The position numbers were made by a program, and so were the translations under genes. From NCBI GenBank assembly GCA_019241635.1, contig JAFAWR010000357.1, positions 1 through 34,841 of the forward strand: a stretch of 34,841 nucleotides of DNA, read 5' to 3'. A model generated the notes under the pieces. The model saw nothing but the letters and a program-made list of their open reading frames with translations. It was not told the origin of the DNA and did no database searches. This DNA is from Solirubrobacterales bacterium. Its GTDB lineage: Bacteria > Actinomycetota > Thermoleophilia > Solirubrobacterales > Solirubrobacteraceae. This document shows, piece by piece, positions 1 through 34,841 of the stretch (positions within the stretch are counted from its first letter, which is position 1; each line of letters opens with the position of its first letter).

Positions 1-3000
1 CGTCGCCGCGATCTCGTAATGCGCGTGGCGCTCCCGTGCACAACTCAGCGCGGTGGTGAGCTCGCGGCCCGCGGCGTCCGTCTCCCCCAGGCGCGCCAGC
101 GCGATGCCGATCGCTCGCTGCAAGAGCGGCCGGCATCGATCGGCCCCCTCGAGCTCCGCCCGCGCGACCTCGAGCCCCCGCCGTGGGTTTCCCGCGAGCG
201 ACTCGGCCTCGGCGATCAGCCCGCGCCCGAAGTCGGCGTACGCGTGCATGTTGAACGCGCGCAGCGTCCGGGTGGAGCGCTCGAGCATCGGTAGGCCGAC
301 CTGTATGTCGCCCCGCCGCACGGCCAGGCGTCCGAGCAGCATGTCGATGAACGCGACGGACTGCGACTCCCGCGTCGCGCTCCAAATCCGTCTGGCGCGC
401 CGCAGATGCTCCTCGGCCTCTTCTAAGCGGCCTTGGTCCGACAGGATCTCCCCCACGTTGCAGTCGACGAACGCAGCGTCAGCCGGCCGACCCGACCGCT
501 CGCCGCACTCGCGCGCGCGTATATAGAGCGAGAGCGCATCGTCCCACCGGCCGTCGAAGTAGGCGAACATGCCCAGGTTGTTCAGCACGATCAGCTCGTG
601 CTCGGGATCACCGAGCTGCTGATAGATCTCGAGCGCCTGCCACGAGTGCGTCGCCTCCTCGCGGCGACCGGACTCGACCAGCGCCCAGTCCAGCGAGTAC
701 AGGGCATGGGCGAGCGCGGCGAGCTCCCCCACGGCTCCGGCTTCGGCGATCGCCTCGCGGCACACCACCATCGCCTCCGACCAGCGTCCCTGGCGGTTGC
801 GCAGGCCGCCGAGCCGCGAGAGCAGCTTGGCCCGCCAGGCCCGCGCCACCGGCCCCTCGACTCCATCCAGGCAGCGGAACCCACGCTTGACCCAGCGGAC
901 GGCGGCGCTCAGGGCGGCGCTGCGGGAGGCCACATCGGCGTGGCGGTCGCACAGCCGGGCCTGCGCGACCGGGTCGTCGCAGAGGAGCCGACGCGCCTCC
1001 GTGAGCGCGCGGTTGGCGGCGGCCGGCTCGCCCACGCAGCGAAGCTCCTCCCCCATCTGCTCCCAGGCCCGGGCCAGCGCGTCCGGATCGACCGCCGTCC
1101 CGGACCCCCGACCGGCGTCGATCGCGCGCCGGTAGAGGTGCACGGCGTCGGCGTGGGCGAAGCGCTCGGTGGCGCGCTTGGCCGCGATCAGGGCATAGCG
1201 CTGGGCGCGCACCTGGTCGCCGGCCAGCGCGAAATGGTTCGAGAGCACCGCGGGGTCCGCGTCGACGCCGTGCTCGCGTTCGAGGTGGAGCGCCACTGCC
1301 CGGTGGAGCTCGCGCCGGAGCTTGAACGGCAGGCTGGCGTAGGCCGCCTCCTGGAGCGCCGGACGCCGGAAGCGCACGAGCCCGTCGTCCTCCCGCAGGA
1401 ACACGGCCGCCAGCCGCTCCCAGGCTTGCGCGTCGGGCATGGCGGCGCCGGCCGGGAGCACGTCGGCCAGGCGCTGCGGGTGAAACGACGAGCCGAGCAC
1501 CGCGGCCCGCCGCACGAGCGCGCCGTCCTCGCCGTCCAGTGCATCGATACGAGCCATGGTCGCGGCATCCACGCTGTCGGGGAGCTGGTCGCGATCGCCA
1601 TCCGCCGCCGCGGCGAGCAGATCGAGCAGGAACTCGGGGCTACCTCCCGATCGCCCGGCGGCTAGCTCGACCACGTGCGGGGGCAGCTGCGCCGCCTCCG
1701 GGGTCGAGAAGGCGAGCGCCCGCGTGGCCTCGCGCGGGAGGGGCCCGAGCTCGATGCGGGTCCCCTGGCCGCCCAGTGTCATGCCCCCGGCCGTGTCGCG
1801 CCGGCTGACCAGCACGACCCAGGCCGAGGACCCGAGCTCGTGCGCCAGCGCTTCGAACAGCCCCACCGACGCCGCGTCCATCAGGTGCGCCTGCTCGATC
1901 TCCAGCATCGTCGGGACGACGAGAGCGGGTCCGAGGAAGCGCACGACCACCTCCTGGAGCTTCGCCGCCCGGGATGTCCCGGCGAGCTGCGCGACCTCGG
2001 CCGAGGGCTCCACCTCGATGTCGAGCACGATCGCGATCAGCGACAGCCAGGGCAGCAGGTCCGGCTGGTCGGACTCGATCTCCTCGCGCAGACGGCGCAG
2101 GACGACCTCATCAGGCTCGTGGCCGCCAAGGCCGAGCAACGCGCGCAGCGGCTCTCGCCAGGCGTGGTAGGGCGTGTCGCGCGTGTAGACCTCGCAGGTC
2201 GCCCGCAGGCGCACCATGCCGTCGGCGAGCTTGCCGGCTTCGGCGATCAGGCGGGACTTGCCCACACCGGTCTCGCCCGCCAGCTCGATCAGCCCGCCGG
2301 CCCCCCGCCGCGCATCCTCGACCGCGGTGCGCAGCAACTCGAGCTCACGTGCGCGCCCGACCAGTGGGAGCTCCAGGCGGATCGCCGCATCCGAGGCGCC
2401 CCGGATCGGCGGTCCGACATCCCACGCCTGCACCGGGCGTGTTTTGCCCTTGACCTCGAACGCATCGAGCGCAACCTGCGCGAAGCTCGTCTTGGCGCGT
2501 CGCAGCACATCGCGCGTGGCATAGATCCGCCCCGCCGGCGCCCTGGCCACCAGGCGAGCGGCCAGGTTGACCGTGTCACCCATCACCGCGTACCACCGGC
2601 GGTAGATCGGCCCGACCTGTCCGCTGAACACCGGGCCGCGGTGCACGCCCGCGCGCAGCGGCAGCGGCGGTCCGGCCTCGACGATGTGACGAAGCGCGAG
2701 CAGCATGCGTTCCTCGTCCTCGCCGATCACCCGGGGCACGCCGGCGCTCAGCCGGATCTTGCCTCCGTCGGCGGCGATGTCGGAGTCGAGGAAGCACACG
2801 TCATAGCGCTCGACCGCCTCCTGCACGAGCCGGACGAGCTCGTCGAGCCGTTTGGCCGCGGCGTCGGCTCCGTCCCGGACGATCACCTTGTCGAGACCGC
2901 CGTACTGGAGGAAGGCGATCGTGCCGGTGCGGTGCTCCGGCACCGCCGATCGGCTCAGGAGGTGGTTGCGTACCGCGGCGGGCAGGAAGCTCGCGATCAC

Positions 3001-3678
3001 CTCGCCCGGCGGAGCCGGAAGACCGGCCGGTGCGATCCACTCACACGCCGCGGGCGCACGGGAGAGGAGCCGGCCCGTCCCGGCCGCGGCGCCCAGACAG
3101 CTCCGCGGCAGCCGCTCGGCGGTGTCGGCGCTGATCAGGATCTGGCCCGAGGACGCGGCGGCCTCCATCCGCACCACCGTGCTGGCCGCCGGGCCGCCGA
3201 TCAGGAGCTCGCTGTGCGAGCCCCCAACGACGAACATCGCGTACGGACCGCTGTGCACCCCGACCGACATTCGGAGCACCACTCCGCGATCGCCGGCGCG
3301 CGTACGCCCGACCTCCCGCAGCCGGCGGCGCATCGCGGCCGCCGCACTGCACGCCCGGAGCGCGTGCTGCTGGTCGCCCTCCTGGTCGTAGAACATGAGC
3401 AGCATCGCGTCGCCGCCGAACTTCACCAGCGACCCACCGCGGCTGTACGCCTCGGCCAGCAGCGCCGAGAAGCAGCTGTTGATCATGTCGACCAGTTGCT
3501 CGGCGCCCTCCTTGCCCTGACGGGCCAGCCGCTCGGAGAGGCGCGTGAACCCCGCCACGTCGGCGAACACCATCGTGCACGGGACGGTCTCGCCGAGCAC
3601 GTCGAGCGGGCGGGCCACCCGGGCCAGGAGCGCCCGCGGCACGTACGGGGCGAGCCTGCCGGTCTCGGACGCGCTCAT
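1..3678 (-). CDS. Tandem cyclase-domain / AAA ATPase / TPR signalling protein (3' end outside window)
   Basis: At least 1226 codons are open from the ATG at 3678 to the window edge, so the C-terminus is missing. Domains in order: a first class III nucleotide cyclase domain (about residues 28-190) with both metal-binding aspartates (FADVAGFT, D40; FGGDAML, D90); a second cyclase-type domain (about 245-430) lacking that first aspartate but carrying GDTVNLAAR (N371, R375) and a lysine (K307); an ATPase module with Walker A GETGVGKS (468-475) and a weak Walker B (LEIEQAH, about 592-598); then a helical TPR-like region to the edge. This is the layout of bacterial signalling ATPases with N-terminal cyclase modules. 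The substrate (ATP or GTP) cannot be told from the sequence. It has its own start 124 bases after the rplL stop, beyond a hairpin, so it is probably a separate transcript. No strong ribosome binding site is visible. Confidence 0.85.
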   Translation of the reverse strand, partial: MSASETGRLAPYVPRALLARVARPLDVLGETVPCTMVFADVAGFTRLSERLARQGKEGAEQLVDMINSCFSALLAEAYSRGGSLVKFGGDAMLLMFYDQEGDQQHALRACSAAAAMRRRLREVGRTRAGDRGVVLRMSVGVHSGPYAMFVVGGSHSELLIGGPAASTVVRMEAAASSGQILISADTAERLPRSCLGAAAGTGRLLSRAPAACEWIAPAGLPAPPGEVIASFLPAAVRNHLLSRSAVPEHRTGTIAFLQYGGLDKVIVRDGADAAAKRLDELVRLVQEAVERYDVCFLDSDIAADGGKIRLSAGVPRVIGEDEERMLLALRHIVEAGPPLPLRAGVHRGPVFSGQVGPIYRRWYAVMGDTVNLAARLVARAPAGRIYATRDVLRRAKTSFAQVALDAFEVKGKTRPVQAWDVGPPIRGASDAAIRLELPLVGRARELELLRTAVEDARRGAGGLIELAGETGVGKSRLIAEAGKLADGMVRLRATCEVYTRDTPYHAWREPLRALLGLGGHEPDEVVLRRLREEIESDQPDLLPWLSLIAIVLDIEVEPSAEVAQLAGTSRAAKLQEVVVRFLGPALVVPTMLEIEQAHLMDAASVGLFEALAHELGSSAWVVLVSRRDTAGGMTLGGQGTRIELGPLPREATRALAFSTPEAAQLPPHVVELAAGRSGGSPEFLLDLLAAAADGDRDQLPDSVDAATMARIDALDGEDGALVRRAAVLGSSFHPQRLADVLPAGAAMPDAQAWERLAAVFLREDDGLVRFRRPALQEAAYASLPFKLRRELHRAVALHLEREHGVDADPAVLSNHFALAGDQVRAQRYALIAAKRATERFAHADAVHLYRRAIDAGRGSGTAVDPDALARAWEQMGEELRCVGEPAAANRALTEARRLLCDDPVAQARLCDRHADVASRSAALSAAVRWVKRGFRCLDGVEGPVARAWRAKLLSRLGGLRNRQGRWSEAMVVCREAIAEAGAVGELAALAHALYSLDWALVESGRREEATHSWQALEIYQQLGDPEHELIVLNNLGMFAYFDGRWDDALSLYIRARECGERSGRPADAAFVDCNVGEILSDQGRLEEAEEHLRRARRIWSATRESQSVAFIDMLLGRLAVRRGDIQVGLPMLERSTRTLRAFNMHAYADFGRGLIAEAESLAGNPRRGLEVARAELEGADRCRPLLQRAIGIALARLGETDAAGRELTTALSCARERHAHYEIAAT

Positions 3679-3752
3679 CGACGGTCCAACCCATCGGCGA
3701 CGGGAACCTGTAGGGCGGTCCCTAGGTCAGCCCCCACAGCGTGAATGTAGCC

Positions 3753-3791
3753 AAACCGGGTGCCGGCGCCAACCGGCCGGCACCCCGGTTT
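3753..3791 (-). terminator. Hairpin after rplL
   Basis: A 14-base inverted repeat (AAACCGGGTGCCGG and its complement, with one bulged G) closes a loop of about ten bases right after the rplL stop. There is no U tract on the minus-strand RNA, so efficiency is uncertain. Its position at the end of the ribosomal-protein block and before the cyclase gene fits a terminator. Confidence 0.55.
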
Positions 3792-3801
3792 GCGCGAAGG
3801 G

Positions 3802-4188
3802 TTACTTCAACTCGACGGTGGCGCCGGCTTCCTCGAGGTCGGCCTTCAGCTTGTCCGCCTCGGCGCGATCGATGCCTTCCTTGACCGGCTTGGGCGCCTC
3901 GTCGACCAGCGCCTTGGCCTCCTTGAGGCCCAGACCGGTGGCCGCGCGCACGACCTTGATCACCTGGATCTTCTTGTCGCCGGCCGCCTGGAGGACCACG
4001 TCGAACGCGGTCTGCTCCTCGGCCTCCTCGGCGCCGCCGTCGGCCGCTGCACCGCCGCCCGCGGGCGCGGCTGCCGCGACTGCGGTGGCCGAGACGCCGA
4101 ACGCCTCCTCGAGCGCCTTGATGCGCTCGGAAAGCTCGAGTACCGAGATTGACTTGAGCTCGTCGATCCACTCTTCAGTGCTGGGCAT
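3802..4188 (-). CDS. rplL: 50S ribosomal protein L7/L12
   Basis: This 128-residue protein matches L7/L12 throughout. It has an N-terminal dimerisation helix pair (about 1-35), an Ala/Gly-rich hinge (37-57), and the C-terminal factor-binding domain starting at TAFDVVL with the GLGLKEAK and KADLEEAGA motifs. L12 dimers bind the L10 tail on the ribosomal stalk and recruit translational GTPases. It starts at the ATG at 4188 with GGAGG-like bases just upstream (plus-strand cctcctta at 4193-4200), 9 bases after the rplJ stop, so the two are one operon. It is followed by a hairpin rather than by rpoB. Confidence 0.98.
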
Positions 4189-4197
4189 GGTTCCTCC

Positions 4198-4956
4198 TTA
4201 GGCGCCGGGTTCCTCATCCGGCGCGGCTTCTTGGTCAGTTTCTTCCGACGCTCCGGGCTCGGCCTCGACGTCGACGATTGGTTCAGCTGGGGTCTCGGCC
4301 GCCGCCTCCGGCTCAGCCGCCGCCTCCGGCTCAGCCGCCGCCTCGGGCTCGGGCAGTTCCTGCGGCTCCGGGGTCTCGACGGTTTCGGGCGTCGCCGCCG
4401 CCGTGGGCTCGTCCGCGCGCGCCGGCGGTGCCTCGCCGCTCACCAATCCCTGGTCGGCAATTGCCTTCAGCTGAATGGCCAGGCCGGCGATCAGGGCGTT
4501 CAGCCCGCGCACCAAGCCGGTGATCGGCGCCGCGATCGTGCCCACGAGCTGGGCATGAAGCACCTCGCGTGCCGGCAGGCGGGCGATCGCCTGCACATCG
4601 GCCGCGCTCAGCGTGGTCGAATCCATCACCCCGCCCTTGAACTCGAGCGTATGCAGGGCGCGTGCCGCGTCGTTCAACGCCTTGGCGGCCAGGGCCGCAT
4701 CGCCGGTCACGAAGGCCAGTGCGGTCGGCCCTTGCAAGAGCTCCTTCAGGGCCGACGCGCCGGCCTCGTCGGCGGCTCGCTCGGTCAGCGAGTTCTTGAC
4801 GATCCGGAAGCGGGTTCCTGACTCGCGCAGACGGACCCGCAGGTCGGCCGCCTGCGCCACCGAGATGCCGCGGTAGTCCACGGCGAACACGGCGTCGGAG
4901 GACCGGATCTGGCCGGCGATCTCCTCTACGACTGCTGCTTTCTGGTCTCGGTTCAT
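4198..4956 (-). CDS. rplJ: 50S ribosomal protein L10 with acidic C-terminal extension
   Basis: L10 anchors L12 dimers to the stalk and is the usual autogenous repressor of its own operon. The core (about 1-175) shows the family pattern: DYRGISVAQAADLR, KNSLTERA, a GPTALAFV segment and the C-terminal helix that binds L12. The protein is 252 residues, whereas the family is normally about 165-180. The extra 75 or so residues are Glu/Ala/Pro-rich and include three copies of PEAAAE-type units. The start is the ATG at 4956, preceded by GAGGAAC. An in-frame upstream ATG at 5013 would add 19 residues of leader-encoded sequence and lacks a good site, so I rejected it. Confidence 0.96.
   Translation of the reverse strand: MNRDQKAAVVEEIAGQIRSSDAVFAVDYRGISVAQAADLRVRLRESGTRFRIVKNSLTERAADEAGASALKELLQGPTALAFVTGDAALAAKALNDAARALHTLEFKGGVMDSTTLSAADVQAIARLPAREVLHAQLVGTIAAPITGLVRGLNALIAGLAIQLKAIADQGLVSGEAPPARADEPTAAATPETVETPEPQELPEPEAAAEPEAAAEPEAAAETPAEPIVDVEAEPGASEETDQEAAPDEEPGA
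4298..4351 (-). repeat. 18-bp tandem repeat inside rplJ, three copies
   Basis: Three adjacent in-frame units occupy 4298-4315, 4316-4333 and 4334-4351. The first two are identical and the third has two substitutions. They encode the repeated Glu-Pro-Glu-Ala-Ala-Ala tail of L10, so copy-number change would lengthen or shorten the acidic tail without changing frame. Confidence 0.9.
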
Positions 4957-5103
4957 TGCCGTTCCTCTTCGAAAATGAAAGACGCCCGCTACGAATGGCG
5001 GGCGTCGAACCAAGGAACCGGAGCTCCAGACGGACTCGAGGCGCCGCCTACTCCGGACTTATGAACTCGCCGGAGGTCTCGGGCAGTGCTTCTCTAGAAC
5101 ATT
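4957..5103 (-). promoter_or_regulatory. L10 leader region between rplA and rplJ
   Basis: 147 non-coding bases separate rplA from rplJ, while most other junctions in this block are 5-12 bases. On the minus-strand RNA it contains a CTAGAA-N2-TTCTAG inverted repeat at the rplA stop (5094-5107), a CTGCCCGAGACC segment, a stem of CTCCGG and CCGGAG (5070-5075 and 5051-5056), a self-complementary GGAGCTCC (5020-5027), and a terminator-like hairpin (4981-5006). Known biology: the L10-L12 complex binds the rplJ leader and represses the operon. Assignment to the L10 leader family rests on position and stems, not on a covariance match. Confidence 0.6.
4971..5006 (-). terminator. Attenuator-like hairpin upstream of rplJ
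   Basis: On the minus-strand RNA a perfect 9-bp stem (GACGCCCGC / GCGGGCGTC) with an 8-base loop is followed at once by TTTCATTTTC, the signature of an intrinsic terminator. It lies 14 bases before the rplJ ribosome binding site region, so it could set how much transcription passes from rplKA into rplJL. Whether it terminates or only delimits the leader is inference. Confidence 0.6.
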
Positions 5104-5823
5104 CTAGGCCGCGACGGGCTCCTCCACGATGTCGCGCGTGCGCGTCGGGTCGACCTTGACCCCCGGGCCCATGGTCGTGGCCACGGTCACCGTGCGGATG
5201 TAGCGACCCTTGGCCGCCGACGGCTTGGCCCGGATCAACTCGTCGATCACCGCCGCGTAGTTCTCGAGCAGGGCCCGCTCGTCGAAATCGCGCTTGCCGA
5301 TCACCAGATGCACGATCGCGTTGCGGTCGGTGCGGTACTCGACCTTTCCGGCCTTGGACTCCTCGACCGCCTTGGCCACGTCCATCGTGACCGTCCCGAC
5401 CTTCGGGTTCGGCATCTTGCCGGCCGGACCCAGGATCCGGCCCAGGCGGCCGACCACCGGCATCAGGTCCGGGGTGGCGATCGCCACGTCGAAATCGTCG
5501 AAGCCGTCCTGGATCCGCTGCGCCAGGTCCTCGGCGCCGACCACGTCCGCGCCGGCTTCCTCGGCCTCGCGCGCCTTGTCGCCCTGGGCGAACACCGCGA
5601 TCTTGACCTCCTTGCCGAGGCCGTTGGGGAGCACCACCGTGCCGCGCAGCTGCTCGTCGGCGTGGCGCACGTTCAGCCCGGTGCGGACGTGCACCTCGAC
5701 CGACTCGTTGAACTTCACGCGCGCAAGCTGCTTGATCAGCCCGATCGCCTCGGTGGGCGAATACTCGCGCTCGCGATCGAAGCGCTTGCGGGCCTCCTCA
5801 TATGTCTTGCCGTGATTTGCCAT
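5104..5823 (-). CDS. rplA: 50S ribosomal protein L1
   Basis: This 239-residue protein is L1 along its full length: N-terminal [21 protein letters not shown], domain II with [17 protein letters not shown], and the C-terminal [25 protein letters not shown]1 binds 23S rRNA at the E-site stalk and in many bacteria also represses rplK-rplA translation through an rRNA-mimic site. It starts at the ATG at 5823, 5 bases after the rplK stop, so it is co-transcribed and probably translationally coupled. It is followed by the L10 leader. Confidence 0.98.
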
Positions 5824-5828
5824 GGCTC

Positions 5829-6251
5829 CTATACGACCTCCACACCCATCGAGCGAGCGGTACCGGCGATGATCTTGGCGGCGGCGTCGATGTCGCCGGC
5901 GTTGAGATCCTTCATCTTCTTCTCGGCGATCTCGCGCAGCTGAGCCTCGGTGATCTTGGCCACCTTGGTCCGGTTGGGCTCGGCCGAGCCCTTGTCGAGT
6001 CCCAGCGCCTGCTTGATCAGGACGGCGGCCGGCGGGCTCTTGGTGATGAAGGTGAACGAGCGGTCCTCGTAGACCGTGATCACGACCGGGATCACCGTGC
6101 CCAGGTCGCCCTGCGTCTGGGCGTTGAACGCCTTGACGAACTCCATGATGTTCACGCCATGCTGGCCGAGCGCCGGTCCGACCGGCGGCGCGGGCGAGGC
6201 CTGGCCGCCCACCGCCTGCAACTTGATCTGGGTCATCACCTTCTTGGCCAC
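5829..6251 (-). CDS. rplK: 50S ribosomal protein L11
   Basis: This 140-residue L11 contains [31 protein letters not shown] and the C-terminal rRNA-binding domain ([29 protein letters not shown]). I chose the GTG at 6251 because AGGAG lies 8 bases upstream and the length fits the family. The frame is open further upstream through nusG, but that stretch is antisense-like shadow. The alternative ATG six codons inside would also give a near-normal protein. The gene begins 11 bases after the nusG stop. Confidence 0.96.
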
Positions 6252-6262
6252 GTAACCAGCTC

Positions 6263-6784
6263 CTAGATCTTCTTGACCTGATCGAAACCGACCTCGACCG
6301 GCGTCTCCCGGCCGAAGATCGACACGAGCACCTTGAGCCGCTGGGCGTCCTCGTTGACCTCGGAGATCTCGCCGGAGAAGTCCGACAGCGGCCCGGATAC
6401 CACCTTGACCGACTCGCCGATCGCGAACTGAGCGCGCGTGCGCGGCCGCTCGGCCACCTCGCGGTGGAGCAGGCGGTTGACCTCGTCCTGGGTGAGCGGC
6501 ACCGGCTCGTTGGAGGCGCCGACGAAGCCGGTGACGCCGGGCGTGCCCTTGACCAGCGACCACGAGTCCTCGTTCAGGTCCATGTTCACGAGCACGTAGC
6601 CGGGCATCGTGCGCTTCTCGACCGTGACCTTCTGGTTGTCCTTCATCTCCGAGACGGACTCGGTGGGTACCACGATCTGGCGCACCGCCTGCTGCTGCCC
6701 GAGCGAGATGATCCGGTGCTCGAGGTTGTGCTTGACCTTGTTCTCGTGACCCGAGTAAGTGTTTACGACGTACCAGCGAAACAT
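6263..6784 (-). CDS. nusG: Transcription termination/antitermination factor NusG
   Basis: This 173-residue NusG has an NGN domain (about 3-105; [39 protein letters not shown]) and a KOW domain (about 115-173; [38 protein letters not shown]). It binds the RNA polymerase clamp and connects to Rho or S10. It is the short form, without the extended N-terminus common in many actinobacterial NusG proteins. The ATG at 6784 has AGGAC 6 bases upstream. Its place between secE and rplK is the standard order. Confidence 0.98.
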
Positions 6785-6830
6785 TCTGTTGTCCTAGTTA
6801 GGCCCTCCCAGCCAGAGCGCTCGCAGGCGC

Positions 6831-7451
6831 TCACTGCAAGATGAAAGTTACGAGCTTGCCGGCGACGAAGTCCGCCAAGCCGAGAAACGCCGCCGCGATG
6901 ATGACGAAACCGATCACTACCCCGGTGGCCTGAATCACCTGCGGGCGGTCCGGCCACTGTACTCGCTGGAGCTCGCGCCAGCATCCCTGCAGAAAGCCCG
7001 TGAGCCGCTGGAACATCCCGGGACGGTGCTCGGCGGGTAGCGCACCCGATGCGGCCGGCTCGAGTGAACCGCCACCGGAGTCCTCGCGGCCGCCGCGGCC
7101 GCCGCGGCCGAATCTGCCGCCACCGCCCCCACGATCTGCCTGTTCGATCGATTCCTCGACCTCGCGCTCGAACTCCTCCTCGTCGGCCTCATCGTCGGGC
7201 TCGGACTCGATTGGCCGCCCGGCGGCGAGCTGCGCCTCGGCGAACTCGACGTCGGGCATGGCGTGCTCGAGGGGATCGGGCGCGCCGTTCTCCTCGGGCT
7301 CGAGCTCGGGTCCGACATCGTGCGTCACGGTCGGAAGGCCGGGCAGGACGCCCGGAACGTTCGAGCGATCGCCCGGCGAGCCCGGCCGCGAGCCGGCCTG
7401 AGGCGGCCGGCGGGGCCGGCGCTCCTTGGCGCGTTTGCGGTTGCGAGCCAC
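6831..7451 (-). CDS. secE: Preprotein translocase subunit SecE with long N-terminal extension
   Basis: The last 60 residues are a normal single-span SecE: amphipathic helix with CWRELQRVQWPDRPQV (157-172), then a membrane segment (about 176-200). SecE stabilises SecY in the translocon. The preceding 145 residues are unusual: a basic start (MARNRKRAKERRPRR), an acidic Asp/Glu-rich stretch (about 82-105), then a Gly/Arg segment (108-122) resembling RGG boxes. The start is a GTG at 7451, 8 bases after the rpmG stop, and the reading frame has high GC3 throughout. A later start cannot be excluded, but no better ribosome binding site is visible. Confidence 0.92.
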   Translation of the reverse strand: MARNRKRAKERRPRRPPQAGSRPGSPGDRSNVPGVLPGLPTVTHDVGPELEPEENGAPDPLEHAMPDVEFAEAQLAAGRPIESEPDDEADEEEFEREVEESIEQADRGGGGGRFGRGGRGGREDSGGGSLEPAASGALPAEHRPGMFQRLTGFLQGCWRELQRVQWPDRPQVIQATGVVIGFVIIAAAFLGLADFVAGKLVTFILQ

Positions 7452-7459
7452 CGGTCAGC

Positions 7460-7624
7460 TCAGCGCGTCTCGCGGTGCGGCGTGTGCCGCCTGCACCAGC
7501 GGCAGTACTTGCGCAGCTGAAGCCGCTCCGGGTTGTTCCGCTTGCTCTTGTTGGTCTGATAGTTGCGGCGCTTGCATTCCTCGCAGGCGAGGGTGGCAGC
7601 GATCCGAACGTCTCCACGAGCCAT
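7460..7624 (-). CDS. rpmG: 50S ribosomal protein L33, zinc-binding form
   Basis: A 54-residue ORF starts at the ATG at 7624 and ends at the TGA at 7460-7462. It begins [18 protein letters not shown], continues with [11 protein letters not shown], and ends [14 protein letters not shown]. Two CxxC pairs mark the zinc-binding (C+) L33 paralogue. It is the first gene of the rpmG-secE-nusG-rplKAJL block, which is the usual place for L33. A weak GGAAG lies 11 bases upstream. Confidence 0.95.
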
Positions 7625-7705
7625 ATAGGCGCTTCCGTCTGAGGGGTCAGAGTCCGGCTACCGGACCGCGGGCGCAGAAACGAACGCCGCCCGGCGCCGG
7701 CCCTC

Positions 7706-7711
7706 AGTGTA
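7706..7711 (-). promoter_or_regulatory. Possible -10 element for the rpmG block
   Basis: TACACT on the minus strand, about 80 bases upstream of rpmG, is the best -10-like hexamer in the 111-base gap between the protease gene and rpmG. No clear -35 accompanies it, so the call is weak. No tRNA gene is present in this gap. Confidence 0.25.
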
Positions 7712-7735
7712 GCGAGACAGGCGCGACGCGACGCC

Positions 7736-8764
7736 CTATTCGACCAGCTCGACCGGCGAGACCTCAAGGTCCAGCCAGCGGTCGCCGCGCAGCACCCGGA
7801 TCGGGATCGAACGGCCGATCGCCTCGTGCGTCATGAGCCGCTGCACGTCGTCGACCCGCTCGATCGGCTGACCGCCGAGCTCGATGATCAGGTCCTCGCC
7901 GCGCAGGCCTCCGCGCTGCGCCGGGCTCCCGGCCGAGACCTCGATGATCTCGACCCCGGCCGCCCGGCCTACGCGCACGCGCGCGTGCGGGGGAAGCGGA
8001 CGAGGCCCGGCGGCGATCCCGATCCAGGCCCGGCGCACCCGGCCGTCGCGCATCAGCGCGCTCACGATCTGCCGCGTGGCGGCGTTGATCGGCACCGCCA
8101 GCCCGAGCCCCACGCCGGCCACCGCGGTGTTGATCCCGATCACCCGCGCCGATGAGTCCACCAGCGCGCCGCCCGAGTTGCCCGGGTTCAGCGCCGCGTC
8201 GGTCTGGATCACGTTGTCGATGTGGCGCACGGTGCGCCCGGCCCGCGCGGGCAGCGAGCGGCCGAGCGCCGAGACCACGCCCGCGGTGACCGAACCGGCG
8301 AACCCGTTCGGGTTGCCGATCGCCACCACCAGCTGGCCCACGCGGAGCTTCTCGGCCTCGCCCAGGACCGCGGCGGTCAGCGAGTCGCCGTCGGCCCGCA
8401 GCACCGCGAGGTCAGACAGCCGGTCGACTCCCACCACGCGCCAGCTGAGCTCGCGCCCGTCCACGAAGGTTGCGCGCCCGGTGCGGTTGGATCCTGCGGT
8501 CTGGCCCGGCCCGGTCGCCGCGCGGCTCGGGCCGGCCACCACGTGCGCGGAGGTGAGCAAGAAGCCGTCGGGCGACAGCGCCACCGCGCTGCCCGCCCCG
8601 GCCGGGACCTGCCCGCCGCGGCCCCTTCGCATCACTCGCAGGTTGGCGACGCTCGGCGCGACCCGTTCGGCCACGTCGACCACCACCCGCGAGTAGGCAT
8701 CGAGCGCCTCGGCCTCGCGCCGCTCCGCGGTCTCGTCTTCGAATCGCTCGGTGGTCGCGCTCAT
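7736..8764 (-). CDS. HtrA-like trypsin-family serine protease with PDZ domain (second of tandem pair)
   Basis: This 342-residue protein has a chymotrypsin-fold protease domain (about 25-245) with the full triad: H74 in TSAHVVA, D118 in RLSDLAVL, S197 in NPGNSGGAL. A PDZ domain (about 260-340; GVEIIEVSAGSPAQRGGLRGEDLIIELGG) follows. HtrA/DegP proteins degrade or refold damaged proteins. I see no signal peptide or membrane anchor, so it looks cytoplasmic, which is atypical for the family. It starts 4 bases after the stop of the upstream protease gene, so both are one operon. Confidence 0.9.
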   Translation of the reverse strand: MSATTERFEDETAERREAEALDAYSRVVVDVAERVAPSVANLRVMRRGRGGQVPAGAGSAVALSPDGFLLTSAHVVAGPSRAATGPGQTAGSNRTGRATFVDGRELSWRVVGVDRLSDLAVLRADGDSLTAAVLGEAEKLRVGQLVVAIGNPNGFAGSVTAGVVSALGRSLPARAGRTVRHIDNVIQTDAALNPGNSGGALVDSSARVIGINTAVAGVGLGLAVPINAATRQIVSALMRDGRVRRAWIGIAAGPRPLPPHARVRVGRAAGVEIIEVSAGSPAQRGGLRGEDLIIELGGQPIERVDDVQRLMTHEAIGRSIPIRVLRGDRWLDLEVSPVELVE

Positions 8765-8768
8765 CGGA

Positions 8769-9662
8769 CTACAGACTCACCGCGACCGTGCGCTCCTCGG
8801 CGCCCCGGACGATCTTCAGTTGAAGCTGACCGCCCGCGGCGGCCGCGTCGAGCGCCTCGTACAGGGCGTCCATGCGGTCGAGCTCGCGCTCGCCGACGGC
8901 CACGATCAGGTCGCCGCGCTCGAGCCCGGCCCGGTCGGCCGCGCTGTCGGGCTCGACCCCCCGGATCAGGATGCCGTCACGCTCGGGCAGTCCGACCGCA
9001 CGGCGCAGACGACGGGCGACGCGGGGCGGCGCGATGGCCACGCCCAGCCGGACCCGCTGCGGCGCCTCACCGCGGCTCAGCTTCTCGACCCGCTCGCGAA
9101 TCGTCGCGTCGGCCGGGATGGCCAGGATCAGCCCACCGTCGGTCCGGATCGAGTTGACCCCGAGCAGCCGCCCGTCGCGATCGATTAGCGGGCCGCCGGA
9201 CGATCCCCGGGGCAGCGGCGCGGTGTGCTCGATCGCGCCGCCGATCCGTCGCCGCGCCGGCCCGCGCAGGCGGCGTGCGGTTGCGGACACGAAGCCCGGC
9301 GTTGCCCGCAGCCCCCGGCCGCCGGGGTTGGCCAGGGCGAGCACCGAGCGCCCGATCGGGAGCGACTCGATGTCCCCCTCCTCGGCGAACCGCAGCGGGT
9401 CGATGCCCGCCGTGTCGACCTCGATCACGGCCAGGTCGACGTCGGCGTCGGAGGCCAGGACCCGGCCGGTCTCGCGCCGGCCATCGTGGAAGGTCACGGT
9501 CACCTCGTCACCGCGCAGGTTGTGGGCGTTGGTGAGCACCCGGCCGGAATCGATCACGAACCCGGACCCTCGGCCCCACCCCTGCCCGAGCCCGATCACC
9601 GCAGGCCCGTAACGCTCGACGGCGGTCTGGATCGTGCCTTCAAGCTCTTCAAGTACAGACAT
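8769..9662 (-). CDS. HtrA-like serine protease with PDZ domain (first of tandem pair)
   Basis: A 297-residue protein starts at the ATG at 9662, with GGAG 7 bases upstream. Catalytic triad: H47 (LTNAHNLR), D76 (DVDLAVIE), S155 (PRGSSGGPLI). The C-terminal PDZ domain spans about 205-295 (ILIRGVEPDSAADRAGLERGDLIVAVG). Again there is no signal peptide or membrane span. The frame is open for 129 codons upstream, but that stretch overlaps the HxlR gene and has no start signals. It diverges from the HxlR gene across an inverted repeat, so it may be part of that regulon. Confidence 0.88.
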   Translation of the reverse strand: MSVLEELEGTIQTAVERYGPAVIGLGQGWGRGSGFVIDSGRVLTNAHNLRGDEVTVTFHDGRRETGRVLASDADVDLAVIEVDTAGIDPLRFAEEGDIESLPIGRSVLALANPGGRGLRATPGFVSATARRLRGPARRRIGGAIEHTAPLPRGSSGGPLIDRDGRLLGVNSIRTDGGLILAIPADATIRERVEKLSRGEAPQRVRLGVAIAPPRVARRLRRAVGLPERDGILIRGVEPDSAADRAGLERGDLIVAVGERELDRMDALYEALDAAAAGGQLQLKIVRGAEERTVAVSL

Positions 9663-9684
9663 GTTCCTACTCCTCTTGCTACTG

Positions 9685-9701
9685 ACTTGCAATATGCAAG
9701 T
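9685..9701. promoter_or_regulatory. Perfect inverted repeat, probable HxlR operator
   Basis: ACTTGCA-ATA-TGCAAGT is a perfect 7-bp inverted repeat with a 3-base spacer, lying between the divergent protease and HxlR genes. It overlaps a candidate -35 TTGCAA (9687-9692), which is 17 bases from a -10 TATCAC (9710-9715) reading toward the HxlR gene. HxlR-family proteins bind such palindromes as dimers, so autoregulation and control of the protease pair are inferred. Confidence 0.6.
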
Positions 9702-9731
9702 GACAACTGTATCACGCAGTACGATTTGTTC

Positions 9732-10142
9732 GTGAGGAACGACGCCCTGGCCGACGCGCTGAGCACCGTCGGCGACCGCTGGACCCTGCTGGTCATCGCC
9801 GCCCTGCTCGACGGCCCGCGCCGGTTCGGCGATCTCCAGGCCGACGTCGAGGGCATCGCCCCCAACGTCCTCACCCAGCGCCTGCGCCAGCTCGAGCGCA
9901 ACGCCCTCGTGGTCGCCCGTCCCTACTCCGAGCGCCCGCCCCGCTTCGTGTATGAGCTGAGCGCCGCCGGCCACGAGCTGGCCGGCGCCCTGCGCCTGAT
10001 CGCCGGCTGGGGAGCGCGCCACGCCGACGGCGCCACCGCGCCCCGCCACGTCGTGTGCGACACGCCGATGGAGGCCCGCTGGTGGTGCCCGACCTGCGAG
10101 CGCACCGTCGAGGACGACGAGGACGAGCTCGAGTACGCCTGA
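9732..10142 (+). CDS. HxlR-family winged-helix transcriptional regulator
   Basis: This 136-residue protein has the HxlR pattern: DALSTVGDRWTLLVIAALLDGPRRFGDLQ, then the recognition helix region IAPNVLTQRLRQLERNALV and the wing YSERPPRFVYELSAAGHEL. The C-terminus has a WWCPTCE motif and an acidic tail. I chose the GTG at 9732: the next in-frame upstream codons run into the operator and show no ATG, and the promoter would place the RNA start about 10 bases before this GTG. No Shine-Dalgarno is visible, consistent with near-leaderless translation. The signal sensed is unknown. Confidence 0.85.
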   Translation: MRNDALADALSTVGDRWTLLVIAALLDGPRRFGDLQADVEGIAPNVLTQRLRQLERNALVVARPYSERPPRFVYELSAAGHELAGALRLIAGWGARHADGATAPRHVVCDTPMEARWWCPTCERTVEDDEDELEYA

Positions 10143-10495
10143 CCCCGCGCCGCGCCGCGCCGCCCCGCCGACCGGGACCGGCTACCACTCCGCCCCGGCC
10201 ACCACGCCAACCTGCCACCACTCCGCGCGCCGCCCAGGGCCAACGTGGAACGGGCAATTTCCACCATTCCAGGTCGGGGGCGCTTGCTAATTCCGGATCT
10301 TGCCCCTGTCAGAGGCACAATCCGTCACCAGCCGCGCGGGCTCGCGTGAATGATGGAAATTGCCCGTTTGGGCCGCGCTTGGGGTGGGCGACGCGAGCGC
10401 GGGGTGCGGCGGGGAATGGCAGGCGGGCGCGCAGACCCTGAGAAGCCTCTAACCACTACACCCGGCCCGGCGCGGGAAGGAGAGAATGCGGGCCA
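10143..10495. other. Gene-free region with a large inverted repeat
   Basis: No credible coding sequence lies in these 353 bases. They hold a C-rich stretch, the 21-bp inverted repeat described separately, a small TGCC/GGCA hairpin between its arms, and GGAAGGAG about 13 bases before the next gene. Confidence 0.7.
10249..10368. repeat. 21-bp inverted repeat, 78-base spacer
   Basis: The arms 10249-10269 and 10348-10368 are inverted copies with 20 of 21 positions matching (core GGGCAATTTCCA and its complement). They are A/T-richer than the surroundings. The inner sequence contains another small hairpin. There is no transposase ORF and no obvious target-site duplication. Confidence 0.85.
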
Positions 10496-11203
10496 ATGCT
10501 GCGACTGATCGGCATCGTCATCTCCATCGGGCTGGCCGACTCGCTCAATCCGAGCACGATCGGGCCGGCGCTGTACATGGCCACCGGCGAGCGGGCCCGC
10601 GGCCGGGTGGCGGAGTTCACGCTGGCCGTATTCGCCGTGTACTTCGTCGGTGGCGCGGCGATCGCGGTCGGCGCCGGCCAGCTGATCCGCCCGATCCTGC
10701 CCCACCCCCGCCACCACATCGCCGACATCGTCGAGGTCGCGGTCGGAGTCGCGATGATCGGCGCGGCGGCGTTGCTGTGGCGCCACCGCGAGCGCCTGGC
10801 GCACCGCGACCCGCCCGACTTCGACCCGCACGGGCGCTCGAGCTGGGTGCTGGGGGCATCGATCACCGCGCTCGAGCTGCCGACCGCGTTCCCGTACTTC
10901 GCCGCGATCGCCGCGATCCTCGGCGCCGGCCTCGGGCCGGTCCGCGACCTCGTCCTGCTGTTCGCGTTCAACCTCTGCTTCGTGCTCCCCCTGCTGGCGA
11001 TGATCGCCACGCTGACCTTCGCGCCGGAGAGCTCGGACCGGCTGGTGACCGCCGGGCGGAACTTCCTGCAGCGCCACTGGCCCGCCGTGCTCGCCGGGCT
11101 GGCGTTCCTCGCCGGGGTGTTCATCGTGACGCTCGGGGCGACCGGAATCGGCGCTACGCACAGCCGCTTCCTGCGCCGCCTTCACCGCACCCTGCGCGGG
11201 TAG
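10496..11203 (+). CDS. GAP-family (LysE-like superfamily) integral membrane protein
   Basis: This 235-residue protein has about six hydrophobic segments. The N-terminal SIGLADSLNPSTIGPALYMATGERARGRVAEF and the mid-protein LGASITALELPTAFPYFAAIAAI resemble the GAP/Sap membrane family, related in fold to LysE and CcdA-type transporters. The substrate is unknown. In mycobacteria relatives act in glycolipid export, but that cannot be transferred here. The start is the ATG at 10496. A strong GGAAGGAG sits rather far (about 13 bases) upstream, nearer to an out-of-frame ATG at 10486. Confidence 0.65.
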   Translation: MLRLIGIVISIGLADSLNPSTIGPALYMATGERARGRVAEFTLAVFAVYFVGGAAIAVGAGQLIRPILPHPRHHIADIVEVAVGVAMIGAAALLWRHRERLAHRDPPDFDPHGRSSWVLGASITALELPTAFPYFAAIAAILGAGLGPVRDLVLLFAFNLCFVLPLLAMIATLTFAPESSDRLVTAGRNFLQRHWPAVLAGLAFLAGVFIVTLGATGIGATHSRFLRRLHRTLRG

Positions 11204-11283
11204 CGGGCGACGCGAAGCTTGACGGAGGGCCACTGGCGCACCCGGCGCCAAGCCGGGGCTCCGAGACATATGATCGGGCGGCC

Positions 11284-13212
11284 ATGGCGACGACCGAGCC
11301 GCAGATCACCGGAGTCAGAGCCGAGGACCTCCAGCCGCTGCTCGACGGGCGCTACGCCTCGCTGCGCCACCAGATCCGCGCCATCCTCGCGCGGGACGAG
11401 TTCGCGCCGCCGATCGCCATCGCCACCGCCGAGTACCGCGAGCTCGTGCTCGAGTGGATGCGAAAGTTCGCCGCCGAGGGACTCACGGCGCCCGGCTTCC
11501 CGGTCGAGTTCGGCGGCCACGGCGATGCCGGCGCCAACATCGCCGGGTTCGAGACGATCGCCTACGGAGACCTCTCGCTGCTGGTCAAGTTCGGCGTGCA
11601 GTTCGGGCTGTGGGGCGGCGCCATCCAGCAGCTCGGCACCCGCCGCCATCACGAGCGCTACCTGAAACCGACCGCGACGCTCGAGCTGACCGGCTGCTTC
11701 GCGATGACCGAGGCCGCCCATGGCTCCAATGTGCAGCAGCTGCAGACCACCGCGACCTACGACCCCGACGCCGACGAGTTCGTGATCGACACCCCGGCCG
11801 ACGAGGCGTGCAAGGAGTACATCGGCAATGCCGCCTGCCATGCTCGCTTCGCCGCCGTGTTCGCCCAGCTGATCGTCGGTGAGGAGTCCCACGGCGTGCA
11901 CGTCCTGGTCGTGCCGCTGCGCGACGAGCGCGGAGACGTCGAGCCGGGCGTCCGGATCGAGGACTCGGGCGAGAAGATGGGCCTGAACGGCGTCGACAAC
12001 GGGCGGATCTGGTTCGACCACGTCCGCGTGCCCCGCGACGCCCTGCTCGATCGCTACGGCGGGGTCAACGAACAGGGCGCCTACGAGAGCCCGATCGAGA
12101 AGCCGAACAAGCGCTTCTTCACGATGCTCGGCGCGCTGGTCCAGGGGCGGGTGTGCATCTCGGGCGCGTCGGTCAGCGCGAGCAAGACCGCGCTGACGAT
12201 CGCGGTGCGCCACGGGCTCAGGCGGGTCCAGTTCGGTCCTCCGGACGAGCCGGAAATCCCGCTGCTCGACTACCGCACCCATCAGCGCCGGCTGATGCCG
12301 CTGCTGGCCAGGACCTACGCTCTGCACTTCGCCCAGGCCGAGCTGCTCGAGAGCTTCCACCAGGCCCGCAGCCCCGACCACGAGACCACCGAGCGCGATC
12401 AGCGCCAGCTCGAGTCACTGGCCGCCGGGATGAAGGCCTTCAGCAGCTGGCACGCCACCGAGACGATCCAGACCTGCCGTGAGTGCTGCGGGGGCGCCGG
12501 CTACATGAGCGTCAACCGGTTCGCCGCGCTCAAGGCCGACACCGACGTGTTCACCACGTTCGAGGGCGACAACACGGTGCTGATGATGCTGGTGGCGAGA
12601 GGCCTCCTGACCGACTACCGGGACGCCTTCGGCGAGCTCAATCCTCGCGAGACCGTCCTGTTCGTGGCCGAGCAGGCGGTCGAGACCGTGGTCGAGCGGC
12701 TGTTCGCGCGCAAGATCGCGCAGGTGATCGCCGACATCGTCCCGGGGCGCGACGAGACCGGCGACCTGCTCGACCGGGAGAATCAGCTCGAGCTCTTCCG
12801 CTGGCGCGAGGCCCACATCACGGCAGGCATCGCGCAGCGCTTCCGGCGCGGGATCGCCGAGGGCTACGACCCGTTCGAGGTCTTCCGGGCGGTGCAGAAT
12901 CACGCCGCGAACGCCGCCCGTGCCCACATGGAGCGGGTGATCCTCGAGGCGTTCGCCGCCGCCGTCGAACAGTCCCCGGAGGGCCCGATCCGCGACGCCC
13001 TGAACCGCCTGTGCGATCTCTACGCGCTCGGCCAGATCGAGCTGGATCGCGGCTACCTGCAGGAGCACGGCCGGCTGACCGGGCCGCGATGCAAGGCGGT
13101 CACCCGCACGGTCAACGACCTGTGCAACCAGGTGCGGGGCGATGCCGAAGCGTTGATCGATGCCTTCGGCATCCCCGACGAGGTGCTGCGAGCTCCCATC
13201 GGCTTGCGGTGA
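11284..13212 (+). CDS. Acyl-CoA oxidase / large acyl-CoA dehydrogenase
   Basis: This 642-residue flavoprotein resembles peroxisomal-type acyl-CoA oxidases. It has an N-terminal helical domain, a middle beta domain with LTGCFAMTEAAHGSNVQQLQT (FAD/substrate contact region), a C-terminal helical domain with CRECCGGAGYMSVNRFAAL, and TTFEGDNTVLMM, where the Glu is the expected catalytic base. The length matches acyl-CoA oxidases (about 620-700) rather than ordinary dehydrogenases (about 380-410). It would catalyse the first step of fatty-acid beta-oxidation. Whether the electron acceptor is oxygen or ETF cannot be told. The ATG at 11284 has only a weak ribosome binding site. Its stop overlaps the start of the Hpt gene. 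Confidence 0.88.
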   Translation: MATTEPQITGVRAEDLQPLLDGRYASLRHQIRAILARDEFAPPIAIATAEYRELVLEWMRKFAAEGLTAPGFPVEFGGHGDAGANIAGFETIAYGDLSLLVKFGVQFGLWGGAIQQLGTRRHHERYLKPTATLELTGCFAMTEAAHGSNVQQLQTTATYDPDADEFVIDTPADEACKEYIGNAACHARFAAVFAQLIVGEESHGVHVLVVPLRDERGDVEPGVRIEDSGEKMGLNGVDNGRIWFDHVRVPRDALLDRYGGVNEQGAYESPIEKPNKRFFTMLGALVQGRVCISGASVSASKTALTIAVRHGLRRVQFGPPDEPEIPLLDYRTHQRRLMPLLARTYALHFAQAELLESFHQARSPDHETTERDQRQLESLAAGMKAFSSWHATETIQTCRECCGGAGYMSVNRFAALKADTDVFTTFEGDNTVLMMLVARGLLTDYRDAFGELNPRETVLFVAEQAVETVVERLFARKIAQVIADIVPGRDETGDLLDRENQLELFRWREAHITAGIAQRFRRGIAEGYDPFEVFRAVQNHAANAARAHMERVILEAFAAAVEQSPEGPIRDALNRLCDLYALGQIELDRGYLQEHGRLTGPRCKAVTRTVNDLCNQVRGDAEALIDAFGIPDEVLRAPIGLR

Positions 13213-13571
13213 GCACGTACTTCGACCGGGGCCGGATCGAGCAGCTCGAACAGATCCTGGGCGCCGAGGCAGGGCCGATGATCGCCTCGATGCTGGCCAG
13301 CCTGACCCGGGCGATCGAGCAACTCGAGGCCGCGATGGCCGCGGGCGAGCTCGAGCCGGCGATCCAGTCCGCCCACGCGGCGCGCAACGATGCGCTGATG
13401 CTCGGCGCCGCCCAGCTCCAGACCGCGCTCACCGACCTCGAGGCCGCGGCGCGCGACGCCGACTCTCCTCGCGCCGCCAACGCGCTCGCCCGGGTCCATG
13501 CGGCATGGCCGCCGACCCGCGACGAGCTCGCGGGCATCGCCCGCTCCGAGCGCCCCGGCGCCGGGCCCTAA
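13209..13571 (+). CDS. Histidine phosphotransfer (Hpt) domain protein
   Basis: This 120-residue, almost wholly helical protein carries AIQSAHAARNDALMLGAAQL, which matches the Hpt phosphorylation helix, with H56 as the phospho-acceptor followed by the typical basic residue and LGA. Hpt proteins shuttle phosphate between receiver domains. The GTG start overlaps the acyl-CoA oxidase stop (GTGA), so translation is coupled to a metabolic gene. No histidine kinase is adjacent. A stand-alone receiver lies 2.7 kb downstream and is a candidate partner. Confidence 0.75.
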   Translation: MSTYFDRGRIEQLEQILGAEAGPMIASMLASLTRAIEQLEAAMAAGELEPAIQSAHAARNDALMLGAAQLQTALTDLEAAARDADSPRAANALARVHAAWPPTRDELAGIARSERPGAGP

Positions 13572-13656
13572 GTAATCGCCGCGAGCCAGCTTCCCCGGTT
13601 AGGGTCACACCAGAACCCAGTCCATGTCGCCAATCGGCGAGAAGGGGGAGGACCAC

Positions 13657-15675
13657 ATGTCCGCGAAGGTCCGCGTCAGCGCGGCAATCGTGATTGCCAG
13701 CGCGCTGTCGGCGATCGGCCTGCTGGCGCTGCAATCCGGCGCCGCCGCCCGTGGTGGGATGAGCTACGCCCACCTGAACAAGATCCAGAAACGGATCGTC
13801 TCGGAGACCCTGGCCAGCGCGCTGGGACCGCAGGGCCTCAAGCCGAACTTCCAGCCCGGCAACGACGACGAGGGCGGCGGCCCCGACGGCGCGCCGTTCA
13901 ACCCGCCGGCGTCATACGCGTCGGCCAGCGGAACCGGGTCGCCGACGAACTACTTCCCGGCCCAGTCCGGGCAGTGCTCGCAGACCAAGGGACCCGATGT
14001 GAAGGTCAACCAGAACTGCCTGAACGTCACCGACCCAGACCTCCAGGGTCGCGCCCAGGCCAACAACGAGCCCTCGATCTCGGTCAACCCGTTCGACTCA
14101 AGGGACGTCGTGGCCAGCGACAACAACTACATCCGCGGCGACGGCACGTGCGGCTCGCACTTCTCACTGGACGGCGGGCGCACCTGGGCCGACACGACGA
14201 TCCCCAACGGGTTCACCCGTGGGGTGTCCGGCAACGCCCGCGAGTACTGGCAGGCCGGCGGCGACACCTCGGTCGCCTGGGACACGCGCGGTAACGCCTA
14301 CGAGAGCTGCCAGCTGTTCAACCGCGGCACGGTGGCCTCAGCCAACCCCGACCAGTCGAGCACGTTCGTGGTCTTCCGCGCCACCCAGAACAACGGCGCT
14401 TCGTGGAACTTCCCCGGACGCTATTCCGCGACGTTCACGTTCGACCCGAGCGGCACCTCCGGGATCCTCCAGGACAAGGCCCTGATGGCGATCGACGACA
14501 ACCTCCACAGCGCCTACCGGGATCGCATCTATGTGACCTGGACCGACTTCGCGGCTGACGGCTCGTCCTACATCTACGAGGTCCACTCCAGCGACTACGG
14601 TGAGTCGTTCTCGAGTCCCGTGCTGGTCAGCGGAACCAACTCGAACTGCACGAACACCTTCGGGGCGGGCACCGGCAACGGCCCGTGTAACGAGAACCAG
14701 TTCTCCGACCCGTTCGTCGGACCCGACGGGAACCTCTACGTGGTCTGGAACAACTTCAACAACCAGCCCACCAGCGGCACCGGGAACCAGTACCAGGTGC
14801 TGATGGCCAAGTCGACCGACGGCGGCCAGACGTTCTCCGCTCCGGTCAAGGTCAGCGACTACTACGACCTGCCCGACTGCAACACCTACCAGGGTCCCGG
14901 GGCGGATTCGGGGCGCTCGTGCGTACCGGAGAAGGGCTCCTCGACCAAGTCCGTGTTCCGGGCCACCAACTACCCCTCAGGGGCGGTCGACCCGCACCAT
15001 GCGAACGTGATCACAGTCACGTTCGGCTCCTACATCAACGCCGACTCGAACGAGGGCAACGGGTGCGTGCCCACCGGGTTCTCGGCCAGCGGCAATCCGA
15101 CCTACAAGGGCGTAAAGACGCCGGGCGCGTGCGCGAACAAGATCCTCCTGAAGGTCTCGACCGACGGAGGAACGTCGTTCCTCGGCTCGACCGACCCGCG
15201 CAACGAGGAGATCGTGACGGACTCGTCGGGACAGCGCCACACCGACCAGTTCTGGCAGTGGAGCGCGTTCACGCGCTCGGGCAAGCTGGCGGTCGACTAC
15301 TACGACCGGCAGTACGGAAACGACGAGACCACCGGCTCGTCGGACTTCAGCCTGTCCGGGACCGACGATCTGGTCGACTTCGGCCAGACCCGGTTGACCA
15401 CGAGCTCGATGCCGGCCCCGACTCAGTTCGAGGGTCCGAACGGAGGCCAGTTCTACGGCGACTACGTCTGGCTGTCGACGTCCGACAAGGCCTACGCGAT
15501 CTGGTCGGACACGCGTGAGCCCGATCTGTTCGTCTGCCCCGGCACCGCCACAGCAGGACATCCACCGGCCCTGTGCGGCGCCACCGAGGCCAACGGCGAG
15601 CAGGCCAACGACGAGGACACGTTCATGGCCGCCGTGGACGTCCCGACCGGTCGAGACCGCGACCACAGACGCTGA
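13657..15675 (+). CDS. Secreted Asp-box (BNR/sialidase-fold) protein
   Basis: This 672-residue protein starts at the ATG at 13657, preceded by GGGGGAGG at ideal distance. An upstream in-frame ATG (13624) is less likely. Residues 1-32 form a signal peptide (VSAAIVIASALSAIGLLAL). Five Asp-box-like motifs are spread through the body: SLDGGRTW (about 170), QNNGASW (245), SSDYGESF (311), STDGGQTF (386) and STDGGTSF (501). These mark a beta-propeller of the sialidase superfamily. The Arg triad of true sialidases could not be confirmed, so the substrate is unknown. It is probably extracellular and is followed by a strong terminator. Confidence 0.8.
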   Translation: MSAKVRVSAAIVIASALSAIGLLALQSGAAARGGMSYAHLNKIQKRIVSETLASALGPQGLKPNFQPGNDDEGGGPDGAPFNPPASYASASGTGSPTNYFPAQSGQCSQTKGPDVKVNQNCLNVTDPDLQGRAQANNEPSISVNPFDSRDVVASDNNYIRGDGTCGSHFSLDGGRTWADTTIPNGFTRGVSGNAREYWQAGGDTSVAWDTRGNAYESCQLFNRGTVASANPDQSSTFVVFRATQNNGASWNFPGRYSATFTFDPSGTSGILQDKALMAIDDNLHSAYRDRIYVTWTDFAADGSSYIYEVHSSDYGESFSSPVLVSGTNSNCTNTFGAGTGNGPCNENQFSDPFVGPDGNLYVVWNNFNNQPTSGTGNQYQVLMAKSTDGGQTFSAPVKVSDYYDLPDCNTYQGPGADSGRSCVPEKGSSTKSVFRATNYPSGAVDPHHANVITVTFGSYINADSNEGNGCVPTGFSASGNPTYKGVKTPGACANKILLKVSTDGGTSFLGSTDPRNEEIVTDSSGQRHTDQFWQWSAFTRSGKLAVDYYDRQYGNDETTGSSDFSLSGTDDLVDFGQTRLTTSSMPAPTQFEGPNGGQFYGDYVWLSTSDKAYAIWSDTREPDLFVCPGTATAGHPPALCGATEANGEQANDEDTFMAAVDVPTGRDRDHRR

Positions 15676-15688
15676 GAGAGAACGCCGC

Positions 15689-15726
15689 GTGGGGCCCGGA
15701 GCGATCCGGGCCCCACTGGCAGTTTT
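15689..15726 (+). terminator. Intrinsic terminator after the Asp-box protein
   Basis: A perfect 12-bp G/C-rich stem (GTGGGGCCCGGA and its complement) with a GCGA tetraloop, 15689-15716, is followed by a short TTTT at 15723-15726. It lies 14 bases after the stop codon. Confidence 0.9.
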
Positions 15727-15762
15727 ACACGGGCGCGTGAGGCAGCGCTAAGGTGACCCGCG

Positions 15763-16140
15763 GTGCAACGCGGCATGCGAAGCGCGCTCAGCCGGTCACG
15801 GATCCGTTTCGCCGGCGCCCTCGCGGCGCTGCTCGGCGTCGCCGCGACGCTGGCCAGCGGCGCTCCCCGCGCTCACCAGGCGCGCGCCGCGCTGGTCCTC
15901 GTCCACCGCATCCCGGTTACCGTCCGGGGAACCGGTTTCACGCCGCACGCGCGCGCTCGGGTCACGCTGGCTGACGTGCAGAAGCAGGTTCGCCGGCCGC
16001 TGACCAGCGCCCACGGCACGTTCACCGTGACGTTCTCCGCGGTGGTCGATCGGTGCAGCGGATGGACGGTCATCGCCACCCAGCCGGGGCGGCCACTGGT
16101 TGTCCTGCACGGGCCAAAGCCCGAGTGCCCGCCCGCCTGA
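15763..16140 (+). CDS. Small secreted protein with Ig/IPT-like segment
   Basis: This 125-residue protein has a basic N-terminus and hydrophobic segment (RFAGALAALLGVAATLASGA) typical of a signal peptide, then a short beta-rich region with VTVRGTGFTPHARARVTL, reminiscent of IPT/filamin-like repeats. Two cysteines (CSGW and PECPPA) could form a disulphide. The GTG at 15763 has AAGGTGA 7 bases upstream. The ATG at 15775 is the alternative. Function unknown. Confidence 0.65.
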   Translation: MQRGMRSALSRSRIRFAGALAALLGVAATLASGAPRAHQARAALVLVHRIPVTVRGTGFTPHARARVTLADVQKQVRRPLTSAHGTFTVTFSAVVDRCSGWTVIATQPGRPLVVLHGPKPECPPA

Positions 16141-16200
16141 GCGCCGCACGCTCTCGGTGACTCGCGGCCGCTGACCCTCCACAAATCCTCCAACCGGCGA

Positions 16201-16228
16201 TCAAGTTTCCGGTCCGTGGCGACGATAG
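16201..16228 (+). promoter_or_regulatory. Sigma28/WhiG-like promoter candidate
   Basis: TCAAG at 16201 and GACGATAG at 16221-16228 are separated by a spacing close to that of FliA/SigD-type promoters (TAAA-N15-GCCGATAA). The predicted RNA start falls at or just before the ATG at 16236, so the transcript would be leaderless. The match is by eye and imperfect. Confidence 0.45.
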
Positions 16229-16235
16229 GAACGTC

Positions 16236-16646
16236 ATGGCGCCTACGTCCGTGCCCACCGGTGCCCTCCCGGTTGCCTCCCGTCGGGGTCGCGTGCTGAT
16301 CGTCGACGACCACGAGCTGAACCTGAAGCTGCTCGAGCGGCTGCTCGAGCTCGAGGGGCGCGAGGTGCGCGCCGCCGACTCCCTGGCCGCCGCCGAGCGC
16401 GCGCTGGCCGAGGAGGAGCCGGCGATGATCGTGCTCGATTTGAACCTGCCCGACGGCAACGGCCTGGAGCTGACCCGCAAGCTCAAGTCAGAGCCGCGCA
16501 CGGCCTCGATCCCGATCGTGGCCTGCACCGCGGCGGTCATGCCCGCCGACGAGGATCGGGCGCTCGAGGCCGGCTGCGACGCGTTCGTGGCCAAGCCGAT
16601 CGATCTACGCCGCTTCTCCGAGGTCATCTCCTCGATCCTCGCCTAG
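16236..16646 (+). CDS. Single-domain response regulator (CheY/DivK-like receiver)
   Basis: This 136-residue protein consists of one receiver domain after a 17-residue tail. Conserved residues are all present: D24 and D25 (LIVDDHE), the phospho-acceptor D68 (VLDLNLPDGNG), T98 (ACTAA) and K120 (AKPID). There is no output domain, so it acts by protein contact or as a phosphorelay intermediate. No kinase is adjacent. The orphan Hpt protein at 13209 could pass phosphate to it. A sigma28-like promoter directly upstream suggests a link with motility or chemotaxis, which is inference. Confidence 0.9.
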   Translation: MAPTSVPTGALPVASRRGRVLIVDDHELNLKLLERLLELEGREVRAADSLAAAERALAEEEPAMIVLDLNLPDGNGLELTRKLKSEPRTASIPIVACTAAVMPADEDRALEAGCDAFVAKPIDLRRFSEVISSILA

Positions 16647-16655
16647 TGGGGCTCC

Positions 16656-16668
16656 TGGAAACGTTCCA
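16656..16668. promoter_or_regulatory. Short palindrome upstream of acyl-CoA dehydrogenase
   Basis: TGGAA-ACG-TTCCA is a perfect 5-bp inverted repeat lying 34 bases before the acyl-CoA dehydrogenase start, in a 55-base gap. Such a site could bind a dimeric repressor of the gene. No regulator is identifiable beside it. Confidence 0.3.
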
Positions 16669-16701
16669 CTAGATACGCCCCGATAGTGTTCGGAGTCCGT
16701 C

Positions 16702-17934
16702 ATGGACTTCGAGTTCTCGGACCGCTGCCACGAGCTCCGCGAGCGTTTGCTCGCGTTCATGGACGAGCACGTGTATCCCGCCGAGGCGGTCTACCACGAG
16801 CAGCTCGTCGCCTCGGGCGACCCGCATGCGCATCCGCGGGTGATGGAGGAGCTCAAGGACAAGGCCCGCGAGCTCGGCCTCTGGAACCTGTTCCTACCCC
16901 ACGGCGGCGAGGAGTTCGGCGCGCCCGGACTCAGCAACCTCGACTACGCCCCGCTAGCTGAGATCATGGGCCGCAGCCACATCGCCTCGGAGGCATGCAA
17001 CTGCGCGGCGCCCGACACCGGCAACATGGAGGTGCTCACGCTGTTCGGCACGCCGGAGCAGAAGGAGCGCTGGCTGCGCCCGCTGCTCGAGGGCGAGATC
17101 CGCTCGGCCTTCGCGATGACCGAGCCCGACGTGGCGAGCTCGGACGCCACCAACATCGAGCTCCGGATCGAGCGCGACGGCGACGAGTACGTGCTCAACG
17201 GTCGCAAGTGGTGGATCTCCGGCTCGCTGCGCGAGCGCTGCCGGATCCTCATCGTGATGGGCAAGACCGATCCGGACGGCCCGCCGTTCAAGCAGCAGTC
17301 GATGATCCTCGTGCCCAAGGACGCCCCGGGGGTGACCATCGTGCGCAACCTGCCGGTATTCGGGTACGTCGACCAGGAGGGCCACGCCGAGATCACCTTC
17401 GAGGACGTGCGCGTCCCCGCCGCGAACCTGATCAGCGAGGAGGGCCATGGCTTCCTGATCGCCCAGGCCCGGCTCGGGCCGGGGCGCATCCACCACTGCA
17501 TGCGCAGCATCGGCGCCGCCGAGCGCGCGCTGGAGCTCATGTGCGCCCGCGCGGCCTCACGCGTCGCGTTCGGAGAGCCGATCGCCAACCGGGCGAACAT
17601 CCAGGACTGGATCGCCGAGTCGCGCATCGAGATCGAGATGACACGCCTGTTGACTCTGAAGGCGGCCTGGCTGATGGACACGGTGGGCAACAAGCACGCC
17701 CGCACCGAGATCTCGGCGATCAAGGTGGCGGCGCCGAACGTCGCCCTGAAGGTGATCGACCGCGCCATTCAGGTGCACGGGGGCGGCGGCGTATCCGACG
17801 ACTTCCCGCTGGCCATGATGTACGCCCACCTGCGCACGCTGCGCCTCGCCGACGGGCCCGACGAGGTGCACAAGCGCTCGATCGCGCGCCGGGAGCTGAA
17901 CCGGGTCGCGACGCGCGAGCCGGTCGCGCGGTAG
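16702..17934 (+). CDS. Acyl-CoA dehydrogenase, ACAD10/11-like
   Basis: This 410-residue flavoprotein has the three-domain acyl-CoA dehydrogenase layout: an N-terminal helical domain, [20 protein letters not shown] and KWWISGS in the FAD/substrate region (about 135-180), and a C-terminal helical domain with [40 protein letters not shown] and the ending [19 protein letters not shown]. The [16 protein letters not shown] segment and ADGPDEVH ending are typical of the ACAD10/11 branch rather than of short-chain enzymes. It oxidises an acyl-CoA thioester and passes electrons to ETF. The exact chain is unknown. It is monocistronic and convergent with a small gene 2 bases away. Confidence 0.9.
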
Positions 17935-17936
17935 CT

Positions 17937-18122
17937 CTAGCCGCGACGCGCCGTCGCGAAAGCGCCGAACGCGGCCGCCCACAGCGCGCCGGCCAGCAGC
18001 ATGCGCTCGCCCAGCCCGACGCCGGCGGCCAGTGCGGCGATCCCGCAGGCGAGGAGCACGATCCCGATCAGGGCGACGTCGTTGCGCTTGGTGGTACTCA
18101 CGGTCAGGCCAAGCATCGGCAT
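17937..18122 (-). CDS. Small two-span membrane protein
   Basis: A 61-residue protein starts at the ATG at 18122, preceded by GGGGGG at good distance. It has two hydrophobic segments (VALIGIVLLACGIAALAAGV and MLLAGALWAAAFGAFAT) and a basic end (ARRG). The frame is open upstream into the divergent MFS gene, but the start and site here fit a small gene. Function unknown. Confidence 0.55.
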   Translation of the reverse strand: MPMLGLTVSTTKRNDVALIGIVLLACGIAALAAGVGLGERMLLAGALWAAAFGAFATARRG

Positions 18123-18182
18123 CGACGCCCCCCAACTTGACAGCAAACCGAGCCCCCGGTGGCCGAGGTACGGTGGACACCG

Positions 18183-19388
18183 ATGGGAGCCCAGGTGCCA
18201 CTCCGGCGCAACCGCGACTACATGCTCGTTTGGGCGGGCCAGGGAGTCTCCGAGCTGGGCTCCCAGATCTCCACGGTCGCCTACCCCCTGCTCGTGCTCG
18301 CGCTCACCCGCTCGCCCGCCAAGGCGGGCGTGGTCGGGCTGGCCGCCACGCTGCCGCTGCCGCTGCTCGCGCTGCCGGCGGGCGTGCTGGCTGACCACTT
18401 CGACCGCAAGCGGCTGATGCTGGTGTGCGACGCCGTGCGGGCGGCCGCGCTCGCCGCGCTGACCATCGCGGTGTTCAGCGGGGGCGTCGCCTACGGTGTG
18501 GTGGCCGGGGTCGCGTTCGCCGACGGTGCGCTGCTCGCGGTCTCGTTCGTCACCGAGCGCGGCGTGCTCCGCCGGCTCGTGCCGCCCGAGCAGCTGGCCG
18601 CCGCCGTGGCCCAGAACGAGACCGTGTTCTACGCCGGAAGCGTCGTCGGGCCGCCGGTCGGCGGCCTGTTGTTCGCGATCTCGCGAGGGCTGCCGTTCCT
18701 GGCCGACGCGGTGTCCTACGCGTTCTCGGCCACGGCCACGCTGCTCACCCGATCCCGCTTCCAACCCGAGCGAACCGAGCCACGCAGCGGCCTGGTGGCC
18801 GAGTTCACCGGAGGGATCCGGTGGCTGTGGCACCACCCGCTGCTGCGCACGTGCTCATTGCTCGCCGCGGCCTCGAACCCCACCTACCGCGCGCTGTACC
18901 TGCTGCTCGTCGTGCTGGCCAAGCGCCACGGCGCATCCTCGGGTCTGATCGGCGTGATGTTCGCGATGATCGCCGTGGCGGGACTACTCGGTGGGCTGCT
19001 CGCCTCCTCGCGTCACGCCGCGCGCATCTCGGTGCGCACCGCCGTGCGACTCGACACCTGGACCTGCGCGCTGCTCATGCCGCTGCTCCTGATCGCCCGG
19101 GGGACGCTGTTCACTGCCCTGCTCATCGCACTCATCGAGATTCCCGCACCGATCCTCAATTCCGCGGTCGAGGGGCTGCGGAGCACGCTCGCGCCCGAGC
19201 ACCTCCAGGGTCGCGTGCACGCCGCCGCGGGCACGCTGTCCCAGTCGCTCGGCTGGGCCGGGCCACTGGTCATCGGCCTGGCGCTGCAGCACTTCTCGAG
19301 CACGACGAGCATCCTGCTCCTGTGCGGGTGGGCGCTGGTCTCCGCCCTGGGCGCCGCAATGCTCCCCAGCATGCGCGCACGCGAATAG
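18183..19388 (+). CDS. MFS transporter (EntS/MFS_3-like exporter)
   Basis: This 401-residue protein has about 12 membrane segments. The start RRNRDYMLVWAGQGVSELGSQIS, the loop DHFDRKRLMLVCD between helices 2 and 3, and FYAGSVVGPPVGGLLFA are typical of the exporter branch of MFS represented by EntS. The substrate is unknown. The start is the ATG at 18183. A GTG at 18159 would add eight residues. Only 10 bases separate it from the SDR gene, so the two form an operon, suggesting export of, or resistance to, a small molecule the SDR modifies (inference). Confidence 0.88.
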   Translation: MGAQVPLRRNRDYMLVWAGQGVSELGSQISTVAYPLLVLALTRSPAKAGVVGLAATLPLPLLALPAGVLADHFDRKRLMLVCDAVRAAALAALTIAVFSGGVAYGVVAGVAFADGALLAVSFVTERGVLRRLVPPEQLAAAVAQNETVFYAGSVVGPPVGGLLFAISRGLPFLADAVSYAFSATATLLTRSRFQPERTEPRSGLVAEFTGGIRWLWHHPLLRTCSLLAAASNPTYRALYLLLVVLAKRHGASSGLIGVMFAMIAVAGLLGGLLASSRHAARISVRTAVRLDTWTCALLMPLLLIARGTLFTALLIALIEIPAPILNSAVEGLRSTLAPEHLQGRVHAAAGTLSQSLGWAGPLVIGLALQHFSSTTSILLLCGWALVSALGAAMLPSMRARE

Positions 19389-19398
19389 TCTCCTGGTC

Positions 19399-20247
19399 AT
19401 GTCCCCCGCCGAGCTTGACGGCCAGTCCTTCCTGATCACCGGCGCCAACACGGGCATCGGCAAGGAGACCGCGCGGGCACTGGCGGCGCGCGGCGCGCGC
19501 CTCTACCTGGCCTGCCGCTCGCAAGCGGGCGGTCGCCAGTCGATCGAGGAGATCGCCGGCCAGACCGGCAACCGGCAGATCGAGCTGCTGGCGCTCGACC
19601 TCGGCGACCTAGCTTCGGTCAGGCGCTGCGCCGAGGCGTTCCTGGCCGCGGACGCGCCGCTGCACGCGCTGATCAACAACGCCGGGGTGGCCGGTTCGCG
19701 CGGGATGACGGCCAGCGGGTTCGAGCGGATGTTCGGCACCAACCACGTGGGGCCGTTCCTGCTCACCAACCTCCTGCTCGAGCGGCTGCGCTCAAGCGCG
19801 CCCTCGCGGATCGTCAACGTCGCCAGCGTCGCGCACTACAACGCCCGCGGGATCGACTGGGAGGCCGTGCGACGGCCCACCCGGTCGTTGACCGGCATGC
19901 GCGAGTACTCGGTCTCCAAGCTGGCCAACGTCCTGCACGCCCAGGAGCTCGCCGGCCGCCTGGAAGGAACCGGGGTCACCGCCTACTCGCTCCATCCGGG
20001 GGTGATCGCCTCGGACATCTGGCGGCGCGTCCCCTGGCCGATCCGGCCGCTGATGAAGCGCCGCATGGACTCGCCCGAGAACGGCGCGCGGACCTCGCTC
20101 TACTGCGCGACCGAGCCGGCGCTGGCCGACGAGAGCGGGCGCTACTACGACGACTGCCGGCCCAAGGAGCCGGGCCCGGCGGTCACCGTCGCACTGGCCG
20201 GCGAGCTCTGGCGGCGGAGCAGCGAGTGGACCGCCAGCGGCCGGTAG
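19399..20247 (+). CDS. Short-chain dehydrogenase, retinol-dehydrogenase-like
   Basis: This 282-residue SDR has the cofactor motif TGANTGIG (14-21), NNAG, a catalytic Ser in VNVASVAH and YSVSK (Tyr/Lys). ACRS after the second strand suggests NADP(H) preference. The overall pattern, including LHPGVIASDIW, matches the RDH11-14/WW-oxidoreductase-like branch found in many actinobacteria. The substrate is unknown. Its last 103 bases overlap the convergent membrane-protein gene. Confidence 0.9.
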   Translation: MSPAELDGQSFLITGANTGIGKETARALAARGARLYLACRSQAGGRQSIEEIAGQTGNRQIELLALDLGDLASVRRCAEAFLAADAPLHALINNAGVAGSRGMTASGFERMFGTNHVGPFLLTNLLLERLRSSAPSRIVNVASVAHYNARGIDWEAVRRPTRSLTGMREYSVSKLANVLHAQELAGRLEGTGVTAYSLHPGVIASDIWRRVPWPIRPLMKRRMDSPENGARTSLYCATEPALADESGRYYDDCRPKEPGPAVTVALAGELWRRSSEWTASGR

Positions 20248-20993
20248 AGCCCGATCGCCTGGACGGCCAGCGCGGCTAGCGTGGCGGCGGCGAAGGCCGC
20301 GGGGATCCCGTAGGGCACGACCGCCATCGCGATCACCTGGCAGAACAGCACGAACGACCCCATCCCGGCCAGCATCCCCCGCAGCAGGGCGATCGTCTCC
20401 GTCCCGCCCCGCTCGCGATGGGTGAACGCCGCGAGCACGCAGGCCAGCACCGGCAGCGCCGCGAGCATCCCGCCGGCCACCGCTCCGAGCGCCCCGGCGG
20501 CGGCTGACAGCGCGACCACCAGGAGCGCCGCGCTGCCCATCCGCAGCGGGATCTCCCCCGGGCGCGCCCGCGAGGCCGGCGCCTCGGGCCCGACCGCCGG
20601 CAGCGCGCGGTAGGCGAGAGCCAAAGTCGCGGTGGCGATCAGCAGCCCGGACGGCGATCGCGCGCCTCCCGCCGCGCCGCCGGCCACCAGGGCGGCCAGG
20701 CCGGCGGCCAGCCAGCCGACCGCGACGCTCGCCCGCCAGCCCCGGCGACGCGCGGTCCGGCCGTAGGCGAGCGCGAACGCGGCCAGCGAGACCAGGCCGA
20801 GGAGCGTCCCGTCAGCCGCGCGTGCGGCGAACGCCCGGCCGTGGGCCACCGCGAGGATCAGCAGGACCGGGCCGACGATCGCCGGGAACGCGCTCACCAT
20901 ACCGCCGGCGCGCGCGCCCCACCGGCGCGCGGCCAGTGTCGAGATGGTCACGAGCGCCGGCGCGATCAGCAGCTCGATGAAAATCCTGGGCAT
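20145..20993 (-). CDS. Polytopic membrane protein of unknown function
   Basis: This 282-residue protein has about nine hydrophobic segments and two similar halves: LAARRWGARAGGMVSAFPAIVGPVLLILAV near the N-terminus and GALGAVAGGMLAALPVLACVLAAF in the middle, suggesting an internal duplication with GlpM-like sequence style. I chose the ATG at 20993. An ATG at 21020 would add nine residues. It overlaps the convergent SDR gene over 20145-20247. No function can be assigned. Confidence 0.7.
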   Translation of the reverse strand: MPRIFIELLIAPALVTISTLAARRWGARAGGMVSAFPAIVGPVLLILAVAHGRAFAARAADGTLLGLVSLAAFALAYGRTARRRGWRASVAVGWLAAGLAALVAGGAAGGARSPSGLLIATATLALAYRALPAVGPEAPASRARPGEIPLRMGSAALLVVALSAAAGALGAVAGGMLAALPVLACVLAAFTHRERGGTETIALLRGMLAGMGSFVLFCQVIAMAVVPYGIPAAFAAATLAALAVQAIGLYRPLAVHSLLRRQSSPASATVTAGPGSLGRQSS

Positions 20994-21145
20994 GGCCGAG
21001 CAGGGTAGCTTCACGTTCACCGCCGCAGCTGATCCTCGGCGTCAGCACCGGTTGACGCTGGGCGGAACGGATTGCGGGTTCTTTAGACCCCGTCCGATTA
21101 CCGGGCGGGGAGGCAGAGGGCCGGACCATTCGACCCCACTGCCAC

Positions 21146-21532
21146 ATGACGACGCTTATCGCCACCATCTCGATGCTCGCCGCGCTGATCGGCATCGCGG
21201 GCATCGTTCCGCAACTCATCACGATGCTGAGGGCTCGCTCCTCGGCCGGTCAGTCGACCGTCGGCTGGAGCTTCGGCATCGCCACCAACGCCTCGCTGGC
21301 GTTCGTGAACCTGCTCGGCTACCACGCGCTGGTGCTCGGCTCGGGCAACCTGGCCAGCCTGTCCGGCTGCCTGACCGCCGTGTACCTGGTTCGCCGCTTT
21401 CGGCGGGCCGCCGCGGAGCCGGCGGCCGAGACGGTCACCGACCTGCGCACCCAGGAATTCGAGGTCCTGCGCGAGGCCGTGCTGATCGAGCACCACCGCC
21501 GCACCGGCGAGCGCGAGCTCGCGCTCGCCTGA
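21146..21532 (+). CDS. PQ-loop / SemiSWEET-like membrane protein
   Basis: This 128-residue protein has three membrane segments in the first 85 residues, with the PQ motif in GIAGIVPQLITMLRARSSAG, the hallmark of the MtN3/SWEET/PQ-loop superfamily. SemiSWEETs work as dimers in sugar transport, but bacterial PQ-loop proteins vary and the substrate is not known. A charged tail (86-128) lies in the cytoplasm. A G/C-rich hairpin (CCCCGTCC ... GGGCGGGG) lies about 40 bases upstream. Confidence 0.75.
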   Translation: MTTLIATISMLAALIGIAGIVPQLITMLRARSSAGQSTVGWSFGIATNASLAFVNLLGYHALVLGSGNLASLSGCLTAVYLVRRFRRAAAEPAAETVTDLRTQEFEVLREAVLIEHHRRTGERELALA

Positions 21533-21587
21533 GCGCCGTGCGGTCGGGGGCCGGGCCGCGACACCCGGCCCCCGCAGGAGCGTCGAC

Positions 21588-22739
21588 TCAGGGCTCGAGC
21601 ACGCGCAGCGTGTTGTCCCCGTCGTCGACGAAGTAGATCCCGTCGAACCGCGGCGGCACGTTCAGCCCGAACAGCACGCCCGCGCCGCCGGCCGAGTCGG
21701 CAGCGACCTTGGACTGTCGGCCGGCCGGGGTCGTCTCGACAATGTTTCCATCGCCGCCATTGGCGGTCAGGATGTCGCCGTTCGGCGCCAGCGTCATGCC
21801 GAGCGGGCCCATCAGGTCCCCGCCGGTCGACACCGTCTGGCCGCCGTGTTCAGCGGGGAACTCGCGGAACGGCGCGTCCGGTATGGCGGCGATCCGGTTG
21901 CCCTGCGTATCGGCCACGTAGAGCGTGCCGCCCTCGCCCAGGGCCACGCCGGTCGGGCCGACCACGAGCGCGTTCGGATCCGTCCGCTCGGGGAATCCGG
22001 TGCCGATCACGTCCTCGTCGAGGACGAACGGCCGTACGCCGGGGATGGTCAGCAGCTGGATCCGGACCATGGTGCCGCGGTCGACCACGTTGCCGATCCC
22101 GTTCGCGTCGGTCCCAGCCGCGACCGTGCCGTTCAGCACGTTGGTCACGTACAGCGTGGTGAAGGCGCCGTGATCGACCGCGGTCATGTCCCACGGTCCG
22201 TTGATCGGACCGCCGGCGATCGTCTCGAGCACCCTGCCCCGGCTGTTCAGCACGAGCAGGCAGCCCGCCTGGGCGGTGGCCGAGGTTCCGTCCGAGGTGG
22301 GCAGGCTGCCCACGATCACGAAGCCGGTCCGGGTGACCGCGAGCGCGGTGGTCAGCCCGACGCCCCCGGGGCACGAGCCAGGCAGCGACTTGGGATCGAT
22401 CTGCGCGAACACCGACGCGTCGCCGGCCATGCCGTCATTGCCGCCCGGCGGGATCTGGACGATGGTCGTGCCGGTCCCCTGCTGGTTGGCCTTGTCGTTG
22501 AAGTTGCTGATCAGCTCATCGCCCCGGTGCAGCGATCCGACGCTGGTTGGCACCGTGACGATGCCGTACGGATTGACGTCCCCGTTGCCGGGAACCGTGG
22601 TGGCGATGGCCGGCGGGTTGGGCACGAACGGCCCGATGAACGGCGCGGCCTGCGCGCTCGCCGCCCCGATCGCGAGGAACGCTCCCACGCACCCCGCGAA
22701 AGACAGGGCCGCGCGTCGCGCTCGCGTATGCGAGATCAT
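21588..22739 (-). CDS. Secreted NHL/SMP-30-like beta-propeller protein
   Basis: A 383-residue protein starts at the ATG at 22739 with AAAGGAG upstream. Residues 1-34 are a signal peptide ending ASAQA. The body has repeated propeller motifs such as GPTGVALGEGGTLYVADTQGNRI, GPLGMTLAPNGDILTANGGDGNIV and FDGIYFVDDGDNTLRV, resembling NHL repeats. Such proteins bind ligands or act as lactonase-like enzymes, but no catalytic residue is identifiable. The open frame upstream to 23261 crosses the HxlR gene antiphase and is not used. Confidence 0.8.
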   Translation of the reverse strand: MISHTRARRAALSFAGCVGAFLAIGAASAQAAPFIGPFVPNPPAIATTVPGNGDVNPYGIVTVPTSVGSLHRGDELISNFNDKANQQGTGTTIVQIPPGGNDGMAGDASVFAQIDPKSLPGSCPGGVGLTTALAVTRTGFVIVGSLPTSDGTSATAQAGCLLVLNSRGRVLETIAGGPINGPWDMTAVDHGAFTTLYVTNVLNGTVAAGTDANGIGNVVDRGTMVRIQLLTIPGVRPFVLDEDVIGTGFPERTDPNALVVGPTGVALGEGGTLYVADTQGNRIAAIPDAPFREFPAEHGGQTVSTGGDLMGPLGMTLAPNGDILTANGGDGNIVETTPAGRQSKVAADSAGGAGVLFGLNVPPRFDGIYFVDDGDNTLRVLEP

Positions 22740-22834
22740 GGCTCTCTGCTCCTTTGTGGTTGGTCCCCTCTCGATCTGGACTCCGGTCGGGCCTCGGACC
22801 TTCCCGGCGCCACCACGGCTTTTGCCTCCCAGGA

Positions 22835-23140
22835 CTAGCCGCGCCGGTCGCGCTCGGCCCAGCGCTGGGCCCACGCGTCGAGCCCCGGGTAGAGCGCCAG
22901 CAGCTCCTCGCCCTCGGGGGTCAGCCGGTAGCCCTCCGGCGCCGCCTCGACGATCCCGGCTGCGCGCAACTCGGCCAGCCGGTCGTTGAGCACCGAGGAG
23001 CTGATCGCCTCGCAGCCCGCCTGCAGCTGGCGGAACGACAGCGGTCCCTCGCGCAGCTCCCAGATCACCCGCAGCGCCCAGCGGCGGCCGAGCAGATCGA
23101 GCAGGGCCATGATCGGGCGGCCGGTCTGCGACCCGCGCAC
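22835..23140 (-). CDS. HxlR-family transcriptional regulator
   Basis: This 101-residue protein carries a winged helix of the HxlR type: LLDLLGRRWALRVIWELREGPLSFRQLQ, ISSSVLNDRLAELRAAGIV, EGYRLTPEGEELL. It lacks the usual N-terminal cysteine, so redox sensing is unlikely. The GTG at 23140 is the only plausible start. The frame stays open upstream without ATG, GTG or TTG. It diverges from the carboxymuconolactone-decarboxylase-like gene with a repeated motif between them, so it probably controls that gene. Confidence 0.85.
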   Translation of the reverse strand: MRGSQTGRPIMALLDLLGRRWALRVIWELREGPLSFRQLQAGCEAISSSVLNDRLAELRAAGIVEAAPEGYRLTPEGEELLALYPGLDAWAQRWAERDRRG

Positions 23141-23188
23141 CGGACGGCCGGGTTTCGGGATCTTGGTCAGTTCCTCGCCTGGGTGGTT

Positions 23189-23251
23189 GTGCTTCGAATC
23201 TGTGCCTAGGGTTGCGCTTTTCTTTCCGAAGCGCTACGGTTTCCGAAGCAC
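23189..23251. promoter_or_regulatory. Repeated operator-like motif between HxlR and CMD genes
   Basis: TTTCCGAAGC occurs twice in direct orientation (23223-23232 and 23240-23249, 17 bases apart). The inverted form GTGCTTCG is at 23189-23196, pairing with CGAAGCAC at 23244-23251. The last copy touches the start of the plus-strand gene. Repeats in the 111-base divergent gap fit a binding region for the neighbouring HxlR protein. Confidence 0.45.
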
Positions 23252-23836
23252 ATGATGCCACGACCGCGAATCGCCCCCCTCGAGCCGCCCTACGAAGCCG
23301 CCACCGAGCAGATGCTCCAGCGCTGGATGCCGCCCGGCGCCGGGATCGAACCGCTTCGCCTGTTCCGCACCCTCGCCGTGCACGAGGGGTTGTTCGGGCG
23401 GATGCGCCCGCTGGGCGCGGGCATCCTCGGCCACGGCTTGCTCGAGCCGCGTGTCCGCGAGCTGATGATCCTGCGCACGTGCGCGCGTTGCGGCGCGGGG
23501 TACGAGTGGGGTGTCCACGTCACGTTCTTCGGCGCCTCGGTCGGGCTGACCGCGGCCGAGCTGGCGGCGACCGTGCCGGGCGGCGCCGAGGCGCCGGGCT
23601 GGTCCGAGAGCGAGCGCGCGGTGATCCGGCTGGCCGATGAGCTCCACGACACCGCGGACGTGTCGGAGGCGACCTACGCCGAGCTCGAGCGCTTCTTCAG
23701 CCCCGCGCAGATCCTCGAGCTGGTGATCGCGAGCGGCTGGTATCACACGATCTCGTTCGTGGTGAACGCGGCCCGGGTGCAAGACGAGCCGTGGGCCGCG
23801 CGCCTGCCTGAGTTAGGGCGGGCGCCCGAGGGGTAA
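23252..23836 (+). CDS. Carboxymuconolactone decarboxylase / AhpD-like protein
   Basis: This 194-residue helical protein has the CMD motif RELMILRTCARCGAGYEWGVHVTFFGASVGLT (about 70-100), including the EW..H signature. The Cys pair CARC precedes the usual position of AhpD CxxC redox cysteines, so peroxidase-reductase activity is possible but not shown. Related stand-alone proteins are stress or catabolism accessory enzymes. Two adjacent ATG codons (23252, 23255) are possible starts. It is divergent from an HxlR regulator, a common pairing for reactive-electrophile responses (inference). Confidence 0.8.
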   Translation: MMPRPRIAPLEPPYEAATEQMLQRWMPPGAGIEPLRLFRTLAVHEGLFGRMRPLGAGILGHGLLEPRVRELMILRTCARCGAGYEWGVHVTFFGASVGLTAAELAATVPGGAEAPGWSESERAVIRLADELHDTADVSEATYAELERFFSPAQILELVIASGWYHTISFVVNAARVQDEPWAARLPELGRAPEG

Positions 23837-23894
23837 CGGCGCTGGAAGAGGCTCGGCTCCTAGGGCATTAAGTTGGCCCGGCCGGGTGTCAACC

Positions 23895-23941
23895 GGCGCG
23901 AGGAAGGTGACGCGAGCAATGCGCGTCACCGGCCTCGCGCC
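23895..23941. repeat. Composite 47-base inverted repeat between convergent genes
   Basis: A 9-bp perfect inner stem (GGTGACGCG / CGCGTCACC, 7-base loop) is flanked, after a 2x2 mismatch, by a further 9-bp stem (GGCGCGAGG / CCTCGCGCC). Both strands can form it. It lies between the convergent CMD and acidic-protein genes and may be a two-way terminator, though no U tract follows on either side. Confidence 0.75.
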
Positions 23942-23963
23942 TCCGCCCGACCTGTCCCGGACT

Positions 23964-24314
23964 CTACTCGGCGGCTTCCACGTCGACCCGGCGGGGGCCC
24001 CGGCCGGCGTCCTTCAGATCGGGCTCGGCTCCGGCGGGCGGCTCGGGCCCACCGTCGGTGGTGGCGTCGGCCCGGTCACCGCCATGGGGGTCGATCCCCG
24101 ACTCGGTGGCGGGCGCGTCGGAGCGCGCCGGCCCGCCGAGAACCTCCCCACCCAGCTCGGGGTCCTCGGGCAGCTGCTCGCCGGAGGCGTCGGAGCCGCC
24201 GAGCTCGGGTGGGACCACGCCCTCACGCGCCCGGGCCGCCCAGGGTCCCTTCTCGCGTGCCTCCTGCTCGCCCGGTGGCGCGCCACCGCGTTGCTCGCTC
24301 GGCTTGTCGCTCAT
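23964..24314 (-). CDS. Disordered acidic hydrophilic protein
   Basis: A 116-residue protein starts at the ATG at 24314, with GAGGAG 8 bases upstream, which supports it as real. It is rich in Gly, Pro, Glu, Asp and Ala, has no hydrophobic stretch and no cysteine, and looks intrinsically disordered. It diverges from the glyoxalase gene. It resembles in style the short stress-associated hydrophilic proteins of actinobacteria, but I recognise no family. Confidence 0.6.
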   Translation of the reverse strand: MSDKPSEQRGGAPPGEQEAREKGPWAARAREGVVPPELGGSDASGEQLPEDPELGGEVLGGPARSDAPATESGIDPHGGDRADATTDGGPEPPAGAEPDLKDAGRGPRRVDVEAAE

Positions 24315-24372
24315 CGTGTTCTCCTCGCTCGAGTTTTCCCCACTCGGGTCCTACCCGGGTAGATTGCCGCCG

Positions 24373-24777
24373 ATGCGCTACGTCCACACCTGCGTCCGCG
24401 TGCGTGATCCCGAGGCGTCGGTGCGCTTCTACGAGGCGCTCGGGTTCGAGCGTCGCGGCCGGCTCAACTTCGAGACCGCCTACAACATCTACATGGGCCT
24501 GCCCGGCGACGGCGACACGCTCGAGCTCACCGTCAACCGTGGCCGCGAGGAGGCCTACGACATCGGTGACGGCTACAACCACATGGCGGTCGTGGTCGAC
24601 GATCTCGACGCGCTGCTCACGCAGCTGGCGGGGCACGGGGTCGAGCCCGAGAAGCCGCCCTACTCGCCCGGCGGCCGGCCGGAGATCGGGCGGATCTGCT
24701 TCGTGGCGGATCCGGACGGCTACCGGATCGAGCTGATCGACCGCGACTTCCCGACGCCCCAGGACCCCGAAGACTGA
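24373..24777 (+). CDS. Lactoylglutathione lyase-like VOC protein
   Basis: This 134-residue protein of the vicinal oxygen chelate fold closely follows glyoxalase I: MRYVHTCVRV, DTLELTVNRG, DIGDGYNHMAV and DPDGYRIELIDRD. The four metal ligands line up as H5, E51, H70 and E120. Glyoxalase I isomerises a methylglyoxal-thiol adduct. Actinobacteria lack glutathione, so the thiol is probably mycothiol or the enzyme has another substrate. The ATG at 24373 is chosen. The frame is open further upstream but antisense to the acidic protein. Confidence 0.88.
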   Translation: MRYVHTCVRVRDPEASVRFYEALGFERRGRLNFETAYNIYMGLPGDGDTLELTVNRGREEAYDIGDGYNHMAVVVDDLDALLTQLAGHGVEPEKPPYSPGGRPEIGRICFVADPDGYRIELIDRDFPTPQDPED

Positions 24778-24783
24778 CCGGAC

Positions 24784-24799
24784 GGGGCCGCCAGGCCCC
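24784..24799 (+). terminator. Hairpin after the glyoxalase gene
   Basis: GGGGCC-GCCA-GGCCCC is a perfect 6-bp G/C stem with a four-base loop, 6 bases after the stop codon. No U tract follows, so it may be a weak or Rho-assisted terminator separating the glyoxalase from the amidohydrolase operon. Confidence 0.5.
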
Positions 24800-24891
24800 A
24801 CGGACGCCGAGCGAAGCGAGGCCCAGAAAAACCCTGAGCGCGCCGGCAACGCGGGAGTAGAGTCCGGGCACCACCGTCGAGAGGAGAGGGC

Positions 24892-25938
24892 ATGTACGAG
24901 AAGGATGGCGAGAAGTACTTCGTCGTCGACGGCCACCAGCACTTCTGGGATGCCAGCCCGGAGAACTGGGTCAAGGGGCAGGAGCAGTACGCCAAGGGCT
25001 GGATCGAGTGCTTCCACGCGTACATGGGCCTCGGTCCTCCGGAGACGCACTGGCCGCTTGAGAAGTTCATGAAGTACTCCGAGGAGGACTACGTCCACGA
25101 CGTGTTCGAGGCGGGCCACATCGACCACGCCATCCTCCAGTCGACGTACCTCAAGGAGTGGTACACGGACGGCTTCAACACCGCCGAGCGCAACGCGCGG
25201 ATGGCCGAGAAGTATCCGGACAAGCTGATCGTCAACGGACGCTTCGACCCCCGCGAGGGCGAGGCGGGCCTGAAGCAGCTCGAGGAAGACGCCAAGCGCT
25301 ACAACCTCAAGGGCGTCAAGGTCTACACGGCCGAGTGGTACAACGGCTCGCGCGGCTGGAAGCTGACCGATCCCGAGGCCCAGGTGTTCCTGGACAAGTG
25401 CAAGGAGCTCGGGATCAAGAACGTCCACGCCCACAAGGGACCGACGATCTGGCCGCTCGACAAGGACGCTTTCGACGTCAAGGACATCGACGTGGCGGCC
25501 ACGAGCAACCCGGAGCTCAACTTCATCGTCGAGCACGTGGGGCTGCCCCGGATCGAGGACTTCTGCTTCATGGCCACCCAGGAGCCGAACGTGTATGCCG
25601 GGCTGGCCGTGGTGATCGGCGGCCTGATGCACGCGCGCCCGCGGTTCTTCAACAAGGTCATGGGCGAGCTCTTGTTCTGGGTCGGCGAGGACAAGCTGCT
25701 GTTCGGCTCGGACTACGGCATCTGGGAGCCTCAGTGGCAGGTCGAGGGGTTCGTCGCGTGGCAGATGCCCGACACCGAGGAGTACTCGGACTATCCGCAC
25801 CCGACGGTGACGAGCAAGAAGAAGATCATGGGGCTGAACGCCGCCAAGCTGTACGACATCGAGGTTCCCGAGGAGCTGCAGGTGCCGGGCGAGACCCCGG
25901 CCGCCCAGGAGGCGGCGGTGGGCGTCGAGTCGGCATGA
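24892..25938 (+). CDS. Amidohydrolase-2 family protein of the di-iron monooxygenase accessory type
   Basis: This 348-residue TIM-barrel metal-dependent hydrolase starts with the metal motif DGHQHFWD (13-20) and continues with NVHAHKGPT (His), FIVEHVGLPR (His) and LLFGSDYGIWEP (Asp). The sequence, from MYEKDGEKYFVVDGH to FGSDYGIW, is the type I know from propane and related soluble di-iron monooxygenase operons of Rhodococcus and Mycobacterium. Its biochemical role there is not settled. A strong GAGAGGAGAGG precedes the ATG. Its stop overlaps the next start (ATGA). Confidence 0.88.
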   Translation: MYEKDGEKYFVVDGHQHFWDASPENWVKGQEQYAKGWIECFHAYMGLGPPETHWPLEKFMKYSEEDYVHDVFEAGHIDHAILQSTYLKEWYTDGFNTAERNARMAEKYPDKLIVNGRFDPREGEAGLKQLEEDAKRYNLKGVKVYTAEWYNGSRGWKLTDPEAQVFLDKCKELGIKNVHAHKGPTIWPLDKDAFDVKDIDVAATSNPELNFIVEHVGLPRIEDFCFMATQEPNVYAGLAVVIGGLMHARPRFFNKVMGELLFWVGEDKLLFGSDYGIWEPQWQVEGFVAWQMPDTEEYSDYPHPTVTSKKKIMGLNAAKLYDIEVPEELQVPGETPAAQEAAVGVESA

Positions 25939-26651
25939 CCCCGGTGGCACGCGAGCGCGTGTTCCACGCGCTCGCCGAGGTTCACGACCCCGAGCTCGAC
26001 GAGCCGATTACGTCGCTCGGGTTCGTGAGCTCGTGCGAGGTCGGCGCGGATGGTGATGTCGAGGTGGTGTTGAGATTGCCGACGCCGCAGTGTGCGCCGA
26101 ACTTCGCGTTTTTGATGGCGGCGGACGCCCGGGGGATGCTGCGCGGCCTGCCCGGCGTCCGCGGCGTCACCGTGCGGCTCGAGGGTCACTACACGGGTCG
26201 GGAGATCAACGCGGCGCTCGACCGGGGTGAGGGCTTCGCCGGCGCGTTTCCGGGCGAGACGGCCGACGAGGACCTCGAGGCCCTGCGCGAGCTGTTCCTG
26301 CGTAAGGCGCTGGTGGCGCGGCAGTCGCGGTTGTGCGATGGGCTGCGCGCAGCAGGCGAGACGCTCGAGCAGCTCGCCGCGCGGCGGGTGGCCGACCTGC
26401 CGGACGTGCGCGACGCACACCGGTGCCTGGAGCTCCGCCGGCGGCTGGGGCTGCGGGCTGATCCGGACTCGGCCGCGTTCGTGCTGCCGAGTGGCGAGCC
26501 GGTCGCGGCCGGCGAGCTGGGGCGGTGGCTGCGCACGGCGCGGCTGGTGCGGATGAGCCTCGAGGTGAATGGCGGCATCTGTCGTTCTTTGCTGCGGGTT
26601 CGGCATGGCGTGGACATCGAAGATCCCGAGGAGGAGGTGGTGCTGCGATGA
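25935..26651 (+). CDS. DUF59/MIP18-like metal-sulfur assembly family protein
   Basis: The first 90 residues of this 238-residue protein are a DUF59 (MIP18/PaaD-like) domain: VFHALAEVHDPELDEPITSLGFVSSCEV, then LPTPQCAPNFAFLMAADA with the conserved Cys. The rest (about 100-238) is a helical region with no family I recognise outside monooxygenase operons. DUF59 proteins help deliver iron-sulfur or metal centres. In propane monooxygenase clusters this protein sits between the amidohydrolase and the alcohol dehydrogenase, exactly as here. Both ends overlap neighbours by ATGA, so the three genes are one coupled unit. Confidence 0.85.
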   Translation: MTPVARERVFHALAEVHDPELDEPITSLGFVSSCEVGADGDVEVVLRLPTPQCAPNFAFLMAADARGMLRGLPGVRGVTVRLEGHYTGREINAALDRGEGFAGAFPGETADEDLEALRELFLRKALVARQSRLCDGLRAAGETLEQLAARRVADLPDVRDAHRCLELRRRLGLRADPDSAAFVLPSGEPVAAGELGRWLRTARLVRMSLEVNGGICRSLLRVRHGVDIEDPEEEVVLR

Positions 26652-27685
26652 AGGCGGCGAGGCTGCATGGCTACCACGAGGCGCTCAAGCTCGAAGAGGT
26701 CGAGGAGCCCAAGGCGCTCGGGCCGCTCGATGTGGTCGTGCGGATCGGCGCGGCCGGGCTGTGCCGGACCGATCTGCACATCCAGGAAGGCCAATGGGCG
26801 TCGCGGTCGCAGGTCGAGCTTCCCTACACGCCCGGTCACGAGAACGCCGGGTGGATCCATGAGATCGGCTCGGCGGTCACCAACGTGCAGCGGGGCGACA
26901 CGGTGATCGTGCATCCGTTCATCACCTGCGGGCTGTGCCCGGCGTGCCGGCGTGGTGATGACATGCACTGCGAGAACGGGTCGTTTCCGGGGATCAACCG
27001 TGACGGCGGGTTTGCCGACTTCCTTTTGACCTCGGCGCGCTCGGTGGTCAAGCTCGGCCCGGGGTTGGAGCCCAAGGACATCGCGGCGCTGGCCGACGCC
27101 GGGTTGACCGCGATCCACGCGGTCAAGAAGGCCATCCCGGTGCTCGGCGCCGGAACCCGGGTGGTGGTGATCGGCGCGGGCGGCCTCGGCCATATCGGCA
27201 TCCAGTGCCTGAAGGCGATGACCCCGGCCGAGGTGATCGTGGTCGACCCGTCGGAGAAGGCGCTGGCGCTGGCCGGCGAGATGGGAGCCGATCAGACGGT
27301 TCGGGTGGACGGATCAAAGCACGTCGAGACGGTCAAGGAGATGACCGACGGGTTCGGCGCCGAGGCGATCATCGACTTCGTGGGCGAGAAGGGCGCGATC
27401 GAGGACGGCATCGCGATGGTCCGCGACGGAGGCTTCTACTACGTGATCGGCTACGGCGAGAACATCGACATCCCCACCATCGACGTCATCTCGCGCGAGA
27501 TCTCGTTCATCGGAAACCTGGTCGGGACGTACGCCGACCTCGAGGAGCTGATGACGCTGACCGCCCAGGGCCAGGTCACCCTGCACACCTCGACCTATCC
27601 GCTCGACGCGATCAACGACGCGATGGCCGACCTCGACGGCGGCCGCCTGCAAGGACGCGGAATCCTGATCCCGGCCGGCGCCTGA
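26648..27685 (+). CDS. Zinc-dependent NAD(P) alcohol dehydrogenase
   Basis: This 345-residue medium-chain dehydrogenase has catalytic zinc ligands C39 (GLCRTDLH) and H64-E65 (GHENAGW), with a third ligand probably D150. The structural zinc is bound by C94, C97, C100 and C108 (CGLCPACRRGDDMHC). The Rossmann motif is VVVIGAGGLGHIG, and an acidic residue after the second strand (VVDPSEKA) suggests NAD+. It is the type found in propane-type monooxygenase operons, where it would oxidise the alcohol formed. Its ATG overlaps the DUF59 stop. Confidence 0.92.
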   Translation: MKAARLHGYHEALKLEEVEEPKALGPLDVVVRIGAAGLCRTDLHIQEGQWASRSQVELPYTPGHENAGWIHEIGSAVTNVQRGDTVIVHPFITCGLCPACRRGDDMHCENGSFPGINRDGGFADFLLTSARSVVKLGPGLEPKDIAALADAGLTAIHAVKKAIPVLGAGTRVVVIGAGGLGHIGIQCLKAMTPAEVIVVDPSEKALALAGEMGADQTVRVDGSKHVETVKEMTDGFGAEAIIDFVGEKGAIEDGIAMVRDGGFYYVIGYGENIDIPTIDVISREISFIGNLVGTYADLEELMTLTAQGQVTLHTSTYPLDAINDAMADLDGGRLQGRGILIPAGA

Positions 27686-27708
27686 ACGCCACTCGCCTTC
27701 CCGAGCCG

Positions 27709-27993
27709 TCAGGCTGCGTGCCGTTCGTGCACCACAGCCCCGGGGCCCCAGGCGATCTGCTCGAGCACGTCAGGGCAGGAACCCACCGGCGCGGAGCGCA
27801 CGAGCTCGAAGGCGGTGCGGATCTTGTCCGGGAGAAACTCCAGGCAGCGCAGGTTGCGACAGTTCTCCACCGCGATGCGCACGGTCGACATGCCCATCAC
27901 GCCCGGTCCCCGCTGCATGCCCGTGACCTCGTACAGGTCGATCCCGTCAGTGATGTACGCGCCCATCTGCATCCGGGGGTCACGCTCGATCAT
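27709..27993 (-). CDS. Small conserved-looking protein of unknown function
   Basis: At least 94 residues run from the ATG at 27993: MIERDPRMQMGAYITDGIDLYEV, then VENCRNLRCLEFLPDKIRTAFELV. It has Cys residues in NCRNLRC and SCPDVLEQ. Codon use is coding-like, and it is convergent with the alcohol dehydrogenase 23 bases away. The same frame continues upstream without a stop to 28113, with GGGGAGG just before a CTG at about 28038. A CTG start would give about 15 extra residues including a Cys. Function unknown. Confidence 0.6.
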   Translation of the reverse strand: MIERDPRMQMGAYITDGIDLYEVTGMQRGPGVMGMSTVRIAVENCRNLRCLEFLPDKIRTAFELVRSAPVGSCPDVLEQIAWGPGAVVHERHAA

Positions 27994-28120
27994 GTCGCGG
28001 GTCGGGTCCCCTGCCGGAGGATCACCATCACGGCAGGCGTAATACCCGCTTACCGGCAGCTCAACCTCCCCGGGCGGGTGAGGCGGAGGTTTTGGCAGGT
28101 TTAGCGTTGGTTATGAACCG

Positions 28121-28480
28121 TCACCCTGTGGGGGTGAGCGTATAGCGCAGTGTCTGCACGCGGATCTGGCCGTCGCGGAACACGAACGTGTCGATCCCGT
28201 CCTCGGCCTTGGTCTTCGCGGAGGTCGCCTTCCACTCGAGGAACAGGACGTCGTCCTCGAACAGCATGGTCGGGAGCTCCCACTCCGCGTTCGGCAGGTC
28301 GCCGAGCAGCTTCTCGAACGCTTGACGTACCCCGTCCTTACCGCGCAGCGCGCCGTCGGGCGAGATCACCACCGCGTCGTCGGAGTAGTCACTGACGATC
28401 CCGTCCATGTCCCCGGCCATCAGCGCCTCGCCGTGGTGCTGGAAGACCTCCTGCGGGGTTCGCGTCGACGTGGCTCCCAT
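28121..28480 (-). CDS. SnoaL / NTF2-like protein
   Basis: This 119-residue protein has the cone-shaped NTF2 fold pattern: an N-terminal helix (EVFQHHGEALMAGDMDGIVSDYSDDAVVI), GKDGVRQAFEKLLGDLP, and beta strands ending DTFVFRDGQIRVQTLRYTL. Such proteins are ketosteroid-isomerase-like or polyketide-cyclase-like, often of unknown substrate. The ATG at 28480 follows GAGAGGAGAGAG, a strong ribosome binding site. A TCACCC/GGGTGA hairpin overlaps the stop codon and may help terminate transcription. Confidence 0.82.
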   Translation of the reverse strand: MGATSTRTPQEVFQHHGEALMAGDMDGIVSDYSDDAVVISPDGALRGKDGVRQAFEKLLGDLPNAEWELPTMLFEDDVLFLEWKATSAKTKAEDGIDTFVFRDGQIRVQTLRYTLTPTG

Positions 28481-28562
28481 CTCTCTCTCCTCTCAGCCGG
28501 TCAGTGCGGTCGGTGCGACAGCGGCGCGAGCATACCTCCGGTGTGGGTCATGGCCTAGGGGA

Positions 28563-29330
28563 CTAGCCCCGGCCGACGTAGGGCATACCCGTGGCCATAA
28601 CGGTCATCGTGAGCACGTTGGCGTCGAGCGGCAGGCCGGCCATGTACAGGACGGCGTCGGCCACGTGCTCGGCCGACATGGTCGGCTCCGGGCGAATCTG
28701 ACCATCGGCCTGAAGCGCGCCGGCCTCGATCTGCCGGGTCATCTCGGTGGCGGCGTTGCCTACGTCGATCTGGCCGCAGGCGATCCGGAGCGCGCGCCCC
28801 TCCAGGGCCAGCGCCTTGGTCAGACCGGTGATCCCGTGCTTGGAGGCGGTGTAGGCAACCGCGTTCGGCCGCGGCACATGGGCCGAGATCGAGCCGTTGT
28901 TGATGATCCGCCCTCCGCTCGGGCGCTGCTGCGCCATCACCCGGAACGCCGCCCGGGCGCACAGGAACGCGCCGGTCAGATTGACCGCGATCGTGTCCGA
29001 CCAGCCGTCGAGCGGGTAGTCGCCGACCGGCGAGCCCGGGCCGAAGCTGCCCGCGTTGTTGAACAGCAGGTCGACCCGGCCGGCGCGACGGGTCACCTCG
29101 TCGAACAGCTCCTGGACGCTGGCCGGGTCGGTCACATCGGTGCGGACCGCGAAGGACTCCCGGAGCGCCGGCAACTCCGCGCGCGTCGCCTCGAGCGTCT
29201 CTACCCGCCGTCCGGCCAGGGCGAGGACATAACCGGCCTCGGCGAGCCGGCGGGCCACCACCCGGCCGATACCCGAGCCCGCCCCGGTGATGACCGCGAC
29301 CCGGGCGGGCACTGGCGGGTTCGTGCTCAT
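28563..29330 (-). CDS. Short-chain dehydrogenase/reductase
   Basis: This 255-residue classical SDR has TGAGSGIG (15-22), LFNNAG, a catalytic Ser in NNGSISAH and YTASK (Tyr/Lys). AGRR after the second strand favours NADP(H). The substrate is unknown. It diverges from the MetE-core gene with only 30 bases between the two ATG codons. No Shine-Dalgarno is visible, and a GAGAAT hexamer 7 bases before the ATG suggests a leaderless transcript. Confidence 0.92.
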   Translation of the reverse strand: MSTNPPVPARVAVITGAGSGIGRVVARRLAEAGYVLALAGRRVETLEATRAELPALRESFAVRTDVTDPASVQELFDEVTRRAGRVDLLFNNAGSFGPGSPVGDYPLDGWSDTIAVNLTGAFLCARAAFRVMAQQRPSGGRIINNGSISAHVPRPNAVAYTASKHGITGLTKALALEGRALRIACGQIDVGNAATEMTRQIEAGALQADGQIRPEPTMSAEHVADAVLYMAGLPLDANVLTMTVMATGMPYVGRG

Positions 29331-29360
29331 GCCCGGGATTCTCGGTTATCGTCGCGCGCC
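29331..29360. promoter_or_regulatory. Compact divergent promoter region with two candidate leaderless starts
   Basis: Only 30 bases separate two divergent ATG codons. Reading plus, TATCGT lies 8 bases before the MetE-core ATG. Reading minus, GAGAAT lies 7 bases before the SDR ATG. Both are at the distance expected of a -10 element when transcription begins at the A of ATG. Neither side has a Shine-Dalgarno sequence. Confidence 0.45.
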
Positions 29361-30392
29361 ATGTACGAAGGCCCCCTGCAGAGCACGGTGGTCGGGAGCT
29401 ATCCGCAGCCGGACTGGCTGATCGACCGCGAGGCGCTGGGTTCGCGCTCGGTCCCCCGGGTCCGGGCCAGCCACGCCTGGCGGATCCCCGAGTCCCACCT
29501 TCAGGAGGCCCAGGACGACGCCACGCTGGTGGCCATCCGCGACATGGAGCGCGCCGGAATCGACACGATCACCGACGGCGAGATCCGCCGCGAGAGCTAT
29601 TCGAACCGGTTCGCCACCGCGCTTGAGGGCGTCGACGCCGAGCATCCGGCCACCATCGAGACCCGGGGTGGGGAGGCCAGGACGGTGCCGCGCATCGTCG
29701 CCCCGGTGCGCTGGCGCGAGCCGGTCGAGGTGCGCGATGTCCAGTTCCTGCGCGCCAACACCGACCACGCGATCAAGATCACCCTGCCTGGGCCGTTCAC
29801 GATGGCCCAGCAGGCGTCGAACGAGGCTTACGACGACTTCGACGAGCTGGTCATGGACCTGGCCGCCGCGGTCAACGCTGAGGCCCGGGCGCTCGAGGCG
29901 GCCGGCGCGGACGTCATCCAGCTCGACGAACCTTGGCTACGTAATGACCCAGAGGGGGCGCGCCGGATCGCCGTGGCGGCGGTCGACCGCGCCCTGCAGG
30001 GCGTCACGGTGATCACCGGCGTGCACCTCTGCTTCGGCTACGCCGCGCTGATGGGAGACAAGTCCGGCAGCCGCTACGAGTTCCTCGGCGAGCTCTCAGG
30101 CAGCGTCGCCGATCAGATCTCGGTCGAGGTCGCCCAGCCCCAGCTCGATCCCGGCCAGCTGGCCGACCTCGACCCCAAGATCGTCGTGCTCGGCGTGCTC
30201 GACCTGGGCGCCGCGCACGTCGAGACACCCGAGGAGGTGGCTGACCGGATCCGCGCCGCGCTCGCCTACGTCCCGGCCGAGCGGCTGGTCCCGGCGCCCG
30301 ACTGCGGCATGAAGTACCTCCCGCGAGCCCGCGCGTTCGCCAAGCTCCAGGCCCTGAGCGCCGGCACGGCGCGCGTCCGGGCCGAACTCTGA
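29361..30392 (+). CDS. MetE C-terminal-domain-like (core-MetE/UROD fold) protein
   Basis: This 343-residue protein corresponds to only the catalytic C-terminal half of cobalamin-independent methionine synthase. The zinc ligands are present: H222 and C224 (VHLCFGY), E256 (DQISVE) and C315 (PDCGMKYL). LDEPWL and TDGEIRRE are typical substrate-pocket motifs. Full MetE is about 750 residues with an N-terminal duplicate, which is absent here. Such short homologues transfer methyl groups, sometimes from methylcobalamin or corrinoid proteins rather than folate. The donor here is unknown. Confidence 0.88.
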   Translation: MYEGPLQSTVVGSYPQPDWLIDREALGSRSVPRVRASHAWRIPESHLQEAQDDATLVAIRDMERAGIDTITDGEIRRESYSNRFATALEGVDAEHPATIETRGGEARTVPRIVAPVRWREPVEVRDVQFLRANTDHAIKITLPGPFTMAQQASNEAYDDFDELVMDLAAAVNAEARALEAAGADVIQLDEPWLRNDPEGARRIAVAAVDRALQGVTVITGVHLCFGYAALMGDKSGSRYEFLGELSGSVADQISVEVAQPQLDPGQLADLDPKIVVLGVLDLGAAHVETPEEVADRIRAALAYVPAERLVPAPDCGMKYLPRARAFAKLQALSAGTARVRAEL

Positions 30393-30400
30393 CCTCCGCC

Positions 30401-30464
30401 CCCGGCCCATCCGTCCGTCCCCCCGCCGAGCCGTCCGTCCCCCGGCCCATCCGTCCGTCCCCCC
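30401..30464. repeat. C-rich 40-bp-period tandem repeat
   Basis: A 24-base unit starting CCCGGCCCATCCGTCC is repeated exactly at 30401-30424 and 30441-30464. A related half-unit (CCGTCCGTCC) lies between at 30431-30440. The minus strand has several runs of four to six G and could form a G-quadruplex. It lies between the convergent MetE-core and MBL genes. Confidence 0.85.
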
Positions 30465-30477
30465 CGCCCCCCGAACA

Positions 30478-30517
30478 CCTATACCTATATATCTATATAT
30501 ATGTCTATATGTATAGG
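30478..30517. terminator. A/T-rich palindrome, probable two-way terminator
   Basis: A 40-base, nearly pure A/T stretch is flanked by CCTATAC (30478-30484) and GTATAGG (30511-30517). The inner part is also mostly self-complementary. It overlaps the last codons and the stop of the minus-strand MBL gene and follows the plus-strand MetE-core gene. In this GC-rich DNA it stands out sharply. Its position suggests transcription termination from both sides, which is inference. Confidence 0.55.
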
Positions 30518-31329
30518 TTGCCGTGGAGGATCTCGATATAGCGCGCGGCGGAGCGCTCCACGATCCGTTTGGCGTCGTGGTCGATCACCGGATCCCACCA
30601 CCCACCGTAGATGCGGTCGTAGTCGTAGGGCGACAGCGCCTCGACGATCCCGCGCACCTCGCGTTCGGGAAGGGGCAGCCGGTTCGGCGCGCTCCAGATG
30701 AACGAAACCCGGTCCGCGCCCGAGGTCACGAACAGCGTGTCACCGACGAACAGCGCGCCGTTCCAATGGGCCACCGCGCTGCCTGGGAAGTGCCCGCCGC
30801 ACTGAACCAGGGTGACGCCGGGCAGGGCCTCGACCGCGCCCGACCATGTGCGCACCGCCGGGTCCGGCCGCATCAGCCACCCCGCGGCGACGTCGACCTC
30901 GGGCAGCAGGATCTCGGCGCCGAAGGCCTGGCTCCACTCGACGATCGCGCCATACATGTGCGGGTGACTCGAGGTGACCACGGCCAGCCCACCTCGCTCG
31001 CGGACGGCGTCGATCGCCGGCCCGTCCAGGAAGGGCGGCGGGTCCCAGAGGAGGTTGCCCTCCCGTGTCCGCACGACCAGTCCGCGCTGCCCGACCCCGA
31101 CGCCGGGCCGCACGCCGACGCCGAACAGGTCGGGCTCCACGTCTCGAACTTCGGTGCGAAGGCCCTCGCGGGCCAGCTCCTCCATGGTCTTCCACACCTG
31201 TCCGCTCGGCGGCACCCACTGGCGCTCGTCCTGGCACAGCGGGCAGGCCTCCGGCGGCTCGCGACCCGGCGGGAAGTTGGCCCCGCAGGTCGGGCAGACC
31301 CAGATGGCCGGGCTCGGCATCGCCATCAC
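30505..31329 (-). CDS. Zinc-ribbon metallo-beta-lactamase-fold hydrolase
   Basis: This 274-residue protein has an N-terminal rubredoxin/zinc-ribbon motif (C12-PTC15 and C29-PLC32), then an MBL-fold domain. The metal-ligand motifs are degenerate: SSHPHMYG instead of HxHxDH, then GGHFPGS and FVGDTLFV. The last four residues (NLYI) are encoded within the A/T-rich palindrome. Three starts are close together: GTG 31329, ATG 31326 and ATG 31320. The longest is given, but ATG 31326 is as likely. It lies downstream of the nickel transporter gene on the same strand, 69 bases away. Confidence 0.8.
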   Translation of the reverse strand: MMAMPSPAIWVCPTCGANFPPGREPPEACPLCQDERQWVPPSGQVWKTMEELAREGLRTEVRDVEPDLFGVGVRPGVGVGQRGLVVRTREGNLLWDPPPFLDGPAIDAVRERGGLAVVTSSHPHMYGAIVEWSQAFGAEILLPEVDVAAGWLMRPDPAVRTWSGAVEALPGVTLVQCGGHFPGSAVAHWNGALFVGDTLFVTSGADRVSFIWSAPNRLPLPEREVRGIVEALSPYDYDRIYGGWWDPVIDHDAKRIVERSAARYIEILHGNLYI

Positions 31330-31398
31330 CCAAAGGATCGCACCGGATCGGCCGCCGGGTCAGCGCCACGAGCCCCCGCCCGGGTTGGCGCCGTCGGC

Positions 31399-32490
31399 TC
31401 ACGAGCCGTCCAGCGCTCCTCGATCCGTCCAGCGCTCCTCGATCCGGCCGAAGTGCCAGATGGTCAGCGCGACCGCCCACGTGAGCACGAACATCCCGAC
31501 GATCGCGAACCCGAGTGTGTTGAGGTTGACACCCGACAGCCAGCGCCACAGCCTGCCGTGCGCGCCCAGCTCGCGGCCGGCCAGGCCGCCCAGCTCGATC
31601 GTCCCGATGACCAGCGCGACAAGCACCGATAGCCCGGTGATCGTGATGTTGTAATAGAGCTTGCGTACCGGCTTGGAGAACGACCACTCGTAGGCGAAGT
31701 TCATGAACGAGCCGTCGATGGCGTCGAGCAGGCTCATGCCGGCGGCGAACAGGACGGGCAGGCAGAGGATCGCGTAGAAGGGCAGCCCGGCGCCCGCCGC
31801 GCCGGCGGCCAGGAAGAGCAGCGCGACCTCGCTGGCGGTGTCGAACCCGAGCCCGAACAGCACTCCGATCGGATACATGTGCCACGGCTTCGTGATGGCT
31901 CGGGTGGCCCGCCCGAGGAAGCGGCTGATCAAGCCACGCGAGTCGAGCCGCTGCTCAAGTTGCGCCTCGTTGAAGCGCCCGCGGCGCAGATCGCGGGCAA
32001 GCCGGACGATCCCGACCAGGATCACCAGGTTGAGCGCCGCGATCACGTAGAGGAACACGCCCGACACGCCGGTCCCGACCCAGCCGGTCACGGTGTGCAG
32101 CGTCGAACCGCCTTGCACCACCGGGCCACTGAGCGCGCGGATGCCGACCGCGAATGCGAAAGACAGCGCGAACACGACTGTCGAGTGACCGAGCGAGAAC
32201 CAGAAGCCGACGCTGAGCGGACGCTTGTCCTCGGCCATCAGCTTGCGGGTGGTGTTGTCGATGGCCGATATGTGATCGGCGTCGAAGGCATGCCGGAGAC
32301 CGAGCGTGTAGGCGGTCAGACCGAGCCCGACCGTGAAGCCGCCGGATGGCCCGACGCGGAAGTGGTGCGGCGCGACCAGCACGATCAGCAGGAAGAAGCC
32401 GAGCAGATGCAGACCGAGGACCGCGCCAGCCATGCCGAACAGCGTGCGCCGCTCGCTCGCGCTCAACCGAGCCCCCATCCGAGCCCTCAT
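31399..32490 (-). CDS. NiCoT-family nickel/cobalt transporter
   Basis: This 363-residue protein has about eight membrane segments and the family signature RHAFDADHISAIDN (66-79; HX4DH ligands H67, D72, H73). Other conserved motifs are SLGHSTVVF (99-107) and LGFDTASE. It is a HoxN/NixA-type high-affinity importer for Ni2+ or Co2+. The ATG overlaps the stop of the upstream small gene (ATGA), so the two are coupled. The C-terminal residues are altered by a 19-bp tandem duplication (see repeat). The consumer enzyme (urease, hydrogenase, Ni-SOD or B12) is not in the window. Confidence 0.92.
   Translation of the reverse strand: MRARMGARLSASERRTLFGMAGAVLGLHLLGFFLLIVLVAPHHFRVGPSGGFTVGLGLTAYTLGLRHAFDADHISAIDNTTRKLMAEDKRPLSVGFWFSLGHSTVVFALSFAFAVGIRALSGPVVQGGSTLHTVTGWVGTGVSGVFLYVIAALNLVILVGIVRLARDLRRGRFNEAQLEQRLDSRGLISRFLGRATRAITKPWHMYPIGVLFGLGFDTASEVALLFLAAGAAGAGLPFYAILCLPVLFAAGMSLLDAIDGSFMNFAYEWSFSKPVRKLYYNITITGLSVLVALVIGTIELGGLAGRELGAHGRLWRWLSGVNLNTLGFAIVGMFVLTWAVALTIWHFGRIEERWTDRGALDGS
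31406..31443 (-). repeat. 19-bp perfect tandem duplication at the 3' end of the nickel transporter gene
   Basis: The unit CCGTCCAGCGCTCCTCGAT occurs at 31406-31424 and again at 31425-31443 without any mismatch. As 19 is not a multiple of 3, the second copy shifts the frame and brings in the present stop codon. Confidence 0.92.
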
Positions 32491-32807
32491 GCGAGCCTCA
32501 CCTCCGCGACCGCGCCGGCGGGCACCGTGACCACGGGACCGGGCGTCCGGGCGTCCTCCCAGACGCGGTACTCGCCAGCCGGGAGGCTGCCGAAGATCGC
32601 CGTGAGCACCGACCGCGCTTGCGCGACGCGCTCGTGCACGCCGGTGTGGACGCGACGCCCCTCGCCGTCGGTCCGGCTGATCTCGATCTCCCGGCCGCGG
32701 TAGCGCTCGCTGGGATACAGGACGAGAGCTCCGCGGCCGTCGCCGATGTCGAGCGCGACGCTCGCGCAGGCGGCCGCCGGGGCGAGCGCTCCGTGGGTGT
32801 GACTCAT
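32487..32807 (-). CDS. Small protein coupled to the nickel/cobalt transporter
   Basis: This 106-residue, mainly beta-predicted protein starts MSHTHG (two His, possibly metal-binding) and contains ALVLYPSERYRGREIEIS and FGSLPAGEYRVWEDA, which look like a small beta-sandwich. I recognise no named family, though proteins of this style occur beside actinobacterial metal transporters. GGAGGAG lies 5 bases upstream of the ATG at 32807. The stop overlaps the transporter start, so it is the first gene of the metal operon and is preceded by a structured leader. Confidence 0.7.
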   Translation of the reverse strand: MSHTHGALAPAAACASVALDIGDGRGALVLYPSERYRGREIEISRTDGEGRRVHTGVHERVAQARSVLTAIFGSLPAGEYRVWEDARTPGPVVTVPAGAVAEVRLA

Positions 32808-32822
32808 CGGGTCTCCTCCATC

Positions 32823-32878
32823 CTGGTGGTTGGTTTGCGCCCCGTCGCTCGGGCAGCGGGGCGATTCACAGCCACCAG
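32823..32878 (-). promoter_or_regulatory. Structured 5' leader of the nickel transporter operon
   Basis: On the minus-strand RNA an outer stem CTGGTGG / CCACCAG (32872-32878 and 32823-32829) encloses an inner 7-bp stem CGCCCCG / CGGGGCG (32857-32863 and 32838-32844) with a 12-base loop. Asymmetric single-stranded segments (TGTGAAT and CAAACCAA) join the two. It ends about 16 bases before the start codon. A metal-responsive RNA element is possible. I could not match it to the NiCo or cobalamin riboswitch cores. Confidence 0.45.
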
Positions 32879-32898
32879 TACGCGCGCCCGGCGCCGTC

Positions 32899-32916
32899 GG
32901 ATCACCGCGGTGATCC
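32899..32916. promoter_or_regulatory. 18-bp perfect palindrome between metal operon and ECF sigma gene
   Basis: GGATCACCGCGGTGATCC reads the same on both strands. It lies in the gap between the divergent metal operon (start 32807) and sigma factor gene (start about 32937), a natural site for a dimeric regulator of either or both. It does not match the NikR or Nur site types I know. Confidence 0.6.
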
Positions 32917-32936
32917 AGACCGGACCCGCGTCCGTA

Positions 32937-33536
32937 GTGGCACGAGTGATCCGTCCGTTCTCAGCCGACCTGCGCGGACTGGCCGACGAGGAGCTGATGG
33001 CGCTCGTCTACGAAGGGCAGGCGCGGGCCTTCGAGGTCATCTTCGACCGCCACGCCGGCGTGGCGTTCTCGCTGGCCTACCGGATGTGTGGTCGCCGCTC
33101 GCTGGCCGAGGAGATCGTCCAGGAGGCGTTCATGTCGCTGTGGCGGAGCACGGCGCGCTACGACCCGAGCCGCGGCAGCGTGCGCTCGTGGGTGCTCCGC
33201 GTCGTGCACAACCGCGCGATCGATGCGTTCCGGCGCGAGGTCGCCGGCGCGGGCCAGGACGTTCTCGACGAGTCGATCGTCGAGACGCTCCCCGCGCGCG
33301 AACGCACCGAAGACGAGGTGGAGCGCCGCAGTGACGCGCGGCTCGTGCGCGGCGCGCTGGACGGCCTCCCCCGCGACCAGCGGCAGGTGATCGAGCTGGC
33401 CTACTTCGGCGGGTTCTCTCACACCGAGATCGCCAGCGCGCTCGGCCTGCCGGCCGGGACCGTCAAGGGCCGGATGCGACTCGGACTGAGCAAGCTGTGG
33501 CTTGCCCTGGGCGAGGCGACGGGGGTACTGCCGTGA
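32937..33536 (+). CDS. ECF-type RNA polymerase sigma factor, SigK-like
   Basis: This 199-residue factor has region 2 (LADEELMALVYEGQARAFEVIF through EEIVQEAFMSLWRST and SWVLRVVHNRAIDAFRR) and region 4 (LPRDQRQVIELAYFGGFSHTEIASALGLPAGTVKGRMRLGLSKL) with the helix-turn-helix. Possible starts are GTG 32910, 32937 and 32946. The middle one gives a typical N-terminus, while the first would lie inside the palindrome. Its stop overlaps the anti-sigma start (GTGA), the standard pairing. Confidence 0.9.
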   Translation: MARVIRPFSADLRGLADEELMALVYEGQARAFEVIFDRHAGVAFSLAYRMCGRRSLAEEIVQEAFMSLWRSTARYDPSRGSVRSWVLRVVHNRAIDAFRREVAGAGQDVLDESIVETLPARERTEDEVERRSDARLVRGALDGLPRDQRQVIELAYFGGFSHTEIASALGLPAGTVKGRMRLGLSKLWLALGEATGVLP

Positions 33537-34180
33537 GCGGCTGCCCGCCCGACGCGGCCCCATACCTGCTGGGAGCACTCGAGCCCGGCGAGGCGCGGGC
33601 GTTCGTCCGACACCTCGAGGGCTGCGCGGTGTGCCGCGACGAGGTGGCCTCGCTCGCTCCGGTGATCGACGCGCTTCCGGCATCAGCGACCCCGCTGCGG
33701 GTCCGGGCGGCGTTTCGGCGCCGGATGCTTCGGGCGGTTCGGGCCGAGCCGAAGCTCTCGCGGGGTCGGATCCCGACGAGCGTTTCGCGCGCGCGAGCCG
33801 CGCCGGCGGGGTGGCTGGCGCTCGGCCTGGCCGTCGCGGCCGCCGCGATCGTCGTGGCCGTCGGCATCCCGCACACGCGCGCGCGCATGATCCAGGCCAG
33901 CGTGGGTCTGGCCACGCTACGGGTCAGCGGCGGGCACGGTGAGCTCATCGTCGAGCACCTTCCGGCCCTGCCCGCGAACCGGACCTATGAGCTGTGGCTC
34001 GAGCCGCGGGGCGAGGCGCTGAGGCCGAGCACGCTGTTCGCGGTGAACGCGCAGGGCCGGGCTGACCTCGGCGTGCCCGGCGATCTGGGCGACATCGGGC
34101 GTCTGCTCGTGACCGTCGAGCCGCGTGGGGGGAGCCTCGCGCCGACCATGCCGGCGGTGGTGGTCGAGCGGCTGACCTGA
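33533..34180 (+). CDS. RskA-family anti-sigma factor
   Basis: This 215-residue protein has a zinc anti-sigma motif H27-x3-C31-x2-C34 (HLEGCAVC), a membrane segment at about 92-112 (AGWLALGLAVAAAAIVVAVG) and an extracytoplasmic RskA-type domain (about 120-215; NRTYELWLEPRG, LLVTVEPRGGS). It would hold the adjacent ECF sigma factor at the membrane until regulated proteolysis releases it. The GTG start overlaps the sigma stop, so the pair is translated at matched levels. The inducing signal is unknown. Confidence 0.92.
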   Translation: MSGCPPDAAPYLLGALEPGEARAFVRHLEGCAVCRDEVASLAPVIDALPASATPLRVRAAFRRRMLRAVRAEPKLSRGRIPTSVSRARAAPAGWLALGLAVAAAAIVVAVGIPHTRARMIQASVGLATLRVSGGHGELIVEHLPALPANRTYELWLEPRGEALRPSTLFAVNAQGRADLGVPGDLGDIGRLLVTVEPRGGSLAPTMPAVVVERLT

Positions 34181-34245
34181 GTGATCCAGGTTGTCTCGTC
34201 TCTCGTACTGCCAGCAACGACGAACAACCGGATCGGAGCACAGCC

Positions 34246-34841
34246 ATGCTGGGACTCGATAACCCGACTCACATCGCCTTCCTGTTCATCCTGCTGCTGC
34301 TGGTCTTCGGCGCCAAGCGGCTGCCGGAGCTCGGCCGCTCGCTCGGCGCCGGTATGCGCGGGTTCAAGGAGTCGATCACCGGCCAGGACGAAGCCCCCAG
34401 CTGGACGCCGCTAGCGTCGCCGCGGCCGGGACCGCGACCGGGACCGGGACCGGGACCGGGAGTTTCTCGCCACTCGCGGACCCGCGCGGCACGAACGGTG
34501 AGAAGTGCGCGCTATACGGGACTGATCTCGCCACTCGCGGTCCGGCAGATGGCGAATGACGAGTTCGTCCCTGCTAACAGAGGTTCATCGGGCGGCGTGG
34601 TTCATAAGGTGGCGGATCCGGGACGACGACCTTCAGGTATCGGCCGGCAGTCGCATCGTGAATCGCGCCCCGCCGGCCGGGGACGCGTCGCAGGCGATCG
34701 TGCCGCCATGGGACTCGATCGTCCGCCGGACGATGGCCAGCCCGAGGCCGGTGCCGCCGCGCGGGCTCTGGGCAAGGCGGACGAATGGTTCGAAGATCCG
34801 CTCGCGCTGGTCGGCCGGGACGCCCGGCCCGTCGTCGCTCA
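34246..34841 (+). CDS. tatA: Twin-arginine translocase subunit TatA, frame without stop in the window
   Basis: Residues 1-50 are a clear TatA: MLGLDNPTHIAFLFILLLLVFGAKRLPELGRSLGAGMRGFKESITG, with the membrane helix, the FGAKRLPELGRSLG hinge and the amphipathic helix. TatA forms the pore for folded proteins. TatA normally ends at about 60-90 residues, but this frame stays open for 198 codons to the window edge. The last 209 bases lie antisense to a histidine kinase gene, so the true protein almost certainly ends earlier. A run of five C at 34394-34398 is a likely frameshift point: with one more C the frame would end at 34559. Only 34246-34410 is secure. Confidence 0.75.
   Translation, partial: MLGLDNPTHIAFLFILLLLVFGAKRLPELGRSLGAGMRGFKESITGQDEAPSWTPLASPRPGPRPGPGPGPGVSRHSRTRAARTVRSARYTGLISPLAVRQMANDEFVPANRGSSGGVVHKVADPGRRPSGIGRQSHRESRPAGRGRVAGDRAAMGLDRPPDDGQPEAGAAARALGKADEWFEDPLALVGRDARPVVA
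34437..34460. repeat. ACCGGG hexanucleotide repeat, four perfect copies
   Basis: Four exact ACCGGG units follow one degenerate unit (ACCGCG at 34431-34436), within or just after the tatA tail. In the tatA frame it encodes Gly-Pro repeats. Hexamers of this kind are prone to copy-number change. Confidence 0.9.
34465..34540. repeat. 15-bp direct repeat downstream of tatA
   Basis: TCTCGCCACTCGCGG occurs at 34465-34479 and 34526-34540. The first copy can pair with GGTGAGAA downstream (one G-T wobble). The second can pair TCGCCA with TGGCGA. These hairpins lie between the convergent tatA and kinase genes and may help end transcription. Confidence 0.6.
34633..34841 (-). CDS. Sensor histidine kinase, C-terminal part only
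   Basis: 69 codons of the minus-strand frame lie inside the window, ending at the TGA at 34633-34635. They encode the end of a HATPase_c domain: G1 box SDDGPGVP, F box ERIFEPFVRLAQ, G2 box GTGLGLAIVRRTIESHGG and the final ARFTMRLPADT. This is diagnostic of a two-component sensor kinase. The sensor and dimerisation domains lie outside the window. It is convergent with tatA. Confidence 0.9.
   Translation of the reverse strand, partial: SDDGPGVPADQRERIFEPFVRLAQSPRGGTGLGLAIVRRTIESHGGTIACDASPAGGARFTMRLPADT

What the first reader, a model, noticed from the sequence alone, without database searches (positions are those of the whole stretch)
24892..27685. Orphan accessory trio of a propane-type di-iron monooxygenase operon
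Seen: three genes overlap by ATGA at both junctions and encode an amidohydrolase-2, a DUF59/MIP18-like protein with an extra helical domain, and a Zn alcohol dehydrogenase. Known: the same trio in the same order accompanies the propane/acetone monooxygenase genes (prm/mim type) of Rhodococcus and Mycobacterium. Here no hydroxylase, reductase or coupling subunit is present: the trio is preceded by a glyoxalase and followed by convergent genes. Either it serves a monooxygenase encoded elsewhere or it is an independent module whose function has not been described.
Basis: partly seen in the sequence, partly recalled or inferred. Interest (0 to 1): 0.65.

Follow-up and report, generated by a model that had tools for sequence, protein, structure and literature searches.

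The report
Stand-alone alcohol/ketone gene cassette
Three overlapping genes that were known only as helpers next to bacterial propane-oxidising enzymes turn out to be a self-standing, widely conserved cassette (usually with no such enzyme in the genome), probably for handling small alcohols and ketones, so their own chemistry can now be tested without the oxidase.

Summary
In detail: an amidohydrolase (24892-25938), a DUF59 protein with an extra helical domain (25935-26651) and a zinc alcohol dehydrogenase (26648-27685) overlap by ATGA twice. A glyoxalase-I-like gene (24373-24777) belongs with them: the four-gene block aligns end to end at 81% with a stand-alone block in a related genome. The trio is known beside prm/mim propane/acetone monooxygenases, and the window's closest relative has such an operon divergently next to it. 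But stand-alone trios are common: 23 of 37 trio-bearing Actinomycetota genomes (>=90% complete, window excluded) have no di-iron hydroxylase above the cut-off, some closed; the pattern extends to Thermomicrobium, Peribacillus, Rhizobium and haloarchaea. Linkage changed at least 9-14 times on the tree; catalytic residues are kept. The amidohydrolase-DUF59 pair is nearly obligate (74/76 loci; 17/17 plasmids). Recurrent glyoxalase, DJ-1 or glycerol-dehydrogenase neighbours suggest a C3 alcohol/ketone pathway through acetol and methylglyoxal (inference). The window's MAG is 75% complete, so a monooxygenase elsewhere in it is not excluded.

The parts
24373..24777 (+). Glyoxalase-I-like (VOC) protein, 134 aa; fourth member of the block
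   Evidence: PF00903 3e-17; carries H5/E51/H70/E120, the glyoxalase I metal-ligand pattern (ligand roles from general knowledge); below NCBIfam equivalog cut-offs; directly upstream of the trio also in L083, L097, L196
24892..25938 (+). Amidohydrolase-2 (PF04909), 348 aa, mononuclear ACMSD/decarboxylase-like ligand set H15-x-H17, H181, H215, D274
   Evidence: AlphaFold2 model pLDDT 88; best folds 3irs and dihydroxybenzoate decarboxylases
25935..26651 (+). DUF59/CIAO2-like protein with a C-terminal helical domain, 238 aa; C53 conserved in nearly all (98/99) and C216 in 96/99 homologues
   Evidence: model pLDDT 95; N-terminal part matches CIAO2B and TTHB138, helical part has no clear match
26648..27685 (+). 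Zinc-dependent NAD(P) alcohol dehydrogenase, 345 aa
   Evidence: closest solved relative 1h2b, then secondary ADH-A 2xaa
25935..25938 (+). ATGA overlap amidohydrolase/DUF59
26648..26651 (+). ATGA overlap DUF59/ADH
27709..27993 (-). 94-aa conserved protein of unknown function beside the trio in L082 and L083 (flanking, probably not part of the operon)

Best explanation
The block is an independent catabolic cassette for small (probably C3) alcohols and ketones that di-iron monooxygenase operons of the prm/mim type have repeatedly been joined to and separated from. Shown: the trio is conserved, intact and under purifying selection with or without a monooxygenase, and the amidohydrolase and DUF59 genes form the near-invariant core. 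Inferred: the ADH oxidises the alcohol (2-propanol to acetone, and/or acetol to methylglyoxal); the amidohydrolase, a mononuclear-metal TIM-barrel enzyme, transforms an intermediate of that route; the DUF59 protein matures or loads the amidohydrolase rather than the monooxygenase; the adjacent glyoxalase removes methylglyoxal. In the window's lineage the ancestor probably had a divergent monooxygenase-GroEL operon upstream, lost or moved away here. Estimates: independence from a monooxygenase as a general property about 0.9; C3 ketone/methylglyoxal role about 0.5; DUF59 serving the amidohydrolase about 0.45.
For: Survey of 396 Actinomycetota genomes: 38 carry the amidohydrolase; no PF02332 over cut-off in 23 of the 37 that are >=90% complete, including 99-100% complete genomes G327, G355, G392, G535, G111 (and single-contig G198 from the class survey); MmoB/DmpM also absent in those tested; only a canonical-level GroEL match (50-53%) in the stand-alone genomes tested. 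DUF59 adjacent to the amidohydrolase in 74/76 loci, ADH directly next in 61, in all 28 phylum-survey loci L206-L233 and in 17/17 plasmid records. Linkage changes 9 times (8 forced) on a 75-row tree and 14 (9 forced) on an 85-row tree. dN/dS window vs L082 0.16/0.23/0.11. C3 role: glyoxalase neighbours in Solirubrobacterales, Rubrobacter-like genomes and Rhizobium N324, DJ-1 next to the pair in Peribacillus, GldA-type dehydrogenase in L236/L239/L245; in Actinomycetospora the Mim-cluster Adh1 and amidohydrolase are 6.1% and 3.2% of the proteome on 2-HIBA with similar levels on acetone, and an acetone-acetol-methylglyoxal route was proposed (PMC7176365).
Against: I found no biochemical data for the amidohydrolase or the long DUF59 protein. 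The glyoxalase is near the trio in only part of the loci (absent in G111/G198), and neighbouring loci are not phylogenetically independent. The window's glyoxalase scores below the curated equivalog cut-offs. The window's MAG is 75% complete, so independence cannot be proven for this organism.
Confidence: 0.55

Rival explanations
1. In this organism the trio is still the accessory set of a prm/mim monooxygenase encoded in the unassembled part of the genome.
For: The closest relative L082 (89/76/90% identity, shared downstream genes) and L089/L097 have a divergent SDIMO-GroEL operon right upstream; MAG only 75% complete and even canonical GroEL is a 93-residue contig-edge fragment.
Against: No PF02332 or PF02406 match in the assembled genome; the 24 kb upstream of the block in the window hold other genes and no SDIMO remnant; stand-alone block L196 in a sister genome; L083's genome has only a different SDIMO type.
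Confidence: 0.25
2. The block is a decaying remnant of a prm operon that lost its monooxygenase.
For: Window locus is syntenic on one side with the SDIMO-linked locus L082.
Against: All frames open, overlaps kept, active-site residues invariant, dN/dS 0.11-0.23 against L082, independent stand-alone lineages keep the pair intact.
Confidence: 0.07
3. The amidohydrolase is itself an oxygenase (like the amidohydrolase-related dinuclear oxygenases AibH2, PtmU3, SfbO) and replaces the di-iron monooxygenase, with DUF59 as metal loader.
For: Same Pfam family; TruffO, SfbO and AibH1H2 are among the structural matches (Z about 19-20); gene order hydroxylase-maturation-ADH would make sense.
Against: AibH2 binds two irons through D-x-H, H, E and D-x-x-H (PMC7782822); here the pattern is H15-x-H17, H181, H215, D274 with I277 at the D+3 place, a mononuclear set; no Rieske ferredoxin/reductase nearby, the mark used to find such oxygenases (PMC10811679); mononuclear decarboxylases match better.
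Confidence: 0.05
4. The cassette is a general carbonyl-stress (methylglyoxal/aldehyde) detoxification unit rather than a carbon-source pathway.
For: Glyoxalase and DJ-1-family neighbours without an obvious uptake or catabolic operon.
Against: High-level expression of the trio's relatives during growth on acetone/2-HIBA (PMC7176365) and repeated joining to alkane/ketone monooxygenase operons.
Confidence: 0.1

Closest known systems
prm/mim (group 5 soluble di-iron monooxygenase) gene clusters of Rhodococcus, Mycobacterium, Gordonia, Actinomycetospora (PMC4428276, PMC7176365)
   Same: Amidohydrolase ('metal-dependent hydrolase'), DUF59 ('metal-sulfur cluster biosynthetic enzyme') and ADH downstream of the monooxygenase; orthologous proteins (70-89% amidohydrolase identity in the Actinomycetota relatives fetched)
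   Different: Window has no hydroxylase, reductase, coupling protein or MimG-type GroEL linked, and has a glyoxalase directly upstream
ACMSD / dihydroxybenzoate decarboxylase-type members of PF04909 (e.g. 2dvt, 2hbv) and the uncharacterised 3irs
   Same: TIM-barrel fold (Z 20-26) and H-x-H / H / H / D ligand pattern of the ACMSD type
   Different: 14-18% identity; specificity unknown; tightly paired with a DUF59 protein
MIP18/CIAO2-DUF59 proteins (6tbn, 1uwd, TTHB138) and PaaD
   Same: N-terminal DUF59 domain with conserved DPELD and Cys53
   Different: About 150-residue C-terminal helical part with near-invariant Cys216 and no clear structural match
Aeropyrum pernix ADH (1h2b) and Rhodococcus ruber secondary ADH-A (2xaa)
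   Same: Full-length zinc ADH similarity (338 and 192 bits)
   Different: Substrate of this branch untested

Membership tests
prm/mim group 5 SDIMO gene cluster | Hydroxylase alpha/beta, reductase and coupling protein in the locus | tested here: not met
   No such gene or remnant in the 34.8-kb window
prm/mim group 5 SDIMO gene cluster | Hydroxylase somewhere in the genome | tested here: inconclusive
   PF02332 and PF02406 absent, but MAG 75% complete
prm/mim group 5 SDIMO gene cluster | MimG-type GroEL paralogue | tested here: inconclusive
   Only a short GroEL fragment at a contig edge in the own genome
prm/mim group 5 SDIMO gene cluster | Amidohydrolase-DUF59-ADH in this order, orthologous to linked copies | tested here: met
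PF04909 mononuclear (ACMSD-type) enzymes | H-x-H, H, H, D metal/catalytic residues and TIM barrel | tested here: met
   Invariant in 101 homologues except one H17A; fold matches
Amidohydrolase-related dinuclear oxygenases (AibH2/PtmU3/SfbO) | Second-metal ligand His three residues after the strand-8 Asp, D-x-H first motif, Glu on strand 6 | tested here: not met
   Motif comparison only: I277 instead of His, H-x-H, H215; no superposition of coordinates
Glyoxalase I (gene 24373-24777) | Four metal ligands H/E/H/E | tested here: met
   H5, E51, H70, E120
Glyoxalase I (gene 24373-24777) | Curated equivalog score | tested here: not met
   NF050074 87.5 vs 165, TIGR00068 63.7 vs 120 bits
Glyoxalase I (gene 24373-24777) | Turnover of a methylglyoxal-thiol adduct | not testable with these tools
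   needs an assay
DUF59/CIAO2 | DUF59 domain | tested here: met
   PF01883 52 bits; 6tbn match

The most novel reading that the evidence does not exclude
The amidohydrolase and the long DUF59 protein form an undescribed two-protein enzyme system, present in several bacterial phyla and haloarchaea, in which a dedicated DUF59 metallochaperone with an added helical domain activates an amidohydrolase that carries out the key step of small ketone/hydroxyketone breakdown, with no di-iron monooxygenase needed.
Probability: 0.35. Interest if true: 0.7.

Novelty: new variant of a known kind. Interest (0 to 1): 0.52.

Why it matters
The trio is annotated as monooxygenase accessory genes of unknown purpose. 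Showing that it usually lives without the monooxygenase, and that the amidohydrolase-DUF59 pair is the constant core in bacteria and archaea, changes the question from 'how does it help the monooxygenase' to 'what reaction does this pair do', and offers hosts without a di-iron monooxygenase where this can be tested. It bears on acetone, 2-propanol and methylglyoxal turnover in soils and hot springs and on the design of heterologous propane/acetone oxidation pathways.

Tried and rejected
Remnants of the SDIMO operon in the window: none. Upstream synteny through the window's CMD-like gene 23252: no close homologue in relatives, uninformative. Amidohydrolase as dinuclear oxygenase: considered because of AibH2/SfbO structural matches, rejected as main reading on ligand motif and lack of redox partners. 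Search for a solved relative of the amidohydrolase by sequence: none at 0.001, weak 3irs with a profile. Fold of the DUF59 C-terminal part: no clear match (whole model only, the domain was not searched alone, so absence is not shown). Sigma-70 promoter scan: nothing. Literature searches for a described function of the amidohydrolase or DUF59 protein found only mentions in prm/mim clusters.

Full report
What is there. The window is contig C65 of a 4.4-Mb actinobacterial MAG, 394 contigs, 75% complete. At 24892-27685 three plus-strand genes overlap by ATGA at both junctions: a PF04909 amidohydrolase (348 aa), a 238-aa protein with an N-terminal DUF59 domain and a further helical part, and a zinc ADH. 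A glyoxalase-family gene lies 114 bp upstream on the same strand; minus-strand genes follow.

Known context. [quoted passage not shown] smegmatis and Gordonia. In Actinomycetospora chiangmaiensis the Mim cluster is strongly induced on acetone and 2-hydroxyisobutyrate; on 2-HIBA the amidohydrolase is 3.2% and Adh1 6.1% of the proteome, with small fold changes against acetone, and the authors propose acetone, acetol, methylglyoxal, pyruvate (PMC7176365). I found no paper that assigns a reaction to the amidohydrolase or the long DUF59 protein.

Is the trio orphan here? PF02332 (hydroxylase) and PF02406 (coupling protein) have no match in the assembled genome, while the same searches find them in relatives. 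Because the MAG lacks even most of its canonical GroEL, this absence is not proof. The nearest relative, L082 (MAG Solirubrobacterales; 89/76/90% identity for the three proteins), has the same genes downstream (homologues of 27709, 28563, 29361) but a divergent SDIMO-GroEL operon upstream; L089 and L097 have the same layout, L097 with the glyoxalase between, L089 with a 26-residue glyoxalase remnant. L083 has glyoxalase plus trio and no SDIMO nearby; the only SDIMO found in its genome is a different type (43% alpha identity). The genome of L082 also holds a second block, L196, glyoxalase plus trio with no SDIMO next to it, intact; the window aligns to it in one piece from 24369 to 27681 at 81%. 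The simplest history (inference) is an ancestor with SDIMO operon, glyoxalase and trio, and loss or relocation of the SDIMO operon in the window.

How general is the stand-alone state? In 299 genomes of the class about 20 have the long DUF59 protein; roughly half have a linked SDIMO and nine, besides the window, have no PF02332 match at all, including 99% complete G111 and single-contig G198 with conserved flanks. In 396 Actinomycetota genomes of at least 90% completeness 38 (window included) have the amidohydrolase; leaving the window out, 23 of 37 have no PF02332 match over the cut-off, including the 100% complete G327, G355 (single contigs), G392 and G535 (G364 has one sub-cut-off match). 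In all 28 phylum-survey loci L206-L233 the amidohydrolase and DUF59 genes are adjacent, and the ADH follows in 27 (the other ends at a contig end). Among 76 public genome loci with enough sequence DUF59 is adjacent in 74, ADH directly after in 61, elsewhere in 7, missing in 8. On plasmids, all 17 records with an amidohydrolase above 45% identity also hold the long DUF59 gene; Thermomicrobium roseum, two haloarchaea, Peribacillus and Rhizobium N324 show no SDIMO in the fetched stretches, seven proteobacterial regions do. Stand-alone genomes tested have only a canonical-level GroEL match (50-53%), not the 59-100% MimG type.

Evolution. On a 75-row tree of concatenated trios the SDIMO label needs 9 changes, 8 forced by well-supported branches; stand-alone rows sit inside SDIMO-linked clades. 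On an 85-row amidohydrolase+DUF59 tree with archaeal, thermomicrobial, Bacillota and proteobacterial rows it needs 14, 9 forced (quick trees, long branches for the distant rows, so the deep order and the ancestral state are open). dN/dS is about 0.06-0.36 for all other comparisons in both classes (0.11-0.23 window vs L082); G111/G198 are higher (0.29-0.63). dS is biased low by the extreme GC at third positions, so these are upper-side estimates.

What the proteins look like. Amidohydrolase model: pLDDT 88, best matches 3irs (Z 25.7) and dihydroxybenzoate decarboxylases/ACMSD (Z 20-23); TruffO, SfbO and AibH1H2 at Z 19-20. H15, H181, H215, D274 are invariant in 101 homologues, H17 in 100. This is the mononuclear pattern; the extra His of the dinuclear oxygenases (H340 in AibH2, D+3) is Ile277 here. 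DUF59 model: pLDDT 95, N-terminal part like CIAO2B, C-terminal helices without clear match; C53 is conserved in 98 and C216 in 96 of 99 rows. ADH: closest to Aeropyrum ADH 1h2b and R. ruber ADH-A. The glyoxalase carries all four metal ligands, as do its counterparts near other trios, but scores below curated cut-offs.

Function (inference). The constant partner of the DUF59 protein is the amidohydrolase, not the monooxygenase, so it most likely matures the amidohydrolase. Methylglyoxal-handling genes recur beside the pair in unrelated settings: glyoxalase in Solirubrobacterales (several positions), in four of eleven Rubrobacter-like genomes within about 6 kb, where chance would give roughly 1% each (my estimate from 1-5 copies per 3-4.6 Mb, not corrected for shared ancestry), gloA overlapping the DUF59 gene in Rhizobium N324, DJ-1/PfpI in Peribacillus, VOC in Ponticoccus; a GldA-type dehydrogenase in three Rubrobacter-like loci; IclR or Fis-type (DhaR-like) regulators next to stand-alone trios. 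Together with the published acetone proteome this points to 2-propanol/acetone/acetol/methylglyoxal metabolism. The reaction of the amidohydrolase is not shown.

Verdict. Observation confirmed; interpretation partly supported. The interesting part is not that this copy is orphaned but that the 'accessory' trio is a widespread independent module whose core is an uncharacterised amidohydrolase-DUF59 pair.

Noticed in passing
L197:4127-6397 (G300:C125) and L198:5958-8657 (G160): A different SDIMO type in Solirubrobacterales in which reductase and hydroxylase beta subunit are in one open frame; in G300 the MmoB-type coupling domain lies in the same frame too (PF02332 and PF02406 matches inside it). 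No trio nearby.
   Followed up: no
L082 and L196 (genome G299): One genome carries two intact trios, one with a divergent SDIMO-GroEL operon and one with a glyoxalase and no SDIMO next to it.
   Followed up: yes
window 27709-27993, L082:12795-13079, L083:13025-13273: Conserved small protein of about 94 aa without any Pfam match, next to the trio in three genomes, inverted in L083.
   Followed up: partly
L067/L071 (G210: C456 and C354): Trio split over two contigs: amidohydrolase+DUF59 on one, truncated amidohydrolase/DUF59 pieces (one TGA inside) plus ADH on the other; rearrangement or mixed assembly.
   Followed up: no
L079 (G295, f7): SDIMO-linked amidohydrolase with H17 of the HxH motif changed to Ala, the only one of 101.
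   Followed up: no
L112, L116, L126, L129, L161: Actinoplanes-type prm loci that keep amidohydrolase and DUF59 but have no detected ADH in the trio.
   Followed up: no
L155, L156: Genomes with several SDIMOs that keep the amidohydrolase alone, without the long DUF59 gene next to it.
   Followed up: no
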